A stretch of 64,000 bases of DNA, from the NCBI GenBank assembly GCA_025936825.1, contig JAICSO010000015.1, forward strand, positions 1-64,000, in the 5' to 3' direction. This document shows, in pieces, positions 1 to 64,000 of this stretch. The notes beneath the pieces were generated by a model. It saw only the letters and a list, made by a program, of their open reading frames with translations. It was not told the DNA's origin and made no database searches. Position 1 is the stretch's first letter; the number at the start of each line of letters is the position of its first letter. This DNA is from Terriglobales bacterium (GTDB lineage: Bacteria; Acidobacteriota; Terriglobia; Terriglobales; Acidobacteriaceae). The position numbers and the translations under genes were made by a program.

Positions 1-15
1 GAAGACGGCGTAGCC

Positions 16-127
16 AGCCATCAGCCATCAGCCATCAGCCATCAGCCATCAGCCATCAGCCATCAGCCATCAGCCATCAGCCATCAGCCATCAGCCATCA
101 GCCATCAGCCATCAGCCATCAGCCATC
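16..127. repeat. 7-bp tandem array, 16 copies
   Basis: Sixteen uninterrupted copies of AGCCATC fill this stretch. The reverse complement (GATGGCT) belongs to the same vocabulary as the GGCTGATGGCTGA-like runs at about 330-352 and 52661-52696, so this is probably a locally expanded version of a dispersed intergenic repeat. Nothing in it looks coding. Confidence 0.95.
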
Positions 128-144
128 AGGAAAATCTAAAACTT

Positions 145-313
145 GTCATTCCGAACCCGATTTATCGGGTGAGGAACCTGCTTTGCTACGTCGCACAAAA
201 AAGCAGGTTCCTCGACGCTGCGCTTCTCGCAATGACATCACTGCTTTGAATGACCGCCAAGCGCCCGTCGGAAATGACATCAAGGTTTGAACGCTGCGCT
301 CCTCGCAATGACA
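145..313. repeat. Dispersed palindromic repeat, family R1 (copy plus partial copy)
   Basis: The left arm contains GTCATTCCGAAC and GAGGAACCTGCTTT; the right arm contains AAGCAGGTTCCTCG and CTCGCAATGACATC, so the element could fold into a long hairpin. A second partial right arm follows at about 280-313. Other copies are at 3959-4079 and 59861-59980, with a half copy at 52565-52608. It lies downstream of the lytic transglycosylase gene (minus strand). Confidence 0.85.
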
Positions 314-351
314 TGTGGCTAGGTGTTCCTGAAGGCTGACGGCTGATGGCT

Positions 352-2670
352 CTACGGCGTCCCGTACAGCTGGCGATACACGCTCGCATTGCGCATGATG
401 GCTTGGACGTACTCGCGGGTCTCGGTGAATGGAATGGACTCGACGAATTCCTCGATATCGCGATATTTCCCGTTCGCCTGCCAGTCAACAACACGGTAGT
501 CACCGGCGTTATAGGCAGCGAGGGCGTATTCAAATCCGCCAAACTGGTCCACCATCGAGCGAAAATACTTTGTGCCGAGTTGCAGGTTCACAGCAGGCGT
601 GAATAGCTGCTGGGTTGAGAAGTGCTTCAATTTTTCCTGCTTCGCTACACCCCGTCCGACCTTAGGCAGCAACTGCATAAGGCCAACCGCATTCTTGACC
701 GAGACTGCATTTGGGTTGAACTCCGATTCCTGTCGGATGAGGGACGCAACCATGTAGGGGTCGAGCGCGTTGGCGGTGGCGAACTTTTTCAGATCCGGCC
801 AGTAAGGGCGCGGGAACAGAAATTCCCAGTAGCTTCGCGGGAGAACTGAGAAATCGATTGCGAAGTAGTTCGGGATCGCGTGCTTTAAAGTCTCGACTGC
901 GAGATCATATCGGCCAGCATCCTCGTACAGACGCGCAATCTCGCCGGGCAGCCAGTTGCCCTTGTCCTCTTCGGCAGCAGCTTTCAATTCGCGCAAGGCG
1001 AAGTCCAGGAGACCGCCGTTTTCCAGCAGGTGAGCCTTCTCGACGCGCAGATTGTCATCCGGAACAGTAGTATCGGCGAGCGCCGGCATGTTATTGATGG
1101 GCGGAACGTGATCGAGAATTGGATAATGTGGCGGATCGTCAGTAGCGCTCATGCCCATCTTCGCCATGCGCTCGCGCGCCAGCGGACCGTAATAATAGTT
1201 ACGGTAGCGCGCATTCAGCTTCTGGTAGAACGCCGCCGCCATCTGCTTGTCGCCATCTTCCTCGGCTAAGCGGCCGCGCCAATACAGGGCATTGGAAACT
1301 TCGTTGGAATCGGGATAGACCGCGATCTGCTGCTCGAAGCCGGTCTTCGCGTCCGCGGTTCTTCCCTGCCGTAAACTCAGCCACGCGACTTTCCAGTGGA
1401 CGTAATGCGCGCGTGGACTTCCGGGGAATCGCTGTTCCATTTCGCGGAAGGAATCAATGGCCTTGTCGTAGTCCTTCCGAAGCAGGTAGATGTTGCCGGC
1501 GGCGAACAGAGCCTGCTCCAGGTACGGACTTGTCGGCGCACTCTGGCGCAGATCATTGACCGTGTGCAGGAATCCATCATCGTCATCCGAAGCGCGCTGG
1601 ATTTCACCGATCGTGAACAGTTTCTGCGCGGCAACTTCAGGAGTCGTCAAAGGCAAAGAATCCAGCAGGCGGCGCGCCTCTTTGCGCTGGCCGGAGCGTA
1701 GCATCGCGTCCGCGAGGGCAAGCTGGATGGATGGCTTGTCGGTTGCGGTCGCCTGATTCAGTAGGTCCCGATAGGCGTCAATCGCCTCAGGATAACGTTT
1801 GGCTTTGACCAGCGTGTCCGCACGGTTTCGACGGTCGCCGAACGTGGGTGGCGTGACGCCTTGAACATTGCCGAGCTTTCTCAACTCATTTTCGGAGCTC
1901 GTCGCCTCAGCACTGAGCGGCACCGTGAAGTACAAATGCTGAAACACCGCTGCCGCTTTCGGCATGTCTCCAGCAGCTTCGTAAGCGCGGCCTAACGCAT
2001 ACTCGAGGTCCGAGCGCAACGGAACGCGGTCATTCTCCAAGAGTGCAATCGCTTCTTTGGGACGATTGTCCGTGAGCAGCGCGTTGGCATGAAGAACGCG
2101 CGCATCACGCACCATCAATGACGCAGGGTAGGTCTTCTCGAACGCAGCCAGTGCTGCGATCGCTTCTGAATTCCGATTCGTCTGGATGTAGCAACTTGCG
2201 AGATAGAAGGCTACGTAATCTCCGATGTCGCCCGCATGCGGTGTGGCGCGGTTCAGCGGGTCGATGGCTTTGGCGCAATCGTGATCCAGGAAGTGGCCAT
2301 ACCCGACCGCAAGCCACGCCAGCGAGCCGGCATCATCAGCACTGTGTTTTCTGGCGAATGACTCGACACCCGCGTAGGCCTGCGGCGTGCGGTTCTGCAG
2401 AAGCTGCATGGCCATAGGCTTCAACGTCGCCGAAGCAACGAAAGCCTGGTGCATGCGATGAAAGCGTGGCGTGTTGCGGCGTGATCTTCTGCGGGCAGGG
2501 CTGCGCTTCGTAGTCGCAGAGGTCTTCTTCTTTGGTTTTGGCTTCGGCTTGGAAGAGGAGCTTTCCGCGGTAGGCTGAGGGTCCGCAGTCTGCCCTTTAG
2601 CGGGCAATGGCGGACACACGACCGCGGTCAAAAGCAGCGCGAAAAGAAAATACCTGAGAAACCCCGACAC
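352..2670 (-). CDS. Lytic murein transglycosylase, Slt70-like, with TPR superhelix
   Basis: This is a 772-residue exported protein. A GTG start is followed by a hydrophobic signal segment (FLRYFLFALLLTAVV) and a Lys/Pro/Arg-rich linker to about residue 70. Residues about 80-600 form TPR-like helical repeats. The C-terminal 130 residues are an SLT goose-lysozyme-type domain: RQESEFNPNAVS carries the probable catalytic Glu near residue 648, followed by GLMQLLP and ALAAYNAG. The family cleaves the glycan strand of peptidoglycan to 1,6-anhydromuropeptides in the periplasm and helps wall turnover. The length is somewhat above E. coli Slt70. It is followed by a repeat-filled region and preceded closely by a GAF-like gene on the same strand. 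Confidence 0.9.
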   Translation of the reverse strand: MSGFLRYFLFALLLTAVVCPPLPAKGQTADPQPTAESSSSKPKPKPKKKTSATTKRSPARRRSRRNTPRFHRMHQAFVASATLKPMAMQLLQNRTPQAYAGVESFARKHSADDAGSLAWLAVGYGHFLDHDCAKAIDPLNRATPHAGDIGDYVAFYLASCYIQTNRNSEAIAALAAFEKTYPASLMVRDARVLHANALLTDNRPKEAIALLENDRVPLRSDLEYALGRAYEAAGDMPKAAAVFQHLYFTVPLSAEATSSENELRKLGNVQGVTPPTFGDRRNRADTLVKAKRYPEAIDAYRDLLNQATATDKPSIQLALADAMLRSGQRKEARRLLDSLPLTTPEVAAQKLFTIGEIQRASDDDDGFLHTVNDLRQSAPTSPYLEQALFAAGNIYLLRKDYDKAIDSFREMEQRFPGSPRAHYVHWKVAWLSLRQGRTADAKTGFEQQIAVYPDSNEVSNALYWRGRLAEEDGDKQMAAAFYQKLNARYRNYYYGPLARERMAKMGMSATDDPPHYPILDHVPPINNMPALADTTVPDDNLRVEKAHLLENGGLLDFALRELKAAAEEDKGNWLPGEIARLYEDAGRYDLAVETLKHAIPNYFAIDFSVLPRSYWEFLFPRPYWPDLKKFATANALDPYMVASLIRQESEFNPNAVSVKNAVGLMQLLPKVGRGVAKQEKLKHFSTQQLFTPAVNLQLGTKYFRSMVDQFGGFEYALAAYNAGDYRVVDWQANGKYRDIEEFVESIPFTETREYVQAIMRNASVYRQLYGTP

Positions 2671-2682
2671 GTCTTTCTTCTA

Positions 2683-3738
2683 TTATCGCCGAAAATTCTT
2701 GCCCAGGAGAGATACATCGTCTTCTGCGAGGCTGCGAATCAGTTCCTGATTAAAATAGTCTGCGCCAGCGGCGGCCGTATTGCCATAGCGTTTCTGGTAC
2801 GTAGCGCGGCTTTTTTCGATGTCTTCTTTCAGGCGATCGTAGAGGTCGCGGTTCTTGCGGCCTTCAGCAACTTTCGCCTGGTTGTACAGTTTGATCTCGT
2901 CCATCAGCAAGCGGGCAAAGCGCTGGGCCTTGCGATGCAGGTCGGCATCTTCTCCAGTCGGAGCGGCAACTGGGGCGCCACCCCATCCGGCGGCGGCGGA
3001 CATTGCGGCAGGGGCTGCAGCGGGAACGGCCTGCGCATTACCCGAGTGCAGCGGAGCGTGCGCCGCAAAGGGGTCGTTTGACGGGGCCGAATGCGCCACT
3101 TCCTGCGCTTCGGAGCCAACGTCTTTCAGGGCCTGCTTCCGCTGAGAAACTACTTCAAGCCAGGAACTGGTCGCGCGAACTAAGACATCCAGGGCCGCGG
3201 CATCCAGTGAATTGCTGTCACCCTCATCGGCGTAAATCAGCGCGGAGAGCTTGTCCTTGAGCACGAGCGGCAGGACCACAGCCGCATTGCCTCCAGGCTT
3301 ACCGAACTTCTTCAGAAAAGCCGAATCAAAACTGGATACCGCACCACTCGCGGCATTGCGCGAATGCATTGCGTTCGCAACCAGCCCTGAATTCATGTCG
3401 AGTGCAAAATCCTTTACGTCGCCATTGCCGAAACCGGTGCCTTGCCATCCTGAGGCAACGCCATTTTTCACGACGAACAACGCCGCGCGTCCGCTGTAAA
3501 GGATGGTGCCCTCCATCAGTGCGCGAAGAATTTCTTTCTGCGTGGATCCTGTTTGGATGGTTGCAATCGCCTTCTGTAGAGCGGCGTTCGAACTGGTATT
3601 TTGTGGGCTCTTGCCTAGCGCAGGTTGGACTTGCTGCAGCACCTCCTGCACGACGCTTTCGCGCAGGGATGCCATTTGACGCTCAAGCGCCTGGGCTACG
3701 GCGCTCCGGACCAACTCTTCGACTCGATTATCAGCCAT
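2683..3738 (-). CDS. GAF-like cytoplasmic protein of unknown role
   Basis: A 351-residue protein without signal peptide or membrane segment. The start at MADNRVEEL is chosen because the upstream in-frame extension has no family-like sequence. The N-terminal 45 residues are predicted helical. Residues about 60-205 resemble a GAF sensor fold (FVVKNGVASGWQGTGF, then LPLVLKDKLSALIYADE). An Ala/Pro-rich linker leads to a charged helical C-terminus (HRKAQRFARLLMDEIKLYN) of a kind seen in acidobacterial and deltaproteobacterial sensory proteins. No output domain is visible, so it may be a protein-interaction or ligand-sensing module. It lies 12 bp upstream of the transglycosylase gene and is probably cotranscribed with it. 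The specific function is not recognised. Confidence 0.65.
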   Translation of the reverse strand: MADNRVEELVRSAVAQALERQMASLRESVVQEVLQQVQPALGKSPQNTSSNAALQKAIATIQTGSTQKEILRALMEGTILYSGRAALFVVKNGVASGWQGTGFGNGDVKDFALDMNSGLVANAMHSRNAASGAVSSFDSAFLKKFGKPGGNAAVVLPLVLKDKLSALIYADEGDSNSLDAAALDVLVRATSSWLEVVSQRKQALKDVGSEAQEVAHSAPSNDPFAAHAPLHSGNAQAVPAAAPAAMSAAAGWGGAPVAAPTGEDADLHRKAQRFARLLMDEIKLYNQAKVAEGRKNRDLYDRLKEDIEKSRATYQKRYGNTAAAGADYFNQELIRSLAEDDVSLLGKNFRR

Positions 3739-3958
3739 GGTTACCCGCAAACCAGCGCAGAACACTGTGCTTTCTGGATTATAGGATGGGTGTCGGGGGC
3801 ATTAGCAGGTCACTTTAGTCACTTGGGACTGGGCAGGTGAAGCGGGCACGGCGGGGACCGCGCGCCCATGGCTTAGGAAGGCAGCCGGGAGAATGACGCA
3901 AGTGCCGGAGACGACTGTGTTTTGCACTTGAACCTGTACTGGAGGCGATCCCCTGAAC

Positions 3959-4079
3959 TGATGTCATTCCGAACCGCTTCAGCGGTGAGGAACCTGCTGT
4001 TTGCCGGTGGGATCGGTGACTCGGGAGAAAAGCAGGTTCCTCGTCGTTGCGCTTCGCTCCACTCCTCGGAATGACATCA
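3959..4079. repeat. Dispersed palindromic repeat, family R1 (full copy)
   Basis: The outer arms TGATGTCATTCCGA and TCGGAATGACATCA are perfect inverted repeats. The inner arms GAGGAACCTGCT and AGCAGGTTCCTC pair as well. The rest of the 3739-4159 gap holds a terminator hairpin and no supportable gene. Confidence 0.9.
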
Positions 4080-4100
4080 TAAGAAAAAGAGAAGCCGAAA

Positions 4101-4125
4101 GAAAAAAGGCGGCCGAGGCCGCCCT
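4101..4125 (-). terminator. Rho-independent terminator for the small secreted protein gene
   Basis: Read on the minus strand there is a 7-bp perfect GC stem, GGCGGCC / GGCCGCC, with a 2-nt loop, followed directly by TTTTTTC. It lies 35 bp downstream of the stop codon of the 107-residue secreted protein. Confidence 0.75.
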
Positions 4126-4159
4126 TACTTAAAGCCCTAAAACCTAAGACCTTAAACCT

Positions 4160-4483
4160 TCACAACATCTTGACGCTATCAACGTGAATGGATTCGCCCT
4201 TCACCGTACCGGTGACGGCGACGTGATGGCCTTCGTGTCCGGTCAGCTTGTCAGGATTATCCACGGTCAGGACCTTCTGATCCCCGTCGGTAACCACGAC
4301 CATCTTGGCGCCGGCCTGCAGGCACTTTTTGGTGCACTCAGCAGCACCCGCGTTCGCGCCCTTGGCGCCGCACTTCGAGTCGGAAACATATCCGTTCACA
4401 GTGGTGGCGTCAGCGGCAAACGATACGCCGACCATCATGAACGCCACACAGAGAACAACCAGAATCAGAAGCAGCTTTCTCAT
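4160..4483 (-). CDS. Small secreted protein, DUF5818-like
   Basis: A 107-residue protein with a clear signal peptide (MRKLLLILVVLCVAFMMVG, cleavage near SFA-AD) and a mature domain of about 83 residues. The mature part begins VNGYVSDSKCGAKG and has four Cys (KCGAKG, ECTKKCLQ) that could form disulphides or bind a ligand; a small beta-rich OB-like fold is plausible. This resembles small proteins common in Acidobacteriota that are annotated DUF5818 or hypothetical. A GGAGGAA ribosome site precedes the ATG. It stands alone with its own terminator. Its biochemical role is unknown. Confidence 0.75.
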   Translation of the reverse strand: MRKLLLILVVLCVAFMMVGVSFAADATTVNGYVSDSKCGAKGANAGAAECTKKCLQAGAKMVVVTDGDQKVLTVDNPDKLTGHEGHHVAVTGTVKGESIHVDSVKML

Positions 4484-4604
4484 CGATTCCTCCTGGATTG
4501 AGCAGCTCAGTCACATCGTCCCACGATGTTCGGGAACTATAACATAATCTGGGTAGCTGAATTGTTAAGAGGCTCATTCCGACCCCCAATTATTTTCACG
4601 AATC

Positions 4605-4765
4605 CGTCATCCCGAACGCTCGCGTTCTCTCCAGCGAGCGGAGGGATCTCGCGTGTCGCATCTCTACACCGCACGCCAGATCCCTTAAGCCTGCCCTGAG
4701 CGGCTGACCGCTGGGAGGGAGCCGAACGGATCCCGCTGGTGAAAGCGCCGGACCACGGAATGACG
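4605..4765. repeat. Divergent palindromic repeat related to R1
   Basis: It begins CGTCATCCCGAACGC and ends CACGGAATGACG, with inner parts GAGGGATCTCGC and CAGATCCCTT. It also contains CTGCCCTGAGC, a motif that recurs in the 3' end of argD. It fills most of the 4484-4800 gap; no gene is seen there. Confidence 0.7.
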
Positions 4766-4800
4766 CTGAAGGAGAAGTAACTGAAGCTAAGACGGTACCG

Positions 4801-5268
4801 TCACTTCCTGGCGGAACGGTTGGCGGGAGCTTGAACTGCGGGCTTGTCGGGAGAAACGTAGATCACTTCTCCCGGGCGAGCGTAATGGAACTGCTCGCGG
4901 GCCTCTTTCTCGATTCGCTTGGGATCCGACTTGAGTTGGTCGACTTCGCTCGAGTACTGCTGGTTTTCTTTCTGCAGAGACTGGATGTCCTTTTGCACGC
5001 GCTCGTACTCCGCCTTTTTCGCGCGATAGACAACCATCCCATTCGCGCCAAAGGTGACGTGCACGAACAGCCAAACGGCTAAAACCGCGACCGCCACCGT
5101 CGCGATCCGGCGGCGAAGCTCGTACAGCCTGGTCAAGTAGGGTTCAAGTGCTGCTTGAACTCTCCCCGCCCAAGCTTCTGCCTGATCGGCTCCATGGGTG
5201 AGCGAACGCAACCTCTGCTCTGGCGGCGGAATCACGCGGATTCGGGGGATGCCTACTCGAAAATCCAT
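4801..5268 (-). CDS. FtsB/DivIC-like septum formation protein
   Basis: A 155-residue bitopic protein: about 50 cytoplasmic residues, one membrane segment (about 56-74, ATVAVAVLAVWLFVHVTFG), a coiled coil (about 80-115, YERVQKDIQSLQKENQQY) and the short conserved segment KRIEKEAREQFHYARPGEVIY typical of FtsB/DivIC. These proteins bridge FtsL and FtsQ in the divisome. The N-terminal cytoplasmic part is longer than in E. coli FtsB (about 100 aa). The gene overlaps the upstream phosphohexomutase gene by 16 bp, so translation is probably coupled. Confidence 0.85.
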   Translation of the reverse strand: MDFRVGIPRIRVIPPPEQRLRSLTHGADQAEAWAGRVQAALEPYLTRLYELRRRIATVAVAVLAVWLFVHVTFGANGMVVYRAKKAEYERVQKDIQSLQKENQQYSSEVDQLKSDPKRIEKEAREQFHYARPGEVIYVSPDKPAVQAPANRSARK

Positions 5269-6647
5269 TGCTTGGCAGCGGCGCTCAGCTTCGAGAGGGC
5301 CGGTTCGCTGCTGGCTTCCGAGTAAACCCTGACCACGGGTTCGGTCCCAGAAAGCCGGTAGCAGACCCAGGCGCCATCGTCGAGCACGAGCTTGAGCCCG
5401 TCTTTACGGACGGCCTCGCGCACACGCCTGCCCGCGAACTCCTGCGGATCGACGCGTAACTTCTTAGTAAACTTCTCTTTCACCTCTGGCGTCAATCGGA
5501 AGTTCTCCCTAAGGGGATAAAAGGAACCAACTTTGGCAAACAGCTCCTTTAATTGAGCGGTGAGAGATTTGCCGCGCTTGGCGACGGCTTCGCAGCAAAG
5601 AAGTCCCGCAATGATACCGTCCTTTTCTGGAACGTGATATCGAATCGAAAGTCCTGCGCTCTCTTCCCCGCCGATGGCAATCTTGTCCTGCTTGATCAGC
5701 TCACCGATGTATTTGAAGCCAACGGGAGTCTCGTGCAGTTCGACCCCGTGATGCTTCGCGAGCGCGTTAATCATGTTCGTCGTCGCAACCGACTTCCCGA
5801 CACCATTCTTCCAGCCGCGGCTGTCGACCAGGTAATCGAAGAGGATAGCGATGACATAGTTGGGCTGCAGGAAGGTGCCGTCTTCGTCGACGATACCGAA
5901 GCGGTCGGCGTCGCCATCGGTAGCGATGCCGATGTGTGCTTTGGTTTCGCGCATTTTTTCGCGCATAGGCTCCAGCAGGTGATCGTCCGGCTCGGGAGCA
6001 TGCCCTCCGAATAGGACATCGCGGTAGTCGTGCACGGTTTGGACCTGCAAGCCGGCTTCGCGAAGGAGCGAGTCAGAGTATCCCCGCGCTGCTCCCCAAA
6101 GGGGATCGAACACCACGCGCAGTCCGGATTTCTTGATCGCGGCGAGGTCCACGATTTCGCGAAGGCGCGCCAAGTAGGTTGGCTTAACATCCAGTGATTG
6201 GGCGCTTGCTTTGTTTCCATTTGTGGCTGCACCTTCGGATGCGATCTGCGCTTCAATCTGCTTCGTGACTTCCGGCAGGGCGGGAGCGCCGTCGGGCGTA
6301 GAAAATTTAATTCCGTTGTATTCCGGAGGATTGTGCGACGCCGTGAAGTTGATCGCGCCGTCCGCCTTCTCGTGAATGACAGCATAGGAAATCGCGGGTG
6401 TCGGGGCGGCATCGGAGATCACCAGCGGCGTGACGCCATAACTCGCGAGAATATCGGCGGCCATGGAGCAGAACGTCTCGCCCAGGAATCGCGGGTCGCG
6501 GCCAACGATTACGCGCGCCTCCTGAGGCTTCTGCGATTTCACGTAACGCGCAATGCCACTCACTGCACGACGCACGTTGGTGAATGTAAACTCCTCGGCC
6601 ATTACCGCGCGCCATCCCGATGTGCCAAACTTGATTTGGGTAGCCAT
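5253..6647 (-). CDS. Phosphoglucomutase/phosphomannomutase family enzyme
   Basis: A 464-residue alpha-D-phosphohexomutase. The phosphoserine loop FTASHNPPEYNG has the catalytic Ser near 104, the metal loop is DGDADRFGIVDE, the sugar-binding loop is GEESAGLSIRYH, and the phosphate-binding loop is RLSGTEPVVRVYSE. All four active-site segments are intact. The enzyme interconverts hexose 1- and 6-phosphates in the cytosol. Whether glucose, mannose or glucosamine phosphate is preferred cannot be decided from the motifs, although the N-terminus (KFGTSGWRAVMAEEFT) fits the PGM/PMM-II group rather than GlmM. The ATG has a GAGGG ribosome site. Confidence 0.9.
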   Translation of the reverse strand: MATQIKFGTSGWRAVMAEEFTFTNVRRAVSGIARYVKSQKPQEARVIVGRDPRFLGETFCSMAADILASYGVTPLVISDAAPTPAISYAVIHEKADGAINFTASHNPPEYNGIKFSTPDGAPALPEVTKQIEAQIASEGAATNGNKASAQSLDVKPTYLARLREIVDLAAIKKSGLRVVFDPLWGAARGYSDSLLREAGLQVQTVHDYRDVLFGGHAPEPDDHLLEPMREKMRETKAHIGIATDGDADRFGIVDEDGTFLQPNYVIAILFDYLVDSRGWKNGVGKSVATTNMINALAKHHGVELHETPVGFKYIGELIKQDKIAIGGEESAGLSIRYHVPEKDGIIAGLLCCEAVAKRGKSLTAQLKELFAKVGSFYPLRENFRLTPEVKEKFTKKLRVDPQEFAGRRVREAVRKDGLKLVLDDGAWVCYRLSGTEPVVRVYSEASSEPALSKLSAAAKQWIFE

Positions 6648-6753
6648 GGTGAATCCCTCAGTTCTGTTGCGAGTCTAAGATGCGTACCGAATCAATGGGT
6701 TCATCTTCGTCTGTTTGTCTCTTCGTTGATGGAAGGTGTGGCCTTCCAAAGCC

Positions 6754-6841
6754 GGCGATGCGAGATACGATTCACTCCAAAGAGCCAGGCTTAAGTCGGC
6801 GATGCGAGATACGATTCACCCCAAAGAGCTAGGCTTAAGTC
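6754..6841. repeat. 44-bp tandem duplication
   Basis: Two adjacent 44-bp units, 6754-6797 and 6798-6841, differ at two positions. Each starts GGCGATGCGAGATACG and ends GGCTTAAGTC. They lie in the gap upstream of both the phosphohexomutase gene and cutA. Confidence 0.9.
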
Positions 6842-6854
6842 GCCGGAGTTTGAA

Positions 6855-6947
6855 CTCAGCCCGCACAGCGGGCGGCATTTAATTAGCCAGCGCGAAAGCG
6901 CTGAGTAAACGAGAATAAAAACGGAGTCCCCTAGGGACGGCGCATTC
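6855..6947 (+). repeat. Three-hairpin dispersed repeat, family R2
   Basis: Architecture: hairpin 1 (GCCCGCACAGCGGGC), then ATTTAATTAGCC, hairpin 2 (CAGCGCGAAAGCGCTG), then an A-rich spacer, then hairpin 3 (GTCCCCTAGGGAC). The same order occurs at 39276-39372, 40922-41015 (inverted), 46777-46866 (inverted), 52288-52378 and 53417-53507, and inside hpnE at 40407-40497. The hairpin stems vary between copies but compensate, which points to conserved secondary structure. Confidence 0.85.
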
Positions 6948-6986
6948 CTACCGGTCCCAAACCGAATTGCCCGAGGCTGATTTTAT

Positions 6987-7304
6987 ATGACAGACAAACT
7001 GCTCGTCCTGACCACCGCCGGATCAGAGGACGAGGCGCGCAAAATCGCACATACGCTGGTCGAGCGCAAGCTGGCAGCTTGCGTCAACATCGTTCCAAAA
7101 ATTCACTCCATCTATCGCTGGCAAGGCAAGGTCGAGAGCGCAGAGGAGTTTCTGCTGATCATTAAGACGGCACGGTCGCGGGAACAAGAGGTTGAGAGCA
7201 CGGTTCGCCAGCTACACTCATATTCCCTGCCTGAACATGTAGCACTCGCCATCGATGATGGCAATGATGCATATCTGCAATGGATTGAGGAATGTGTATC
7301 GTAG
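6987..7304 (+). CDS. cutA: CutA-like divalent-ion tolerance protein
   Basis: A 105-residue protein covering the whole CutA1 family: LVLTTAGSEDEARKIAHTLVERKLAACVNIVP, then IHSIYRWQGKVESAEEFLLIIKT and the C-terminal SLPEHVALAIDDGNDAYLQWI. CutA proteins are trimeric, ferredoxin-like and PII-like in fold. They were linked to copper tolerance in E. coli, but their true role is unsettled. The gene is transcribed alone on the plus strand just after a run of intergenic repeats, with no strong ribosome site. Confidence 0.93.
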   Translation: MTDKLLVLTTAGSEDEARKIAHTLVERKLAACVNIVPKIHSIYRWQGKVESAEEFLLIIKTARSREQEVESTVRQLHSYSLPEHVALAIDDGNDAYLQWIEECVS

Positions 7305-7418
7305 AAGGGCCGGATTTTGCTGGCCACTAGTCACTAACCACTAGCCACGAAACGAGACACGGCGGCAGGACGTGCCCGCCGCCGTTGCGCAGCCCTCCCC
7401 CAGGGCACGCTGGATAAA

Positions 7419-7763
7419 TTACCCTTTGTGGTCGTGGCGAATGTCGCGCCGATCGTGCCGGATGTCACGGCGGTCATGCCGAATGTCGCGGCGGTCAGCA
7501 CGCAGGTCGCGTTTGTCCTTGTGAATGTCGCGCCGCTCGTGGCGGGCGGCCGCGTAATTCCCGTTCCGCACGTCTTTGCGCAGCTGTCGGCGGTCCTGCC
7601 GGACGTCGCGCTTGTCAGATCGAATGTCTCGTCGGTCCTGGCGCCGGTCAACTCGGTCCTGTCGAAGGTCTCGCCGGTCGCCGCGCAGGTCGCCATTCTG
7701 GCCCAGCGCAAACGCCGATCCCAACACTGCAAACATCAGCAATCCAATGATTCGTCGTCGCAT
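7419..7763 (-). CDS. Secreted Arg/Asp heptad-repeat protein
   Basis: A 114-residue protein. The ATG at 7763 is chosen for its GAGAGG ribosome site and because it opens a signal peptide (MRRRIIGLLMFAVLGSAFAL). The mature part is almost entirely a degenerate 7-residue repeat of the type D-R-R-D-I/L-R-H/Q (for example DRRDIRHDRRDIRHD), about eleven copies interrupted by RNGNYAAARHE. The pattern predicts a very highly charged, probably helical rod with alternating acidic and basic side chains. Similar DRRD-repeat exported proteins occur in acidobacteria without assigned function. Surface adhesion, polyanion or metal interaction, or a periplasmic buffer are all possible. Confidence 0.75.
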   Translation of the reverse strand: MRRRIIGLLMFAVLGSAFALGQNGDLRGDRRDLRQDRVDRRQDRRDIRSDKRDVRQDRRQLRKDVRNGNYAAARHERRDIHKDKRDLRADRRDIRHDRRDIRHDRRDIRHDHKG

Positions 7764-7949
7764 ATCGCCTCTCTCGTTTCCGGGCCTCTTGGCCTCTGTG
7801 ATCTTGAACACAGGGACATCAAGAAAGTTTTGCGGCAGGTAAGTGTCTGGAAAGGCAGGAGGATCAGGCCAAGTGTACCGGGACGGCCTCAATAGCATTC
7901 TGCTTGCTGCACCCACTCTAGGGCTGGCGGATACCCGAGAACGGTATGT

Positions 7950-8024
7950 CTATCGGACGAGAATCAGCAAGACATAAAGCATGCTAAGAATCGCCATGAA
8001 CTCGAAAAATTCTTCGCCAATCAT
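7950..8024 (-). CDS. Possible 24-residue membrane micropeptide
   Basis: A 25-codon frame starting MIGEEFFEFMAILSM and continuing with a hydrophobic stretch (LYVLLILVR) before TAG. Composition is that of a single short membrane helix with an acidic N-terminus and a terminal Arg. It stands in a 400-bp stretch with no other gene. There is no convincing ribosome site, so it could be chance. Confidence 0.25.
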   Translation of the reverse strand: MIGEEFFEFMAILSMLYVLLILVR

Positions 8025-8172
8025 GTTTCTTTGATGTCGCGTGGGTGCCACTGCTGGATCAGGTTGTTCACGGACGTTTGTGTCTAATATCCGTTAGAAA
8101 GGATTCGCGGTGCGCTTGAGATTCCGGACAGAGATCAATCGTACGGTGAATGCGAGATGACGATTGGGCTAA

Positions 8173-8349
8173 CTATTTGTCTTCGGACTGTCGATCCCTT
8201 GGCTTTTGTTTTCGTCGGCTGAACTTCTGAAAACCAGCCCGCTCCAGCGCAGACCCCAGATCACGCTCAAGTTTTTGTCGCCTTTGTGGATCTGCTTCTT
8301 TACTCAGTTCCTTTGCGATCTCCTGCCAGCTCCGCTTAGCCACATCCAT
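8173..8349 (-). CDS. Small helical protein, 58 residues, unknown
   Basis: The frame reads MDVAKRSWQEIAKELSKE, then ADPQRRQKLERDLGSALERAG and a basic tail, ending in TAG. It is amphipathic, highly charged and resembles small acidobacterial helical proteins with a W-x-E-L-(x)n-E-x-D-P-x-K/R-L pattern. The start ATG overlaps the TGA of a shorter upstream frame (DLMDEML, TGATG arrangement), which could couple translation. No function can be assigned. The flanking segments 7764-8172 and 8350-8491 hold no other convincing gene. Confidence 0.45.
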   Translation of the reverse strand: MDVAKRSWQEIAKELSKEADPQRRQKLERDLGSALERAGFQKFSRRKQKPRDRQSEDK

Positions 8350-8491
8350 CAAAGCATCTCGTCCATCAAGTCACGAACATCGTTGGATGGGTGTGGCAGC
8401 CGCGGAGAGGACGCGTCAACAAATGCCACTCAGGTTTTGCCCTTATGAGCTCAGCAGGGCTGACCAGAGAAGCGTTCGCTAAAGCGCGTGC

Positions 8492-10183
8492 TTACCGGAT
8501 CTCGTACTCAAAGCTTTCCAGAGCTTGACGGAGCGCCTCAAGATGAAAGGCTGCCGGCGGGACAACACTCTGAGGAACTCCGGGATAGTCTTTGCGGAAT
8601 TCGCCGCTGGACAGATAAGAGATATATATTTCCACGTCGCCATTCTCCATAGCGATATAGAACATCCGTGACGGAAGGCCTTCTTTTGATAACACGATTC
8701 GTGAGTCCGCCGGAACCGATGCGGAAATGATTCCCGCATGGATCGGGTCACGCCGGATACGCTGTCCATTCGCCGTTTGGAACTCAAGCGAGCCGCCAAT
8801 CCATTTGCTACCCGAGTCAACATGTAGTGTGCACGACGTGCGGGCCGGTTTCGGATGAAAGCCCATCGGCCACAGATAAACTGGATTCGAAACGGCTAAA
8901 TACCGGACCTGGTCAGGATGGTGATCGGGATCGGCGCCTGAGCCAAACGAGCGGACGACAACATAGTCAGGTTCATTGCGTCCCGGAATTTCATATTCGA
9001 GCACGCCGCCAGCAAAGTCGTCCTTCGTGGCGAGTACTGCGCCGTGTTTTCCGACAATCTCGATTCGCCCAAGTCCACTATTCGGCGCGGGATACACTTC
9101 AATGCGCAGCCTGTGACGCTTTGCCGCGCCCGTTCGCACAACAGAGCCCATCGGTACGCCATCTACCGAGACATTCAGGAAGCCGCCGTTGCTGAAGAAA
9201 ACTTCGCCAGTACGGGCAACATCGCGTATAGTTTGCGCGGTTAAGGGGCGGTTCCCGATGTGCGGGTAATTCCTGAAAGTGTCCAGTTGGCTGTGCTGCT
9301 TCGCCTGGTTTAGAAAGAAATCCGTCTCGGCGAAGCCCGGCACTTTGTCGCCCGTGTCCAAGTACGAAAACCACAAGTCCTCGTAGGCTTTGTTGTACAC
9401 ACGATCGCCCATTACAGCCATGCCGTCGAGGTAGCCTTCCGCAATGAGGAACAGCCCCGACATGGCGGCGATATTCGAGGTAAACTTCCCGTCGCTCACC
9501 CACCAGCGTGTGGGATGAGCAAAGATCCCGATTGCACCCGCCTTTCGCTGTACGGCCATAATCTCAAACAGATTGCGGCGCGTACGCGGTTCGCCTGTTA
9601 GCTTGTTGATCTCGATCGAAGGATCCTTCTCGTAATACTTGATGGGACGGTCCTGAGAGTAGTCGTGCCATGCCGGGTAATCATAGAGATATCCAAACCA
9701 CCACATGTGCCCCATGCGGTTCTTCGGAGTTTCATTGTCCAAGTAGAAGAGGGTCGCGCCATGGGATTGCGCGTTCAGCTGCCGAAGAGTGGCGTTCACG
9801 CCTGCAACATCCATGACTGATTTCTGATCGAAGCGACCGGAGTAGTACAGATCGCGATCCGGTCCCTCGAATCGCTGGAAGTTGGCTTCGTTGGCCGGGT
9901 TCCAGGCGCTCCCCACGCCGACCGCGCGAATGCCGAGTTCGCGGCACCAGCGGACGAGTTGCTCCTCGGCGGCCGGGAAACTGCCGGCCGTCTCTCCTTC
10001 GCGAAATCTCCAGTTGTGGGTGTGGGTCAGGACCGCTGGCCACTCGCGATCGAGACGGGCTGGCCGTTCTGCCAAATGCTCGGACAGGAGCCTCACCTGC
10101 GCTGACGCGTCAGTGCTCAATGATGCCAACACCGCAAAACAACAAAGACGGAAAAGAAACCTAACTTCCGAGCAGGTAAGCAT
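8492..10183 (-). CDS. Exported PHP-like (CehA/McbA-type) metal-dependent hydrolase family protein
   Basis: A 563-residue protein starting at MLTCSEVRFLFRLCCFAVLA, which is a signal peptide ending near DASAQ; an ATG 21 bp further upstream (10204) is an alternative start. The N-terminal half resembles the PHP fold: THTHNW near the mature start, a long central segment with GIFAHPTRW and a later AETDFF. These His and Asp residues would bind metal as in CehA/McbA-like proteins. The C-terminal third is beta-rich (VSVDGVPMGSVVRTG, then IEIVGKHGAVLATKD). PHP proteins hydrolyse phosphoesters or related bonds; the substrate here is unknown. The gene lies downstream of a glycosyltransferase gene on the same strand. 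Confidence 0.6.
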   Translation of the reverse strand: MLTCSEVRFLFRLCCFAVLASLSTDASAQVRLLSEHLAERPARLDREWPAVLTHTHNWRFREGETAGSFPAAEEQLVRWCRELGIRAVGVGSAWNPANEANFQRFEGPDRDLYYSGRFDQKSVMDVAGVNATLRQLNAQSHGATLFYLDNETPKNRMGHMWWFGYLYDYPAWHDYSQDRPIKYYEKDPSIEINKLTGEPRTRRNLFEIMAVQRKAGAIGIFAHPTRWWVSDGKFTSNIAAMSGLFLIAEGYLDGMAVMGDRVYNKAYEDLWFSYLDTGDKVPGFAETDFFLNQAKQHSQLDTFRNYPHIGNRPLTAQTIRDVARTGEVFFSNGGFLNVSVDGVPMGSVVRTGAAKRHRLRIEVYPAPNSGLGRIEIVGKHGAVLATKDDFAGGVLEYEIPGRNEPDYVVVRSFGSGADPDHHPDQVRYLAVSNPVYLWPMGFHPKPARTSCTLHVDSGSKWIGGSLEFQTANGQRIRRDPIHAGIISASVPADSRIVLSKEGLPSRMFYIAMENGDVEIYISYLSSGEFRKDYPGVPQSVVPPAAFHLEALRQALESFEYEIR

Positions 10184-10265
10184 GATTAACTCATTCGTTC
10201 GCATCTGAGCCGTCGGTCGACGTCTCAGGCATTTCTGTTCGCGTCTTGATTCTCTTGCCGAGCGC

Positions 10266-12317
10266 TTACAACCCTGCCAGTTTCTGCTGCACTCTCGGGG
10301 TCCAGACTTCCTGCGCTGTCGGCTCCATCGTATGGGCGATCGCAAGTGCCTTTTCGAAGGTGGTTCGTGCATCGGCATTTTTCTGCATGGCTTTCTGCGC
10401 GTCTCCCAAAGCCATCAAGGCCAGCATGTAGTCGGGCGCGAGAGCAACTGCGGATTGAGCTTCAGCCAAAGCCTGTTCGGGTTGGTGCTGTTCCAGCAGG
10501 TCTCCGGCCTTCACGGCGCGATCAAACGCGGCTGCCTTTGGAACCTGGAATGTCCCGTCGTAAACGAACACACCATTTTCGATAACGTCCGTCGGCTTCA
10601 TTTTCATGAACTCGCCGTAAGGGCTGAGCAGGCTCGATCCCGATTCATAAAAGGTCAGCGAAAGGTGGCTGATGAATACCGGTCCCTGGATCACCGGAGG
10701 TGTGTCGAGTTTCAAGCCGAACCACATCGTGTCCATCGTCGGCAGCGTCTTGCAAGGGATGCCGTAGGCGCGAAACGGAATTGCCGGTTCCACCGTGTAG
10801 GCAAACCAGCATTGCTGAATTCCGTGATGGTCAATGTAGCGTTTGACGGCTTTCAGTTGCTGGCCCCAGTCGGTGGTGGAATCGGTCAGATACTTGTGAA
10901 TGTTGGCCGGGCCTCCCCAGAGTTCGTTGGCATACGCCATGTAGGAGGTCGGGAACGCCCGCAACGAGGAAACACCATGGAACAAAAGCAGAATGGCGAT
11001 AGGCCAGGTCCAGCGCCGATCATGACGGATCAAGCTCCACGCGGCTCCTCCCGCCAGTACCAGCAGGAAGATGAACACTAACAGGATATGTCGCACACCG
11101 ATGTTCAGCTTTGATGTCATTGAAATTGCGAAGTAGAGTGTGGGCGGTAAAGAAAGAAATAAGATCTCCCGCCAACCTCGCAGTTTCCTGGTTGCGATAG
11201 CGTAGATGATCAGCGGCAGAAAGATCAGCGTGGGTAGTGTCGCCTTAATTACGAATGCTAGAGGAAAATAGAACCACACTCCGTGGGCGTAAACCTTTCC
11301 GAAAATGTAGCTGGGCCAGACATTGGCGACTGAGCGCACGTCAGCCAACCCGAAGAGCCATGACTCCGGCAACAGTTTCCGGTGCGCCATCATGGTTACA
11401 GCCTTGCCTTCGATCGGACTCAAGTTGCCCAGTGTGCTCTCCAGCGGTGGAACAATCTGCTGTCCTGCTGGACGGGCTGAGTAACGAAATCCGTAACCGG
11501 CCCACATGATCGCCACGGCAAGGATTCCGGCTACAACAAAGGCAGCAGCCAATCGCACTGCCTGGCGCAATCGTGTTTCGTCACCCAACTGCCGGCGACG
11601 CAGCAACTCTGTGATCGCCAGCAGGAGCAGCATCGGCGGCAGAAGCACGGCCGAATGCTTGGCGATGAAGAAAATGCCCGCAGCAACACCGAGCACTGCA
11701 ACGCGTCCCCATGAGGGCGCCTTCACGTATCGATAGAAGCCATAAATACTGGCGAGCAAGCAGCAGGCTGCACCGGTGTCAGTAGTCACGAGGCCTCCGT
11801 GGGCCAGGAAATTCGGCTCGAAGACGATGAGCAAAAGCGTGATAAATCCGGCGCCGGTACCGAACATCTCGCACGCTGCCAGAAAAGCGAGCAGCGCCGT
11901 CATCAGCGCAAAGATCGAGGCGAACATCCGGGCACGAAAAATGATGGTATTAAAATCGTTCTGAAAGATCAGAGCGCGCCCGCCCATGTACGCTTCAGTC
12001 TTGAAGTAGCGGTTCTGAAGCTGTGGTTCGCGAAGATTCATGCTTTGCAGCGGTGTGGCGGCTACCATCTTTACCAGCGGCGGATGCTCGGGATTCAAGC
12101 CGAAGTCGTGATGCTTGAGCGACATGTATCCGGCAAAGATATGATCGCCTTCGTCCCAGGTGAGCGACTCTTGCCGGACGGAATATAACAATTGCCCTTC
12201 CAGAACCAGAAGCAACAGTGCGACTCCGGCGAAACTCACCCAGGGACGATTCAGAAATGATTGCAGTGGGTTCGACGTCGCTGTCTCCGTCGGCCCGGAA
12301 TAGGTTTGTGTGGCCAT
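10266..12317 (-). CDS. Membrane glycosyltransferase, GT39/ArnT-like, with C-terminal TPR tail
   Basis: A 683-residue polytopic protein. The ATG at 12317 has a GGGGAG ribosome site. After a first membrane helix (about 27-45) there is the acidic motif SLTWDEGDHIFAG expected in the first periplasmic loop of GT-C enzymes, then some ten hydrophobic segments (for example GFITLLLIVFEPNFLAHGG and ILLVFIFLLVLAGG). Residues about 590-683 form two TPR-like units (LLEQHQPEQALAEAQSAVAL, LMALGDAQKAMQ). GT39-like enzymes move a sugar from a polyprenyl-phosphate carrier to protein or lipid on the outer face of the inner membrane. The acceptor is not deducible. Confidence 0.8.
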   Translation of the reverse strand: MATQTYSGPTETATSNPLQSFLNRPWVSFAGVALLLLVLEGQLLYSVRQESLTWDEGDHIFAGYMSLKHHDFGLNPEHPPLVKMVAATPLQSMNLREPQLQNRYFKTEAYMGGRALIFQNDFNTIIFRARMFASIFALMTALLAFLAACEMFGTGAGFITLLLIVFEPNFLAHGGLVTTDTGAACCLLASIYGFYRYVKAPSWGRVAVLGVAAGIFFIAKHSAVLLPPMLLLLAITELLRRRQLGDETRLRQAVRLAAAFVVAGILAVAIMWAGYGFRYSARPAGQQIVPPLESTLGNLSPIEGKAVTMMAHRKLLPESWLFGLADVRSVANVWPSYIFGKVYAHGVWFYFPLAFVIKATLPTLIFLPLIIYAIATRKLRGWREILFLSLPPTLYFAISMTSKLNIGVRHILLVFIFLLVLAGGAAWSLIRHDRRWTWPIAILLLFHGVSSLRAFPTSYMAYANELWGGPANIHKYLTDSTTDWGQQLKAVKRYIDHHGIQQCWFAYTVEPAIPFRAYGIPCKTLPTMDTMWFGLKLDTPPVIQGPVFISHLSLTFYESGSSLLSPYGEFMKMKPTDVIENGVFVYDGTFQVPKAAAFDRAVKAGDLLEQHQPEQALAEAQSAVALAPDYMLALMALGDAQKAMQKNADARTTFEKALAIAHTMEPTAQEVWTPRVQQKLAGL

Positions 12318-12365
12318 GGTCTCCCCAACAATGAATGCTAAGAACAAAAGATTGCGGAAGGCTTG

Positions 12366-13379
12366 CTACTTGCTCAGAAACTCCTCGACTGCTTTCTGCA
12401 CCCCGGCGTAGTCGCAATACTGATGGCCGCAGCCGTCATCGATGATCTTCAGATCAGCATGGAGCAAGTGGGCGAACTCGATGGCCGGCCCTGGAGTCAC
12501 CGTGTGGTCTTCTTTGCCGACGATCACCAGAACCTTAGCCTTCACCGCGGCGGCAGCTTTCTCCAGCGAGTCGCCAACCGGTTCGGCCACGTTCAGCGAC
12601 ATCATGGCTTCGACCTGGCGAATCTTGTCGTTGGCGTCGGAACCGTCGCCTGAGTTTCTCGCAGCCAGTTCTTTCATCACCTGATCGCGGGTATGCGTCT
12701 TATTAAACTCCTCGGGCGTCTTCAAAAGAATCGCGCCGAACTCATACTCCGCGTCACGGGCCGGATTCTGGGTGTAGTTGCCGTTGTTCCAATCCTTGTT
12801 GTCTTTGATTGCATCGATCTGCGCCTGCCAGTGCACGAGATCATACGGCGCGACGCGCGGCGAGCCAACAACGGGGATTGCCTTTTCCATGAACTGGGGA
12901 TACTGGACCATCCACTGAAACGTCTGCATTCCGCCCATCGAAATGCCCATGAACGCCTGCACATGATCGATGTGAAGCACCTTGGTCAGCAACTCATGCT
13001 CGGTAGCCACCATGTCGCGCATGGTGATCCTGGGAAATTTCATGCGCGGTTGCGCAGTGCTATTCGAGGGCGACGACGAGATCCCATTGCTGAGAGCGTC
13101 AATTAGGACCACGTAGTACTTCGATGTGTCTGCCATCTTCCCCGGCCCGACATTTGGCAGCCACTGCTCCGTCTTCCCTCCCGCCCAGGTGGGAATCACG
13201 ATGATGTTCGATTTGTCTGCATTCATTTGCCCGGCGGTGCGGTATCCGATGCGGCAATCACGAAGAACTTCGCCGCTTTGCAACTTGAAGTCGCCGAGGT
13301 TGGCAAACTGCTGCTCCTGAGCGAATGAGAATTGGACTGCGAAGAAGCTAAGCGCAATGACGAAGAGCAACCGTTTCAT
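12366..13379 (-). CDS. Exported alpha/beta hydrolase, MetX (homoserine O-acyltransferase)-like
   Basis: A 337-residue protein with a signal peptide (MKRLLFVIALSFFAVQFSFAQ). The fold follows the MetX family: LRDCRIGYRTAGQMN, NIIVIPTWAGG, then the nucleophile elbow FMGISMGGMQTFQW (Ser about 147), a late Asp in VGKEDHTVTPG and His in DGCGHQYCDY. MetX itself is cytosolic and acylates homoserine. The signal peptide here argues for a secreted esterase or acyltransferase instead. It lies just downstream of the cytochrome operon on the same strand (39 bp gap), so read-through is possible, but no functional link is evident. Confidence 0.75.
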   Translation of the reverse strand: MKRLLFVIALSFFAVQFSFAQEQQFANLGDFKLQSGEVLRDCRIGYRTAGQMNADKSNIIVIPTWAGGKTEQWLPNVGPGKMADTSKYYVVLIDALSNGISSSPSNSTAQPRMKFPRITMRDMVATEHELLTKVLHIDHVQAFMGISMGGMQTFQWMVQYPQFMEKAIPVVGSPRVAPYDLVHWQAQIDAIKDNKDWNNGNYTQNPARDAEYEFGAILLKTPEEFNKTHTRDQVMKELAARNSGDGSDANDKIRQVEAMMSLNVAEPVGDSLEKAAAAVKAKVLVIVGKEDHTVTPGPAIEFAHLLHADLKIIDDGCGHQYCDYAGVQKAVEEFLSK

Positions 13380-13418
13380 GGGGCGCATTCTAGCAAAGGA
13401 GTGAGAGTGAGCCGAGTT

Positions 13419-14942
13419 CTACGGCCCCACGCCCCCGGTGTGGCAATCGGCGCAGGTCACTTGCGTCAGATCGCCGATATCGACCGGGTGTTGAAACACG
13501 CCCGGACTCGCCACCATTTGCTTAGTGGTGTCAGTTTGCGCCAGGACGGTGTGGCAGGTGTTGCAGTCCTTGGGAATGACCTTGCCTTCCGGACTCACAT
13601 GCTGTCCATCGTGGCAACGGAAGCAGCCGCTGGAGTAGAGGTGCCCGATGTTATTGGGATGCGTTTGCCAGTTCAGCTTCATCTCCGGGAACGTTGTACG
13701 CTGGTAGACACGCTGCACTTCCTCGACCGCATTGCGGATGTCGAGTTGCCGCGTCTTGGCCAGGTCCGGATAACTCTTCTCGTAGTAGCTCTGCACTGAG
13801 TTCGCAATCCCTTGCACCGCTTCGTTGGTGGTCTTATATGAGGCGGTGAGTGCGGCCACCGCTTGTTGCTTGATGAACGGCAGCGACGCATCGATTTTGT
13901 GCCCCAGCAGCGCCTGATCAACCGCCTGGTCCGGCGGCACATACACGTGCGTGGGGCGATTGTGACAGTCGATGCAATCCATGCGGTGGCGTGGCGCCTT
14001 GGCGATCTGGTCTTTGGTCAGCTTGGAATCCGAAGCATAGTATTCCGTCACGCGGCCTTGCAGGTCCTGAACATGAATATAGGGGATGACCTGGCGTTGT
14101 TCGTCCGCGGCAACGTAATCGATGCGGTTGCCGATGTTCATGTGCCAGTGAATTCCTTCGGGCGCTCCAGTCGCGGGATCTCCGCCGCCGGTTTTCAACA
14201 GCAACTGCGTCTCCCGCACAGTGTTCTTCTCATCGCTGGAATAGTGTGTGAACACCTTCAACTGCGCGCCATAGAACTTTCTTGGCCAATGACACTCTTC
14301 GCAAGTGTCCTGGGCCGGGCGCAAATTGTGTACCGGAGTTGGAATCGGCCGAGGATACGTGTTGAACGCCGTGGCGAAAACCTGCCGCAAGCCCGACATC
14401 TTCGATTTCACATACCAGGTCGCACCCGCTCCGACGTGGCACTCCACGCATGCAACACGCGCGTGCGATGAAAGCTGATAAGCCGTGTACTCAGGGTGCA
14501 TTACGCCGTGGCAGGTCTGCCCGCAAAACTGTACCGAATCGGTATATTCATAGGCCTTGTAACTTCCTGCCATGCTGATGAGAACGAACACAACCAGAAA
14601 CGTGAGCAATCCAAACACGGTTGCGCGCTGGCGCGGATCATTTAAATCGATTCGAGGATAGGACGATTGTCCGTGCGCCGCTTTCAGACGATCGCGCCAG
14701 TAGCCGACCCCGATCAACACAAAAGAAAAAATCAGGAACCCCGGTGCGATCATGTAGGCCAGAATGCCCACGTAGGGGTTCGGCCGCACCGAAATCATGT
14801 CAATGATCGTGAAGACCACGATGTTGCCGACGGCCACCACGGCCAGCATCAGTCCAGCCTGGCTGATCAGGTTTCGTGGGAAAAAGCGCATCCACCGGGA
14901 TGCGCCCGGAGCATTGGAGTTCGTCGCGTCGTCAGTATTCAT
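13419..14942 (-). CDS. Seven-haem NapC/NirT-like membrane cytochrome c
   Basis: A 507-residue protein with three membrane helices in the first 140 residues (AGLMLAVVAVGNIVVF, YMIAPGFLIFSFVLIG, FGLLTFLVVFVLISMAG), followed by a periplasmic domain with seven CxxCH sites: CGQTCH, CVECH, CEECH, CIDCH, CFRCH, CNTCH and CADCH. The first part (SVQFCGQTCHGVMHPEYTAYQLSSHARVACVECHVG) is NapC/NirT-like, a family that takes electrons from quinol. It is the last gene of the five-gene electron-transfer operon, 3 bp after the 11-haem/cytochrome b gene. Inferred role: quinol oxidation at the inner membrane and delivery to periplasmic haems. Confidence 0.88.
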   Translation of the reverse strand: MNTDDATNSNAPGASRWMRFFPRNLISQAGLMLAVVAVGNIVVFTIIDMISVRPNPYVGILAYMIAPGFLIFSFVLIGVGYWRDRLKAAHGQSSYPRIDLNDPRQRATVFGLLTFLVVFVLISMAGSYKAYEYTDSVQFCGQTCHGVMHPEYTAYQLSSHARVACVECHVGAGATWYVKSKMSGLRQVFATAFNTYPRPIPTPVHNLRPAQDTCEECHWPRKFYGAQLKVFTHYSSDEKNTVRETQLLLKTGGGDPATGAPEGIHWHMNIGNRIDYVAADEQRQVIPYIHVQDLQGRVTEYYASDSKLTKDQIAKAPRHRMDCIDCHNRPTHVYVPPDQAVDQALLGHKIDASLPFIKQQAVAALTASYKTTNEAVQGIANSVQSYYEKSYPDLAKTRQLDIRNAVEEVQRVYQRTTFPEMKLNWQTHPNNIGHLYSSGCFRCHDGQHVSPEGKVIPKDCNTCHTVLAQTDTTKQMVASPGVFQHPVDIGDLTQVTCADCHTGGVGP

Positions 14943-14945
14943 GAT

Positions 14946-16877
14946 TTATGAAGTAGGACCGCCTTCAGGATTTTGTCCTGCCACATTGGGATCGAGAGGA
15001 TGAGCTTCCCGATAATGACTTAAGGGCATTTTCCCGTCCCACCACGACCAATTCATGTTGTGCGCTTCGTGATGGAAGAACACATGGTAGAAGTGCCAGA
15101 CCAAAATGGCCAGCGTCGCGAGCACCGCTTCGTAAAAGTGGATGGCAGTCGCAACATCCAGGAACCAGCGCGGCAGCAGGTTGCCAAAAAATACCTTCGC
15201 CCACAGCATGGTCCCGGTCACGCCCATGATGATGGTCCCCCACAGCAGCGCCCAATACTCGGCCTTCTCGGCGTAGCTGAACCTGCCGAAGAGCGGCCCG
15301 CGCTTGGTCTTCCCCACATGAAACAAGACGTTGGCCTGCATCGCGGTCAGGTCGTCAAGGCTGGGGAGCATATCACGGACCAGGCTTCTGCCTTCGCGCC
15401 AGACGAAGAGATACATGAGGTGATAAATACCGGAACCGATCAGCACAGCGCCGGCGATGCGGTGCACGATGCTGCGGACGCGTTCGCTCATCCCCAGCGC
15501 CGCGGCAAAGCCGGAATCTGGATACTTTAGCGCGAAGCCGGTGATCACAAGAACAAAGAAGCTGATAAGCAAGGTCCAATGCTGCCAGCGCTGGTTGCGC
15601 GTCATGCGCTCCACTTGAGGTTCGCCTTGACGACGCTCGTGCAGCGCCGCCCAGCGCCAGACCAGCAGGTTGTGCAGCAGCATGCCGCCGATCACGAACA
15701 GGATCGTCATCAAGTAGAAGCGTCGCACCCAACGCACACCGAGGCTGCCTCTATCTTCCGAGATGGCTTGGTCAACATGGACCTTAGCGGCGACGAATTT
15801 TGCCGTCACTCCCGGATGGCACTTGCCGCAAGTCGCAACCAAATTCGCCTGGTTGATCGTTGAGCGCTGATCACTCGACGGCAGGATGTTGTGCGCGCCA
15901 TGACAACTGGCGCAGTTTGCTACCACGGCGGAGCCAAGTTGCGAAGCTAATCCGTGATAGCTGGCCAGATACGTTTTCGCTTTGCGCGAATCGAAGCCAA
16001 ATTCTCTGGAAAGACGCACGCTCTCATGGCAGTGCGCGCAAGTCGCCTGGGCGAGATTCTGCGCCGACACCGCTGAATTTGGATCTCCCTTGGACTTGAT
16101 GGCGTGAATCCCGTGACAATCGGTGCACACGGGCGCTTGCCAGTCACCGCGCGCGATCGCCTGGCCATGAATGCTGGTCACGAATTGCTGCTTCACGCCG
16201 TCATGGCATTTGCCGCAGGTTGTTGGCACGTTGAACTTGAAGATGGACGACTTGGCATCCGACGCGGGAAGAATTTCGTGCGAACCGTGGCAGTCAGTGC
16301 AAACTGCAGCTCCGTTCTGTCCGGCAGCCACCGCGTGCCCGTGCACACTGTCCTGGTAAGCAACGAACGGCTGAGTGCTCAGGCCGCTGGTCTCCATGAC
16401 GAACTTTTGCCCGTGGCAGGTGCCGCAGGTCTTCGGGATGTTGGCGTGATTGACCTTCGAATTGGCATCGCTGGCGGGCAACAACTCGTGTGGACTGCCG
16501 TGGCAATCAACACACGACGCCGCATTCTTATTTCCCGCCGCGATCGCTTTCGCATGCAGGCTGCGATCGTAGATCGCTTGCTGGTCCTGGTGACACTGCG
16601 CACAGTTCACCTTCGCAGGCGTCGCCTCGTGCATGGAATTCTTGATGTCGGTGTGGCAATCCACGCAAGAGAACATGCTTCCGTGGATCGAAGCTTTGAA
16701 TTTCTCCGGAGAGACATAGAGACTGAGTGGCTTGCCGCCGACTTCCTTGCTGAGCGTGGCATCTCCGTGGCAAGCCAGACAATCGTCGTTCGTGGGCTTC
16801 TGCGCAGCCCACGCCCCAAATGAAAACGCAATGAAGATCAGCAGAACACCGGACGCGCGGCTCTCCGCCTTCTTCAT
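14946..16877 (-). CDS. Fusion of an 11-haem cytochrome c and a cytochrome b561-type membrane domain
   Basis: A 643-residue protein with a signal peptide (residues 1-25) and eleven CxxCH motifs between about residues 35 and 360 (CLACH, CVDCH, CAQCH, CVDCH, CGTCH, CTDCH, CGKCH, CTDCH, CAHCH, CASCH, CGKCH). The repeated pattern HGSxHEILPASDxxS between haems suggests internal duplication. From about residue 395 there are four membrane helices with His ligands (MTILFVIGGMLLHNLLVWRW, WTLLISFFVLVITGFAL, HLMYLFVW, LVWHFYHVFFHHEAHN), as in b561/hydrogenase cytochrome b subunits. The single chain can thus join the quinone pool to a periplasmic haem wire. It sits 12 bp after a monohaem cytochrome gene. 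Confidence 0.88.
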   Translation of the reverse strand: MKKAESRASGVLLIFIAFSFGAWAAQKPTNDDCLACHGDATLSKEVGGKPLSLYVSPEKFKASIHGSMFSCVDCHTDIKNSMHEATPAKVNCAQCHQDQQAIYDRSLHAKAIAAGNKNAASCVDCHGSPHELLPASDANSKVNHANIPKTCGTCHGQKFVMETSGLSTQPFVAYQDSVHGHAVAAGQNGAAVCTDCHGSHEILPASDAKSSIFKFNVPTTCGKCHDGVKQQFVTSIHGQAIARGDWQAPVCTDCHGIHAIKSKGDPNSAVSAQNLAQATCAHCHESVRLSREFGFDSRKAKTYLASYHGLASQLGSAVVANCASCHGAHNILPSSDQRSTINQANLVATCGKCHPGVTAKFVAAKVHVDQAISEDRGSLGVRWVRRFYLMTILFVIGGMLLHNLLVWRWAALHERRQGEPQVERMTRNQRWQHWTLLISFFVLVITGFALKYPDSGFAAALGMSERVRSIVHRIAGAVLIGSGIYHLMYLFVWREGRSLVRDMLPSLDDLTAMQANVLFHVGKTKRGPLFGRFSYAEKAEYWALLWGTIIMGVTGTMLWAKVFFGNLLPRWFLDVATAIHFYEAVLATLAILVWHFYHVFFHHEAHNMNWSWWDGKMPLSHYREAHPLDPNVAGQNPEGGPTS

Positions 16878-16889
16878 TGAAGTATCAAA

Positions 16890-17228
16890 CTACTTTCCTT
16901 TACCGAGCTGCCGAATATAAGCGACCAAGCCCTTGATATCGGACTCCTGCAGCTTGCCCGCGTACGCTGGCATTTTGTTCTTGCCCTTGGTGATGACATC
17001 GGTCAGTTCCGCATCCGACATCTTCTGTACATCAGCGGAGGTGAAGTCGTGGACACCCATCTTCTGTCCGACGGCGCTTCCCTTGCCGTCGGCTCCATGA
17101 CACATGGCGCACTTTGCTTTGAAGGTGGCGGCGTCATCAGCCGATGCCGTTGTGCTCAGGATCCCGACACCTGCCACTAATACCGCTACCATCGCTAGTC
17201 GAACCAGAACCGCTTTTGCGCTGACCAT
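16890..17228 (-). CDS. Monohaem class I cytochrome c
   Basis: A 112-residue periplasmic protein with a signal peptide (about 1-30, AMVAVLVAGVGILSTTASA), one CAMCH haem site near residue 41 with the following GADGKGSAVGQ, and a Met ligand in KMPAYAGKL near residue 87. This is the compact layout of small soluble class I cytochromes that shuttle electrons between larger partners. A GGAGGA ribosome site precedes the start. It lies between the MtrB-like barrel gene and the 11-haem/cytochrome b gene, so it probably carries electrons across the periplasm within this system. Confidence 0.92.
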   Translation of the reverse strand: MVSAKAVLVRLAMVAVLVAGVGILSTTASADDAATFKAKCAMCHGADGKGSAVGQKMGVHDFTSADVQKMSDAELTDVITKGKNKMPAYAGKLQESDIKGLVAYIRQLGKGK

Positions 17229-17307
17229 TCTCTCGTCCTCCTGATGATTTCAGCTCTAACAGCCTTGCACCTTCACATCACTTAAACCCCAACGCAAATC
17301 CAGAGTT

Positions 17308-19806
17308 CTAGAAGCTATATTCCAGCGTTGCTGCCACGTAGTGCGCATGGTAAGACGGCTGGTCCGCCCCCATAAACAGAAATCTCGCTGCGCTGGTGTC
17401 TCCTACAACGAAGTACGGATAGAACGGACTCGGTGTGCCGATCAGCGGACTTGTGCAACCGGGCACCGGCGCACCTACAATTCCGCTAACGCACCCCATG
17501 TACGGCGTCATAGGGCTCGTCTGATAATCCTTGTTGTCGAACTGCTGGTATCGATATTCGAGCTTTGGTGTCACGTTCTTCGTCAACTTGTAACGGAAGG
17601 TCGCAACCAGTTCGTGCGTGCGGCTCACGGTCTCTGGATAGTTCACTGCCGCATTCGTGCCTGTCAGCAAGAATTTGTCAGGACCTGTGGTGACTGTCGG
17701 ATCTCCGAATGGCCGGCTGTCCACATGCCCCTTCGCCGCAGAAAGCGAATAGTAAGCGTTGAAGTTCGCCTTCTTGCTCAGGTGAGCGTCCAAGCCGCTG
17801 GCGTAGATGTGAACATAATCGCGCGAATTGCTTCCCCAGTCGTTGTTTGCGCTGTCGCAACCCTGGCTCGATGCGCTGCAGTCGAGAGGCGTGGGATTGG
17901 CGCCATTCCCGGGTACGCGATATCGCGTCGCCATCGCCTTGTAATAGCGTTCGTAGGAATACTCCGCGAACAATGTAATGCTGTTCGTCAGGTTGAAATC
18001 GCTATCGAAGCCCGCGTTGTAAGAAAGGTCTTTCAGCAGCCCATAAAGGTAATACGGATACATCGTACCGGAGACGAAATTCAGCGGCCCCGGGCTGTTG
18101 ACTCCGCCGCGCCGGTTGAAATTGTCTTGCGTTGTCCCGGCGAAACCAGTGAAGCTCAAGCGATCAGTCATGTCGTACATTAACTGCACATCACCGCGAT
18201 CGCGAATGCGGCCTTCTTCATCAAAGCGCCGGCTCCAGATCTGGTCGCCGGTGATGCCCCCGGAAATCGAATCCGTGCCCGCATTGTCGTCGGCGTAGGC
18301 TTCCGGATCGCGCACTGAATGTCGGTATGACGCGCGCAGCGAGAGATCTTTGCGCAGTTCGGTGTCGACGGCGGCGACGAATCCGTTTTCCACCGAGTGT
18401 GCAACATCACGCTGTGAGCGGTCCATAATTTCGCCTTCATACCCGATCTTGGCGGTGCTCTTCTTTGCGAAATACCAGTTGCCGGTGACTTCAATGCTCT
18501 TGCGGTTATAACCCCAATTGGTGTTCTGATCGGGGCTCGTTGGATCTGGCGCACCAAAATCCCCCTGTACCGTTGTGAGGTTGAGGATGGGAGTGTGGTT
18601 CTCGTAGTCGTATTGCCGGTAGCCAGCCTTGATCTCAAACTTCTTGCCGATGCCCTGGATCAGCTTGTAATTCATGGCAAGCGTCCGCTTGTCACCGTGC
18701 GCGTTGGCGGCGGGCAAGGGAGTCGTCAAACTTTCGAGTATTGAGTTGGTTGTGTAAGGCATGAAGGGATCGTCCTGGTGCAACCAGCCGGCAGTGATAC
18801 TGGCCAGCAAGCGCAAATGCTTCATGAGAAGGAAAGATCCCGCAAAGCTTAAATAGTGAGCCCGATTATCCGGATAGAGATCTGCTCGGCCCAATGCTGG
18901 ACCTTGAGTGGCATTCGTGCAGCCATTCGGAGCCACGCAATCGGTGGTCACAAATGGATTGTCAAAAGTCAAAGTGCCGGTGTGGTTGTGAAAGAAGGAC
19001 CCGGTATAACCGCCTTGCACCGCGAACCGGTGCCCAACGTATTCCGCACGGAACCTGGTGACGTCGGTGAAGTAATTAATCGGCTCCGGCAACTCCACGC
19101 CATAGCCGCCACTCAACGACGCGCTCGGGCTGGAATTGAAAATCATTCCAATCGGCCGAAAGCCGGATTCGTGCTCGCGCCGGTACGAGGCCATCAAGTC
19201 TAGGTTCTCATTTACGTCATAGGCCAGCAGAATATCTCCCGCGCGGCGCAAAATTGCGGGAGTGAAGAAACTCATTCCCGGCACCACCTGCGTTTGAATC
19301 GTACTGGGCAGACTTGTCGATGACGCGAGGCTCTGTAAAGCAGTCCGCGTAACTAGTGGCATGGTGAAAACACCGGGCGCAGTTTCGGTGTAGAGAGTGC
19401 GCGTGGTGTTCGAATAAGTGTGCGGAATCTCGTCGAAACGGAACTGCAACTTGAAGCGGTTCCACTGGCCGAAAGTCGCAAGATAACTCTGGTCGCGGTA
19501 GATTGCCTTATCCGACTGGAAGTCCAGGTAGTATTTCGAATCGATATTGTCCCAGTTCAGACGCGCTCTGGGGATAAAGAACCCGTCCCGGATGTCGCGG
19601 TATTCTTCATACTTCGAGGTCCGCAGCGAGGGTTTGAAGGAAAGGTCGGGACGTCCGTAAACATCTCCCCAGATCGCCCGCGTCCCGAACTCGACAAATC
19701 CGCCCTGATCAGGATTCTTGGGAGCTTCCGGAGTTTTCTCCTGGCTGAATACTATCGACGTCAGCAGGAGCGTGAGCAGCAGAAACAAGCTTTTCGTAGT
19801 TTTCAT
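17308..19806 (-). CDS. MtrB/PioB-family outer-membrane beta-barrel
   Basis: An 832-residue protein. The ATG at 19806 is chosen for its GAGGAGAG ribosome site and the signal peptide MKTTKSLFLLLTLLLTSIVFSQ. The mature protein is made of alternating amphipathic strands with aromatic girdles (for example KYYLDFQSDKAIYRDQSY, ITLFAEYSYERYYKA) and ends in LEYSF, the terminal Phe expected by the BAM machinery. Length and strand density fit a large barrel of the MtrB/PioB decahaem-associated family, which sheathes a decahaem cytochrome across the outer membrane. The gene starts 13 bp after its partner cytochrome gene, the usual MtrA-MtrB pairing. Confidence 0.88.
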   Translation of the reverse strand: MKTTKSLFLLLTLLLTSIVFSQEKTPEAPKNPDQGGFVEFGTRAIWGDVYGRPDLSFKPSLRTSKYEEYRDIRDGFFIPRARLNWDNIDSKYYLDFQSDKAIYRDQSYLATFGQWNRFKLQFRFDEIPHTYSNTTRTLYTETAPGVFTMPLVTRTALQSLASSTSLPSTIQTQVVPGMSFFTPAILRRAGDILLAYDVNENLDLMASYRREHESGFRPIGMIFNSSPSASLSGGYGVELPEPINYFTDVTRFRAEYVGHRFAVQGGYTGSFFHNHTGTLTFDNPFVTTDCVAPNGCTNATQGPALGRADLYPDNRAHYLSFAGSFLLMKHLRLLASITAGWLHQDDPFMPYTTNSILESLTTPLPAANAHGDKRTLAMNYKLIQGIGKKFEIKAGYRQYDYENHTPILNLTTVQGDFGAPDPTSPDQNTNWGYNRKSIEVTGNWYFAKKSTAKIGYEGEIMDRSQRDVAHSVENGFVAAVDTELRKDLSLRASYRHSVRDPEAYADDNAGTDSISGGITGDQIWSRRFDEEGRIRDRGDVQLMYDMTDRLSFTGFAGTTQDNFNRRGGVNSPGPLNFVSGTMYPYYLYGLLKDLSYNAGFDSDFNLTNSITLFAEYSYERYYKAMATRYRVPGNGANPTPLDCSASSQGCDSANNDWGSNSRDYVHIYASGLDAHLSKKANFNAYYSLSAAKGHVDSRPFGDPTVTTGPDKFLLTGTNAAVNYPETVSRTHELVATFRYKLTKNVTPKLEYRYQQFDNKDYQTSPMTPYMGCVSGIVGAPVPGCTSPLIGTPSPFYPYFVVGDTSAARFLFMGADQPSYHAHYVAATLEYSF

Positions 19807-19819
19807 CGCTCTCTCCTCG

Positions 19820-20821
19820 CTAACGCAAAAACGCATTGCCCGACGGATGATTGGATCCGTGGATCTGGGAATGGCAGTTTGTGCATCCCCGGTTGAAATT
19901 CTTGATGGAACTCAGCGGCTGTGCCTGCGTGGGGTGACGGCTCGCGTCGTGGCAGGAGTCGCACACCCGCGGCATACGTACTTTCAGTAGCTCAGGATTG
20001 CTGCTGCCATGCGGATCATGGCAATTGGCGCAGTTCTCCATCACCGGCGGATGCTCCCACAAGAACGGGCCGCGGCGCTCGGTGTGGCATGAATAGCAAT
20101 TCTCGTTCACTGTGGCTTGGAGCAGTTGCGCCGGATTGGGGCTGCCATGCGGATTATGGCAACTGGTGCAGGTGACCTTACCCTCCCGATAAGGCATGTG
20201 GGACGAGCGCTGCAATTGCGCTCTCCGCATCTGGTGGCACTGCAGGCACAGCTCCGGCTGCGTCTTCTTCGTGCCCACGTGCTCGGTTAATGGTTGACCA
20301 TAGCGGGCTTCCTTGGAAGGAAGGTTCTCCATGGCCACATACCGCTCGGCGACGCTTCCGTAATGCACTTGGTGGCAGTCAACGCACGCCATCGCTCGCG
20401 ATTCGTGCGCACTGCCTGTCCAGAACATCTGGTTGCCCTTGTTGTGGCAGGAAAGGCAAGTGGCATTGCGGTCTTCGACAGGAGTATTGGAGTCCTTGGT
20501 AAAGCGGACTGGAATCGTGTCCTTGCCGCCACCGGCGTCCACGTGCGCCTTGCCCGGCCCGTGACAGCCTTCGCAACCAAGTTTCTCTTGCGCCGTCTTC
20601 GGGTGGGCCATCATGGCGTTACCCATGATGGTGTGCTCAAAGCTTTTCCCCTGTTCCGCGTGGCAGGTTACGCAGACTTCACTGCCCACATAATCAGAAC
20701 CGGGATTCGGGGTATCGCTCTTGGTATCTGGTTTGTTCGCTGCGGTTTGGGACGAGGCGGCAGCAGCCAGAACAATGGCGAGAAATAGATTGCTGGGGAG
20801 TATTTTGAACAGCCCACGCAT
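19820..20821 (-). CDS. DmsE/MtrA-family decahaem cytochrome c
   Basis: A 333-residue exported protein with signal peptide (to about residue 24) and exactly ten CxxCH motifs: CVTCH, CEGCH, CLSCH, CVDCH, CLQCH, CTSCH, CYSCH, CANCH, CDSCH and CTNCH. The spacing and repeated CHNPHGSPNPAQLL / CHDPHGSSNPELL segments are those of the DmsE/MtrA/PioA group, in which the cytochrome threads through an MtrB barrel. A GGAGGATCTTGAGAT ribosome site precedes the ATG. It is the first gene of the electron-transfer operon. A CRP-like site lies about 200 bp upstream. No OmcA/MtrC-type surface cytochrome is encoded nearby. Confidence 0.92.
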   Translation of the reverse strand: MRGLFKILPSNLFLAIVLAAAASSQTAANKPDTKSDTPNPGSDYVGSEVCVTCHAEQGKSFEHTIMGNAMMAHPKTAQEKLGCEGCHGPGKAHVDAGGGKDTIPVRFTKDSNTPVEDRNATCLSCHNKGNQMFWTGSAHESRAMACVDCHQVHYGSVAERYVAMENLPSKEARYGQPLTEHVGTKKTQPELCLQCHQMRRAQLQRSSHMPYREGKVTCTSCHNPHGSPNPAQLLQATVNENCYSCHTERRGPFLWEHPPVMENCANCHDPHGSSNPELLKVRMPRVCDSCHDASRHPTQAQPLSSIKNFNRGCTNCHSQIHGSNHPSGNAFLR

Positions 20822-21022
20822 ATCTCAAGATCCTCCGGGTCCTGAACTGCACCCACGCTATGCTGCGGTACGGGGTCCCAAGTGGCCGGAAGCCAAAGGT
20901 AAAGCAGACTGAATTCCGAGCCACGTACTCAAAAAAGTTGGTCCGCGTGATAGGGGCCAGCCTTCTTTGGAATCAATTCTGCCGGATGTCAAATAGAAGG
21001 TTCTGTATTTGAGACCACGCCC

Positions 21023-21044
21023 AAATGTGATTCAAATCACATTT
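21023..21044. promoter_or_regulatory. CRP/FNR-family binding site upstream of the mtrAB-like operon
   Basis: The site is AAATGTGAT-N4-ATCACATTT, a perfect 9+9 bp inverted repeat identical in both arms to the E. coli CRP consensus. It lies about 200 bp upstream of the decahaem cytochrome start, in the 307-bp gap after typA. A TTGACA hexamer pointing toward the operon lies at 20987-20992 on the minus strand, with no good -10 partner. Confidence 0.75.
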
Positions 21045-21112
21045 CCCTGAAGTGGCCTGTAATCAACTAGGAATTGCGCCCTGTAGTGGCGCGACTCTAG
21101 CACGCCCGCTGT

Positions 21113-21128
21113 TGTGATTTCAAACACA
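21113..21128. promoter_or_regulatory. Possible second, weaker CRP/FNR-like site
   Basis: TGTGA-N6-ACACA, one mismatch from the TGTGA-N6-TCACA core, directly abutting the typA stop codon and 87 bp (centre to centre) from the perfect site. It could be chance. Confidence 0.3.
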
Positions 21129-22955
21129 TTATGATTCGTCAGCGACGGTGGCTAAGCTGCTCTTTTTGCGGCGGTTAGCAGGTAGGGTCTTCTTCCGCAG
21201 ACGGAGGGATTTAGGCGTTACCTCTACGAATTCGTCGTCGGCGATGAATTCGATCGCTTGTTCGAGATTGAGCTGCCGAAATGGCACCAGCCGGATGGCC
21301 TCATCCGCGGTCGAAGCACGCATGTTGGTGAGCTTCTTCTCGCGCACAACGTTGACGTCGAGATCATTGTCCTTGGCGTTCTCGCCGATGATCATTCCTT
21401 CGTAGACCTCGACGCCTGGGCCGACAAAAAGCTCGCCACGTTCTTGCAAGTTCCAAAGCGAGTACGCGGTTGAGACGCCACCCCGATCGGCTATGAGCGC
21501 ACCTGTCAGACGGTGCGGGATTTCGCCCTGCCACTCGGTGTACCCGTCAAAAAGGGAGTTCATGACGATGGTGCCGCGAGTGTCGGTCAGCAACTGACTG
21601 CGAAGGCCGATCAGTCCGCGGCTAGGAACTCGAAACTCGATGCGCACACGACCATAGCCATGGTTGTGCATGTTGATCATTTCGCTCTTGCGCGCGCCAA
21701 GCTGCTCCATAACGACACCGACGAACTCCTCCGGGATGTCCACCGTAAGCCGCTCAACCGGCTCCATCAGCTTGCCGTCTACACGCTTGGTCACGATCTC
21801 CGGCTTGCCGACCGCTAGTTCATAACCTTCGCGCCGCATCATTTCCAGGAGGATCGAAAGCTGCAGTTCGCCGCGCCCCATCACCTTGAAAGAATCGGTA
21901 CTGCCAGTGTCTTCCACACGTAGTGAAACGTTAGTGAGCAGTTCTTTCTGCAAACGGTCGCGCAGATTACGCGAAGTAACAAACTGCCCTTCCCGGCCCG
22001 CAAACGGCGACGTGTTTACCGTGAACTGCATGGCTATGGTGGGTTCGTCGATGGAGATCGGCGGCAATGGCGCCGGATTCTCAACGTTGGTGATGGTCTC
22101 GCCGATGGTGATGCCCTCGACACCGGCGACGGCGACGATGTCCCCCAGTTCGGTTTCGGTGATGTCGAGCCGCTTTAATCCAGCGAACGAAAAAAGCTTC
22201 GTAATTTTCGTCTTATGAAAGCTGCCATCGAGTTTGGCGATCGCGACTTCCTCGCCAGTTCGCATCGTCCCATTGAAAACCCGTGCGATCGCCAGCCGTC
22301 CGAGGTAGTCGCTGTAATCCAGGTTGGCGACCAAAATTTGCAGACTGCCGCCGGACTCGCCCTTGGGAGGCGGGATGGTATTCACGATGGCCTCGAACAA
22401 TGGCTGCAAGTCGTCCCCGCGGCCAGACTGGTCGGTGCTGGCAGTTCCAGCCTTTGCATTTGTGTACAACACGGGGAAATCAAGCTGATCTTCCTTCGCA
22501 TCCAGGTCAATGAATAAGTCGTAAATCTCGTTCAAGACCTCTTGGGCTCGGGCGTCTGCGCGGTCGATCTTGTTAATCACAACGATAGGCGGCAGTCCCG
22601 CCTCAAGCGCCTTTCCCAGGACATAACGGGTCTGCGGCAGGGGGCCTTCGCTGGCGTCGACCAGCAGCATGACTCCATCGACCATCTTCAGCGCACGCTC
22701 CACTTCGCCGCCGAAATCGCTGTGGCCAGGAGTGTCTACAATGTTGATCTTTATGCCTTTATAGAACAGCGCGGTGTTCTTGGCGAGGATGGTGATCCCA
22801 CGTTCCCGCTCAAGTTCGTTGGAATCCATGACCCGGTCCACGTGAGCTTCGTTGGCCCGAAAAGTTCCGCTCTGTTGGAGCATGGCGTCGACCAGGGTGG
22901 TTTTGCCGTGGTCTACGTGGGCAATTATCGCGATGTTACGAAGGTTGGGGATCAT
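21129..22955 (-). CDS. typA: Translational GTPase TypA/BipA
   Basis: A 608-residue ribosome-associated GTPase. G1 [17 protein letters not shown], switch I ERGITI, G3 [17 protein letters not shown]4 NKIDRADA are all intact, followed by EF-G-like domains and the BipA-specific C-terminus ([12 protein letters not shown]). The ATG at 22955 is preferred over an in-frame GTG 30 bp upstream because of the AAGAAG ribosome site and the family-typical [13 protein letters not shown] start. TypA helps 50S assembly and stress or low-temperature growth. It is monocistronic here, with the electron-transfer operon downstream on the same strand. Confidence 0.96.
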
Positions 22956-23351
22956 TCTATTCTTCTTGGATAGGTTCACTTTCACTTTACTATGCGGCGG
23001 CGACTGCGCCGGGTTCCTGTTTACTCAAGGGCCAAACATGGCACATCGGTGCCATTCCAAATTCGCTTTAATTCACAGATATTACATAACTTACGGGAAC
23101 CATGAAGCAAGCACTGCAGATTCACAGTTTGTGTGCAGCGGATTGCATAGGTCCACAGGAAACCCACGCGAATTACGAAGGTAAGTTGTTTCTCTTCAAT
23201 ACCGTAGCAATTTTCGCACTTTGGTAATGCAGATGCTAAGTAGAAGCTTTAGTCCGCACGAGGATATTGTTGGGAACTGGGCCAGCGGAGGTCAACATGG
23301 TTCCCACAAATCGGTTTCCCCCCAGAGCAACACAACTCGGAGGAGCGTTTT

Positions 23352-23873
23352 ATGAAGAAAGTAGTTTTGTTGGCATTGTTGGCGCTGGCATTGCCCACCG
23401 TGGCGTCTGCCACCACCTATGACATTATTGACGGCGGTTCCGTTGCGCTGGGGGTCGCGAGCCAGTCCGGAACTACGAGCGCGGGAAGCAGCATAACCTT
23501 AACGGCTCCATTGTTGACGCTGAACAGCGTTGCCACCGCTGGAAGTCTGAGCCTGACAACTGGCACGCTGACTGCCACCGGCAATAGCAACGTGTTTGAC
23601 TTCACCGGCGGCACGCTGACCCTGACGGTTGGCAGCAGCACCCTGTTTCAGGGTACGTTTTCTTCAGGAACAGTCACGGTGAACGGTCTGAACGCATTCA
23701 CGATTGTTGGGACGCTCAGCAACGGCGCCGGTTTTATAACCCAAGTTGATACCCACGGGGACGTCACGGGAAGAGGAACGGTGGTTGTCACTCCTGAGCC
23801 CGGCACCCTTGGGCTCCTGGGCACCGGTTTGATCGGACTTGCTGGAATCGTTCGCCGCAAACTGCGCAGATAG
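23352..23873 (+). CDS. PEP-CTERM sorting domain protein
   Basis: A 173-residue secreted protein with a signal peptide (MKKVVLLALLALALPTVASA), a Thr/Ser/Gly-rich beta-type middle (LTLNSVATAGSLSLTTGTL) and a textbook PEP-CTERM tail: TPEPGTLGLLG, a hydrophobic helix and RRKLRR. Such tails are recognised by exosortase (EpsH) and linked to extracellular polysaccharide or biofilm export; no exosortase gene is in this window. GGAGGAG lies 7 bp before the ATG. The gene is monocistronic with a strong terminator. The 396-bp gap upstream (22956-23351) holds no other gene I can support. Confidence 0.93.
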   Translation: MKKVVLLALLALALPTVASATTYDIIDGGSVALGVASQSGTTSAGSSITLTAPLLTLNSVATAGSLSLTTGTLTATGNSNVFDFTGGTLTLTVGSSTLFQGTFSSGTVTVNGLNAFTIVGTLSNGAGFITQVDTHGDVTGRGTVVVTPEPGTLGLLGTGLIGLAGIVRRKLRR

Positions 23874-23919
23874 TTCGGACGACCGCAAAGCAACAGCCAA
23901 CAGAACCACTCGGAGTTAG

Positions 23920-23945
23920 GCCCTGCCGAAAGGCAGGGCTTTTTG
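23920..23945 (+). terminator. Rho-independent terminator of the PEP-CTERM gene
   Basis: Perfect 8-bp stem GCCCTGCC-GAAA-GGCAGGGC with a GNRA tetraloop followed by TTTTT, 46 bp after the stop codon. On the opposite strand no U-tract follows, so it acts for the plus strand only. Confidence 0.92.
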
Positions 23946-23965
23946 TATCTAAACCGTAGGAAGAC

Positions 23966-25159
23966 TTAGGTCGAGTAATCCGCGTTAATTCGCACGTAGT
24001 CCGCCGTCAGATCGGTAGTCAGGAATTCCAACCCAATCTTTCCACGTCCCAGTCGCACTCTTATTGTGCATTCCGCTTGTGCCAGATGATCGTGCGCCTT
24101 TCGCTCGTCGAATTGGCAAGCCACCGATCCTTTGCAGACGGTTTGCTCGCCGATGTCAACGCTGACCTTCTTAGGATCCAGATTCACGCCGCTGCGACCC
24201 GCGGCCGCCAAAATCCGTCCCCAATTCGGATCGGCACCAGCCCAGGCGGTCTTCACCAGGAGGGAATGAGCAATGGAGCGCGCAACCTGCAATGCTTCCG
24301 TTCGATTTCTCGCTTGTTCGACGTGCAGGTGGACAACGTGCTGAACGCCCTCTCCATCGCTGACGATCTGCTTGGCCAGCGAGCGGCAAACATCGGAAAG
24401 CGCGGCGCGGAACTCTTTTCGAACAGCACGCAGCGCAACTCCACTCTCACCTGACGCAAGCAGGAGGACGGTGTCGTTTGTCGAGGTGTCGCCGTCGACG
24501 GAAATGACGTTGAAGCTTTCGTTGCAGGCTTCGCGGAGCAAGGCTTTAAGTTCATTCGCAGTCGCAGCCACATCCGTGATCACATACACCAGCATGGTCG
24601 CCAATTGTGGATGGATCATCCCCGATCCCTTTGCGACACCGGTAATGCAAGCTGCACGCGAGCGCAAAGACGCGCTAGCCACTTTGGGACGCGTGTCAGT
24701 AGTCAGGATTGCGTCGGCAAAATGGCGGAAATGCTCGACTGATGCTCCGGCAGTCGCCAGCAACGGTTGCAAATGGGATGTCACCTTCTCGGTGGGAAAT
24801 GGGACACCGATGATTCCGGTGGATGAAGGAAAGATTTCCGACGCTTTCGCCTTCAGCAGCTTCCCCATTTCCGCGCAAACGTTATTACATCCCCGCAGAC
24901 CCGCGGGACCGGTGGCACAATTCGCGTTTCCGGAGTTCACTACCACAGCCCGCACCCGGCCGCTGTTTCGAGCCAGAGAACTGCGCCCGACCTCGACCGG
25001 CGCTGCGACGACGAGGTTCCTGGTGAATAACGCAGCCCCGCGCGTGGATGCGCCCGCAAGGATCAGCGCCAGATCAGGCTTACCGCTGGCCTTGATGCCG
25101 GCGGTTATCGCTGAAAATTGAAAGCCCTTGGGAAGGAAGATCCGGTCGGAGCCGTTCAT
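23966..25159 (-). CDS. argJ: Glutamate N-acetyltransferase / ornithine acetyltransferase
   Basis: A 397-residue ArgJ. The self-cleavage site is in PQLATMLVYVITD, with the nucleophilic Thr near 188; KGSGMIHP just before it and the oxyanion TG in SSTGIIGVP are also present. The C-terminal DPNWGRILAAAGRSG and the usual ending INADYST are intact. ArgJ recycles the acetyl group from N-acetylornithine to glutamate, making the arginine pathway cyclic. The start overlaps the preceding acetyltransferase gene by 4 bp (ATGA). It is the last gene of the arg operon. Confidence 0.96.
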   Translation of the reverse strand: MNGSDRIFLPKGFQFSAITAGIKASGKPDLALILAGASTRGAALFTRNLVVAAPVEVGRSSLARNSGRVRAVVVNSGNANCATGPAGLRGCNNVCAEMGKLLKAKASEIFPSSTGIIGVPFPTEKVTSHLQPLLATAGASVEHFRHFADAILTTDTRPKVASASLRSRAACITGVAKGSGMIHPQLATMLVYVITDVAATANELKALLREACNESFNVISVDGDTSTNDTVLLLASGESGVALRAVRKEFRAALSDVCRSLAKQIVSDGEGVQHVVHLHVEQARNRTEALQVARSIAHSLLVKTAWAGADPNWGRILAAAGRSGVNLDPKKVSVDIGEQTVCKGSVACQFDERKAHDHLAQAECTIRVRLGRGKIGLEFLTTDLTADYVRINADYST

Positions 25160-25665
25160 ACTTGCAGTTTCACCAGCCAGTTGGCAGGTTCGGGGAGAAT
25201 CGCAAATCGCGGAAGCTCGCCCTTCACCATCGCGACCTCGTCACAGTTGTGATAACGCGGGCACACGCAGCAATCTTTATTGATCTTGTCGGGCAAATCT
25301 TCGCGTTGCGCAACGTCGAAGCCTAGCTTGGCGAAAAACTGCGGAGCGCGAGTGAATAGGCAAATGCAACTCACCTGGTGCTTGTGCGCCTGCGACATCA
25401 AGGACTGCACGAGCAGTTCCCCGCCCCCGCGCTTCTGGAACGCGCGATCGACGGTGATGGAGCGAATCTCAGCGAGATGGGTGCCGTAGAGGTGCAACGC
25501 GCCGCAACCGATGATCTGGCCGGCTTCTTCCAGCACAATGAAGTCGCGCACGTTCTCGCAGATTTCGGCCAGCGAACGCGGCAACAATGTGCCGTCGGGC
25601 GAGTAGGAGCAGATCAGTTCGTGGATGCGCTCGGCATCAGGCAGCAAGGCTTCACGCGTGTGCAT
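25156..25665 (-). CDS. GNAT acetyltransferase, short ArgA-type N-acetylglutamate synthase
   Basis: A 169-residue GNAT protein. The acetyl-CoA loop region is ITVDRAFQKRGGGELLVQSL, preceded by GCGALHLYGTHLAEIRS. The C-terminus has the Cys-containing segment DKINKDCCVCPRYHNCDEVAMV, which recurs in the stand-alone short NAGS-like proteins of bacteria lacking the classic kinase-fused ArgA. The likely reaction is acetyl-CoA plus glutamate to N-acetylglutamate, priming the cycle maintained by ArgJ. It overlaps argH by 14 bp and argJ by 4 bp, which supports an arginine role. Confidence 0.82.
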   Translation of the reverse strand: MHTREALLPDAERIHELICSYSPDGTLLPRSLAEICENVRDFIVLEEAGQIIGCGALHLYGTHLAEIRSITVDRAFQKRGGGELLVQSLMSQAHKHQVSCICLFTRAPQFFAKLGFDVAQREDLPDKINKDCCVCPRYHNCDEVAMVKGELPRFAILPEPANWLVKLQV

Positions 25666-27055
25666 GGGCCTCCTCGTGAACAGAAGTGAGTCGCTTGCGC
25701 GTCCGCGTAATAGCTTCCTTCACTTGCGCAGGCGAGGTGCCGCCGGGGACGTCGTGGATCGCCAACACGTTTTTCAGTGTTACGAATTCGAAGAATTCTT
25801 GAGCGAAATGGGAGTCCAGTCGCTGCAGGTCTGCGAGCGCTAAGCCCTGCAGTTCGCATTGCTGGTCGAGGGCAAGGCGCACGGCCTTACCGATAATTTC
25901 ATGAGCAATTCGGAACGGTACGCCCTTGCGCACGAGGTAAGTCGCCGCGGCGAAAGCATTCATGTAGCCGGTTTCAGCTGCGTTCTGCATGCGCGCAAAA
26001 TCGAATTCTGCCGATTGCATCCAGCCCGTAACCAACGGGATCAATGAAACCACAGTTTCGGTGATATGAAAGAGTGGCTCTTGAGTTTCCTGCATGTCCT
26101 TGTTGTAGGCGAGCGGCAGGCCCTTCACCGAAACAATCAGTGATGTCGCGCTGCCGATGATCCTCGCAGCTTTCCCGCGCGTGAGCTCGAGCAGGTCGCC
26201 GTTCATCTTCTGCGGCATGGCGCTGCTGCCAGTTGAGAACGCTTCTGGCGCATGAATGAATCCGTACTCCTGCGTCGAGAACAACAGCATTTCCTCTGCC
26301 CAGCGGCTGAGGTGAATGGCGAGCAACGACGCCGAATTGGCAAACTCAACCACGAAGTCGCGATCGCACGTGGCATCGATACTATTCGCAGTTGGAGCGG
26401 TGAAGCCCAGGTCCGCCGACATCAGCTCGCGATCCAGTGGCAGGGTTGTGCCGGCCACAGCACCCGATCCCAACGGGCAGACATTCAGGCGTTTGCGGCA
26501 GTCTTCTAAACGAGACAAATCCCGTAGCAACATCTCGGCATACGCAAGCAGCCAGTGTGCGACCAGCACCGGCTCCGCACGTTGCAGATGTGTGTAAGCC
26601 GGCATAGCTGCGTCCCCGGCCTTCTCGGCCCGATCGAGGAACGCAGAGATCAGTTTCGACAATTCCGCGCTGATCTCATCGCACGCAGCGCGCGTATACA
26701 GGCGCAGATCGGTGGCAATCTGCTCGTTGCGGCTGCGGCCGCTGTGCAGTTTGTAACCGAGATCCCCGACGATGGTTACGAGTGCCTTCTCGACAAAGTG
26801 ATGAACATCTTCAGCCTCGTCGTCTTCGAGTAGCGCCGGTTCTTCGGCAACACGATCGCCGATCTGCTCCAGACCATTCAGCGTAGTCTTGAGTTCGTCG
26901 GCAGAGAGAACTCCCGCCTTCGCTAACGCACGCGCGTGAGCGGAACTGGCCTCCAACTCGCATTCAAGCAGGCGGCAATCGAATTCCCACGATCGCTGCC
27001 AAGCCTCGAATGCAGGGTCGAGCGGCTGCCGAAAGCGGCCCGACCACATCTTCAC
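25652..27055 (-). CDS. argH: Argininosuccinate lyase
   Basis: A 467-residue lyase. A GTG start at 27055 overlaps the argG stop (GTGA); the ATG at 27049 is an alternative, and the open frame further upstream is only the shadow of argG. N-terminus [13 protein letters not shown], then [15 protein letters not shown], the family signature [10 protein letters not shown] and the catalytic Ser loop are all intact. It splits argininosuccinate into arginine and fumarate in the last pathway step. Coupled to argG upstream and the GNAT gene downstream. Confidence 0.95.
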
Positions 27056-28314
27056 CGGATCACCTCGGCAGCTCTTTCTGCGTTCTTCGCGTCCTTTGAG
27101 CTCTTTGCGGTTAGGTTCTTTTTCGCGCGAATCTGTGCTTGTGACCGCGAAGGCAAACCAAGAATGCGGATGAATCCAGCCGCATCCTTCTGGTCGTAAC
27201 TCTCGCCCATGGTGAACGACGACAGGTCGGTGCGATACAGCGAGTGCTCCGATTGGCGGCTCACGATGGAAACATTGCCCTTGTAGAGAGACAGCGTGAC
27301 CGTACCCGTGACCTCCTGCTGCGTGCTGTCGACGAAAGCATCGAGTGCCTCGCGCAGCGGCGTAAACCACAGTCCGTAATAGACAAGCTCCGCGTACTTC
27401 AGCGCGATGTGCTGCTTGAAGTGCATGACGTCGCGCTCGCAGCACAGCGCCTCGAGTTCCCTATGCGCGGCAATCAGCAGCGCCCCGCCCGGTGTTTCGT
27501 AGCAGCCGCGCGACTTGATCCCGACAAACCGGTTCTCGACGATGTCCACGCGCCCAACTGCATTCCGTCCGCCGATCTCGTTGAGCAAATCAACAAGCTG
27601 CACGGGATCCATCCGCATGCCGTTCACACCCACGGGCACGCCCTTTTCAAATTCAATCGAGACCTTCTCTTCGCGATCGGGCGCTTCCTTCGGCGACTTG
27701 GAAATCTGCCACGTGGTGTCGAAGGGCGCATTGCCTGCGTCTTCCAATTCCCCGCCCTCGTGGCTGATGTGCCAAAGGTTGCGGTCGCGGCTGTGAATCT
27801 TAGTACGGCTCGCTTCCACCTTGATTCCATGCGCTTCCGCGTAGTCGAGGCAATCCTCGCGAGACTTGAGGGTCCACTCGCGCCACGGGGCAATCACCTT
27901 CAAGTGCGGAGCCAATGCTTGATAGGTCAGCTCAAAGCGCACCTGATCGTTCCCTTTTCCCGTGCATCCGTGAGCAACGGCCGTCGCGCCTTCCCGCAGC
28001 GCAACCTCGACTTGATGCTTCGCGATTACCGGACGCGCCATGGAAGTCCCGAGCAGATACTTGTGCTCGTATACCGCCCCAGTCTTCAAACAAGGAAATA
28101 CGTATCCTGTCAGGAACTCTTCCCGCAAGTCTTCGACCACAACCTTGCTGGCCCCAGTCTTGTACGCCTTTTCGACGACGGCCTCGATGTCGTCCCCCTG
28201 GCCCACGTCGGCCACCATGGCGATGACTTCGCAGGAATAGTTTTCCTTGAGCCATGGAATAATGATCGACGTATCCAGGCCGCCGGAATAGGCGAGTACA
28301 ACTTTTTCAGGCAT
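27052..28314 (-). CDS. argG: Argininosuccinate synthase with repeat-derived C-terminal tail
   Basis: A 420-residue ligase starting [16 protein letters not shown], the N-type ATP-binding loop; [20 protein letters not shown] and YETPGG are conserved. It joins citrulline and aspartate with ATP. The start overlaps argF by 8 bp (a GTG 6 bp upstream is an alternative). The last about 22 residues ([19 protein letters not shown]) are unlike the family and match the AACCGCAAAG...GCGAAGAACGC type of dispersed repeat, so the native C-terminus has probably been extended by a repeat. Confidence 0.95.
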
Positions 28315-29290
28315 GAGCACTCCTTAAGGGCAGACGGTTCTTGCCGCCCACCAGCATCATTAGAATGGCTTTCTGTACGTGCATGCGGTTTTCCGCCTGG
28401 TCGTAAACGACCGATTGCACGGAATCAATCACAGAATCTGTCACTTCCTCGTTGCGGTGCGCGGGCAGGCAATGCATGAACACCGCGTGCGGCGCGGCTT
28501 CCGCCATCAGTTCGTCGTTGACCTGGTATGGCGGGAAGATGCGCGCGCGCTCTTCCGTCTCGCGCTCGTGGCCCATGCTGGTCCACGCATCGGTGTAGAT
28601 CGCGTCAACTCCGCGAACCGCCTTGTGCGGATCCGTGATGAGCTCAATCGTCCCGCCTGTTTTCTTCGCGATCTCGCGTGCATCGGCAAGGATTTGAGCA
28701 TTCGGACCATAACCCTTCGGCGTTCCGATGCGAATGTTGGAACCGAATAGCGCTGCGGTTAGTAGTAGCGAGTGCAGGACGTTGTTGCCATCACCCACGT
28801 AGGCAAGCGTTACCTTCTTCAGATTTCCGAACTTCTCGTACAGCGTGAAGTAATCCGCCAAAGCCTGACATGGATGCTCGACTTCGCTCAGCGCGTTGAC
28901 CACCGGAACACACGCATGCTCCGCCATGCTCTCGACGGTCTCGTGAGCAAACGTGCGCAGGACGATCGCACTGACCCAGCGCTCGAGGTTGTGCGCGATG
29001 TCCGCCAGACTTTCGCGGGCATCGAGCCGCTCCTGCCGCTGATCGACAAACGACACGGTGCCGCCAAGCCCGCAAACGCCAGCCTCAAAGGTGATGCGCG
29101 TGCGCAGCGACGGCTTCTCAAAGAACATGGCGACGTGCTTGCCGGCGAGAGCCGTGCGGAAGTCCTCCGGCCGCGTCTTCACAAGGTTCGTCAGGTGGAA
29201 GAGCGCCTCGACTTCAGACGGAGACAGGTCGCGCATGGAAACCAGATCGCGCCCGATGGCAAAACTCGGGATCACCGGCTTCGGGGTCAT
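28307..29290 (-). CDS. argF: Ornithine carbamoyltransferase
   Basis: A 327-residue transcarbamoylase. The carbamoyl-phosphate loop reads [13 protein letters not shown], the ornithine side is [14 protein letters not shown], and the C-terminal loop is [12 protein letters not shown]. These are the family's active-site segments; PSLRTR replaces the commoner PSTRTR. The ATG at 29290 fits the family length. A TTG at 29317 has a better ribosome site (AAAGGAG, 8 nt spacing) and may be the true start. It makes citrulline from ornithine and carbamoyl phosphate. A gap of about 140 bp to argD is filled by repeats, the only sizeable break in the operon. Confidence 0.94.
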
Positions 29291-29348
29291 CTCACTCGCA
29301 TATGTTTGGCTGCGCAATTCGTTTGCTCCTTTCAACTGCCGCGTCCTC

Positions 29349-29496
29349 AGCGCCTAAAAGGCGCTCCCTTAAGTGCTTCCTTCGGCACGCCTGAAGGCCT
29401 GCCCTGATACAACCAATAACTGGCCAGAACTGCCTACGCCGCTACAGCTTTCCTTCGTGGGCCTTTGCCTGCCCTGAGCGAAGCCGAAGGGGGTCC
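29349..29496. repeat. Repeat-rich spacer between argD and argF extending into the argD 3' end
   Basis: Short hairpins (AGCGCCTAAAAGGCGCT; CCTTCGGCACGCCTGAAGG) are followed by CTGCCCTGAGCGAAGCCGAAGG, a motif common as an intergenic repeat. The latter lies inside the argD reading frame and supplies its C-terminal residues. Confidence 0.6.
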
Positions 29497-30714
29497 TTCG
29501 TGGTTATTGCTTTTTCCCGCCGACGCAAGCGCCGCATCTAGCGCATGCACGACTTCATCCACATGCTTTTTCTCGATGATGTAGGGCGGCAGGAGGCGCA
29601 ATACGGTATCGTGAGTTCGATTGATCAAGATTCCATTCGCAAGCAGGTCCGCGAGTACCGCCTTTGCTAGATCGGCAGAGTCGAGTTCAATCGCCAGCAT
29701 CATGCCAATTCCGCGAACTGACTTCACAGAAGAGTGCTTCGCCTGCAAGTCCTGCAACTTTGCGAGGAAGTAGCCGCCGAGTTTCGCGACATTACCTTTC
29801 AGTTTGTCCATCTGCTTGAGAACTTCTATGGCAACGGCGCAGGCCAGCGGACCACCGCCGAACGTGGTCCCATGCAGCCCCGGTTGCATCGCCGTGGCAA
29901 CGCGGTTGGTTGTGAGCAACGCACCAAGGGGCAGCCCAGCCGCTAGCGGTTTTGCGACAGTCACGATGTCCGGTTGAATTCCGTAGTTCTGGTAGGCGAA
30001 GTACTTGCCCGTCCGTCCCAACCCGCACTGAATTTCATCCAGCAAGAGCAACGCGTCCGATTTCTCGGTCAGCTCGCGCGCAGTTTGCAGGAATTCCTGA
30101 GTGATCAGGTTGATCCCGCCTTCTCCCTGGATCGTCTCAATGCAAACGGCGCACACGCTGCCATCGAACTGCCGCTTGAGATCCTCGCCGTCGTTGAACG
30201 CGACGAAATCCACTCCAGGCACCAACGGCATGAACGGATCGCGATACTTGGCCTGCCCCGTCGTCGAGAGCGCGCCGAACGTACGGCCGTGAAACGAGTT
30301 TTCCAGCGCCAGCAGACGCCATTTTGCCTTGTGCCCATTGCTGTTGTTCGCGCGAGCGTAAGCCCGAGCCAGCTTCAGCGCGCCTTCCCAGGCCTCGGTG
30401 CCGCTGTTGCAAAAGAACGCGCGGTCCATGCCCGACATTTTGGTAAGCCGCTTCGCCAGCTCCGACTGATACGGATGATAAAAGAGGTTGGACGTGTGAA
30501 TCAGCTTGCCAGCTTGGTCTTTGATCACCTTCAGCACGGCGGGATGCGCGTGGCCCAGCGCATTCACACCGATTCCGCTCAGGAAATCGAGGTAGCGCTT
30601 CCCTTTGGCGTCCCACAGGTACACGCCTTTACCGCGCGTGAACAGCACCTTCTGCCGGTCATAAGTCGGCAGCAACAAATTCTTTTCCGCGTCCATGATG
30701 GAATTCAGGTTCAC
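29434..30714 (-). CDS. argD: Acetylornithine aminotransferase with repeat-derived tail
   Basis: A 426-residue class III aminotransferase. GTG at 30714 overlaps the argB stop (GTGA) and has a GGAG ribosome site. Conserved features: NSGTEAWEGALKLAR, the PLP Asp region LLLDEIQCGLGRTGKYFAYQ, the PLP Lys in VTVAKPLAAGLPLG and HGTTFGGGPLAC. It transaminates N-acetylglutamate semialdehyde to N-acetylornithine and may also serve lysine biosynthesis. The final about 28 residues (HEGPPSASLRAGKGPRRK) are encoded by a dispersed intergenic repeat motif and are not family-like. Confidence 0.95.
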   Translation of the reverse strand: MNLNSIMDAEKNLLLPTYDRQKVLFTRGKGVYLWDAKGKRYLDFLSGIGVNALGHAHPAVLKVIKDQAGKLIHTSNLFYHPYQSELAKRLTKMSGMDRAFFCNSGTEAWEGALKLARAYARANNSNGHKAKWRLLALENSFHGRTFGALSTTGQAKYRDPFMPLVPGVDFVAFNDGEDLKRQFDGSVCAVCIETIQGEGGINLITQEFLQTARELTEKSDALLLLDEIQCGLGRTGKYFAYQNYGIQPDIVTVAKPLAAGLPLGALLTTNRVATAMQPGLHGTTFGGGPLACAVAIEVLKQMDKLKGNVAKLGGYFLAKLQDLQAKHSSVKSVRGIGMMLAIELDSADLAKAVLADLLANGILINRTHDTVLRLLPPYIIEKKHVDEVVHALDAALASAGKSNNHEGPPSASLRAGKGPRRKAVAA

Positions 30715-31496
30715 GCTCCAATGACCTCCGTGCCGTATTCGAGCTTTTGAAAATAAAACTGCGGCAGAATCTGCGCCTGCGCCGCTGGCAAAATGCGCAC
30801 GCGACCAACGCCGCGCTTCAGGGCGTTGGTGCAGGCCTCAAGCTTCGGCAACATTCCTCCACCAATCACGGAATCGGCAATCAGCGTCGGCACCTGTTTC
30901 AATGTCAACCATGGCATCACCGTGCCCTCTGCATCCTTCACTCCCGGAACATCCGTCAGGAAAATGAGCGTGTCCGCGTGGCAAGCAATGGCACAAGCCG
31001 AAGCCATTTGATCCGCATTCACGTTGTAGTACTCGCCATCTGAACCGAGCGCGAGCGATGACAGCACCGGAATTCCACCCTGGCTCCAGATCGCTTCAAA
31101 CCAGCGCGGCTCGACGGCACAAATCTCGCCAACGAAGCCCAGGTCGTAGCCGGTGGTCTGTTTTTTGCGGGCGCGGAAGGTCATGCCATCCCCGCCACAA
31201 AAACCAACGGCAGGCAGTCCCGCCTTTACCACCGCGGCAACCACTTTCTTGTTCACCATGCCAGCCAGAACCATGAGCGCGACGTCGCGCGTCTCCGCGT
31301 CTGTGATTCGTAGGCCGTTAATAAAATCGCTTTGTTTTCCGAGGAGCTTGAGCGTGCGCGTGAGTGCCGAGCCGCCGCCATGCACCACCGCGACTTTGTG
31401 ACCGTCTCGCGCCATCTCGACCACCGCGCGAGCGCACTTGTGCAAGGTGGTCTCATCCTCGAGCGCGGCTCCGCCAATCTTGATCACGATTTTCAT
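30711..31496 (-). CDS. argB: Acetylglutamate kinase
   Basis: A 261-residue amino-acid kinase: VIKIGGAALED at the N-terminus, the acetylglutamate loop VVHGGGSALT, FINGLRITDAETRD, NVNADQMASACA and the C-terminal GGGMLPKLEAC. It phosphorylates N-acetylglutamate. The sequence lacks the N-terminal extension of about 25 residues of arginine-inhibited hexameric NAGKs, so it is probably of the shorter, arginine-insensitive type, and regulation would then rest on ArgR. It overlaps argC by 4 bp and argD by 4 bp. Confidence 0.95.
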   Translation of the reverse strand: MKIVIKIGGAALEDETTLHKCARAVVEMARDGHKVAVVHGGGSALTRTLKLLGKQSDFINGLRITDAETRDVALMVLAGMVNKKVVAAVVKAGLPAVGFCGGDGMTFRARKKQTTGYDLGFVGEICAVEPRWFEAIWSQGGIPVLSSLALGSDGEYYNVNADQMASACAIACHADTLIFLTDVPGVKDAEGTVMPWLTLKQVPTLIADSVIGGGMLPKLEACTNALKRGVGRVRILPAAQAQILPQFYFQKLEYGTEVIGA

Positions 31497-32581
31497 AGCA
31501 GCCCCTCCTCTTCGTTCAGGCCGAACATCAGGTTCATATTCTGGACGGCCTGCCCGGCAGCGCCTTTGATCAGGTTGTCCTCGCAGGAAACGATCACGAG
31601 GCGCTGACCGTCAGGCGCCAGGCAAAAACCCAAGTCGCAATAATTCGTGTTGAGCGAGAACTGAATCTCCGGAAGCTTCGGCGTTTGAAACACGCGGACG
31701 AAGCGTTTGCTCTTGTAGAAATCGCGATATACCGACTCGATTTCCGCCGCCTGAGTCTTGTGCTTCAGGTGGACGTAGATGGTCGAAAGAATTCCCCGCG
31801 GAATCGGCAGCAGGTGCGGCGTGAAGGTGATTTCATCGCTTGTGATCTGCAACTGCTCCGCAATTTCGCCGAGATGACGGTGCGTGAACACGCCATAAGC
31901 TGACAAATTGTCAGCAACGGATACGAAGTGCGTACGCGCCGTGGGCTCTTTTCCGGCGCCGGAGACGCCCGACTTAGAGTCCGCGATGATTCCCTTGTCT
32001 TTGTCGGCGAGACCCGCTTTGAGGAGTGGCGCTAGACCGAGGATCACTGTCGTGGCATAGCAGCCAGGGTTTGCGATCACCTTTGCACTCGGAATCTTGT
32101 CGCCATTCAATTCAGGCAAGCCGTAGACCGCTTTCTCCGTAAGCTCTGCCGCCGTCGCCGCGTCTTCATCTTTGAATTTGTAGATGGCGCGATGCTGCTC
32201 CTGCTTCAGCCGCCACGCTCCGCTGAGGTCCACAACCCGCATGCCGTTTGCAACAGCTTCGGGCACCAGCGAACGCGAAACTTCGTGCGGCGTCGCAAGA
32301 AAGAGAAGATCGACACCTTTCTGTTTCAGCACTGGCCAGGCGAGTGGTTCGAGCGGATAGCTGCCATTGCCGGACAGGGCCGGAAAAATATCGGCCAGAT
32401 TGAGGTGCCCATTTCCAGATTCAGAGGGCGCCCCACCTTTCGCGTCTTTCGAAAGGTGGGATTCAGCTCTCCGCAGCAATACGGGTCTATCCACTCTCGG
32501 ATGGCGCAGAAGAATCCGCGTCAATTCCATTCCGGAATAGCCGGTGGCGCCGAGTACCGCGACTTTGAGTTTTGCCGGCAT
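31493..32581 (-). CDS. argC: N-acetyl-gamma-glutamyl-phosphate reductase
   Basis: A 362-residue reductase: VAVLGATGYSGMELTRIL (NADP loop), LATPHEVS, the catalytic Cys near 174 in IANPGCYATT, and SGVSGAGKEP. It reduces acetylglutamyl phosphate to the semialdehyde. Residues about 40-58 (SHLSKDAKGGAPSESG), between the first strand pair and the DIFPAL segment, are encoded by a perfect 10-bp hairpin (CCCACCTTTC / GAAAGGTGGG at 32432-32460), which looks like an in-frame repeat insertion in a surface loop. It begins immediately after argR ends. Confidence 0.95.
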   Translation of the reverse strand: MPAKLKVAVLGATGYSGMELTRILLRHPRVDRPVLLRRAESHLSKDAKGGAPSESGNGHLNLADIFPALSGNGSYPLEPLAWPVLKQKGVDLLFLATPHEVSRSLVPEAVANGMRVVDLSGAWRLKQEQHRAIYKFKDEDAATAAELTEKAVYGLPELNGDKIPSAKVIANPGCYATTVILGLAPLLKAGLADKDKGIIADSKSGVSGAGKEPTARTHFVSVADNLSAYGVFTHRHLGEIAEQLQITSDEITFTPHLLPIPRGILSTIYVHLKHKTQAAEIESVYRDFYKSKRFVRVFQTPKLPEIQFSLNTNYCDLGFCLAPDGQRLVIVSCEDNLIKGAAGQAVQNMNLMFGLNEEEGLL

Positions 32582-33046
32582 TTAGGCGAGCATCCCCTGG
32601 ATGCGGCCAGCCAGCCGTCCTGCAGAGCGGGAGTCGGTGCAGACGATCAGGATGGTGTCGTCGCCGGCGATAGTGCCAATGGCTTCCGGCCAGTTCTCGC
32701 CATCGAGCGCGGCCGCAACCGGTTGCGCGCTACCCACGCTGGTCTTGGTCACGAGCAGGTTCTGCGCCGTGCGGACGCTGGTCACGAACTCACGTACGAG
32801 TCGCGAAACCGACGGAAGTGCGACATCGGAGTAGCTATGCCCGTTTCCGTTGCCATTGCCGTTTGCTGGAAGTGAGTAGCCCTCGGCGGTCTTTACCAGC
32901 CCGAGTTCGCGGATATCGCGAGAAAGCGTGGCTTGCCCGGCATCCACACCCTTCCTGTGAAGCAGACGCTGAAGCTCCTCCTGACTGGGGACAGGCCCCG
33001 AGCCCAGAAGTTCCAGAATCGCCTGATGCCGTGACAGCTTGCTCAT
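32582..33046 (-). CDS. argR: Arginine repressor ArgR
   Basis: A 154-residue ArgR/AhrC-family regulator. The N-terminal winged helix has SRHQAILELLGSGPVPSQEELQRLL and the recognition part GQATLSRDIRELGLVK; the C-terminal domain has GTIAGDDTILIVC, which binds arginine and forms the hexamer. A Gly/Asn run (NGNGNGNGHS) extends the hinge. The gene heads the arg operon and starts one base downstream of a tandem pair of ARG boxes, so negative autoregulation is very likely. No Shine-Dalgarno sequence is visible because the operator occupies that place; a GTG 15 bp upstream is an alternative start. Confidence 0.95.
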   Translation of the reverse strand: MSKLSRHQAILELLGSGPVPSQEELQRLLHRKGVDAGQATLSRDIRELGLVKTAEGYSLPANGNGNGNGHSYSDVALPSVSRLVREFVTSVRTAQNLLVTKTSVGSAQPVAAALDGENWPEAIGTIAGDDTILIVCTDSRSAGRLAGRIQGMLA

Positions 33047-33060
33047 TGGATTAATATTCA
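33047..33060. promoter_or_regulatory. ARG box, proximal
   Basis: TGGATTAATATTCA matches the ArgR half-site consensus TGAAT-W4-ATTCA with one mismatch. It directly abuts the argR start codon, so repressor binding would block the leader itself. Confidence 0.8.
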
Positions 33061-33066
33061 CTGAAG

Positions 33067-33080
33067 TGAATAATTATTCA
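33067..33080. promoter_or_regulatory. ARG box, distal (perfect)
   Basis: TGAATAATTATTCA is a perfect palindrome and an exact match to TGAAT-W4-ATTCA. Its centre is 20 bp from the proximal box, close to the 21-bp spacing of paired E. coli ARG boxes, so one hexamer could bind both. Confidence 0.92.
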
Positions 33081-33218
33081 TCTAGTGTACGGCATTCTGC
33101 GGTGCTGTCAAGTGGAAATCGCAGGAAGAACGATTGTTTTCAGGTGACTAGGTGGGACTGCGTGCATTGGATGACCTCGTGTGTGGTTGAAAGCGGCTAC
33201 CGTTATACTCTGATTTCC

Positions 33219-34205
33219 ATGCTTGCCTTCGTCACAGGGGCCACCGGCTTTGTGGGAAGCCATGTTGCTCGTGCGCTCGCCGAACAGGGAGCGAGCCTTC
33301 GCCTTCTGGTACGTGCAAGCAGCAACACTAAGAACATTACCGAACTGAAAGCCGATCTTGTGACGGGCGACCTGCGAGATCCGGCCTCGCTGCGAAAGGC
33401 CATATCGGGTTGCGACACGCTGTTTCACGTAGCTGCGGATTACCGGCTCTGGGTTCGCGATCCCGAGGAGATGTACCGCGCCAATGTAGAGGGCACGCGC
33501 GCCATCCTCGAAGCAGCACGGAGGAGCGGCGTGCGGCGCGTGGTTTACACGTCCAGCGTCGCCACGATGGGTTTCACTTCCAACGCCCAACCGGCGAATG
33601 AACAATCTCCGGTTTCGCTCGACAACATGATTGGCCCCTACAAACGCTCGAAGTTTATGGCGGAGCAGGTTGCTGTCGAAGCGGCGAAGAGCGGAATTGA
33701 TGTGGTGATTGTCAATCCCACGACACCGGTCGGCGATCGCGACATCAAGCCAACACCCACCGGACGCATCGTTGTCGATTTTCTAAAAAAGAAGTTCCCC
33801 GCCTACGTCGACACCGGGCTCAACCTGGTTGATGTCACCGAATGCGCTCGCGGACATATCGCTGCCCTCGAGAAAGGCCGCTGCGGCGAGCGTTACATTC
33901 TGGGTGGCGAAAATCTCACGCTGAAGCAGATCCTGGACAAACTGGCAGCGATTACCGGCCTCCCCTCGCCCTCGGTGCGGGTGCCCTACGTGCTCGCGCT
34001 TGCAACCGGAGTCGTAGACGAGATCGTCACCGGACGGATTCGCGGCCGCGAGCCTCGGGCTACGATTGACGCCGTCCGCATGGGCCGCAAGAAGATGTTC
34101 GTGTCATCGGCGAAAGCCGAGCTCGAACTGGGGTGGAAGGTTGTTCCCGTGGAAAATGCTCTGCGGCGCGCCGCGGATTGGTTTCGTGCTAACGGCTACG
34201 CCTAA
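33219..34205 (+). CDS. hpnA: Hopanoid-associated sugar epimerase HpnA
   Basis: A 328-residue extended SDR: MLAFVTGATGFVGSHVARAL (NAD loop), DLRDPASLRKAISGCDTLFHVAADYRLW, the catalytic YxxxK in GPYKRSKFMAE, and RRVVYTSSVATMG. The length and VAADYRLW segment are those of HpnA. The in-frame sequence upstream of 33219 is not family-like. It is the first gene of the plus-strand hopanoid block, divergent from argR. Its exact substrate is not established; it is thought to act on the hopanoid side chain or a sugar attached to it. A TATACT hexamer 10 bp upstream suggests a very short or leaderless transcript, but no matching -35 is seen. Confidence 0.93.
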   Translation: MLAFVTGATGFVGSHVARALAEQGASLRLLVRASSNTKNITELKADLVTGDLRDPASLRKAISGCDTLFHVAADYRLWVRDPEEMYRANVEGTRAILEAARRSGVRRVVYTSSVATMGFTSNAQPANEQSPVSLDNMIGPYKRSKFMAEQVAVEAAKSGIDVVIVNPTTPVGDRDIKPTPTGRIVVDFLKKKFPAYVDTGLNLVDVTECARGHIAALEKGRCGERYILGGENLTLKQILDKLAAITGLPSPSVRVPYVLALATGVVDEIVTGRIRGREPRATIDAVRMGRKKMFVSSAKAELELGWKVVPVENALRRAADWFRANGYA

Positions 34206-34210
34206 AATCA

Positions 34211-34320
34211 ACGTCTTGGCCGCGGATTAACACGGATGAACGCGGATGTGAAAGAAGAACCTGAGAACCGCTATTGTCCGAGGAAATCCGTGTTGATCCG
34301 TGTTCATCGTGGAGATGAAG
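34211..34320. repeat. Palindromic repeat of the CGCGGATTAACACGGATGAA type
   Basis: The left arm GGATTAACACGGATGAACG and the right arm AAATCCGTGTTGATCCGTG are imperfect inverted repeats enclosing about 35 bp. The element separates hpnA and hpnG and would add some 30 residues to HpnG if the upstream ATG at 34236 were used. Confidence 0.8.
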
Positions 34321-34325
34321 TTTTT

Positions 34326-35078
34326 TTGCCGAAAATTGCTATCGTCGCTGCGCTGGAGCGCGAGATTCACCCGCTGGTGAAGAACTGGCAGGCCACCGCT
34401 GTCCAACACGAAGGCAGATCGTTCACCTTCTTCGAAAGCAACTACGCTGTCGTGGTGTGTGGAGGGATCGGCTCAGAAGCCGCGCGGCGAGCGGCAGAAG
34501 CTGCAATCGTCAAGTACTCGCCTGAGGTCATCATTTCTGCCGGAATTGCGGGGGCGCTGGTTCCGGAACTCCGTGTCGGTGAAACTATCTTCCCTGCTCG
34601 GGTTATCGATGCGCAGGATGGCAGCCGCCATGAAACCGCCATCAAGAATGCATCCGTCGCGAATACCCCACTCGGACGCACGACCGTCGTCTCGTCTGCG
34701 GAAATAACCGGTATTGCGCAAAAACAGCAGCTCGCGAAATCTTACGGGGCGCAGGCGGTCGACATGGAAAGCGCGGCGGTGGCTCGGGCTGCAATGACGC
34801 ACAATCTTCGTTTCATTGCGGTCAAATCTATTTCCGACGAGCACGACTTTGAAATGCCCGAAATGTCGCAGTTTGTCCGCGATGGCCAATTTCAGGAGAA
34901 ACGCTTCGCGCTGCATGTTTTGCTGCGTCCCTGGCTGTGGCTTCCAGTCCTCCGTCTCGCTCGAAACACAAAGATTGCCTCGGAGAATTTGTGTGCTTGG
35001 CTGCGCGAAAGCGCTTTGACCCATACAATAGTGGTAAGTAGCACGGGCGAGGGCGCCCGTGCCTCCACCAGCGACTAA
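34326..35078 (+). CDS. hpnG: Adenosylhopane nucleosidase/phosphorylase HpnG
   Basis: A 250-residue nucleoside-phosphorylase-fold protein. PKIAIVAALEREIHPL begins the fold; VVVCGGIGSEAARRAAEAAI, ISAGIAGAL and the purine-site signature GAQAVDMESAAVARAA with ISDEHD follow. The TTG at 34326 is chosen because GGAGATGAAG lies just upstream and the ATG at 34236 would translate a palindromic repeat. HpnG removes adenine from adenosylhopane, leading to ribosylhopane. The last residues (STGEGARASTSD) are encoded by a GCACGGGCG-AGGG-CGCCCGTGC hairpin (35041-35062), so this end too appears repeat-derived. Confidence 0.88.
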   Translation: MPKIAIVAALEREIHPLVKNWQATAVQHEGRSFTFFESNYAVVVCGGIGSEAARRAAEAAIVKYSPEVIISAGIAGALVPELRVGETIFPARVIDAQDGSRHETAIKNASVANTPLGRTTVVSSAEITGIAQKQQLAKSYGAQAVDMESAAVARAAMTHNLRFIAVKSISDEHDFEMPEMSQFVRDGQFQEKRFALHVLLRPWLWLPVLRLARNTKIASENLCAWLRESALTHTIVVSSTGEGARASTSD

Positions 35079-35090
35079 GTTTAATTACAC

Positions 35091-36206
35091 ATGGCCATTG
35101 CCCAGCAACTGACCTCCAAGCAATCTTTACGTCCAATCCCTTCCACCATGCTGGCCGCGGTCTATCGCGGCGTGAAGGACATCCGGGTGGAAACCGTTCC
35201 CGTTCCTCAGATCGGCCCTGGGGAAATCCTGATCCAGGTCCACACCTGTGGGATTTGCGGTACGGACTTAAAGAAGATCGCCACTGGGTCGCACTCGGCT
35301 CCACGCATCTTCGGCCATGAGACCTCGGGAACAGTAGCCGCAGTCGGCGAGAATGTAACGAAGTTCATCCCTGGTGACCGGGTGATGGTGTTCCACCACA
35401 TTCCTTGTGGCCACTGCTTCTACTGCAAGGCCAAAACTTTCGCGCAATGTGAGACGTATAAGAAGGTGGGCTGCACGGCGGGTTTTGAGCCTTCTGGTGG
35501 TGGCTTCGCTGAATACGTCCGCGTAATGGACTGGATCGTCGAGCGCGGCACCGTCCGTATCCCGGACGAAACGTCCTTCGAGCAAGCCAGCTTCGTGGAA
35601 CCGATCAACACCTGCATTAAGGGGATCGAACGAATGGCGATTCAGCCCGGCGAAACCGTGCTCACGATCGGTCAGGGCCCCATCGGTATCATGTTGAGTA
35701 TATTGGCCAAAAGGGCTGGCGCTAGGGTAATCACTTCCGATTTGTATCGGGCGAGGCTTACAATAGCGGAAGCATTCGGACTCGACAATTCAATCGATGC
35801 CTCGAAAGCTGATCCGGTCCAGGAGGCTCGCAGGCAGACCGAAGGTCGTGGTGTGGACGCCGCGATCTTGGCTGTGGGAGCCAATGGCCTGATCCGGACT
35901 GCGATGGATGCGGTTCGCCCGGGCGGACGGGTATTGCTGTTCGCCCAAACCCAGCACGGCGAGGCGCCCTTCGATCCGGCAGCGGTTTGCATGAACGAGA
36001 AAACGTTACTCGGCTCGTACAGTGCATCCATTGATCTGCAGGATGAATCTGTAAGGTTTGTAATGGGCCGGGAGATGGCCTTGGAGAAGCTGATCAGCCA
36101 TCGCTTCCCGCTGGAAAAGGCGGTGGAGGCGCTGGATTTGGCGGCCCATCCGCAGCCTGACTCGATGAAGATCGTGATTCAGCCGTCGCAGGAAGGAAAG
36201 CAGTGA
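35091..36206 (+). CDS. Zinc-dependent medium-chain dehydrogenase, hopanoid block (first)
   Basis: A 371-residue MDR enzyme. Catalytic zinc ligands: Cys in CGICGTDLK, GHE in IFGHETSGT; structural zinc: CGHCFYCKAKTFAQC with four Cys. The nucleotide fold has VLTIGQGPIGIMLSILAKRAGARVITSD. It is closest in style to threonine/sorbitol-type dehydrogenases that oxidise secondary alcohols or reduce the matching carbonyl. Placed 12 bp after hpnG and overlapping a second dehydrogenase by 4 bp, it may act on the hopanoid side chain (for example ribosylhopane to bacteriohopanetetrol), which is an inference from position only. Confidence 0.85.
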   Translation: MAIAQQLTSKQSLRPIPSTMLAAVYRGVKDIRVETVPVPQIGPGEILIQVHTCGICGTDLKKIATGSHSAPRIFGHETSGTVAAVGENVTKFIPGDRVMVFHHIPCGHCFYCKAKTFAQCETYKKVGCTAGFEPSGGGFAEYVRVMDWIVERGTVRIPDETSFEQASFVEPINTCIKGIERMAIQPGETVLTIGQGPIGIMLSILAKRAGARVITSDLYRARLTIAEAFGLDNSIDASKADPVQEARRQTEGRGVDAAILAVGANGLIRTAMDAVRPGGRVLLFAQTQHGEAPFDPAAVCMNEKTLLGSYSASIDLQDESVRFVMGREMALEKLISHRFPLEKAVEALDLAAHPQPDSMKIVIQPSQEGKQ

Positions 36207-37252
36207 CAGGAAAAATGACCGCGGCCGTCCTCTACGGTAAAGAGGACGTCAAAATTGAACGCGTTCCCATTCCTCACGTGGAAGCCGGAGAGCTTCTCGT
36301 CAAGGTGCAGGTCGCTCTGACCTGTGGCACTGATCTCAAGGTGTATCAGCGCGGATATCATGCGCGCATGATTGTGCCCCCTGCCCTGTTCGGGCACGAA
36401 CTGGCGGGTACGATCGAGGAGACGGGTCCCGGAGTTCGCGGATTCAAGAAAGGCATGCGCGTGGTCGCACTCAATTCCGCGCCCTGCCAGACCTGCTTCT
36501 ACTGCTCGCGCCATCAGGAAAATTTGTGCGAAGATCTGCTGTTCAATAACGGCGCTTATGCGGAGTACATTCGCATTCCTCGGCGGATCGTGGATCTGAA
36601 CACCCTGGTCATCCCGCCGCACGTGAGCTTCGAAGAAGCCGCGATGGTCGAGCCGCTGGCTTGCGTACTGCGTGGTTTGCATGAAACCGGAGTCGAGATC
36701 GGCGACACCGTTGCCGTCATTGGCGGCGGCCCCATTGGGCTGATGTTCGTTCATGTCGCTCAAGCTACGGGATGCAACGTCATCTCTGTCGTGAAACGCG
36801 AGGGCCAGATCAGCGCGGCCCGAAAAATGGGTGCACAGGAAGTCGTCCATACCGAAGCAGTAAAGAACCCGGTTGAAGCGGTTCGGGCGTTGTCACCCTC
36901 AGGCCGCGGCGCTGATGTGGTCGTCGAGGCTGTCGGCCGCCCTGAGGCTTGGGTCTGGGCAACCGAAATGGTCCGCAAGGGCGGCACCGTCAACTTCTTC
37001 GGTGGATGCGCCAAGGGAACCAAGGTTGAACTCGACACCAACCGCCTGCACTACTCTGAGGTCACGCTGAAGGCCACTTTCCACCACACTCCCGACAGCG
37101 TGCGCAAAGCATTCACCTTGATCGCGGAAAAGAAAATTCGTCCCACGGAATACATCACAGGCGAGGCGCCGCTTTCCCGGCTGCAGCAGGTGCTGCAGCA
37201 CATGATGAATCGCAACGGGGACATTAAGACCGCGATTATTCCGGGACAGTAA
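36203..37252 (+). CDS. Zinc-dependent medium-chain dehydrogenase, hopanoid block (second)
   Basis: A 349-residue MDR enzyme starting with GTG at the GTGA overlap with the first dehydrogenase. Zinc ligands are LTCGTDLKVYQRG, FGHELAGT and the four-Cys lobe CQTCFYCSRHQENLC. NAD(P) fold: AVIGGGPIGLMFVHVAQATG. It is related to but clearly distinct from its neighbour, which suggests a heteromer or two sequential redox steps rather than a recent duplication. As for its partner, substrate is unknown; both stand between hpnG and hpnC. Confidence 0.85.
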   Translation: MTGKMTAAVLYGKEDVKIERVPIPHVEAGELLVKVQVALTCGTDLKVYQRGYHARMIVPPALFGHELAGTIEETGPGVRGFKKGMRVVALNSAPCQTCFYCSRHQENLCEDLLFNNGAYAEYIRIPRRIVDLNTLVIPPHVSFEEAAMVEPLACVLRGLHETGVEIGDTVAVIGGGPIGLMFVHVAQATGCNVISVVKREGQISAARKMGAQEVVHTEAVKNPVEAVRALSPSGRGADVVVEAVGRPEAWVWATEMVRKGGTVNFFGGCAKGTKVELDTNRLHYSEVTLKATFHHTPDSVRKAFTLIAEKKIRPTEYITGEAPLSRLQQVLQHMMNRNGDIKTAIIPGQ

Positions 37253-37342
37253 GCCAGCAGCGAGCCGTGAACGCTGAGCAGATGGGTTGCGAGAGTCAAA
37301 ATTGCTCAATGCTCACCGCTCGCAGCTCACTGCTTATTTGTT

Positions 37343-38254
37343 ATGAGTACCGCCAACCACATCTGGAACACCCTCCCCGCGGAGTACGCGATTCCGGCGC
37401 AGGCACCCTCTCTGTCAGAGGCGTACGCCTATTGCGAGCGGTTGGCGCGCACTCATTACGAAAACTTTTCGGTCGCAACCTGGTTCCTCCCCAAGCGGCT
37501 GCGACAACATTTCTTCAACGTCTACGCTTACTGCCGGATCTCGGATGATCTTGGGGATGAGACCGGCGACACGGCAGCTTCCCTCCAGCTTCTCGATGAA
37601 TGGGAAACTGAACTGAACGCGTGCTACGCGGGATCGCCTCGCCATCCAGTGTTTGTGGCGCTCGCCGGAACAGTTCGCGAGTTCGATATTCCCAAGCACG
37701 AGTTCTCCGATCTATTGAATGCCTTCCGGCAAGACCAGACAGTCACTCGTTACCAATCGTTTGATGATCTGCTCGGGTATTGCCGCTACTCCGCGAACCC
37801 TGTGGGGCATCTGGTTCTCTACCTTTGCGGATATCGGGATGCCGAACGACAACAGCTTTCCGACTACACATGCACCGCGCTACAGCTCGCGAACTTTTGG
37901 CAGGACGTGACTCCCGATTTCCAGAAAGGCCGAATCTACCTCCCGCTTGAAAGTCTCCGCAAGTACGCCGTCAGCGAAGCCGATATCGCATCCAAGCAGA
38001 ACACGCCGCAGTTTCTCGAAATGATGCGCTTCGAAGTCCAGCGTGCGCGAGAGTGGTTTAAGCAAGGGCTGCCTCTCATCAGCAAAGTGAGCCGGGAACT
38101 TGCGATCGACATCGAACTCTTTTCCCGCGGCGGCCAGGAAATCCTGAACGCCATCGAGCGGCAGGGGTATGCCGTCCTAGGCAATAGGCCCGCCATATCG
38201 AAATCGCGTAAACTTGCGCTGGTTGCGCGCGCAGCCCTCCACAAGTTGATATGA
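37343..38254 (+). CDS. hpnC: Hydroxysqualene synthase HpnC
   Basis: A 303-residue all-helical trans-prenyltransferase-like protein. First Asp-rich motif YCRISDDLGDETGD near 63-76, second region ANFWQDVTPDFQKGRIYLP near 190-210. HpnC converts presqualene diphosphate to hydroxysqualene, the middle step of the three-enzyme HpnCDE route to squalene. A repeat-filled gap of 90 bp precedes it and its end overlaps hpnD by 4 bp (ATGA), in keeping with a stepwise pathway. Confidence 0.94.
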   Translation: MSTANHIWNTLPAEYAIPAQAPSLSEAYAYCERLARTHYENFSVATWFLPKRLRQHFFNVYAYCRISDDLGDETGDTAASLQLLDEWETELNACYAGSPRHPVFVALAGTVREFDIPKHEFSDLLNAFRQDQTVTRYQSFDDLLGYCRYSANPVGHLVLYLCGYRDAERQQLSDYTCTALQLANFWQDVTPDFQKGRIYLPLESLRKYAVSEADIASKQNTPQFLEMMRFEVQRAREWFKQGLPLISKVSRELAIDIELFSRGGQEILNAIERQGYAVLGNRPAISKSRKLALVARAALHKLI

Positions 38255-39183
38255 GCACCGTGGCGCAGAATCCTCCCCAATTTTTGCCCACCGAGTCGCA
38301 GCTGCACATGGCGTATTCGGTCTGTCGCGGGATCACGCGCGAGCGCGCCAAGAATTTCTATTACGGATTTCTCGTTCTTCCGAAGATCAAGCGCCAGGCG
38401 CTTTGCGCCGTGTATGCGTTCATGCGGCGCTGCGACGATATCGCGGATGATCCGTCTCTTTCGGCGCGAGACCGCCGCCAGAAGCTCGACACATGGGTCG
38501 ACTCGTTCCACGCCGCGCAGTCGGGGCTTCCGACGGACGATCCTATTTTGCTCGCCCTCACCGATGCGCAACGCCGCTTCCACATTCCGCTTGGATTACT
38601 CGACGGCCTTGCCTTTGGTACTGCGATGGATGTCGAAGCGGAAGGCGCGCAGCCGGATTCCTCCGGCCTAACCATTCACTACCGCAGCTTTCAGGACCTT
38701 GAACGCTATTGCTATCAGGTGGCGTCAGTTGTCGGTTTGGTCTGCATTCGGATTTTTGGGTATACCGATCCTGCTGCTGAACCGCTTGCGGAGCGCCTCG
38801 GCCTGGCTTTCCAGCTGACCAACATCATTCGCGATGTCAAGGAAGACGCGTCACTGGGGCGCATCTATCTTCCACAGGAAGACCTCGATCAGTTTGGAAT
38901 GACAGCGACGGAGTTGGCGAACAATCCCGCGCTGGATCGGCTGCGTCCATTGCTGGAATTCGAGGCCCAGCGTGCGTTTGAGAATTATCGCGCCACCGAT
39001 GAACTGATCCATCTAATCGCCGAAGACAGCCAGCCTGCATTATGGACGTTGGCGACCATTTACCGTAGCCTGCTCGAAAAAATTGTGCGCCTCAACTACG
39101 ATGTGATCACGAAGCGCGTAGCCCTTACTACCCGCGAGAAGGTTACCATCCTCGGCAAAGGATTCCTGAAGCGAATCTCCTGA
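38251..39183 (+). CDS. hpnD: Presqualene diphosphate synthase HpnD
   Basis: A 310-residue squalene/phytoene synthase family protein. First Asp-rich motif MRRCDDIADDPS, second LTNIIRDVKEDASLGRIYLPQEDL, and the substrate-site segment RGITRERAKNFYYGFLVLP. HpnD condenses two farnesyl diphosphates to presqualene diphosphate. It starts inside the hpnC stop (ATGA) and is separated from hpnE by a repeat. Confidence 0.94.
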   Translation: MSTVAQNPPQFLPTESQLHMAYSVCRGITRERAKNFYYGFLVLPKIKRQALCAVYAFMRRCDDIADDPSLSARDRRQKLDTWVDSFHAAQSGLPTDDPILLALTDAQRRFHIPLGLLDGLAFGTAMDVEAEGAQPDSSGLTIHYRSFQDLERYCYQVASVVGLVCIRIFGYTDPAAEPLAERLGLAFQLTNIIRDVKEDASLGRIYLPQEDLDQFGMTATELANNPALDRLRPLLEFEAQRAFENYRATDELIHLIAEDSQPALWTLATIYRSLLEKIVRLNYDVITKRVALTTREKVTILGKGFLKRIS

Positions 39184-39275
39184 TGGCCTGGTAGCGTGGC
39201 ACAAAATTAAAATCGCTCGATGATGGTCTGAGCAGTTGCCAGAACAAGTCCAGTTCAGGCACAAGATTTCAGGTA

Positions 39276-39372
39276 CTCAGCACCAGCCCGCAACGCGGGC
39301 GGAATTTAAATAGCCCAGCACGTGAGTGCTGGGGAAAGTAGAAAGCATGTCCGAGTCCCTGAGGGACGGTAC
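39276..39372 (+). repeat. Family R2 three-hairpin repeat carrying the hpnE start codon
   Basis: Hairpin 1 GCCCGCAACGCGGGC, ATTTAAATAGCCC, hairpin 2 CAGCACGTGAGTGCTG, then GGGAAAG and hairpin 3 GTCCCTGAGGGAC. The hpnE ATG at 39347 lies between hairpins 2 and 3, so the repeat provides both the leader and the first codons. Confidence 0.9.
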
Positions 39373-40897
39373 GAATATCGAGTCGCAATCTCCCGCGCGT
39401 TACGTCGCCATCGTCGGCGGTGGCCTGGCCGGCCTTGCTGCTGCATGCGCACTCGCCGAAAGCGGATTTCAAGTGACTGTCTACGAGCGTCGCCCTTACC
39501 TCGGAGGGCGCGCCAGTTCCTATGAACATCCTGGCACCGGCGAGGTCGTCGACAATTGTCAGCACGTGCTGTTCAAGCTTTGCACCAATCTGATCGACTT
39601 CTACGGGCGCATTGGGATCGAGGACAAGATTCAGTGGTTCGACCGCATGACATTCATCGAGCCGGGGGGAAGACAATCGCAGTTGCAGTCCACTTCTCTT
39701 CCGGCTCCGCTGCATGCACTTCCTGCATTCATGAATTTCAAGTTCCTGACGCTGCGGGACAAGATTGGACTGGCTACGGGGTTGAATTCACTGATCACGC
39801 ACCTGCCGAAAGACGATGGCACCTCGTTTGAGAGCTGGCTGCATCGCCATCATCAAACGCCAGCTGCGATCGAACGCTTCTGGAAGCCGATCCTGGTGAG
39901 CGCTCTCAGCGAGGATCTCGACAGAATTTCAGTTCCTTTTGCCGCACAGGTCATCCGTGAATCGATGAAATCCCGTGAAGCGCGGCTCATGGGCGTGCCC
40001 ATGGTGCCTCTGACCGAACTCTACGATGCGGCGCGCGATTACATCACGGCTCGCGGCGGCACGGTTCGCTTCCGCAGCAGCGTGCAGTCCTTTCTGCCAC
40101 TAGATACCGGCGTGCGGATCAGGACAGCCGACTCCGAGGAGCAGTTCGACTACGCTGTGTTCGCAGTGCCCTTTGATTCGCTCGAGAAACTTCTTCCGAA
40201 TTCCCCCGACTCTGACGAATTGCGCGAGAAGCTCTCGCGCTTTGAAACCGCGCCCATCACTGGCGTCCACCTGTGGTTCGATCGCAAGATCAGCGATCTG
40301 CCGCATGCCGTGCTGCTTAACCGCACCATCCAGTGGATGTTCCACAAATCTGAACTGATCTCAGCGCGCAGCAACGCGCTTCCTGAAGAAAAAAGTCTAA
40401 GCATGGCGACAAGCCCCGGAGGGGCTAGTGCTGATAGCCCGCCGCTTCAGCGCCGGGAAAGCGAGAAAAGCGACGGCAGTGCCGTAGGCACGACTCAAGA
40501 ATCCCGGGGCAGTTACATCGAACTCGTCATCAGCTCGTCGAAATCTCTGCTGAACAAACCACGGCAGGAGATCATCGATCTCGCTCTGAAAGAGATCCGC
40601 GAATTCTTCCCTGCGGCTCGCGACGCGAACCTCGTAAAGGCAACCGTCGTGAAAGAGGTGAATGCCACCTTCTCTCCAGTGCCGGGGATAGACAAATACC
40701 GGCCATCTCAAATTACAAACTGGCCACGCGTGTTTCTCGCGGGAGATTGGACCGCCACGAACTGGCCCGCAACCATGGAAAGCGCTGTGCGGAGCGGTTA
40801 TCTGGCTGCCGAGGCGATAACAAATTCATCGGGAAGATCGAAGAAATTCCTGTGCCCCGATCTTCCAGGTAAAGGCCTGGCCAGGATCTTCCCGTAG
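39347..40897 (+). CDS. hpnE: Hydroxysqualene dehydroxylase HpnE with internal repeat insertion
   Basis: A 516-residue FAD amine-oxidase-like protein. Dinucleotide loop VAIVGGGLAGLAAACALAES near residues 22-42, YERRPYLGGRASS, and the C-terminal FAD segment VFLAGDWTATNWPATMESAVRSGYLAA. It reduces hydroxysqualene to squalene, completing the HpnCDE route. Two oddities: the first about 9 codons (MSESLRDGT) come from an R2 repeat, and residues about 354-384 (SPGGASADSPPLQRRESEKS) are a second R2 element inserted in frame between strand segments; the conserved sequence resumes at SYIELVISSSKSLL. GGGGAAAG within the repeat may serve as ribosome site. Confidence 0.93.
   Translation: MSESLRDGTNIESQSPARYVAIVGGGLAGLAAACALAESGFQVTVYERRPYLGGRASSYEHPGTGEVVDNCQHVLFKLCTNLIDFYGRIGIEDKIQWFDRMTFIEPGGRQSQLQSTSLPAPLHALPAFMNFKFLTLRDKIGLATGLNSLITHLPKDDGTSFESWLHRHHQTPAAIERFWKPILVSALSEDLDRISVPFAAQVIRESMKSREARLMGVPMVPLTELYDAARDYITARGGTVRFRSSVQSFLPLDTGVRIRTADSEEQFDYAVFAVPFDSLEKLLPNSPDSDELREKLSRFETAPITGVHLWFDRKISDLPHAVLLNRTIQWMFHKSELISARSNALPEEKSLSMATSPGGASADSPPLQRRESEKSDGSAVGTTQESRGSYIELVISSSKSLLNKPRQEIIDLALKEIREFFPAARDANLVKATVVKEVNATFSPVPGIDKYRPSQITNWPRVFLAGDWTATNWPATMESAVRSGYLAAEAITNSSGRSKKFLCPDLPGKGLARIFP
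40407..40497 (+). repeat. Family R2 element inside the hpnE coding sequence
   Basis: Hairpin 1 GCCCCGGAGGGGC, then TAGCCC and GGGAAAGCGAG around the central hairpin, and a third hairpin GCAGTGCCGTAGGCAC. Order and spacing equal the intergenic copy at 52288-52378, including the identical 13-nt hairpin 1. It has no stop in the hpnE frame. Confidence 0.85.
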
Positions 40898-40921
40898 AAG
40901 TTTACGAAGGCTTGCAAACTA

Positions 40922-41015
40922 GTGCCGTCCGCTGAAGCGGACTCGGTCATCTACTTCACTTTCCCCACACTTATGTGTGGGGCTATTTAAATTCCGCCGC
41001 TCCGCGGTTCATGCG
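40922..41015 (-). repeat. Family R2 repeat, inverted orientation
   Basis: Reads GTCCGCTGAAGCGGAC, CTTTCCCCACACTTATGTGTGGGG, CTATTTAAATTCCGCC: the reverse order of R2. It fills much of the gap between hpnE and the DUF2231 gene, which otherwise holds nothing recognisable. Confidence 0.85.
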
Positions 41016-41141
41016 ACTGCAGCATAAGGTTGGATCGCTTTAGCGAGCAAGTCGGTGGATGGTCGCGCCGACCCCGCCCAGCTTGAGAGTTCGTAAGACC
41101 TGGCACGCCAGGCCATGCCTCAATACCACTTCTGCGTGGGT

Positions 41142-41672
41142 TTACGCCACTCTGCGCAAATTGGGACGGGCTTCGGTCTGTGCGTTATCTGTGGCGGGCC
41201 TTCCGGAGAGCGAGTTCGGCGCATTGGGATGCGCGCCGGGGTCGACACCGATACCTAGCCGGTCGACGAGTTCTCCACCAAGCCAGCCACCAACCAGAGC
41301 TAGGACTACGGCGACGAACGAGCACACCAAACCGGCGGTGCTTGGCACGTGAGCATCGGATCCATTGCGAATGAACCAGCTCACAATGAACAACAGCACC
41401 ACCAGCACATTCGTTCCGCCATGCAGCAAACCAATGCTCTTGGCGCGCGTGCCGGATGGAATCGCAACCCAGTCAATCAGACCGAAAACTGCGGCCAGCA
41501 ATCCTCCAATAATTCCGGCGGCGATCATCCAGTAGGAAACACCGAACCAGGAATAGTTACCTTGCACCAGCCCCACGATGTCGAACGCCACGGCGGTGGC
41601 CAATAGCCCCAGCGGAAACACGATCAACATCGGATGTATCGGATGGCCCAACAACTTCGCTCCTGCTCTCAT
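41142..41672 (-). CDS. DUF2231 family membrane protein
   Basis: A 176-residue integral membrane protein with four hydrophobic segments (MLIVFPLGLLATAVAFDIVG, WMIAAGIIGGLLAAVFGLID, TNVLVVLLFIVSWFI, GLVCSFVAVVLALVGGWLGG). The opening LLGHPIHPMLIVFPLGL is the DUF2231 signature; the two conserved His may bind haem or metal. Members are often near redox or transport genes, but the function is not established. A soluble tail of about 35 residues follows. It stands alone between hpnE and an LpxH-like gene. Confidence 0.85.
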   Translation of the reverse strand: MRAGAKLLGHPIHPMLIVFPLGLLATAVAFDIVGLVQGNYSWFGVSYWMIAAGIIGGLLAAVFGLIDWVAIPSGTRAKSIGLLHGGTNVLVVLLFIVSWFIRNGSDAHVPSTAGLVCSFVAVVLALVGGWLGGELVDRLGIGVDPGAHPNAPNSLSGRPATDNAQTEARPNLRRVA

Positions 41673-41783
41673 AAGTCCTCCAAGCCAAGTTTTGGCCGTG
41701 TATTCGTTGCAGAAGAGGGCACGTCCGTTGCCGGGCAGAGAACTGGTTTTACAACTATCTGTTAATTGCTGAGAATAGGGGGC

Positions 41784-42545
41784 CTATCTCGTCATGAGAT
41801 CGTCGAAGTCCAGCTCCAGCTCTTCCCTGACTTCGTGATCGAGAGACTCGTCTGTCGACATACGGTATTCATTTACGCGAACGCCCTGATGATCGATCGC
41901 AATATAGGTGGGAACTTCTTGCGTCCAGCTGCCGCTGTTGTAGTACTCAACGCCATCACGCCACAGACTTAACGCCTCGTGCGTGTGCCCGCAGAAAACG
42001 CGATGCGCGCTTTTTGATCGCGCGTGCAGAAGAGCTCCGTGAGCGACCTTCGCGGAAAGCCGCAAATACGCCGTATCGAAGCGCTCCAGGAAGGCGATCA
42101 TGCGTTTCTTGCCGAACGAAATCTTCTGCAAGCCGAGATGAACTCCCGAGAGGAACGTGCTCACGACCCGGTTGCTGGAGACAAAGCGGTCGAACTGGTG
42201 TCCGTGCATGGCAAGATGTTTCAGGCCGGCAAACTCCCAGGCGTATTCGCGATACACGCGCACGCCGACTAAATGCGACATGACCTGCGTCAACCCGTAG
42301 TCATGGTTCCCTTCGACCCACACTATTTCAATTTCACGCTTCGGATTCGAGAGCTTGCGAATGTAACCCAGAAATTGCCAGTGCTCTTTTTTCAGTCTCC
42401 GGAAATTCAGATCGGAAAAAATGTCGCCGAGAAGGATGAGTCGATTGAACGAAGCTGACTTCAACATTTTCAATGCCGCGGGAGCGCGGCTGACTTCGGA
42501 ACCCAGATGCAAGTCCGAAAGGATGATGGTATCGGCGAAAATCAT
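41784..42545 (-). CDS. LpxH-like metallophosphoesterase (UDP-2,3-diacylglucosamine diphosphatase family)
   Basis: A 253-residue calcineurin-like phosphoesterase: ILSDLHLGSE, LLGDIFSDL, VEGNHDYGL, AMHGHQFD and CGHTHEAL supply the two-metal site in the usual order. The sequence resembles LpxH-type enzymes, which cleave UDP-diacylglucosamine in lipid A synthesis. Overlap of 4 bp (ATGA) with a lipid-type glycosyltransferase gene fits a role in membrane lipid or envelope metabolism. A C-terminal acidic tail (REELELDFDDL) is unusual. The ATG at 42545 is favoured by the fold starting at once. Confidence 0.8.
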   Translation of the reverse strand: MIFADTIILSDLHLGSEVSRAPAALKMLKSASFNRLILLGDIFSDLNFRRLKKEHWQFLGYIRKLSNPKREIEIVWVEGNHDYGLTQVMSHLVGVRVYREYAWEFAGLKHLAMHGHQFDRFVSSNRVVSTFLSGVHLGLQKISFGKKRMIAFLERFDTAYLRLSAKVAHGALLHARSKSAHRVFCGHTHEALSLWRDGVEYYNSGSWTQEVPTYIAIDHQGVRVNEYRMSTDESLDHEVREELELDFDDLMTR

Positions 42546-43783
42546 GTTCCCCAATCCAACTGCAGCCCTGACGTGAGTGAGGCCCTAGCGGCGCGCTGTA
42601 ACGCGGGTTTGCCCTCAACAGGAAGCGGTGAGCCGCTCGCGTTAGCGGAGCGGTGCGCCGCAACTTGTTCCAGGAATTCCGGAATCTCATACAGTGCGTT
42701 GTTCTTATATGCACTGGCATTTGCACGATATTCTGCGAAAGCTGTCGGAAGCAGCAGCTTTTCGACGCCATCGTCGATCTTGTTGAAGCTGGTGAGCACG
42801 ACGCCCAGCTTCTTTTCCGTGATCCATTGCGCGTTGTAGCGCTCCTGCGGCAGCGTGCGCCCGTTGCACTCGACAATCACGGGTAAATTGAATTGGAGCG
42901 CTTCGCTGATGGACCCAGGCCCCGGCTTGCCAATGAAGAAGTCGGAGAGCGCCATGTAGTAATCCACGTCCTGAGTGAAACCGACCGCATGAATCGCAAA
43001 TCTGGTTTTCAGTTTCTGCGCCGCCGCCAGAAGTTTTTGATTCTTGCCGCACATCAGAATCAACTGAAGATTGGCTTTGCCGGCGTTCAAGCATTTTGCG
43101 ATGTTCAGGATGGCTGACGATCCGTGGCCGCCAAACAGCACGATACCAGTGGTTTTTGTTGGGTCCAATCCGAGCTTCTTGCGTTCTTCTGCTCGATTGA
43201 TTGTTTTCTTCGCGTAAAACTTCGGCCGCATGATCATGCCAGACGCGAGCAACACGTGATCACGATCGTGCCCACAACTAAACGCCTGCTGTTCTGCCTT
43301 CTCGCTTCCGCAGATCAGATACTCGGACTCCTTCTCGATCCAGAAGTGTGGTGGGTAATCGGCGAGATCGGTGATCAACGTGACGAAAGGCGTTGCCGGC
43401 ATCGTTTTGCGCACGCTTTCCACCATCGCGCGATTGAAGTGCGGGATGACCGAAAGCACAAGGTTGGTCGGATGTGCTCGCCAATGCTCAATCAGCACTT
43501 TCACCGTCGGCCGGTGATACACGCGCACCACACTCTGCAGCACCGGCAGCAGTTGCGGCGTCAGGCGTGTCCAGCCTTTGCGGAGAATAAGGTTATATCC
43601 GTCTTGAATGCGAAGGCCGGTTAGCTTCTTCAGCACATCAAGACGGTCGAGCAACTCCTGAAGGTTCAGAAGTTCCACTTGCCACGGCCGCTGTTGCGAT
43701 TCCAGAACAGCTTTCAACGCTTCGGCCGCGCTGCGATGGCCGCCGCCCGCCTCAAAGAAGACGATCGTTATCCTGCGATCCAT
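42542..43783 (-). CDS. MGDG-synthase-like glycosyltransferase (GT28)
   Basis: A 413-residue GT-B enzyme. The ATG at 43783 has GGGAGGACAG upstream. N-terminal domain VFFEAGGGHRSAAEALKAVLE is the MGDG synthase-like acceptor domain; the C-terminal nucleotide-sugar domain has VLFGGHGSSAILNIAK, HAVGFTQDVDYYMALSDFFIGKPGPGSISEAL. The family transfers galactose or glucose from a UDP-sugar to diacylglycerol, or GlcNAc to lipid II in MurG. Here a glycolipid product is likely. The final about 40 residues (NASGSPLPVEGKPALQRAAR) cover GC-rich hairpins (CCGCTC-GCGTTAGCG-GAGCGG) and may be repeat-derived. Confidence 0.8.
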   Translation of the reverse strand: MDRRITIVFFEAGGGHRSAAEALKAVLESQQRPWQVELLNLQELLDRLDVLKKLTGLRIQDGYNLILRKGWTRLTPQLLPVLQSVVRVYHRPTVKVLIEHWRAHPTNLVLSVIPHFNRAMVESVRKTMPATPFVTLITDLADYPPHFWIEKESEYLICGSEKAEQQAFSCGHDRDHVLLASGMIMRPKFYAKKTINRAEERKKLGLDPTKTTGIVLFGGHGSSAILNIAKCLNAGKANLQLILMCGKNQKLLAAAQKLKTRFAIHAVGFTQDVDYYMALSDFFIGKPGPGSISEALQFNLPVIVECNGRTLPQERYNAQWITEKKLGVVLTSFNKIDDGVEKLLLPTAFAEYRANASAYKNNALYEIPEFLEQVAAHRSANASGSPLPVEGKPALQRAARASLTSGLQLDWGT

Positions 43784-44002
43784 CTGTCCTCCCTTGGTCT
43801 GCGAGCGGGCAACATTCGCCACGTCTACTCTCGCCGCTGGCAGCTTACTAGATGATGAAGCCAGCATGAAGTGTTCGTGAATTACCTAGTTAGTAACTCG
43901 GCGGAATTCATCATTCGTTGACCTCACCTTAACCGTGTTTTCAGAGGCCTGCCGCTACTCTCATCACCTCAGGGGTTTGCCAAGTCAAGGAGGAAATACC
44001 AG

Positions 44003-45706
44003 GTGATACGACGTCGTCTATTCCCCCTGCTTGCGGCTGCGGCTCTGTTATGTGCCACTGCAGTCCAGGCTGAGACCCATAATTCGAAAATCAAACATGT
44101 TTTACTGATCAGCGTAGACGGCATGCACGCCGTCGACTTCCTCAACTGCGCGCAAGGCGTCGCCGGAGTCAACAACGGCGAACCGTACTGTCCCACCCTC
44201 GCCGCGTTAGGCCGCACGGGGATTCACTATGTCGCCGCGAGCACGTCGAAGCCGTCTGATTCCTTCCCCGGATTGATGAGCATCGTCTCGGGTGCGACAC
44301 CGCGCACACTGGGCGTCTACTATGACGTTGCCTATGACCGCTCTCTGGATGGTCCTGAAGTTACTACCGGCAATGGCAACGCTGCCGCACCCTGCAAACC
44401 GTTCGCAACGCCGACGGGTTACACCACGGAATACGAAGAAGGCATTGATCTGGACCAAACGAAAGTTAACGGCGGAGCGCCAGGCGCAAGCTTGACCGAC
44501 GGCACGGCCGCCTCCATCGATCCAAAGAAACTTGATCGCGATCCCGCCAGAGGATGTGCGCCGGTCTATCCTTGGCAGTTTGTGCGCACCAACACAATTT
44601 TCGGCGTGATTCACAATGCCGGTGGTTACGCATCCTGGTTCGACAAGCATCCGGCCTACGCTTCGGTTGCTGGACGAGATGGCATCGACGTACTCGATGA
44701 TTTTTTTGGCCCCGAGATCAACTCCACCGTGATCGGCTTGCCCGGCATCGCAACACCGCTCGGCATGGATTGTTCCAACATTCCCGACCCATCGCAGACC
44801 GGGTCTTGGACTGACAGCTTTCAGAATGTCCAGTGCTATGACACGCTCAAGGTCAACGCGATTCTGAACCAGATCGCTGGGAAGAGCCATAATGGCGGCG
44901 CAGGCCAAGTGCCGACCATCTTTGGCATGAATTTCCAGGCGCTCAGCGTTGGGCAGAAGTTGAATGAGAAAAATGTCGGCGCCGGCGGGTACCTCGACGC
45001 AGCAGGTACACCGAGCGAACTACTGCTCGGTGAGTTTCAATTCGTCGATGCCTCGTTGGCCGAGATGGTTCAGGCGCTGAAGGCGAATGGACTCTGGGAA
45101 TCGACGCTCGTAATCGTCACCGCAAAACACGCGCAATCGCCGATCGATCCTGCACGTTATTTCGCGATCCCCGGCCCGAGTGGCAACAACGGACAGTCGC
45201 CGGCAACGTTACTCGCCAACCTTCTGCCGATGTCCGAGTCGCCGGCAAATCCTAACGGCATTGGACCGACCGAAGATGATGTATCCCTGATCTGGCTTGC
45301 TGATTCTTCGAACACCTTGTCAGCAGTTGCAACTCTTGAAGCCAACGCAGATGAAGCGGGAATCGGCCAAATCTTCTACGGGCCGACTCTTGCCCTTAAT
45401 TACAACTTGCCAGGTCTGGGAGATGGACGCGATCCGCGTACGCCCGACATCATTGTCACTCCGAACTATGGCGTCACTTACACCGGCAGTTCGAAAAAAC
45501 AGGAAGAGCACGGCGGCTTCTCGCACGACGATACCAACGTGATACTGCTTGTTTCCGGCAGCGGCATTAAACCGGGGACCGTCTTCAGCGAAGTTGGCAC
45601 GAATCAGGTCGCGCCGACCATTTTGCGCGCCTTGGGTCTTGATCCGAACCAACTCGACGGCGTACGGCTGGAAGGCACACAGGCGTTGCCGGCGCTGCCG
45701 TTTTAA
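44003..45706 (+). CDS. Exported type I phosphodiesterase/nucleotide pyrophosphatase-like protein
   Basis: A 567-residue protein of the alkaline-phosphatase superfamily. GTG start with an ideal AAGGAGGAAA site, signal peptide MIRRRLFPLLAAAALLCATAVQA. Metal ligand ISVDGMHAVDF, the nucleophile region STSKPSDSFPGLMS, and C-terminal HGGFSHDDTNVILLVSG are the expected landmarks; IVTAKHAQSPID supplies further ligands. Members hydrolyse phosphodiester or pyrophosphate bonds outside the cytoplasm. The substrate is not clear. It is monocistronic with its own terminator. Confidence 0.82.
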   Translation: MIRRRLFPLLAAAALLCATAVQAETHNSKIKHVLLISVDGMHAVDFLNCAQGVAGVNNGEPYCPTLAALGRTGIHYVAASTSKPSDSFPGLMSIVSGATPRTLGVYYDVAYDRSLDGPEVTTGNGNAAAPCKPFATPTGYTTEYEEGIDLDQTKVNGGAPGASLTDGTAASIDPKKLDRDPARGCAPVYPWQFVRTNTIFGVIHNAGGYASWFDKHPAYASVAGRDGIDVLDDFFGPEINSTVIGLPGIATPLGMDCSNIPDPSQTGSWTDSFQNVQCYDTLKVNAILNQIAGKSHNGGAGQVPTIFGMNFQALSVGQKLNEKNVGAGGYLDAAGTPSELLLGEFQFVDASLAEMVQALKANGLWESTLVIVTAKHAQSPIDPARYFAIPGPSGNNGQSPATLLANLLPMSESPANPNGIGPTEDDVSLIWLADSSNTLSAVATLEANADEAGIGQIFYGPTLALNYNLPGLGDGRDPRTPDIIVTPNYGVTYTGSSKKQEEHGGFSHDDTNVILLVSGSGIKPGTVFSEVGTNQVAPTILRALGLDPNQLDGVRLEGTQALPALPF

Positions 45707-45726
45707 AAACTCTGATTGTTCTCAGT

Positions 45727-45754
45727 GGGGACCTTCGGGTCCCCTTTCTTCTTT
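45727..45754 (+). terminator. Rho-independent terminator after the phosphodiesterase gene
   Basis: GGGGACC-TTCG-GGTCCCC, a perfect 7-bp stem with the stable UUCG loop, followed by TTTCTTCTTT, 20 bp after the stop codon. Confidence 0.9.
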
Positions 45755-45786
45755 GATGAAATAGCCTGCAGCAGAAGCAGGCATTC

Positions 45787-46740
45787 TCACTCGTGGTCTC
45801 GCAAGATCTGCTCGATCCTCGCCTTGGGAAATGGCAGATGGTCCTCATTTTGTTTTAGCCACTGCTGATAATCCTGCTCGATGGCATCCGTCCAATGAGC
45901 ATCGACCTGGCCTGCGGTGTACTTCCCTTCCTGCAGCCGTTGATGTCCGAACATATCGCGCAAGTGCGTAGCCTCAGATGTCTTCACCACCTGCTCGGCC
46001 AATTGCGGGGGAATAAACATCACTCCGCCGTCGCGCCCTAAGATCACGTCCCCGGGCATCGCCATGACATGGCCAATGCGAGTCGGCCCATTAATGCTCA
46101 CCATGGTGGAGTTCAACAGCTTCCCCGTCTTCAACGAACCGTAGTGATGGGAAGGATCGTAGTACCGAACAAATGCAACGAAATTATCGAGTTCGTTCAG
46201 GCCATTGATGTCGCGCACTGCGCCGTCGTACACGATGCCGTTCCCTGATCTTGCATAGATCGCGTTGCCGACGTTATCGCCAATGGACGGTCCTGCTTCT
46301 TTCAGCCCGAAGTGATCGCACACATATACGTCGCGCTTCTGCAGCATGTCGACGGGCCACGCATTCATGCCTCCAATCCGATGAGCATTCGCCGGATCGG
46401 TTTCGATCAACTTCTGAACATCAGGACGCCCCGGCATCCAGGTAGCAGTCAGCGCGCGGCCCACCAGCACTTTTCCCTGATGAATCGACAGCCAGCCATC
46501 TTCATATTGGTGCATGAACCCATTTTGCTGCAGTACTGCCCACGCTTCTTCCAGGGTGACGGTCTTCATGCGATCGAGCACGTCGTCCGGAACTTTTGGG
46601 CGGCCGTCGGGAAAGCGGTCGCCGTGCCAGTCGGGCGTGTACTTGATGACGTCGGCAGGTGTGAAGAATCCCTGCTGCGCAGTGGCGACAGTTGCCGTCA
46701 AAAGAACCATGACGGTGATTAGTTCAAGTCGTAGTTTCAT
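45787..46740 (-). CDS. Exported RraA-family protein
   Basis: A 317-residue protein with signal peptide MKLRLELITVMVLLTATVATAQ. The body follows the RraA/HMG-aldolase fold: LVGRALTATWMPG, VYVCDHFGLKEAGPSIGDNVGNAIYARSGNGIVYDGAVRDINGL (the D-G-x-x-R-D signature) and PGDVILGRDGGVMFIP. Cytosolic RraA modulates RNase E, and relatives are pyruvate aldolases or decarboxylases of keto acids with a divalent metal. Export rules out an RNase role and suggests an oxaloacetate/HMG-type lyase outside the cytoplasm. The adjoining Tat-exported enolase-superfamily gene lies upstream on the same strand, across an R2 repeat. Confidence 0.8.
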   Translation of the reverse strand: MKLRLELITVMVLLTATVATAQQGFFTPADVIKYTPDWHGDRFPDGRPKVPDDVLDRMKTVTLEEAWAVLQQNGFMHQYEDGWLSIHQGKVLVGRALTATWMPGRPDVQKLIETDPANAHRIGGMNAWPVDMLQKRDVYVCDHFGLKEAGPSIGDNVGNAIYARSGNGIVYDGAVRDINGLNELDNFVAFVRYYDPSHHYGSLKTGKLLNSTMVSINGPTRIGHVMAMPGDVILGRDGGVMFIPPQLAEQVVKTSEATHLRDMFGHQRLQEGKYTAGQVDAHWTDAIEQDYQQWLKQNEDHLPFPKARIEQILRDHE

Positions 46741-46776
46741 TCCGCATTCCGCTCCTAAGAAGGGTAAAGAGTGCTT

Positions 46777-46866
46777 GTGCCGTCCTAGCGGACTCGCTCA
46801 TTTGTTCCGCTTACCCAGCGCTTACGCGCTGGGCGAATTAGGTTCCGCCCGCCAGGCGGGCTGAAG
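46777..46866 (-). repeat. Family R2 repeat, inverted orientation
   Basis: GTCCTAGCGGACT, CCCAGCGCTTACGCGCTGGG, CGAATTAGGTTCC, GCCCGCCAGGCGGGC: the three R2 hairpins in reverse order, in the 245-bp gap between the enolase-superfamily gene and the RraA-like gene. Confidence 0.85.
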
Positions 46867-46985
46867 TCTTGGAGCGGCCGATTCCCTGGACACCAAAGCT
46901 GAGTGTGCAAGCGTTGTAGCCAGATGTGTCGATTGCCAGATTTGATCTTCTCCGGTGCCAGCGCAGGTAGCCGAACGGAGCAGCC

Positions 46986-48272
46986 CTAACTTGCACTTGG
47001 CTCAAACCATCCGGTTCCGGGGATTTGCGCTTTACGCGCGACCGATTCATCCATCTCCACTCCGAGTCCGGGTTTATCGCTGGGCGTCGCGTAACCTTTC
47101 TGGATAATCTCGCCCTCTTTCACCCAGCTCTTCCACAGGTCTGGATGATTGATCCAGTGCCATTCGCACACCACGAAATTGGGGATGGAAACACAGACGT
47201 GGGCCGAAGCCATCATGCCAATGGGGGAGACCACGCAGTGTGGCGCGAGCGGTACGTAATAAGTTTGCGCCAGGTTCGCAACTCGTCTGGCTTCGGAGAG
47301 TCCTCCGACTTTTTGAAAATCCGGCTGCAGGATGTCGACGCCATTTTTCTCCAGAAGTTCGCGATATCCCCACCGCATGTACAGGTTCTCACCGCACGCG
47401 ATTGGCGTCTTGGTCGAGTGGCGAATATCCACCATCGCGTCAATGTCCTCGGCTGGCACCGGCTCTTCCAGCCACAGCAACCGGAACGGCTCCAACTCGA
47501 TTGCCACGCGCTTGCCCGTGCCCGCGTCGTAGCGCCCGTGCATGTCGCAGGCAAGGTCCATGTCTTTGGGAATGTTCTCGCGCACGTGCTTAACCCATGC
47601 GACCATGCGGTCGATCTCGCCGTTGCTGGCCGTCCAGTTCACTCTGTCGAAGCGCGCTGGGTCGGTGGCGTCGTCGAGATCGATCTTCATCGCGGTGAAG
47701 CCTTGCTCACGAATCCACGGCAGCTTGCGATCGGATTCGGGCCCGATAGGACTCTCCATGTCAGAGTCGCAATAAATGCGGACCTTGTCGCGAAATTTTC
47801 CACCGAACAACTGATACACGGGCAGCCCCAGGGCTTTTCCCGCGAGGTCCCACAGCGCGATTTCGAGTCCGCTCAGTGCCGTCGTATATTGACCGCCTTG
47901 CGCGCCGGCAAAAATGCCTGAGGTTCGGAGGCGCTCCCACAGCGCGTCAACATTAAGCGGATCCTGTCCGACAAGAACGCGACGGAACTGACGCACGAGC
48001 GCATCCGTGCCAACGGCCGCGTCGGTCGCCTCGCCCTGGCCGTAAATGCCCTGGTCGGTGTAGATGCGGATATGCGTCTGCGGGCCATGGACACGCACCT
48101 GAGCCGTGCGAATATCAGTGATCTTCAAACGTGGCCGCTGATAAGGCGTGCTCGAGTTCTCGACCGCTACCGCAAGGGACGGCAACGCGAAAGCGCCGGC
48201 AACGGGTAATGCCGCGCTTTTTAACATCCCTCTCCGTGTGAGCTTGTCCGCACAACGCTTCGGATCCTGCAT
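46986..48272 (-). CDS. Tat-exported mandelate racemase/muconate lactonizing enzyme family protein
   Basis: A 428-residue enolase-superfamily enzyme. The ATG at 48272 has GAGGAGG upstream and opens a Tat signal (TRRGMLKSAALPVAGAFALP). Conserved landmarks: TAMKIDLDD (base Lys), metal ligands in ACDMHGRYD, WLEEPV and ACGENL, and the general-acid His in APHCVVSPIG. The family removes a proton alpha to a carboxylate, as in sugar-acid dehydratases and racemases. Together with the exported RraA-fold protein this could be an extracytoplasmic sugar-acid route (dehydratase then aldolase), which is an inference. It is divergent from the XRE regulator. Confidence 0.87.
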   Translation of the reverse strand: MQDPKRCADKLTRRGMLKSAALPVAGAFALPSLAVAVENSSTPYQRPRLKITDIRTAQVRVHGPQTHIRIYTDQGIYGQGEATDAAVGTDALVRQFRRVLVGQDPLNVDALWERLRTSGIFAGAQGGQYTTALSGLEIALWDLAGKALGLPVYQLFGGKFRDKVRIYCDSDMESPIGPESDRKLPWIREQGFTAMKIDLDDATDPARFDRVNWTASNGEIDRMVAWVKHVRENIPKDMDLACDMHGRYDAGTGKRVAIELEPFRLLWLEEPVPAEDIDAMVDIRHSTKTPIACGENLYMRWGYRELLEKNGVDILQPDFQKVGGLSEARRVANLAQTYYVPLAPHCVVSPIGMMASAHVCVSIPNFVVCEWHWINHPDLWKSWVKEGEIIQKGYATPSDKPGLGVEMDESVARKAQIPGTGWFEPSAS

Positions 48273-48364
48273 CAGTGATTGCCTCCTCATTCCGGTCCCA
48301 GCGCGGGAGCCATTGTATAGCGTCCGGGTCCGGCAGGTATTTGAAAACAAGCCAAATCCAAGTC

Positions 48365-48404
48365 TTGACACGACATTACAATTTGCAATATAGATATTGC
48401 AAAT
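48365..48404 (+). promoter_or_regulatory. Promoter and 24-bp palindromic operator of the XRE regulator
   Basis: A TTGACA -35 hexamer (48365-48370) is followed at 18 bp by TATAGA. The -10 region lies inside a perfect inverted repeat, ATTTGCAATA-N4-TATTGCAAAT (48381-48404). The predicted transcript would start about 10 nt before the ATG, so it is nearly leaderless. The overlap of operator and -10 is the layout of an autorepressor. Confidence 0.75.
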
Positions 48405-48410
48405 AGAGAT

Positions 48411-48902
48411 ATGACTCTGGCCGAGAAAATTCGTTACCTGCGGGAGGTTGAGGGCTCGCTCCGAGAAATGGGCCGGCCCATGACGCAGCTGGAACTGGTC
48501 AACGCCATCCGCAAGGAGCAGGGCAAGGGTATCAGCCAGTCGTACATCTCGCAGATCGAGAACGGATCGCGCCGTCACATGACGCAGGCGACCCGTTCCC
48601 TGCTGGCGAAGTTTTTTAAGGTGCATCCGGGATTCCTGGTGGACGATCCCGAGGGTTATCACACCGAGTTGACGTCGGACCTGCGCACCGTGGAAGGCAA
48701 ACTCGATGTCTGGTTGTTGCAAGGTTCGGAGCAGTTCGCCGGCGATGCAGAGATCGCTGACGTTCTGATCAAAGCAGCGCGGCAGAAGGACACGCGCAAA
48801 TGCATGTTATTGCTGGGCGCGATTCTCGATACGCCAGGTTTAGCTGAGCGGTTGCTGGAAGCGTTGCGGCCGCAGAGCGGTACGGACGGTAAGACGCGGT
48901 GA
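48411..48902 (+). CDS. XRE-family transcriptional regulator heading the NfeD-flotillin-PspA group
   Basis: A 163-residue protein. The N-terminal 80 residues form a Cro/C1-type HTH: LAEKIRYLREVEG, MTQLELVNAIRKE, the recognition helix GISQSYISQIENGSRR and LAKFFKVHPGFLVDD. The C-terminal half is helical (DVLIKAARQKDTRKCMLLLGAILDTPGLAERLLEAL) and may dimerise or sense a partner. A perfect palindrome overlaps its own promoter. A 46-bp gap separates it from the NfeD gene, so it probably governs that group. A phage origin is unlikely, since no other phage genes are present. Confidence 0.88.
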   Translation: MTLAEKIRYLREVEGSLREMGRPMTQLELVNAIRKEQGKGISQSYISQIENGSRRHMTQATRSLLAKFFKVHPGFLVDDPEGYHTELTSDLRTVEGKLDVWLLQGSEQFAGDAEIADVLIKAARQKDTRKCMLLLGAILDTPGLAERLLEALRPQSGTDGKTR

Positions 48903-48948
48903 ATTTTCGCGGGCGTGGGCGCTCGCGCCACACACTGAGGAGGAGACC

Positions 48949-49590
48949 ATGACCTGGGCTGATTTTTATCTCGTCTGCTTTGTGGTGGGGCTCTTTCTGA
49001 GCGTGGTGATGTTTCTCGCCGGAGGAACGCACCTGCCGCATGTGCACATCCACTTGCCCGGCATGCACGGACATTTCGGCGTCGGCCACGGTGCAGGCGC
49101 CGGACACGGTGCGCAGATTGGTCCAATCAATCCCATTACGCTCACAGCGTTTCTCGCATGGTTCGGAGGAACCGGTTACCTGTTGTCACGCCATTCCGGC
49201 TTGGCGTACGCGAGCGCGCTGATTGTCGCGATTCTCGCGGGCACCGGCGGCGCAGCAATCATTTACCTGTTCATGGCGAAGGTGCTCACCTCGCCCGATG
49301 AAGCGCTCGATCCTGCGGATTTTGAAATGGTCGGCGTGCTGGGAAAGCTCTCTGTCCGCATTCGCGAAGGCGGGACCGGCGAAATCATTTATTCGCAAGC
49401 CGGCACTCGCCGCGTGTGTGGCGCGCGTTCGGAAGACGGCTCAGCGATCTTGAAGGGCACCGAAGTTGTCGTGACCCGATACGAAAACGGCATCGCTTAT
49501 GTCCGCCGCTGGTCCGAGATGGCGGGGGAAGAATTGGAAATGGATAGCACGGCAAAACCCAAGAGCACGAACGAGGTGAGGCCGCAATGA
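48949..49590 (+). CDS. NfeD-like membrane protein (flotillin partner)
   Basis: A 213-residue protein with a strong GAGGAGGA ribosome site. Three hydrophobic segments (about 5-25, 62-80, 85-107; FYLVCFVVGLFLSVVMFLAG, LIVAILAGTGGAAIIYLFMA) flank a His/Gly-rich external loop (HLPHVHIHLPGMHGHFG). The C-terminal part (FEMVGVLGKLSVRIREGGTGEIIY ... GTEVVVTRYENGIAYVRRW) is the OB fold of NfeD/YuaF proteins. These accompany flotillins in membrane microdomains. It overlaps the DUF1648 gene by 4 bp and lies two genes upstream of a flotillin. The His-rich loop could bind metal. Confidence 0.82.
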   Translation: MTWADFYLVCFVVGLFLSVVMFLAGGTHLPHVHIHLPGMHGHFGVGHGAGAGHGAQIGPINPITLTAFLAWFGGTGYLLSRHSGLAYASALIVAILAGTGGAAIIYLFMAKVLTSPDEALDPADFEMVGVLGKLSVRIREGGTGEIIYSQAGTRRVCGARSEDGSAILKGTEVVVTRYENGIAYVRRWSEMAGEELEMDSTAKPKSTNEVRPQ

Positions 49591-50510
49591 CGCAGGCTCC
49601 GTCCAATTCGCGCACGCTGTTCGGGCTGTTCTCTGCCCTGCAGTGGCTGGCCCTGCCGATCCTGGTGCTGGAATTCGGCTCCGTGTGGCAGAAGCTGCCG
49701 GAGCGCATGGCGACGCACTTCGATTTAGCCGGCCAGCCAAATGGATGGATGGCCCGTGAGGAAGCAGTACTCGTCATGCTTGGCATTTCGGCGGCGGTGT
49801 TGATTATCGCGACCTGGATCGCCTCGCGGGTAAAAGAAGCTGACGCAACCGCCTGGGGATTGATTGCGCTGTTCTACATCATTCAAGGCACGCTGATTTA
49901 TGCCGCGCAGTCGATGATCGATTTCAACTTGCATGCCACGCCCGTGCATCCAGGCCCAGTGCTGCTGGTCGGAATTGTTTCTGCGGTGTTGCTGATCGTG
50001 TTTTCGCTGAGCACGCGGCGGGGAGAGCATCTCCCAACAGGGCGAGTGTACGCGACGGAGACTCACGCCTCGGTTCTGTGGGCGGCCGTTTGCGGTGCTC
50101 CCTTGATTGTGTTCATTCCGATCGTAACTATGGCGCCGATTCCCGCATTGAAGGTCGCGCTAGGACTCGCAGCACTGATTGGCGTGTGGGCTGCCTCAAT
50201 GGCTGCATTTGGATTTCAGTACACGTTCAGCTCCAGCGGGGTGGATATCCGCACGTTGGGTTTTCGTCTTCGCTCGATTGCCGCTTCCGACATCCGCAGC
50301 TACGCCGAAGATAACTGGCCGTTCTGGGGCGGGCGCGGCATTCGCGGCCTCGGAAATCGCCGCGCGTATGTTTGGGGCAATCGCGGAGTTCGCATTCAGA
50401 CGAACACTGGCGAAGTATTCCTCGGGCATAACGAGCCGAGGAGAATTGTTCGCGACCTGGACCGGGTAATTCAGAACCATGAAGGTCACGAAGGAACACG
50501 AAGGCAATAG
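49587..50510 (+). CDS. DUF1648/SdpI-like membrane protein with PH-like tail and repeat-derived end
   Basis: A 307-residue protein with about six membrane segments. LPERMATHFDLAGQPNGWM is the DUF1648 signature found in SdpI-type immunity and sensor proteins; the segment after about residue 215 (YTFSSSGVDIRTLGFRLRSIAASDI) looks like a PH-type domain as in related membrane proteins. It overlaps the NfeD gene by 4 bp. The last 11 residues (NHEGHEGTRRQ) are encoded by one arm of a CACGAAGGAACACGAAGG palindrome, so the native end has been overwritten by a repeat. Confidence 0.78.
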   Translation: MTQAPSNSRTLFGLFSALQWLALPILVLEFGSVWQKLPERMATHFDLAGQPNGWMAREEAVLVMLGISAAVLIIATWIASRVKEADATAWGLIALFYIIQGTLIYAAQSMIDFNLHATPVHPGPVLLVGIVSAVLLIVFSLSTRRGEHLPTGRVYATETHASVLWAAVCGAPLIVFIPIVTMAPIPALKVALGLAALIGVWAASMAAFGFQYTFSSSGVDIRTLGFRLRSIAASDIRSYAEDNWPFWGGRGIRGLGNRRAYVWGNRGVRIQTNTGEVFLGHNEPRRIVRDLDRVIQNHEGHEGTRRQ

Positions 50511-50546
50511 TTCTTTCCTTCGTGTTCCTCTGTGTCCTTAGTGGTT
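50475..50546. repeat. Palindromic repeat (GGAACACGAAGG type) spanning the DUF1648 stop codon
   Basis: Arms GGAACACGAAGG (50493-50504) and CCTTCGTGTTCC (50517-50528) pair perfectly, and the outer parts AACCATGAAGG / CCTTAGTGGTT pair with mismatches. The stop codon of the upstream gene lies in the loop. Confidence 0.88.
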
Positions 50547-50574
50547 AAAGGACTTTGAAGTGGGAGGAGGCGGT

Positions 50575-52047
50575 ATGTTGCAGAGCTTTTCAAACGTTTC
50601 GTTGATGGAGTGGATCATCGCCGGCGCGGTTCTGGCGCTCGTCTTGCTGTTCATCATGAGCACGTTAGCCAGGCTGTATCGCAAGGCGGGTCCACATGAG
50701 GCGCTGCTCGTCTACGGATTTCGCGGCAAGCGCGCCGTCACCGGCAGAGGCACGATCGTTCTGCCCATGATCGAGAGCTGTCATGAGCTCTCGCTGGAGT
50801 TGATGTCGTTCGACGTCGCGCCGCAGCAGGATCTGTACACCAAGCAGGGCGTCGCAGTCACGGTAGAAGCAGTCGCTCAGATCAAGGTGAAGTCGGACGT
50901 TGAGTCGATCTGGACGGCCGCGGAGCAATTCCTGACCAAGAGCGATCAGGAGCGCGAGGGCCTGATCAAGCTGGTGATGGAAGGTCACCTGCGCGGGATC
51001 ATCGGCCAGCTGACGGTCGAGGAGATCGTAAAGCAGCCCGAAATGGTGGGCGACCGGATGCGCTCCACTTGCGCGGACGACATGAACAAGATGGGCCTGG
51101 AGGTCATCTCGTTCACCATCAAAGAAGTTCGCGACAAGAACGAATACATCATCAATATGGGCCGGCCGGATATCGCGCGCATCAAGCGTGATGCCGACGT
51201 TGCCGCCGCCGAAGCCGATCGCGACACCGCCATCAAACGCGCACTGGCAACCCGGGAATCCGCAGTGGCCAAGGCGCAAGCTGATCAGGACCGCGTACTC
51301 GCGGAAACGTTGTCCCTCGCTAAACAGGCTGAGGCGCAACGCGATCTTGAAGTAAAGCGTGCGCAATTCCTGGAAACGACGAAGCGCCAGCAAGCGCAGG
51401 CGGATAAGGCCTACGACATCCAGACCAACATCATGCAGCAGCAGGTTGTGGCTGAGCAGGTGAAGGTGCAGCAGGTCGAGAAAGAGCAGCAGGTCAAGGT
51501 TCAAGAAGCGGAAATCAAGCGCCGCGAGAACGAACTGATCGCGACCGTGCTCAAGCAGGCGGAAATCGAGCGTCAGCGCATCGAAACGCTTGCCGAAGCT
51601 GAGAAGCAGCGCCTGACCGCCGAAGCCGAAGGTCGCGCTTCTGCTATCCGTCAGCAGGGTGAGGCTGAAGCCGAAATCATCTTCAAGAAGGGTGAAGCGG
51701 AAGCCAAGGCGATGAACGTGAAGGCCGAGGCTTACCAGGAGTACAACCAGGCCGCAGTGGTGGACAAGCTGATCACCGGCTTGCCCGAAGTGGTGAGGGC
51801 CATGTCGGCGCCGCTCGCCAACGTGGACAAGATCACGGTGGTCTCAACCGGCAACGGCGATGCGACGGGGATGAACAAGATCACCGGCGACTTCGCCAAG
51901 ATGGCCGCGCAAGTGCCGGCTCTGTTCGAATCCCTTTCCGGCATGAGCATGACCGAACTGTTCTCGAAGGTGCGGGCGATCGGGGACAAGTCGCCTAAGC
52001 CTCCCGAGACGCTACCGCCAGCTCCGACGAACGGCGGGAAGAAGTAA
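50575..52047 (+). CDS. Flotillin family (SPFH/band 7) protein
   Basis: A 490-residue protein. The ATG at 50575 follows GGGAGGAGG. One N-terminal membrane segment (about 9-30, MEWIIAGAVLALVLLFIMS) is followed by an SPFH domain (about 40-200, GPHEALLVYGFRGKR, VTVEAVAQIKVKSD, GHLRGIIGQLTVEEI) and a long Glu/Ala/Gln coiled coil (about 205-400, with AEAEGRASAIRQQGEAEAE), ending in a Pro-rich tail. This is the layout of FloT/YuaG, which organises membrane microdomains. In Bacillus floT stands beside an NfeD-type gene, as here. Confidence 0.94.
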   Translation: MLQSFSNVSLMEWIIAGAVLALVLLFIMSTLARLYRKAGPHEALLVYGFRGKRAVTGRGTIVLPMIESCHELSLELMSFDVAPQQDLYTKQGVAVTVEAVAQIKVKSDVESIWTAAEQFLTKSDQEREGLIKLVMEGHLRGIIGQLTVEEIVKQPEMVGDRMRSTCADDMNKMGLEVISFTIKEVRDKNEYIINMGRPDIARIKRDADVAAAEADRDTAIKRALATRESAVAKAQADQDRVLAETLSLAKQAEAQRDLEVKRAQFLETTKRQQAQADKAYDIQTNIMQQQVVAEQVKVQQVEKEQQVKVQEAEIKRRENELIATVLKQAEIERQRIETLAEAEKQRLTAEAEGRASAIRQQGEAEAEIIFKKGEAEAKAMNVKAEAYQEYNQAAVVDKLITGLPEVVRAMSAPLANVDKITVVSTGNGDATGMNKITGDFAKMAAQVPALFESLSGMSMTELFSKVRAIGDKSPKPPETLPPAPTNGGKK

Positions 52048-52053
52048 GGGTCC

Positions 52054-52119
52054 GTGTGGGGCGGGCACTCCTGCCCGCCCTGCATGGCTGTTGTGTGGGG
52101 CGGACATTCTTGTCCGCCA
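52054..52119. repeat. Family R3: two copies of a 27-bp palindromic repeat
   Basis: Copy 1 (52054-52080) and copy 2 (52093-52119) both begin GTGTGGGGCGG and contain the inverted repeats GGCGGGCA/TGCCCGCC and GGCGGACA/TGTCCGCC. A third copy, inverted and matching 26 of 27 bases of copy 2, lies inside larC at 63814-63840. Confidence 0.92.
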
Positions 52120-52131
52120 TGGTGGTCAAAG

Positions 52132-52263
52132 ATGTTGGACTTCATATTCGAAATCGTCGGTGAGTTTTTGGCGGGAGCGATCTTCGAACCGTTGTCCTAC
52201 ATCCTTGTGCACCTAGGCAGGGCCATCGTCGAGTTGGCTCGCGACATTTGGATGATGTGTTGA
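52132..52263 (+). CDS. Small 43-residue amphipathic/membrane protein
   Basis: The frame reads MLDFIFEIVGEFLAGAIFEP, then LSYILVHLGRAIVELARDIW. It is hydrophobic with regularly spaced acidic residues, suggesting an amphipathic helix lying on or crossing the membrane. The gene sits between flotillin and PspA genes and begins right after the R3 repeats. Only a weak GGTGG precedes the ATG, so expression is uncertain. Confidence 0.4.
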   Translation: MLDFIFEIVGEFLAGAIFEPLSYILVHLGRAIVELARDIWMMC

Positions 52264-52287
52264 AGCCTGCGTAATTCAGCAGAGAGG

Positions 52288-52378
52288 CAGCCCCGGAGGG
52301 GCGAAACAGCTTAGCCCAGGACGTAAGTCCTGGGAAGGATGACGAAGAAGGACCGAGTCCCGGAAAGACGGGACGGCG
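52288..52378 (+). repeat. Family R2 repeat
   Basis: GCCCCGGAGGGGC, TTAGCCC, CCAGGACGTAAGTCCTGG, GGAAGGATG, GTCCCGGAAAGACGGGAC. It ends at the ribosome site (GGCGGAG) of the next small membrane protein gene. Confidence 0.88.
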
Positions 52379-52387
52379 GAGTTCACA

Positions 52388-52606
52388 ATGAAGCGCCCAT
52401 CGATGCAAATCGGATTAGGAATTGCGCTGGGAATCGGCATCGGCGCTGCCGTCGCGCTGATTCTCGGCAGCGGAGGTGCGTGGCTGACGGTCGGCATCGT
52501 GCTCGGGGTGATCGTCGGCAAGACGATGTCGAGATCAAGACATACAAACGAGATTACGCAATCGCAAAGCAGGTTCCTCACCCCGATGAATCGGGGTTCG
52601 GAATGA
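52388..52606 (+). CDS. Small glycine-rich membrane protein with repeat-derived C-terminus
   Basis: A 72-residue protein with two hydrophobic segments (GLGIALGIGIGAAVALILG, AWLTVGIVLGVIVG). The C-terminal 15-20 residues (QSQSRFLTPMNRGSE) are encoded by a half copy of repeat R1 (52565-52608). Native length is therefore probably about 55 residues. GGCGGAG stands 7 bp before the ATG, at the edge of an R2 repeat. Function unknown; position between flotillin and pspA suggests an envelope role. Confidence 0.6.
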   Translation: MKRPSMQIGLGIALGIGIGAAVALILGSGGAWLTVGIVLGVIVGKTMSRSRHTNEITQSQSRFLTPMNRGSE

Positions 52607-52608
52607 CA
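52565..52608. repeat. Half copy of family R1
   Basis: AAAGCAGGTTCCTCACCCCG-ATGAATCGGGGTTCGGAATGAC: the right arm of R1. It overlaps the 3' end of the small membrane protein gene. A GGCTGATGGCTGAGGGCTGA run follows at about 52661-52696, the vocabulary of the 7-bp array at 16-127. Confidence 0.85.
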
Positions 52609-52710
52609 AGAGTTTTGGGTTTTGAGCTAAGAGCTAAAAGCTAACGGCTAAGAGCTGGTTTTCCTGACGGCTGATGGCTGAGGGCTGACGGCTAAGAAAA
52701 GGAGTTCACC

Positions 52711-53367
52711 ATGGCACTACTGGAGCGGGTATCAACGTTAATTCGCGCGAATCTCAACGACCTGATCGACAAGGCCGAAGATCCGGAAAAGATGATCAAG
52801 CAGGTGATCCTCGACATGCAGAACCAGCTTCTGCAGGTCAAGACGCAGGTGGCGATCGCCATCGCCGACCAGCACCTGCTGGAAAAGAAGCAGAAGGACA
52901 ACGAAGAAAAGACGGCCGAATGGATGCGCAAGGCCGAGCTCGCCGTCGGCAAGAAGGACGACGACCTGGCGCGCGCCGCATTGCATCGTGTCGAGAGCTA
53001 TCGCGAGCTTTCCGGCAGCTTCACGCAGCAGGTCGCGGACCAGAAGGCCCAGGTCGAGAACCTGAAGACCGCGCTGCGCCAGCTGGAACAGAAGCTCACC
53101 GAAGCGCAGGCCAAGGCTGATCTACTGATCGCGCAGCAGCGCCGCGCCCGCGCCGTCGGCAAGGCTCAGGACGCGCGTTCCGCGATGGGCGACGGCTCGA
53201 AGATTGCCGCGTTCGATCGCATGAAGCACAAGGTTGCGCACAACGAAGCGGTGGCCCAGGCCAAGACCGAGCTCAACGCTGAAGATGTCGACGACCGCTT
53301 CACCGCGATGGAGAAGGCCGACCGCATCGAGGCCCTGCTGGCGGAGCTGAAGGCGAAGAGGGCGTAA
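52711..53367 (+). CDS. pspA: PspA/IM30 family protein
   Basis: A 218-residue, nearly all-helical protein with an AAGGAG site before the ATG. MALLERVSTLIRANLNDLIDKAEDPEKMIKQVILDMQNQL is the amphipathic first helix and PspA signature; a long coiled coil follows (LEKKQKDNEEKTAEWMRKAEL ... LKTALRQLEQKLTEAQAK). PspA/IM30 proteins polymerise as ESCRT-III-like rods on stressed inner membrane and preserve the proton-motive force. Its placement after NfeD and flotillin fits a shared membrane-maintenance module. No pspF, pspB or pspC is present. Confidence 0.95.
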   Translation: MALLERVSTLIRANLNDLIDKAEDPEKMIKQVILDMQNQLLQVKTQVAIAIADQHLLEKKQKDNEEKTAEWMRKAELAVGKKDDDLARAALHRVESYRELSGSFTQQVADQKAQVENLKTALRQLEQKLTEAQAKADLLIAQQRRARAVGKAQDARSAMGDGSKIAAFDRMKHKVAHNEAVAQAKTELNAEDVDDRFTAMEKADRIEALLAELKAKRA

Positions 53368-53416
53368 GCGTAAATCGACAAGCTTGGTTGAAGAAGACCC
53401 TGCGGCGAAAAGGTCG

Positions 53417-53507
53417 CACCAGCTCCGGAGGAGCGGAGTGAACTTAGCCCAGCACGTAAGTGCTGGGAAAGCAGGGCATATGACGCGAGTCCCGCAGGGA
53501 CGGCACA
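53417..53507 (+). repeat. Family R2 repeat
   Basis: AGCTCCGGAGGAGCGGAG, TTAGCCC, CAGCACGTAAGTGCTG, GGAAAGCAGG, GTCCCGCAGGGAC. It separates pspA from the next small membrane protein gene. Confidence 0.88.
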
Positions 53508-53597
53508 GGCCTAACGCATCAGTTCTTGGGATGTTGCCCCCTAGACAAATTCGACTGCGAGAAGGATAAACGTGAGAGGTATAACGGGGAGGAATAG

Positions 53598-53927
53598 ATG
53601 CAAACTGTCAGATCAGTCGGGGTACTTTCGTTTGCCAAAGTTTTCGCGTTGATTCATGCCTGCTTTGGGCTACTGTTCGCCCCCCTTTTTCTGCTCGCAG
53701 GAATTGCCGCCAGCATCGGCAACGACAAATCTGCGGCAATCTTGGGCGGCACCTTCGGTATTGTGATGGCGCTCCTCATGCCGGTGCTCTATGGCGTCAT
53801 GGGATTCATCGTGGGCGCTGTCGGCGCCTTGATCTACAACTTGATCGCCGGCTGGATTGGAGGCATTGAACTACGGTTGGAGCCAAGTCCAAGCTTGGGT
53901 CCTGGTATCACCGCGACATATCCATAG
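53598..53927 (+). CDS. Small membrane protein of the PspA-flotillin group
   Basis: A 109-residue protein with GGGGAGGAA before the ATG. MQTVRSVGVLSFAKVFALIHACFG leads into three hydrophobic segments (LLFAPLFLLAGIAASIG, LGGTFGIVMALLMPVLYGVMGF, IVGAVGALIYNLIAGWIGG). The opening V-x-S-V-G-V-L-S-x-A-K is common in small acidobacterial membrane proteins of unknown function, possibly related to DUF3566. It lies between pspA and an AIM24-type gene. Confidence 0.7.
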   Translation: MQTVRSVGVLSFAKVFALIHACFGLLFAPLFLLAGIAASIGNDKSAAILGGTFGIVMALLMPVLYGVMGFIVGAVGALIYNLIAGWIGGIELRLEPSPSLGPGITATYP

Positions 53928-53987
53928 TCGGATTTGCCGTGGAACATTCGCTCAACCTCTGAACTCTAATAACGAACTAGGAGCCCT

Positions 53988-54746
53988 ATGCAATCACGCA
54001 TTACCGGAACCACCATGCCCGTCCTGGAGTTTGTGCTGGAACCGAACGAGTCCGTCATCTCCGAGGCGGGAGAGCTTTCGTGGATGGGCAGTTCCATCCA
54101 GATGACCACGCACACGCAGTTTGCCGGCGGCGGAGGCCTCTTCGGCGTGCTCAAGCGCGTTGCCGGCGGCGGATCGATCTTTATGACCGAATACCGCGCC
54201 ATTGGCGCTGCGGGCGAGGTGGCGTTCGCCACCAAGCTGCCCGGACACATCGTTCCGGTTGAAGTCTCGCCCGGGCACGAGTACATGATCCATCGCCACG
54301 GGTTCCTGTGCGCGACGCCCCAGATTCAGATATCCGTCGGCTTCCAGCAATCGCTCGGCGCCGGAATTTTCGGCGGCAGCGGATTCCTGCTCCAGCATCT
54401 CAGCGGACAAGGCACCGCGTGGCTCGAGCTTTCCGGCGAACTCGTCGTACGCGATCTCGCGGCTGGCGAGAACCTGCGCGTGCATCCCGGACACGTGGGC
54501 GCGTTTCAGTCCAGCGTGTCGTTTCAGATCACGACTGTTCCTGGCATCAAGAACATGATTTTTGGCGGCGACGGTTTGTTCCTCGCTTCCCTCACCGGCC
54601 CAGGACGTGTGTGGCTGCAGACTCTCCCAATCGCCAAGCTGGCTCACGCGATCGATCATTACTTGCCTCACCAAACCAGGGATGCTACGGAGGGAGGCGT
54701 CGTTGGCGGAATTGTCGGATCGATCCTCGATGGAATGAAGCGTTAG
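53988..54746 (+). CDS. AIM24/TIGR00266 family protein
   Basis: A 252-residue soluble protein with AGGAG before the ATG. MPVLEFVLEPNESVISEAGELSWMG is the start of the TIGR00266/AIM24 beta-helical repeat; GGGGLFGVLKRVAGGGSIFMTEY, LQHLSGQGTAWLELSGELVVRDL and LFLASLTGPGRVWLQTLP follow. Mitochondrial AIM24 affects inner-membrane organisation; the bacterial role is unknown. It is a plausible membrane-organising partner in the NfeD-flotillin-PspA group. The Gly-rich C-terminal helix (GGVVGGIVGSILDG) may insert into membrane. Confidence 0.85.
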   Translation: MQSRITGTTMPVLEFVLEPNESVISEAGELSWMGSSIQMTTHTQFAGGGGLFGVLKRVAGGGSIFMTEYRAIGAAGEVAFATKLPGHIVPVEVSPGHEYMIHRHGFLCATPQIQISVGFQQSLGAGIFGGSGFLLQHLSGQGTAWLELSGELVVRDLAAGENLRVHPGHVGAFQSSVSFQITTVPGIKNMIFGGDGLFLASLTGPGRVWLQTLPIAKLAHAIDHYLPHQTRDATEGGVVGGIVGSILDGMKR

Positions 54747-54780
54747 CGAGGTCTGCAAAGTTTTGAAAGTGAGGTACGTA

Positions 54781-56529
54781 ATGAAGAAATTTTTTCTTAC
54801 ATCTGCACTCGTATTGTTCGCGTCGCTCCTGAGCTTCGCACAGGACATCACGGGCGACTGGAACGGCACCCTCAACACCGGCGCGGGAGAACTGCGGCTT
54901 ATTCTGCACGTCAGCAAAAATTCGGATGGAACGCTTCAATCCATGCTCGACAGCGTTGACCAGGGTGCCAACGGAATCCCGGTTACTTCAACCACGCTGA
55001 AAGACTCGATACTTAACTTGAAAGTTGACGCCGTTAACGGCACCTACGAAGGCAAGGTGAGCGCCGATACCAAGGAGATCGTCGGCACTTGGACGCAAGG
55101 TGCGGGCATGTCGCTAACCTTCCATCGCGGGGGCATTGCGGTGAAACCTGCGCCTAAAGCCGCCAAAGCCTCTGACATCGATGGCGATTGGCTCGGCACC
55201 CTCGATACTGACATGGGAAAGTTGCGCCTGGCGCTGCACATCACCAACACAGATCAGGGGCTAACCGCGACGATGGACAGCTTGGATCAGGGAGCCAACG
55301 GTATGCGGGTCACGAGCGTGACCCGGAATGGGGCGTCCTTGAAGTTCGATATGCAGGCAATCAATGGCGCCTATGACGGGACCATCGGCGCAGACCTGGC
55401 GAGTTTTAGCGGAACGTGGACACAGCTCGGCAAAAGCTGGCCTCTTGAATTTAAACGTGTGAAGGACGCCGCCGAACTCGAGCGCAAGCGCCCCCAGAAT
55501 CCGGTGAGGCCATACCCCTACAAGGAAATGGATGTCATCTACAAGAACCCGAAGGCCAACATCGATCTAGCGGCTACGCTCACCGTTCCCGAAGGCAAAG
55601 GCCCCTTCCCTGCCGTGCTGCTCATGGCGGGAAGCGGGCCGCATGATCGCGACGAAACCCTGATGGGCCACAAACCGTTTCTGGTGCTCGCGGATTATTT
55701 GACGCGCAAAGGCATTGTCGTTCTGCGCGCCGACAAGCGCGGCGTGGGCAGGTCGACGGGCAATTATTCCCAAGCGCTGATGGCCGATTTTGCTTCCGAC
55801 GCTGACGCAGGAGTCGCCTACCTGAAGACAAGGCCTGAAGTTGATCCCAAGCAAATCGGCCTCATCGGCCACAGTGAAGGCGGCCTGGAAGCGCCCATGG
55901 TCGCGGTCCACAATTCGGATGTTGCTTTTGTTGTGATGATGGCCGGACCTGGAGTGAGAGGAGATCAAATTCTCACGGCGCAACAAAAGCTTATCGCGGC
56001 GTCCGTCGGAAAACCTCCGGCTGAAATTGAGAAGGATGCGGTGACGCAGCGCCAGATTTTTGCAATCTTGGCCAAAGATGAAGACGAGTCCGCGAGAGAG
56101 AAAGAACTGCGCGCGGCACTTGCGGGAAGTGTGCCAGAGGCCCAAATTGGAATGCAAATCAAGGTTCTGAACTCGCCCTGGTTTCGTGATTTTGTGAAGT
56201 ACGATCCGGCTCCGACACTGAGCAAGCTCGCCTGTCCCGTGCTGGCGATCAATGGAGAAAAGGACCTTCAGGTCCCGCCGGACCAGAATTTACCCGCGAT
56301 TCGTAAGGCACTCGAATCTGCAGGCAATAAGAACTTCGAAGTCGTGGAGATGCCCGGCCTGAATCATCTTTTTCAGGAGGCAAAAACGGGAGCTATCACG
56401 GAATACTCCGAGATCGAAGAAACCATGTCGCCGGTGGTGATGGAAAAGATTTCCAGTTGGATTCTGACGCAGAGCGGGTCCAAAGCGCCGAAGGTTCCCG
56501 CAAAGTTGGCGAAGGCAGGATCGACTTAA
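54781..56529 (+). CDS. Exported alpha/beta hydrolase with two N-terminal beta repeats
   Basis: A 582-residue protein with GAGG before the ATG and signal peptide MKKFFLTSALVLFASLLSFA. Two lipocalin-like repeats (DITGDWNGTLNTGAGELRLILHV at about 22-115; DIDGDWLGTLDTDMGKLRLALHI at about 130-225) precede a hydrolase domain with the nucleophile elbow LIGHSEGGLEAPM, an acid in NGEKDLQVPP and His in GLNHLFQEA. The fold is that of dienelactone-hydrolase-type or acyl esterases, probably acting in the periplasm on small esters or peptides. The repeats share LDSVDQGANGIPVT / LDQGANGMRVTS, a recent duplication. The gap 56530-56798 after it holds no gene I can support. Confidence 0.82.
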   Translation: MKKFFLTSALVLFASLLSFAQDITGDWNGTLNTGAGELRLILHVSKNSDGTLQSMLDSVDQGANGIPVTSTTLKDSILNLKVDAVNGTYEGKVSADTKEIVGTWTQGAGMSLTFHRGGIAVKPAPKAAKASDIDGDWLGTLDTDMGKLRLALHITNTDQGLTATMDSLDQGANGMRVTSVTRNGASLKFDMQAINGAYDGTIGADLASFSGTWTQLGKSWPLEFKRVKDAAELERKRPQNPVRPYPYKEMDVIYKNPKANIDLAATLTVPEGKGPFPAVLLMAGSGPHDRDETLMGHKPFLVLADYLTRKGIVVLRADKRGVGRSTGNYSQALMADFASDADAGVAYLKTRPEVDPKQIGLIGHSEGGLEAPMVAVHNSDVAFVVMMAGPGVRGDQILTAQQKLIAASVGKPPAEIEKDAVTQRQIFAILAKDEDESAREKELRAALAGSVPEAQIGMQIKVLNSPWFRDFVKYDPAPTLSKLACPVLAINGEKDLQVPPDQNLPAIRKALESAGNKNFEVVEMPGLNHLFQEAKTGAITEYSEIEETMSPVVMEKISSWILTQSGSKAPKVPAKLAKAGST

Positions 56530-56798
56530 TCGGCATCGCTGAAGGACAGTACTAGCCGTTTTGGCTTTGGCCGGCGGTGTTCGGCGCAATCGGCTGCTTT
56601 TGTCCTTCTATTCTGGGGATTGGACCGTTTTATGAAGCGGCACTTCCCTTCCTCCAGAAAAGCCGACACCGCAGGCGGAAACGCCTTGATGCGCGTCGAA
56701 GCATTGTTCCTGCCGAGCCGCGAGCACGTCATCGAAGTCAAGAACGCGACGAGAGCGGTGCCCCACCAGAGACGGAATACTGACGGAGAAAATACAAT

Positions 56799-57782
56799 TC
56801 ACTTGCGAGCAACGCGTCCCAGGTAAAACTGAAAGAACGCCTCCGAATCGGAATGCAGACATACTTGCGCGTTGGGGGTACCTGTGCCGCGCAGGGTCAT
56901 GCCCTTATCATCGACCGTAATCTTCATGGGCTGCACCGGGCACAGCTTCGGATCATCGATGAACGCAATGGTCATTGGATCGTACAGCGTCGGAGTTTGC
57001 TGTCCCCATTGGTGATAGAGGATGACGAGCGCATCCGTGATTGGCGTGCCCTGCCGAAACAGGTATTCCCGCCCCACCTCATCCAGCTTCAGTTGCGTTG
57101 AATCAAGTGGCATCAGGTAGACTGGCACTCCGGACGCGAATAGCTTCTTCGCCGACGCCACGTCATTCAGGATGTTCCACTCTGGTTGGGGAGGAGTTGG
57201 CGGTCCATAAGGGTCCCCGTACCCGCGATCAATCGAGCCGCCCATGCTGACTACGCGTTTTAGTTTCTTAAACGTCTGGGGATCGCGGTCAATGATCGCA
57301 CCCACATTCACCAGCGGGCCTATGGTCACCAGCGTGATCTCGCCGGGATTCTTTCGAATCTGGTCGAGAATGAAATCGACGGCTGCGGGATGCGAAGTCT
57401 TGGCAAAATGCCCGCCTTCCGCATACGGCCGCTGCCCGAAGCTAGTCTTCGCATCGGTGTGAATGCCGATCGCAACGGGAATGTCCTGCCGTCCCGCTTC
57501 GCCAAGCATGCGATCCACCAGCTTTGCCCGCGTCTCGGTCTCGCCAAACTCGGTCGAGATCCCAACGATCTGCAACTCGGGACTCCTGAGCGCGAGCGCC
57601 ACCGCGAAAGCATCGTCAATGTCATCGCCAATGTCGGTGTCGATGATGATCTTCTCGCGAGCATTTTGCGCAAATCCCGCCGAAACCAAAAGTGACAAAA
57701 TCAGCAGTCGAGCAGCCTTAACGATGAGAGCAGGGCGGAGCAGAAAATCTACTTTTGAGTGCACGCGGCATATTGTACGCAC
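56799..57782 (-). CDS. Exported inosine-uridine nucleoside hydrolase family protein
   Basis: A 327-residue protein. KIIIDTDIGDDIDDAFAVALAL is the Ca2+-binding DTDxGxDDxxA signature, and TLVTIGPLVNVGAII, SMGGSIDRGYG and a later DPMTIAF follow. An N-terminal hydrophobic segment (ARLLILSLLVSAGFAQ) suggests export. The frame starts at GTG (57782); a GTG at 57764 is an alternative. It hydrolyses the N-glycosidic bond of ribonucleosides. The start overlaps the preceding gene's end by 34 bp, an unusually long overlap in a different frame. Confidence 0.88.
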   Translation of the reverse strand: MRTICRVHSKVDFLLRPALIVKAARLLILSLLVSAGFAQNAREKIIIDTDIGDDIDDAFAVALALRSPELQIVGISTEFGETETRAKLVDRMLGEAGRQDIPVAIGIHTDAKTSFGQRPYAEGGHFAKTSHPAAVDFILDQIRKNPGEITLVTIGPLVNVGAIIDRDPQTFKKLKRVVSMGGSIDRGYGDPYGPPTPPQPEWNILNDVASAKKLFASGVPVYLMPLDSTQLKLDEVGREYLFRQGTPITDALVILYHQWGQQTPTLYDPMTIAFIDDPKLCPVQPMKITVDDKGMTLRGTGTPNAQVCLHSDSEAFFQFYLGRVARK

Positions 57783-58186
57783 GTGTGGATGCCCTTTGCA
57801 TCCAAAACCGCTTTCACGCTTTCCGCCGCCCGCTTCGGGACTTCGAAGACGGCGATCTGCTTGGTTAGCTGATCATTCACGTAAACGATGGTGAAAACGT
57901 GCCGGTGCTGCCGGTGCTTCAGCAGTCCTACAGCAATCGACGGCAGCACGCCCAAATGGTGCGAAACTTCTTCGCTGTACTCATAGCTGACAATCTGCCC
58001 ATAGGGAATGGTAAACCGCGATTTCCCGGCCGCGTAGGTGATTGAGCCCGGGGCCGACATATCCAATTGGCCCTGAGTACCGACCTTCGAGTTGTCCAGA
58101 GTTCCGCCGATGTAGCGAACCTCCGTCTCGCCGATGGCCATACAGGAAATCGAAAGCATCAGCACTGCGCAACAAACACGTTTCAT
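57749..58186 (-). CDS. Secreted protein of unknown function
   Basis: A 145-residue protein with a signal peptide (MKRVCCAVLMLSISCMAIG) and a beta-rich body (VRYIGGTLDNSKVGTQGQLDMS ... FTIPYGQIVSYEYSEEVS ... VFTIVYVNDQLTKQIAVFEVPK). The pattern resembles a PH-like fold seen in hypothetical acidobacterial proteins. The tail has two Cys (HTCVQYAAC). It overlaps the nucleoside hydrolase gene by 34 bp and is divergent from pepA. Function unknown. Confidence 0.65.
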   Translation of the reverse strand: MKRVCCAVLMLSISCMAIGETEVRYIGGTLDNSKVGTQGQLDMSAPGSITYAAGKSRFTIPYGQIVSYEYSEEVSHHLGVLPSIAVGLLKHRQHRHVFTIVYVNDQLTKQIAVFEVPKRAAESVKAVLDAKGIHTCVQYAACTQK

Positions 58187-58333
58187 GGATCGACGCCTCC
58201 AATGCGTCCTGAGTCAGAGTACTCACGGTGGGTGAACCGGAATGCGCCGCATGTTGCACTTTTTGGACTGCCACAATCCACCCGCTTGCACGATTCCCTT
58301 GGCACCTTTCATACTGTTTCTTCACAAAAGATT

Positions 58334-59824
58334 ATGAAGACTTCACTTTCGCTCTCCCCTGCCGCTCAGACTGAAACCGAATGCCTCGTTGCTGTCGCGC
58401 TCGACCGGGGCGAAAAGGACAAGACCGACGTCTTTGTCTCGACCACCGACAAGGCAGTTCAGCAAGCCGCGGCCGCTCTCATTTCAGCCGGGGATGTCTC
58501 AGGCAAGAACTTCGAGACCCATTGGCTGCACAATCCTTCAGGACTCAAAGCTAAGCGCCTCCTTTTGGTCGGAGGCGGCAAGTCGGCGAAGTTCACAGCT
58601 GCGGACCTTCGCAAACTGGCTGGCGCTGCCGTGCGCGCGCTCAAGCCGCGCAAGTTGCGCAGCCTGGCCTTCGTCCTGCCGGACGCGATTCCAGCCGAAG
58701 ATGCTTTGCGTGCGGTTGTGGAAGGCTCAATAGTCGGCGACTTCGATCCCGACACCTACAAAAGCGACCGCAAAGATCAGCGCGTGGAGTCACTCACGGT
58801 GGTAACCTCGGGCGATCAGTCGAATTTCCAGCGCGCACTCGATGAGGCGCACACCGTCGCCGAGTCGCAGAACTTTACCCGCGGACTGGTCAACGAGCCG
58901 TCCAATCGCATGACACCGACGATCCTCGCTCAGCGCGCGCAGGAGATGTGCAAGGAGGCCGGGCTAAAGTGCGAAGTCTATGGCGCCGACAAAATCAAAG
59001 AGCTCAAGATGGGTGCATTCTGGGGCGTGGCGCAGGGCTCCGACGAACCGCCGGCCCTGATCATTATGCGCTACGAACCAGCGGGCGCTCCGGAAAAACC
59101 CGTGCTCGGCCTGGTTGGAAAAGGGATCACCTTCGATACCGGCGGCATCTCGATCAAACCTGCTGATGGCATGGAAAAGATGAAATATGACATGGCTGGC
59201 GGGGCGACCATGATCGGCGTGATGCGCGCCATCGCGATGCTGAAGCCCAAGGTCAAGGTCATCGGGATTGTCTGCGCCACCGAAAACATGCCGTCGGGCA
59301 AGGCGCAGAAGCCCGGCGATATTCAGACCGCCATGTCCGGGAAGACCATCGAAATCATCAACACTGACGCTGAGGGGCGCCTGGTTCTGGCCGACGGCCT
59401 TTGCTACGCACGCCAACTCGGCTGCACGCATCTAATCGATGCCGCCACACTGACCGGCGCCGTCGTGGTTGCACTCGGATATGCAAATGTTGGCGTCTTT
59501 TCGAACGACGATTCCTTCTATCAGGAGTTCGCGTCGACACTGGCGAAGTCGGGCGAGAACATGTGGCGCTTGCCGGTGAACGATGAGTATCTCGACATGA
59601 CGCGCTCGCAGATCGCCGACCTCATGAACACCGGCGGGCGCTGGGGAGGCGCCAGCACCGCGGCCGCGTTTCTGCGCGAGTTCGCAGAAACCACGCCTTG
59701 GATCCATCTCGACATCGCCGGAACCGCCTGGATGGAAGACAATAAGCCTTGGATCGCGAAGGGGCCATCAGGGATTGCGGTGCGCAGTTTGATTGAATTC
59801 GCGCGAGGGTTCGGAAAAAGCTGA
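58334..59824 (+). CDS. pepA: Leucyl aminopeptidase (M17)
   Basis: A 496-residue M17 peptidase. The ATG at 58334 opens the family N-terminal macro-like domain. Catalytic domain: GKGITFDTGGISIKPADGMEKMKYDMAGGATM supplies the metal ligands and Lys, and the signature NTDAEGRLVLADGL the rest. The final domain contains RSQIADLMNTGG and the typical WIHLDIAGTAW. It releases N-terminal residues from peptides as a two-metal hexamer in the cytosol. It is monocistronic and followed by an R1 repeat. Confidence 0.96.
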   Translation: MKTSLSLSPAAQTETECLVAVALDRGEKDKTDVFVSTTDKAVQQAAAALISAGDVSGKNFETHWLHNPSGLKAKRLLLVGGGKSAKFTAADLRKLAGAAVRALKPRKLRSLAFVLPDAIPAEDALRAVVEGSIVGDFDPDTYKSDRKDQRVESLTVVTSGDQSNFQRALDEAHTVAESQNFTRGLVNEPSNRMTPTILAQRAQEMCKEAGLKCEVYGADKIKELKMGAFWGVAQGSDEPPALIIMRYEPAGAPEKPVLGLVGKGITFDTGGISIKPADGMEKMKYDMAGGATMIGVMRAIAMLKPKVKVIGIVCATENMPSGKAQKPGDIQTAMSGKTIEIINTDAEGRLVLADGLCYARQLGCTHLIDAATLTGAVVVALGYANVGVFSNDDSFYQEFASTLAKSGENMWRLPVNDEYLDMTRSQIADLMNTGGRWGGASTAAAFLREFAETTPWIHLDIAGTAWMEDNKPWIAKGPSGIAVRSLIEFARGFGKS

Positions 59825-59860
59825 TTCACTACAGGGACACAGTGGTACAGAGAAAAAAGA

Positions 59861-59980
59861 GATGTCATTCCGAAGGGCTTCAGCCCCGAGGAACCTGCTT
59901 TGGTTTAAAAGAACAGCAGATTCCTCGACTCGGGAACGATCAGCAAAGCTGATCGTTCCACATCGCTCGGAATGACATCA
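59861..59980. repeat. Dispersed palindromic repeat, family R1 (full copy)
   Basis: Outer arms GATGTCATTCCGA and TCGGAATGACATC; inner GAGGAACCTGCTTT and AGCAGATTCCTCG. The ribosome site of the next gene (AGGAG) lies just beyond its right arm. Confidence 0.9.
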
Positions 59981-59992
59981 AATAGGAGAAAT

Positions 59993-60211
59993 ATGAAAGC
60001 TCTGTTTGTCGTCGGACTCATCATTCTCGTGCTTGGTATTCTCTCGTTTTTCATCCCCGTCCCTCACACCGAGCACCACGGCCTCGACGCCGGCGATATT
60101 CACGTGGGCGTCAATACCCACCACGACGACATGCTTCCGCCTTACGTGGGAATTGGGCTGATCGTGGTCGGCGGAGCGCTGATGGTGGCGGGTGGAAGAA
60201 GGAGGGCCTAA
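59993..60211 (+). CDS. Small two-helix membrane protein
   Basis: A 72-residue protein with AGGAG before the ATG. Two hydrophobic segments (ALFVVGLIILVLGILSFFIP; YVGIGLIVVGGALMVAGG) flank a His-rich extracytoplasmic loop (HTEHHGLDAGDIHVGVNTHHDD). Such proteins are common in acidobacteria. The His and Asp residues could bind a metal, but there is no direct evidence. Function unknown. Confidence 0.7.
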   Translation: MKALFVVGLIILVLGILSFFIPVPHTEHHGLDAGDIHVGVNTHHDDMLPPYVGIGLIVVGGALMVAGGRRRA

Positions 60212-60227
60212 GAGCGCCACGCGGCGC

Positions 60228-60545
60228 TCAGGAGGCATCTCCGTAACGCCGAACAATCCTGCCGATGGGTGTTTCTTCTCGCGCCAGAAGGTCTTGCGCT
60301 TCCACAAATTCTGAGTGAGTCCGATTGAGAATATTGGCCCAGTGCAGCAGTACTGTCATCTTCTGTTCAAAATCTCCTTCTGCCCACGGACTCGGATTAG
60401 CAATGTGACGGCCTGAGTTGTAGCGCTCGGATCCCCACAGCCGATTCTTGTCAGTGTCGTGAAGGGATGAGTTCGTCTCGCGGTATGCCGCGTAGTTCAA
60501 GCATTCAATTATCAGATTCCGAGCTTCATCGGGTGTCATTGCCAT
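60228..60545 (-). CDS. Small soluble protein downstream of argS, unknown
   Basis: A 105-residue soluble protein (MAMTPDEARNLIIECLNYAAY ... DFEQKMTVLLHWANILNR ... PIGRIVRRYGD). It is predicted mostly helical with no motif I recognise. The ATG overlaps the argS stop (TGATG), which strongly suggests translational coupling; a GTG 3 bp upstream is an alternative. A link to arginyl-tRNA or translation is possible but unsupported. Confidence 0.65.
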   Translation of the reverse strand: MAMTPDEARNLIIECLNYAAYRETNSSLHDTDKNRLWGSERYNSGRHIANPSPWAEGDFEQKMTVLLHWANILNRTHSEFVEAQDLLAREETPIGRIVRRYGDAS

Positions 60546-62620
60546 CACATCACCACCGGCACTTCAATGCCGAGCACTGCCAGCGCTCTGATCAATTCCT
60601 GCCGCACCACCGCCGCGGTTGTGAGTAAGAACTTCTTCCGTTGTTCATCCAGTTCCGTCAGGATGGGATGGCGATGGTAGAACGTATTGAACATCTGGGC
60701 CAATTGGAAGACATGCTTGGCGAGATAAGCCGGCTCGGTTGTAGCGATGCACTGGTCAACGACATACGCCGTCTTCGACGCGGCGAGCCAGAGCTCCCAG
60801 AGTTCGTTGGGATCAGCACCCGTCGTCGGTCGTCGATCGTCGGTCGTCGGCGCAGGACCGTCGTCAGCTTGCTTTACGGACAAAAATCGCGACAAATCTT
60901 CTGGCGAGAGATTTGCGGCGACATCTTTACTGAAGGCCTCCACGTCGAATCCGCCCTTGCGGAAGATGTTCGTTGCGCGCACGACCGCGTATTGCGCATA
61001 GGGCCCAGTCTCCCCCTCGAAACTCAGCGCGTCTTTGAAGTCGAAGGCAATCACCGACGGCTTGGTGTACTTCAGCATGAAGTAGCGTAGCGCGCCGACG
61101 GCGATCTTCTCCGCGATTTCGCGGCGTTCTGAATCCTCGCGCTCGGGGTGACGCGAATCTACTTCCTGCTTCGCTGACACGATCAGTGCATCCAGCAGGT
61201 CATCCGCTTTCACGCCAAAGCCCTTGCGTCCACTCACGCCGATGAAGGGACGCGTCTTGTCCTCCTCGCTCAGCTTGTACCCGAGCTCCGCTGCGCAACG
61301 GGGAGTCAAGACGACCATCCCGTAAGAAATGTGAGTCAAACGATCGGCAGCTTCCCCATGACCCAGATCGCGGAGGGCCTCTTTAACTGTCTCTTGCGCT
61401 TCCGACTGCCGTACGTCGATGACGTTGTAGTTTTCGGCCACATCGCCGAAGTGCGGATGCTCTTTTTGTCCGTTTGTCGCCGAGACCCAGCAGTCCTTTT
61501 GCGTTACGGGATAGTGGTAGAACTTGCGATACTCAAAATCTTTTCCTAGTAGGCCAAACTTCCACATGTGATAGGCGATGTCCTTGCCTACGTAGCCAAC
61601 GGTCGCGTTGGAGCGGACAATGACTTTTTGATCTTCCTCTGAGACTGCCTCCGTGTCTTCCTCTGTGTTTTCCTCCGTGCTCTCCGTGTCCTCTGTGGTA
61701 GAGGTTTTCTGGGTCCCGGCCCGCCGCATGACCCAGCAGCCTTTGTTCTTGCCTTCGCTCTCGAACGTGAGCACGCCGGTTTCTTTCAGCTTGGTGAACG
61801 CTGCATCCCAGAAATGCAGATGAAGAATCTCGCTCTCGCGCGGAAGAAAGTCATACTCGATGTCCAAGCGGTCCATCGTTTCTAAATGTCGTCTGAGCAC
61901 CGCCGTCGAAATCAACTCTGCCAGAACCGCCGTTTCGTTCCCACCCTGCTCGATCTCATGCAGCACCTGCAGCCGGACTTTTTTGTTTTCCGCGCTCTCC
62001 TCGTACCACTGGGACGTCCGCGCGTAGAGATCCCAGCAGTAGTAATCAAAACGTGACTGTTCTGCGAGCTGCTCAATCTCTGCACGCGACTTTTTCTCTA
62101 GGCGCAGAAAGCCGACCACCACATCCGCAACTTGCACGCCGGTGTTGTCGATATAGTTCTGGACATCGACCTCGCGACCGACGAACCGCAGCAAGCGCAC
62201 GAAGGTGTCGCCGAGAATGGCGTTTCGGAGGTGCCCGATGTGCGCCGCCTTGTTGGGGTTTATGCTGGAGTGCTCGACGAGAATTTTTCCTGACGGTTTC
62301 TCGACAGTTGGCTGTTCATCCCGAGCCACAGCCGACGCAAGCGCGCCGCGATCAACTCGTGCATTAATGTATCCTGCGCCCGCGACCTCCAACTTCTGGA
62401 AGCCCTCGATCGCGCCGATTCCTGCAACAATCTCCTCCGCGATTTTGCGCGGAGCTTTGCGAAGTTTCTTGGCAAGATCGAACGCGAGGGGAGATGCGTA
62501 CTCTCCGAACTCGACCTTCGGCGGTTGCTCAATAACGATCCGCTCTAGCTCCACTCCATATTTTTCGCGCAGAAACCCGCGTATTTGCTGGGCTAGACGA
62601 TTCTCAAGGTGACGATACAA
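60545..62620 (-). CDS. argS: Arginyl-tRNA synthetase with two repeat-derived insertions
   Basis: A 691-residue class I synthetase. N-terminal Add1 domain (1-100), HIGH motif NPNKAAHIGHLRNAILGD near 125, the KMSKS-like segment VSGRKGFGVKADDLLDAL and the C-terminal DALR-type helices with TGPYAQYAVVRATNIFRK. It is longer than the usual 560-590 residues. Two stretches explain part of this: residues about 303-330 (STTEDTESTEENTEEDTE) come from a CACAGAGGACACGGAGGA-type repeat, and residues about 585-605 (PTTDDRRPTTGAD) from a CGACGACCGACGAC-type repeat. Both lie in probable surface loops and keep the frame, so the enzyme is likely functional. Confidence 0.93.
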   Translation of the reverse strand: MYRHLENRLAQQIRGFLREKYGVELERIVIEQPPKVEFGEYASPLAFDLAKKLRKAPRKIAEEIVAGIGAIEGFQKLEVAGAGYINARVDRGALASAVARDEQPTVEKPSGKILVEHSSINPNKAAHIGHLRNAILGDTFVRLLRFVGREVDVQNYIDNTGVQVADVVVGFLRLEKKSRAEIEQLAEQSRFDYYCWDLYARTSQWYEESAENKKVRLQVLHEIEQGGNETAVLAELISTAVLRRHLETMDRLDIEYDFLPRESEILHLHFWDAAFTKLKETGVLTFESEGKNKGCWVMRRAGTQKTSTTEDTESTEENTEEDTEAVSEEDQKVIVRSNATVGYVGKDIAYHMWKFGLLGKDFEYRKFYHYPVTQKDCWVSATNGQKEHPHFGDVAENYNVIDVRQSEAQETVKEALRDLGHGEAADRLTHISYGMVVLTPRCAAELGYKLSEEDKTRPFIGVSGRKGFGVKADDLLDALIVSAKQEVDSRHPEREDSERREIAEKIAVGALRYFMLKYTKPSVIAFDFKDALSFEGETGPYAQYAVVRATNIFRKGGFDVEAFSKDVAANLSPEDLSRFLSVKQADDGPAPTTDDRRPTTGADPNELWELWLAASKTAYVVDQCIATTEPAYLAKHVFQLAQMFNTFYHRHPILTELDEQRKKFLLTTAAVVRQELIRALAVLGIEVPVVM
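60806..60866. repeat. GTCGTCGGTCGTCG-type repeat within argS
   Basis: Contains CGTCGTCGGTCGTCGATCG and CGGTCGTCGGCG in frame, coding for the loop PTTDDRRPTTGAD. The same vocabulary (GGTCGTTGGTCGTCGGC) fills the argS-larC intergenic region at 62670-62930. Confidence 0.8.
61634..61712. repeat. CCTCTGTGTCTTCCTCTGT-type repeat within argS
   Basis: Imperfect 9-12 bp units (CTTCCTCTGTG, TTCCTCCGTG, CTCTCCGTG, TCCTCTGTGG) in frame in argS, encoding a run of Thr, Glu and Asp. It is the same vocabulary as the CACGAAGGACACAGAGG element at 50475-50546. Confidence 0.85.
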
Positions 62621-62659
62621 GTAGGTCCTCTAAGTTGTTGGGAAACAGTGATTTTAGCA

Positions 62660-62930
62660 AAACGTCGTTGGTCCTTGGTCGTTGGTCGTCGGCAAGACGG
62701 TCGTGCGTCGCACGTCGCGCGTCGCACGCGAATTCGAGTAGGCTTAGAATTCATATTCGCAATTTTAAGGACCCGACTTGCCGAACGACGAACAACGAAG
62801 AACGAACGATAGCGCTTTGGCGCACGGCGTGCGACGCGCGACGCACGACCAAGCTGCTGGCGACGATCGACAGCCGACGGCCGACCACCGTTCTGCGTAC
62901 GACGCACGACGGACGACGTACGGCGCTCCG
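62660..62930. repeat. Direct/inverted GTCGTCGGTCGT and CGCACGTCGCGCGTCGCACG repeats
   Basis: Degenerate runs such as GGTCGTTGGTCGTCGGC, GTGCGTCGCACGTCGCGC and on the right CGTGCGACGCGCGACGC and GTACGACGCACGACGG. Left and right halves are roughly inverted copies around 62740-62790. The larC reading frame runs through the right half. Confidence 0.8.
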
Positions 62931-64000
62931 CGCCGCATCGCTTACCTCGACGGCTTCTCCGGGATTAGCGGCGACATGTTTCTCGGAGCGCTTCTCGACG
63001 CAGGAGTTCCAGTCGAGCTTTTTCAAAAAACGGTTGAGGCCCTGAACGTCGGTGCGATGCTGGAGATCACGCGCGTGAACCGCAGCGGCATCAGTGCGAC
63101 CAAGGCTGACGTGCTAGTGAAAGGAAAAGCGGAAAACCCGCGCGAGCACAACCCGCATCCGTTTCATCACGAGGACGAACACGCTCACCAGCATTCGCAT
63201 CCTCATACTCACTCGCATGAACATCAGCATGAATCGGGTGTCCAAGCCTCTTCGCATTCTGGGCGAGAAACTGGGGCTACTGTTCACTCACACGGACGGC
63301 ACCTGACCGAAATCCGCCAGATCATTTCGCAAACTAACATCAGTAACTCAGCCAAACGCACCGCCATCACCATGTTCGAGAAACTCGGTGCGGCAGAAGC
63401 CAAGATTCACAACGTCCCGATCGAGAAGATTCACTTCCACGAGGTAGGCGCCGTCGACGCGATCGTAGACATCGTGTGCGCCGCGGTAGGCGCTGAAGCG
63501 CTCGGAGTTGACCAATTCATTTGCTCGCCGCTGAACCTGGGCGGCGGAACTGTTGTGTGTGCACATGGAACGTTTCCGGTCCCTGCACCGGCGACGGTTG
63601 AACTGCTGCATGGCGTGCCGGTGTATTCGGGCGAGATCCAGAAAGAATTAGTGACACCAACCGGCGCGGCGATCGTGGCAACACTCGCTTCCGGCTTCGA
63701 AGACTTCCCGACGATGAAGATCGAGAAGACCGGTTACGGGGCAGGAACTCGCGATTTTGCCGGTCAGCCCAATGTGCTGCGAATTGTCGTTGGTCAGGAA
63801 TTTCCTGCCGACCTGGCGGACAAGAATGTCCTCCCCACACAATCCCACTCCACAAGAGTCGGGCAAGACACGGTAAGCGTAATCGAGGCCAACCTCGACG
63901 ACCTCAGCCCTCAGGTCTTCGGCTACGTCATGGAGAAGCTTTTCGAGGCGGGAGCGCTCGACGTCTTCGGCACGCCGGTGCAGATGAAGAAGAACCGGCC
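62778..64000 (+). CDS. larC: Nickel-pincer cofactor protein LarC, N-terminal part (runs off the window)
   Basis: At least 407 residues, open to the end of the window. RIAYLDGFSGISGDMFLGALLDAG is the LarC/DUF111 start; KIHFHEVGAVDAIVDIVCAAVG, SPLNLGGGTVVCAHGTFPVPAPAT, GEIQKELVTPTGAAIVATL and EANLDDLSPQVFGYVMEKLFEAGALDV follow. A His-rich stretch (HHEDEHAHQHSHPHTHSHEH) near residues 135-160 fits nickel binding. LarC inserts nickel into the pincer cofactor of lactate racemase-type enzymes. The start is uncertain: TTG at 62778 has AAGGA upstream, GTG at 62829 is possible, and the first about 50 residues are repeat-coded. LADKNVLPT (codons at 63813-63839) is another repeat insertion. Confidence 0.88.
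   Translation, partial: MPNDEQRRTNDSALAHGVRRATHDQAAGDDRQPTADHRSAYDARRTTYGAPRRIAYLDGFSGISGDMFLGALLDAGVPVELFQKTVEALNVGAMLEITRVNRSGISATKADVLVKGKAENPREHNPHPFHHEDEHAHQHSHPHTHSHEHQHESGVQASSHSGRETGATVHSHGRHLTEIRQIISQTNISNSAKRTAITMFEKLGAAEAKIHNVPIEKIHFHEVGAVDAIVDIVCAAVGAEALGVDQFICSPLNLGGGTVVCAHGTFPVPAPATVELLHGVPVYSGEIQKELVTPTGAAIVATLASGFEDFPTMKIEKTGYGAGTRDFAGQPNVLRIVVGQEFPADLADKNVLPTQSHSTRVGQDTVSVIEANLDDLSPQVFGYVMEKLFEAGALDVFGTPVQMKKNR
63814..63840 (-). repeat. Family R3 copy inside larC
   Basis: Matches 26 of 27 bases of the intergenic copy at 52093-52119 in inverted orientation. In the larC frame it adds LADKNVLPT with no stop codon. Confidence 0.88.

Follow-up and report, generated by a model that had tools for sequence, protein, structure and literature searches.

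Acidobacteria are abundant in soils, and some of them carry Mtr-type electron conduits that could serve metal reduction or iron oxidation. In CRP, TGTGA is read by a recognition helix of the R-E-x-x-x-R type. FNR has a TTGAT-N4-ATCAA site, a V/IETxSR helix and four cysteines that ligate a [4Fe-4S] cluster, the fourth of them at position 122. GlxR and the Mycobacterium CRP bind cAMP and have a TGTGA-type site, and HcpR of sulfate reducers, a non-cAMP CRP/FNR protein linked to nitrosative stress, has a TTGTGA-type palindrome before redox genes.

Control of an Mtr conduit by CRP has been described in Shewanella oneidensis where, according to the passages of PMC4417206 on these genes, CRP with cAMP binds before omcA and mtrC and activates both directly, mtrC having half a CRP motif; the first-pass annotation of the DNA studied here had named this precedent. 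A survey of Mtr systems includes conduits of Acidobacteriia, and its passages on regulation do not treat regulation in Acidobacteriia (PMC8805035). Our search of the open-access literature yielded no paper tying a CRP/FNR regulator to mtr genes in Acidobacteria.

Here we analyze a 64,000-nucleotide stretch of a Terriglobales genome (hereinafter, the window) in which a CRP-type palindrome precedes an mtrAB-type operon. As far as omcA/mtrCAB of S. oneidensis is covered in PMC4417206, the two systems are alike in combining Mtr conduit genes, TGTGA-type DNA and a CRP/FNR-superfamily protein (here, a predicted one). However, the Shewanella system depends on cAMP and has a half motif at mtrC, whereas our search of this genome found a perfect palindrome and no class I or class III adenylate cyclase, and the candidate regulator lacks the cAMP residues of CRP and has four conserved cysteines. 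By description, the predicted system also resembles HcpR in the non-cAMP CRP/FNR protein, the TTGTGA-type palindrome and the redox genes, HcpR being tied to nitrosative stress.

A perfect CRP-type palindrome before an mtrAB-type operon

All genes of the operon are on the minus strand. The first one (19820-20821) encodes a decahaem cytochrome of the MtrA/DmsE family (Pfam match; TIGR03508, 257.6 bits, above cut-off; 10 CxxCH motifs) and adjoins the gene for an outer-membrane barrel of the MtrB/PioB family (17308-19836; PF11854, E 6.3e-73, 246.8 bits, above cut-off; 223.9 bits against TIGR03509, slightly under the cut-off of 240.05), the arrangement that defines an MtrAB/PioAB conduit. These are followed by the genes for a small monohaem cytochrome c (16890-17228; PF13442; one CxxCH), an 11-CxxCH multihaem protein fused to a cytochrome b561-type membrane domain (14946-16877; PF14522 and PF01292), and a NapC/NirT-type membrane-anchored multihaem cytochrome (13419-14942; PF03264; six CxxCH), the presumed quinol link. 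Of the 29 haems originally assigned to this operon, 28 correspond to CxxCH motifs (10 + 1 + 11 + 6), and the last gene additionally contains one motif of the Cx3-4CH type. The upstream neighbor, typA/bipA (21129-22985; PF21018, PF00009), is on the same strand and is not thought to belong to the operon. A small PEP-CTERM protein is encoded at 23352-23873.

The gap between typA and mtrA contains, at 21023-21044, the sequence AAATGTGATTCAAATCACATTT, a perfect CRP-type palindrome (AAATGTGAT-TCAA-ATCACATTT; no strand assigned) and the predicted primary operator. It fits what we take to be the E. coli CRP consensus at all 18 arm positions, with no mismatch, and lies 201 bp 5' of the ATG of the decahaem cytochrome gene (20821, minus strand), a greater distance to the start codon than that seen at 8 of the 10 further mtrA loci in the order. 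With the TGTGA-N6-TCACA core, AAA/TTT flanks and an intergenic location before a gene, it has the sequence features of a CRP-type operator. Across the window, this is the sole match to the consensus at up to three mismatches (18 specified positions scored); dinucleotide shuffling yields a mean of 0.02 matches, with a match in 2 of 100 shuffles. The palindrome is a real observation, and the claim that it exceeds chance expectation is upheld, with one exact match found against the 0.02 expected. The core alone shows no enrichment in the window at up to two mismatches (17 matches, compared with an expectation of 22.2), and therefore we put weight only on near-perfect sites.

A second, weaker predicted operator, TGTGATTTCAAACACA (21113-21128; no strand assigned), has one mismatch in the core; its centre is 87 bp from that of the first palindrome, and it lies immediately 3' of the typA stop codon. 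Scored in the extended form (21111-21130), it shows two mismatches and ranks within the top 15 of the 81 genomic matches. A promoter-like match, TTGAAA-18-TAGAGT (21123-21094), overlaps this second site; in the upstream region of mtrA in the window, we detected no clear promoter at class I or class II spacing from the 21023-21044 site.

Conservation of the site in front of mtrA, proposed as a check along with the original description, is evident within the order. In each of the 10 other mtrA loci (from nine genomes), the 500 bp preceding mtrA include a site with no more than one mismatch, exact in eight; in L199, which is one of them, no in-frame mtrA start codon was detected and the start of the match was used instead, as it also was in L082. 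When the 500 bp upstream of mtrA were scanned for 5-mer inverted repeats with spacers of 0-16 in 11 loci, including that of the window, TGTGA-N6-TCACA ranked first, being exact in 9 of the 11, compared with 3 of 11 for the next best repeat. The genes upstream of the site differ among these loci, and yet the inverted repeat recurs.

Sites across the genome and their neighbor genes

In the genome that includes the window (G000; 6.54 Mb, 99.67% complete), TGTGA-N6-TCACA occurs exactly 38 times, compared with 2 matches of the reversed control; allowing one mismatch raises these numbers to 164 and 62, respectively. For the extended pattern AWTGTGATN4ATCACAWT at up to three mismatches, the numbers are 81 and 3, the reversed control in this case being a pattern that differs in dinucleotide content. 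The 21023-21044 site is one of three extended palindromes with zero mismatches in the entire genome. Among the other 37 exact sites, 26 are outside any ORF of at least 70 amino acids, as delineated by a mechanical ORF caller, and 11 are inside one.

Annotation was performed for the first genes beside selected sites: 30 proteins encoded near exact sites, 10 proteins from the C140 region, and the candidate regulator P0001. On contig C140, genes for an ADP-forming-type acyl-CoA synthetase and hypC-hypD directly follow the sites at 55826 and 66791, respectively, and cydAB directly follows a one-mismatch site at 52797; the site at 81293 is flanked on one side by a universal stress protein gene and on the opposite side by a NuoE-type gene, the first of a NuoF/NiFe-hydrogenase cluster. 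Elsewhere, sites are directly followed by genes for a Fer4 protein (C97:168922), three radical-SAM proteins (C33:14118, C8:82711, C72:82091), and an outer-membrane barrel protein (C45:327800). Housekeeping or unknown genes come after further sites, including those for glycyl-tRNA synthetase, thiamine-phosphate synthase, adenylate kinase, an OPT transporter, a Mg-chelatase-like protein and a recombinase.

Of the best 15 extended palindromes, five are located in front of genes with anaerobic or redox functions (mtrA twice, acyl-CoA synthetase, radical SAM, and hypC). Two more precede an outer-membrane protein gene, one a flavoprotein-like ORF (assigned without a domain scan), and three genes without a Pfam match; one lies between the genes for glycyl-tRNA synthetase and a LigB-type protein, and three are within ORFs. 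Given this mixture of genes beside the best sites, the predicted regulon is enriched in anaerobic genes and is not confined to them, and some of the sites need not be functional.

Tandem palindromes with starts exactly 25 bp apart are present before two separate radical-SAM genes (C33:14093/14118 and C8:82711/82736), and another tandem pair, 60 bp apart, precedes the outer-membrane barrel protein gene (C45:327800/327860). The segment of C140 between 52797 and 81293 (L147, L061, L148) is a 29-kb island with cydAB, the acyl-CoA synthetase gene, hyp genes, a NuoE/F-type NiFe hydrogenase and the regulator, and contains nine sites at up to one mismatch. The FNR-type pattern TTGATN4ATCAA occurs exactly 12 times in the genome, against 0 for its control, so that an FNR-type reader elsewhere in the genome is possible.

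A candidate regulator with four invariant cysteines

The best candidate for the binding protein is P0001 (C140:66848-67555; 236 amino acids), which joins a cNMP-binding-type barrel (PF00027, 57.5 bits) to a Crp-type HTH (PF13545, 66.5 bits; both above cut-off), the domain composition of the CRP/FNR superfamily. Its gene stands amid the C140 sites and is itself preceded by a one-mismatch site; in this genome, it is not linked to mtrA, which is on another contig. The recognition helix of P0001 is RETVSR, and RETV[ST]R is present in all 43 aligned rows (40 distinct), from which three second hits (L183_2, L194_2, L083_2) were left out because their extended frame contained internal stops. Because of this CRP-type R-E pair, P0001 is predicted to read TGTGA. 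Cysteines 13, 16, 25 and 64 are invariant in the same 43 rows (40 distinct); the first three form a C-x2-C-x8-C triad near the N-terminus, and the fourth is in the sensor barrel, presumably, judging from the fold topology, on the strand next to the one that holds the fourth FNR cysteine.

P0001 is similar to FNR, FnrL and Anr in having an N-terminal cysteine triad and a fourth cysteine, and hydrogenase, cytochrome bd and fermentation genes are among its predicted targets. Unlike in those regulators, the site is TGTGA-N6-TCACA rather than TTGAT-N4-ATCAA, and the helix is RETVSR rather than V/IETxSR; the triad spacing differs from that of FNR as well, and the fourth cysteine is at position 64, compared with 122 in FNR. 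Thus, P0001 and its predicted site fall outside FNR proper, as defined by TTGAT-N4-ATCAA specificity and the V/IETxSR helix. We reject FNR-type specificity at 21023-21044 on the strength of the RETVSR helix and the conserved TGTGA-N6-TCACA repeat before mtrA, although TTGATN4ATCAA exceeds its control in the genome. No NCBIfam family matched P0001 above its cut-off (the best was FtrB, 77.9 of 211 bits), and the scores against the FNR and FnrL models were far under the respective cut-offs. An AlphaFold model of P0001, built with a three-row alignment, has a mean pLDDT of 41.6.

The regulator and the site go together across genomes

We sampled 249 genomes of the order and classified them by the presence of a regulator homologue. 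The density of exact palindromes averages 4.0 per Mb in the 69 genomes with a homologue at E ≤ 1e-70, 1.9 in the 108 genomes with a weaker one, and 0.56 in the 72 genomes with none at 1e-40, whereas the control pattern remains at 0.17-0.19 per Mb in all three classes. The Spearman correlation between palindrome density and regulator is 0.74, against -0.01 for the control (249 genomes; uncorrected for shared ancestry). An mtrA gene (E ≤ 1e-60) is present in 10 of the 249 genomes, that of the window included, and all 10 belong to the E ≤ 1e-70 class (p 1.6e-6). Five of the nine other mtrA genomes encode a full-length homologue of the regulator that begins 1.6-2.2 kb upstream of mtrA; in eight, a homologue is found within ~13 kb of mtrA, and in the remaining one (G109) it is on another contig. 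The full-length homologues located close to mtrA in these relatives share 52-61% identity with P0001 and possibly constitute a sister type.

The regulator gene itself tends to be preceded by the site. Among 22 close orthologues (72-100% identical, P0001 included), the upstream site is present at up to one mismatch in 20 and at up to two mismatches in all 22, mostly ~55 bp before the start, which suggests that the regulator would control its own gene; the repeat conserved at this location is of the GTGAT/TGTGA type. In a set of 20 more distant regulator loci, the 300 bp upstream contain a site at up to one mismatch in 10 cases and no site, even at two mismatches, in the other 10. Linkage of the regulator to hydrogenase genes is not general: hypC and hypD are in the flank of 1 of the 22 close-orthologue loci, that of the window's genome, and in none of the 8 others. 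An OsmC-like neighbor is kept in 12 of the 22.

A further set consisted of 17 named mtrA loci from GTDB genomes (in which L080 is the same as L197, and L084 the same as L190). Here, a site with at most one mismatch is present in 5 loci and absent from 12, nine of which lack a close regulator homologue. Partitioned by regulator, the site is found in 5 of 8 loci with a homologue at E ≤ 1e-70 in the genome and in 0 of 9 without it (p 0.009); of these nine, three encode a more remote homologue (1e-46 to 1e-64), and no homologue passes 1e-40 in the other six. After pooling, with the duplicates L080 and L084 dropped and L083 and L192 (74% alike over 200 bp) both kept, 26 mtrA loci show the site in 14 of 17 with the regulator at E ≤ 1e-70 and in 0 of 9 without it (p 7e-5). 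For three loci (L073, L075, L087), a close regulator is encoded in the genome, but the 500 bp preceding mtrA contain no site at up to one mismatch; both Manganitrophus loci (L085, L086) lack the site as well as the regulator. Because the site is absent from 12 of the 17 named loci, control by this site would pertain to a part of the phylum rather than to all acidobacterial mtrA genes.

Proposed mechanism and alternatives

The palindrome most likely is the binding site of a cysteine-bearing CRP/FNR regulator with anaerobic genes among its targets. Taken as a whole, the explanation with an operator, a four-cysteine CRP/FNR factor for which P0001 is the best candidate, and anoxic switching of the mtrAB-type operon is one in which we have considerable confidence, as far as sequence comparison can carry it. 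Under this explanation, the R-E pair of the P0001 helix would read TGTGA palindromes, and the C-x2-C-x8-C triad together with the fourth barrel cysteine would, judging by the conservation of these residues, probably hold an oxygen- or redox-labile Fe-S centre, similarly to FNR. Without oxygen, a dimer of the four-cysteine protein would bind the palindromes and switch the mtrAB-type operon along with hydrogenase, cytochrome bd, fermentation and radical-SAM genes. The bound regulator would activate the operon, and the second site might strengthen or modulate this effect. This scheme suggests that extracellular electron transfer is turned on at oxygen depletion rather than via a Shewanella-like cAMP signal.

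The initial interpretation, which invoked control by a CRP/FNR-family regulator sensing cAMP, oxygen, NO or redox state, is supported with respect to the regulator family. The list of signals narrows, with cAMP disfavored, because class I and class III cyclases were not detected, the cAMP contacts are not kept, four cysteines are invariant, and several strong sites precede anaerobic genes. The data thus support a refinement from cAMP-CRP to an FNR-like cysteine regulator that would read a CRP-type site. We infer that P0001 rather than its paralogue on C34 is the binder, that it holds an Fe-S centre, that the signal is oxygen, and that the operon is activated rather than repressed.

The identity of the binder has to be weighed against a large set of paralogues: matches to the cNMP-binding and HTH_Crp_2 domains number 22 and 19, respectively, some being fragmentary and two of the latter falling below cut-off. 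The search for CRP/FNR homologues with an R-E recognition helix, advised at the outset, recovered five proteins, with the helices RETVSR (C140), RETVTR (C34) and RELVSR (C129, C2, C96). The C34 protein is the second four-cysteine paralogue beside P0001. Binding by this protein or by one of the RELVSR proteins, possibly in response to NO or another redox signal, is an alternative that we consider rather unlikely but would take seriously. The number of paralogues is compatible with it, as is the possibility that the homologues adjacent to mtrA in relatives are a sister type. However, among these proteins it is P0001 whose gene has a site in front of it and lies beside the hydrogenase genes, and the site before the regulator gene is kept in 20 of the 22 close orthologues.

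The regulator could also repress the operon, for example, by occupying 21113-21128 over the promoter-like sequence at 21123-21094. CRP/FNR factors can repress; the TTGAAA-18-TAGAGT match overlaps the second site, and two sites 87 bp apart could permit looping. Nevertheless, we regard repression as unlikely. Activation is favored by the nature of the co-targets, several of which are anaerobic genes that are usually induced without oxygen. In a scan of 11 mtrA loci (L194, which is too short, was left out), a -10-like peak appears 30 bp after the site centre; it is weak (z 2.8, best of 74 offsets) but near class II activation spacing, with which it fits. This peak is not shared by other sites of the genome: a scan of 18 of them did not reproduce it and gave a best offset of 35.

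True cAMP-CRP control as in Shewanella, whereby cAMP from an adenylate cyclase would activate CRP at the site, accords with the match of all 18 arm positions to the presumed E. coli consensus. Nevertheless, there were no matches to PF00211 (class III) or PF01295 (class I) cyclases in the 99.67% complete genome. In alignments with mycobacterial and corynebacterial CRP-type proteins, P0001 lacks the G-E-L and R-T/S residues at what we take to be the cAMP-contact positions (G-E and R-S/T of the phosphate-binding cassette), GDVLGLNATVSNHPYEV being aligned to DMFGELSIFDPGPRTSS of the mycobacterial protein. P0001 scores 43.6 bits against the NCBIfam CRP model, for which the cut-off is 266. Its best PDB sequence matches are GlxR and the Mycobacterium CRP (3r6s, 3h3u and others), which share with it the R-E-T-V helix and have a TGTGA-type site, as predicted for P0001; these proteins bind cAMP, whereas their contact residues are not kept in P0001. 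Despite the precedent of direct activation of omcA and mtrC in the passages of PMC4417206 on these genes, cAMP-CRP thus is highly improbable and is rejected as the main reading, given that no class I or class III cyclase was found and that the contact residues are not kept. A chance or unrelated palindrome, such as a 3' element or terminator of typA, would fit its position 3' of typA on the same strand and the lack of enrichment of the core at up to two mismatches in the window, but has a negligible probability, being ruled out by the shuffles, by the A+T-rich stem at which no terminator was called, and by the recurrence of the same inverted repeat before mtrA across the order despite differing upstream genes.

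Implications and additional observations

A conserved predicted operator and a named candidate regulator tie the conduit to genes of anaerobic life, which argues for the conduit being an anaerobic respiratory outlet. The operator can be used as a marker to predict when the conduit is made, and the analysis provides candidate sites across the order. The predicted system combines the DNA code of CRP with a predicted target set that is in part FNR-like; the comparison suggests that CRP-type control of electron conduits was reached via different signals in Shewanella and in Acidobacteria.

More tentatively, the features described above might be parts of a separate class of anaerobic switch in this order. 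A four-cysteine CRP/FNR protein with the DNA code of CRP and an FNR-like, rewired Fe-S sensor, the fourth ligand being located elsewhere in the barrel, would be a main anaerobic regulator of the order, with a single regulon that spans hydrogenase, cytochrome bd and extracellular electron transfer. Its activity would be tuned, in several genera, by versions of the sensor domain that lack the HTH and are encoded between the regulator and mtrA. This joint reading is speculative, and we would not be surprised to see it fail in part.

Such HTH-less paralogues of the regulator, 145-172 amino acids long and consisting of the sensor domain only, are encoded beside the full-length regulator in several relatives (L190, which is the same as L084 and L184, L191, L192, L193, L185, L186, L188, L189, L195). 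They account for 11 of the 12 second homologue hits (duplicates counted; three more, with internal stops, were dropped). In L190-L193, the HTH-less paralogue lies between the regulator and mtrA. The four cysteines are kept in the HTH-less paralogues of L189, L191, L192 and L193 and not in the other ones. Perhaps, these proteins are modulators that form heterodimers. Finally, nine other CRP/FNR paralogues in the genome of the window (on C60, C56, C28, C81 (two), C85, C126, C140:757428 and C119) have the unusual helix GTTRSRVSFFMNRFRKLGF or one near it (RSRVCHF in C28) and apparently represent an expanded family.
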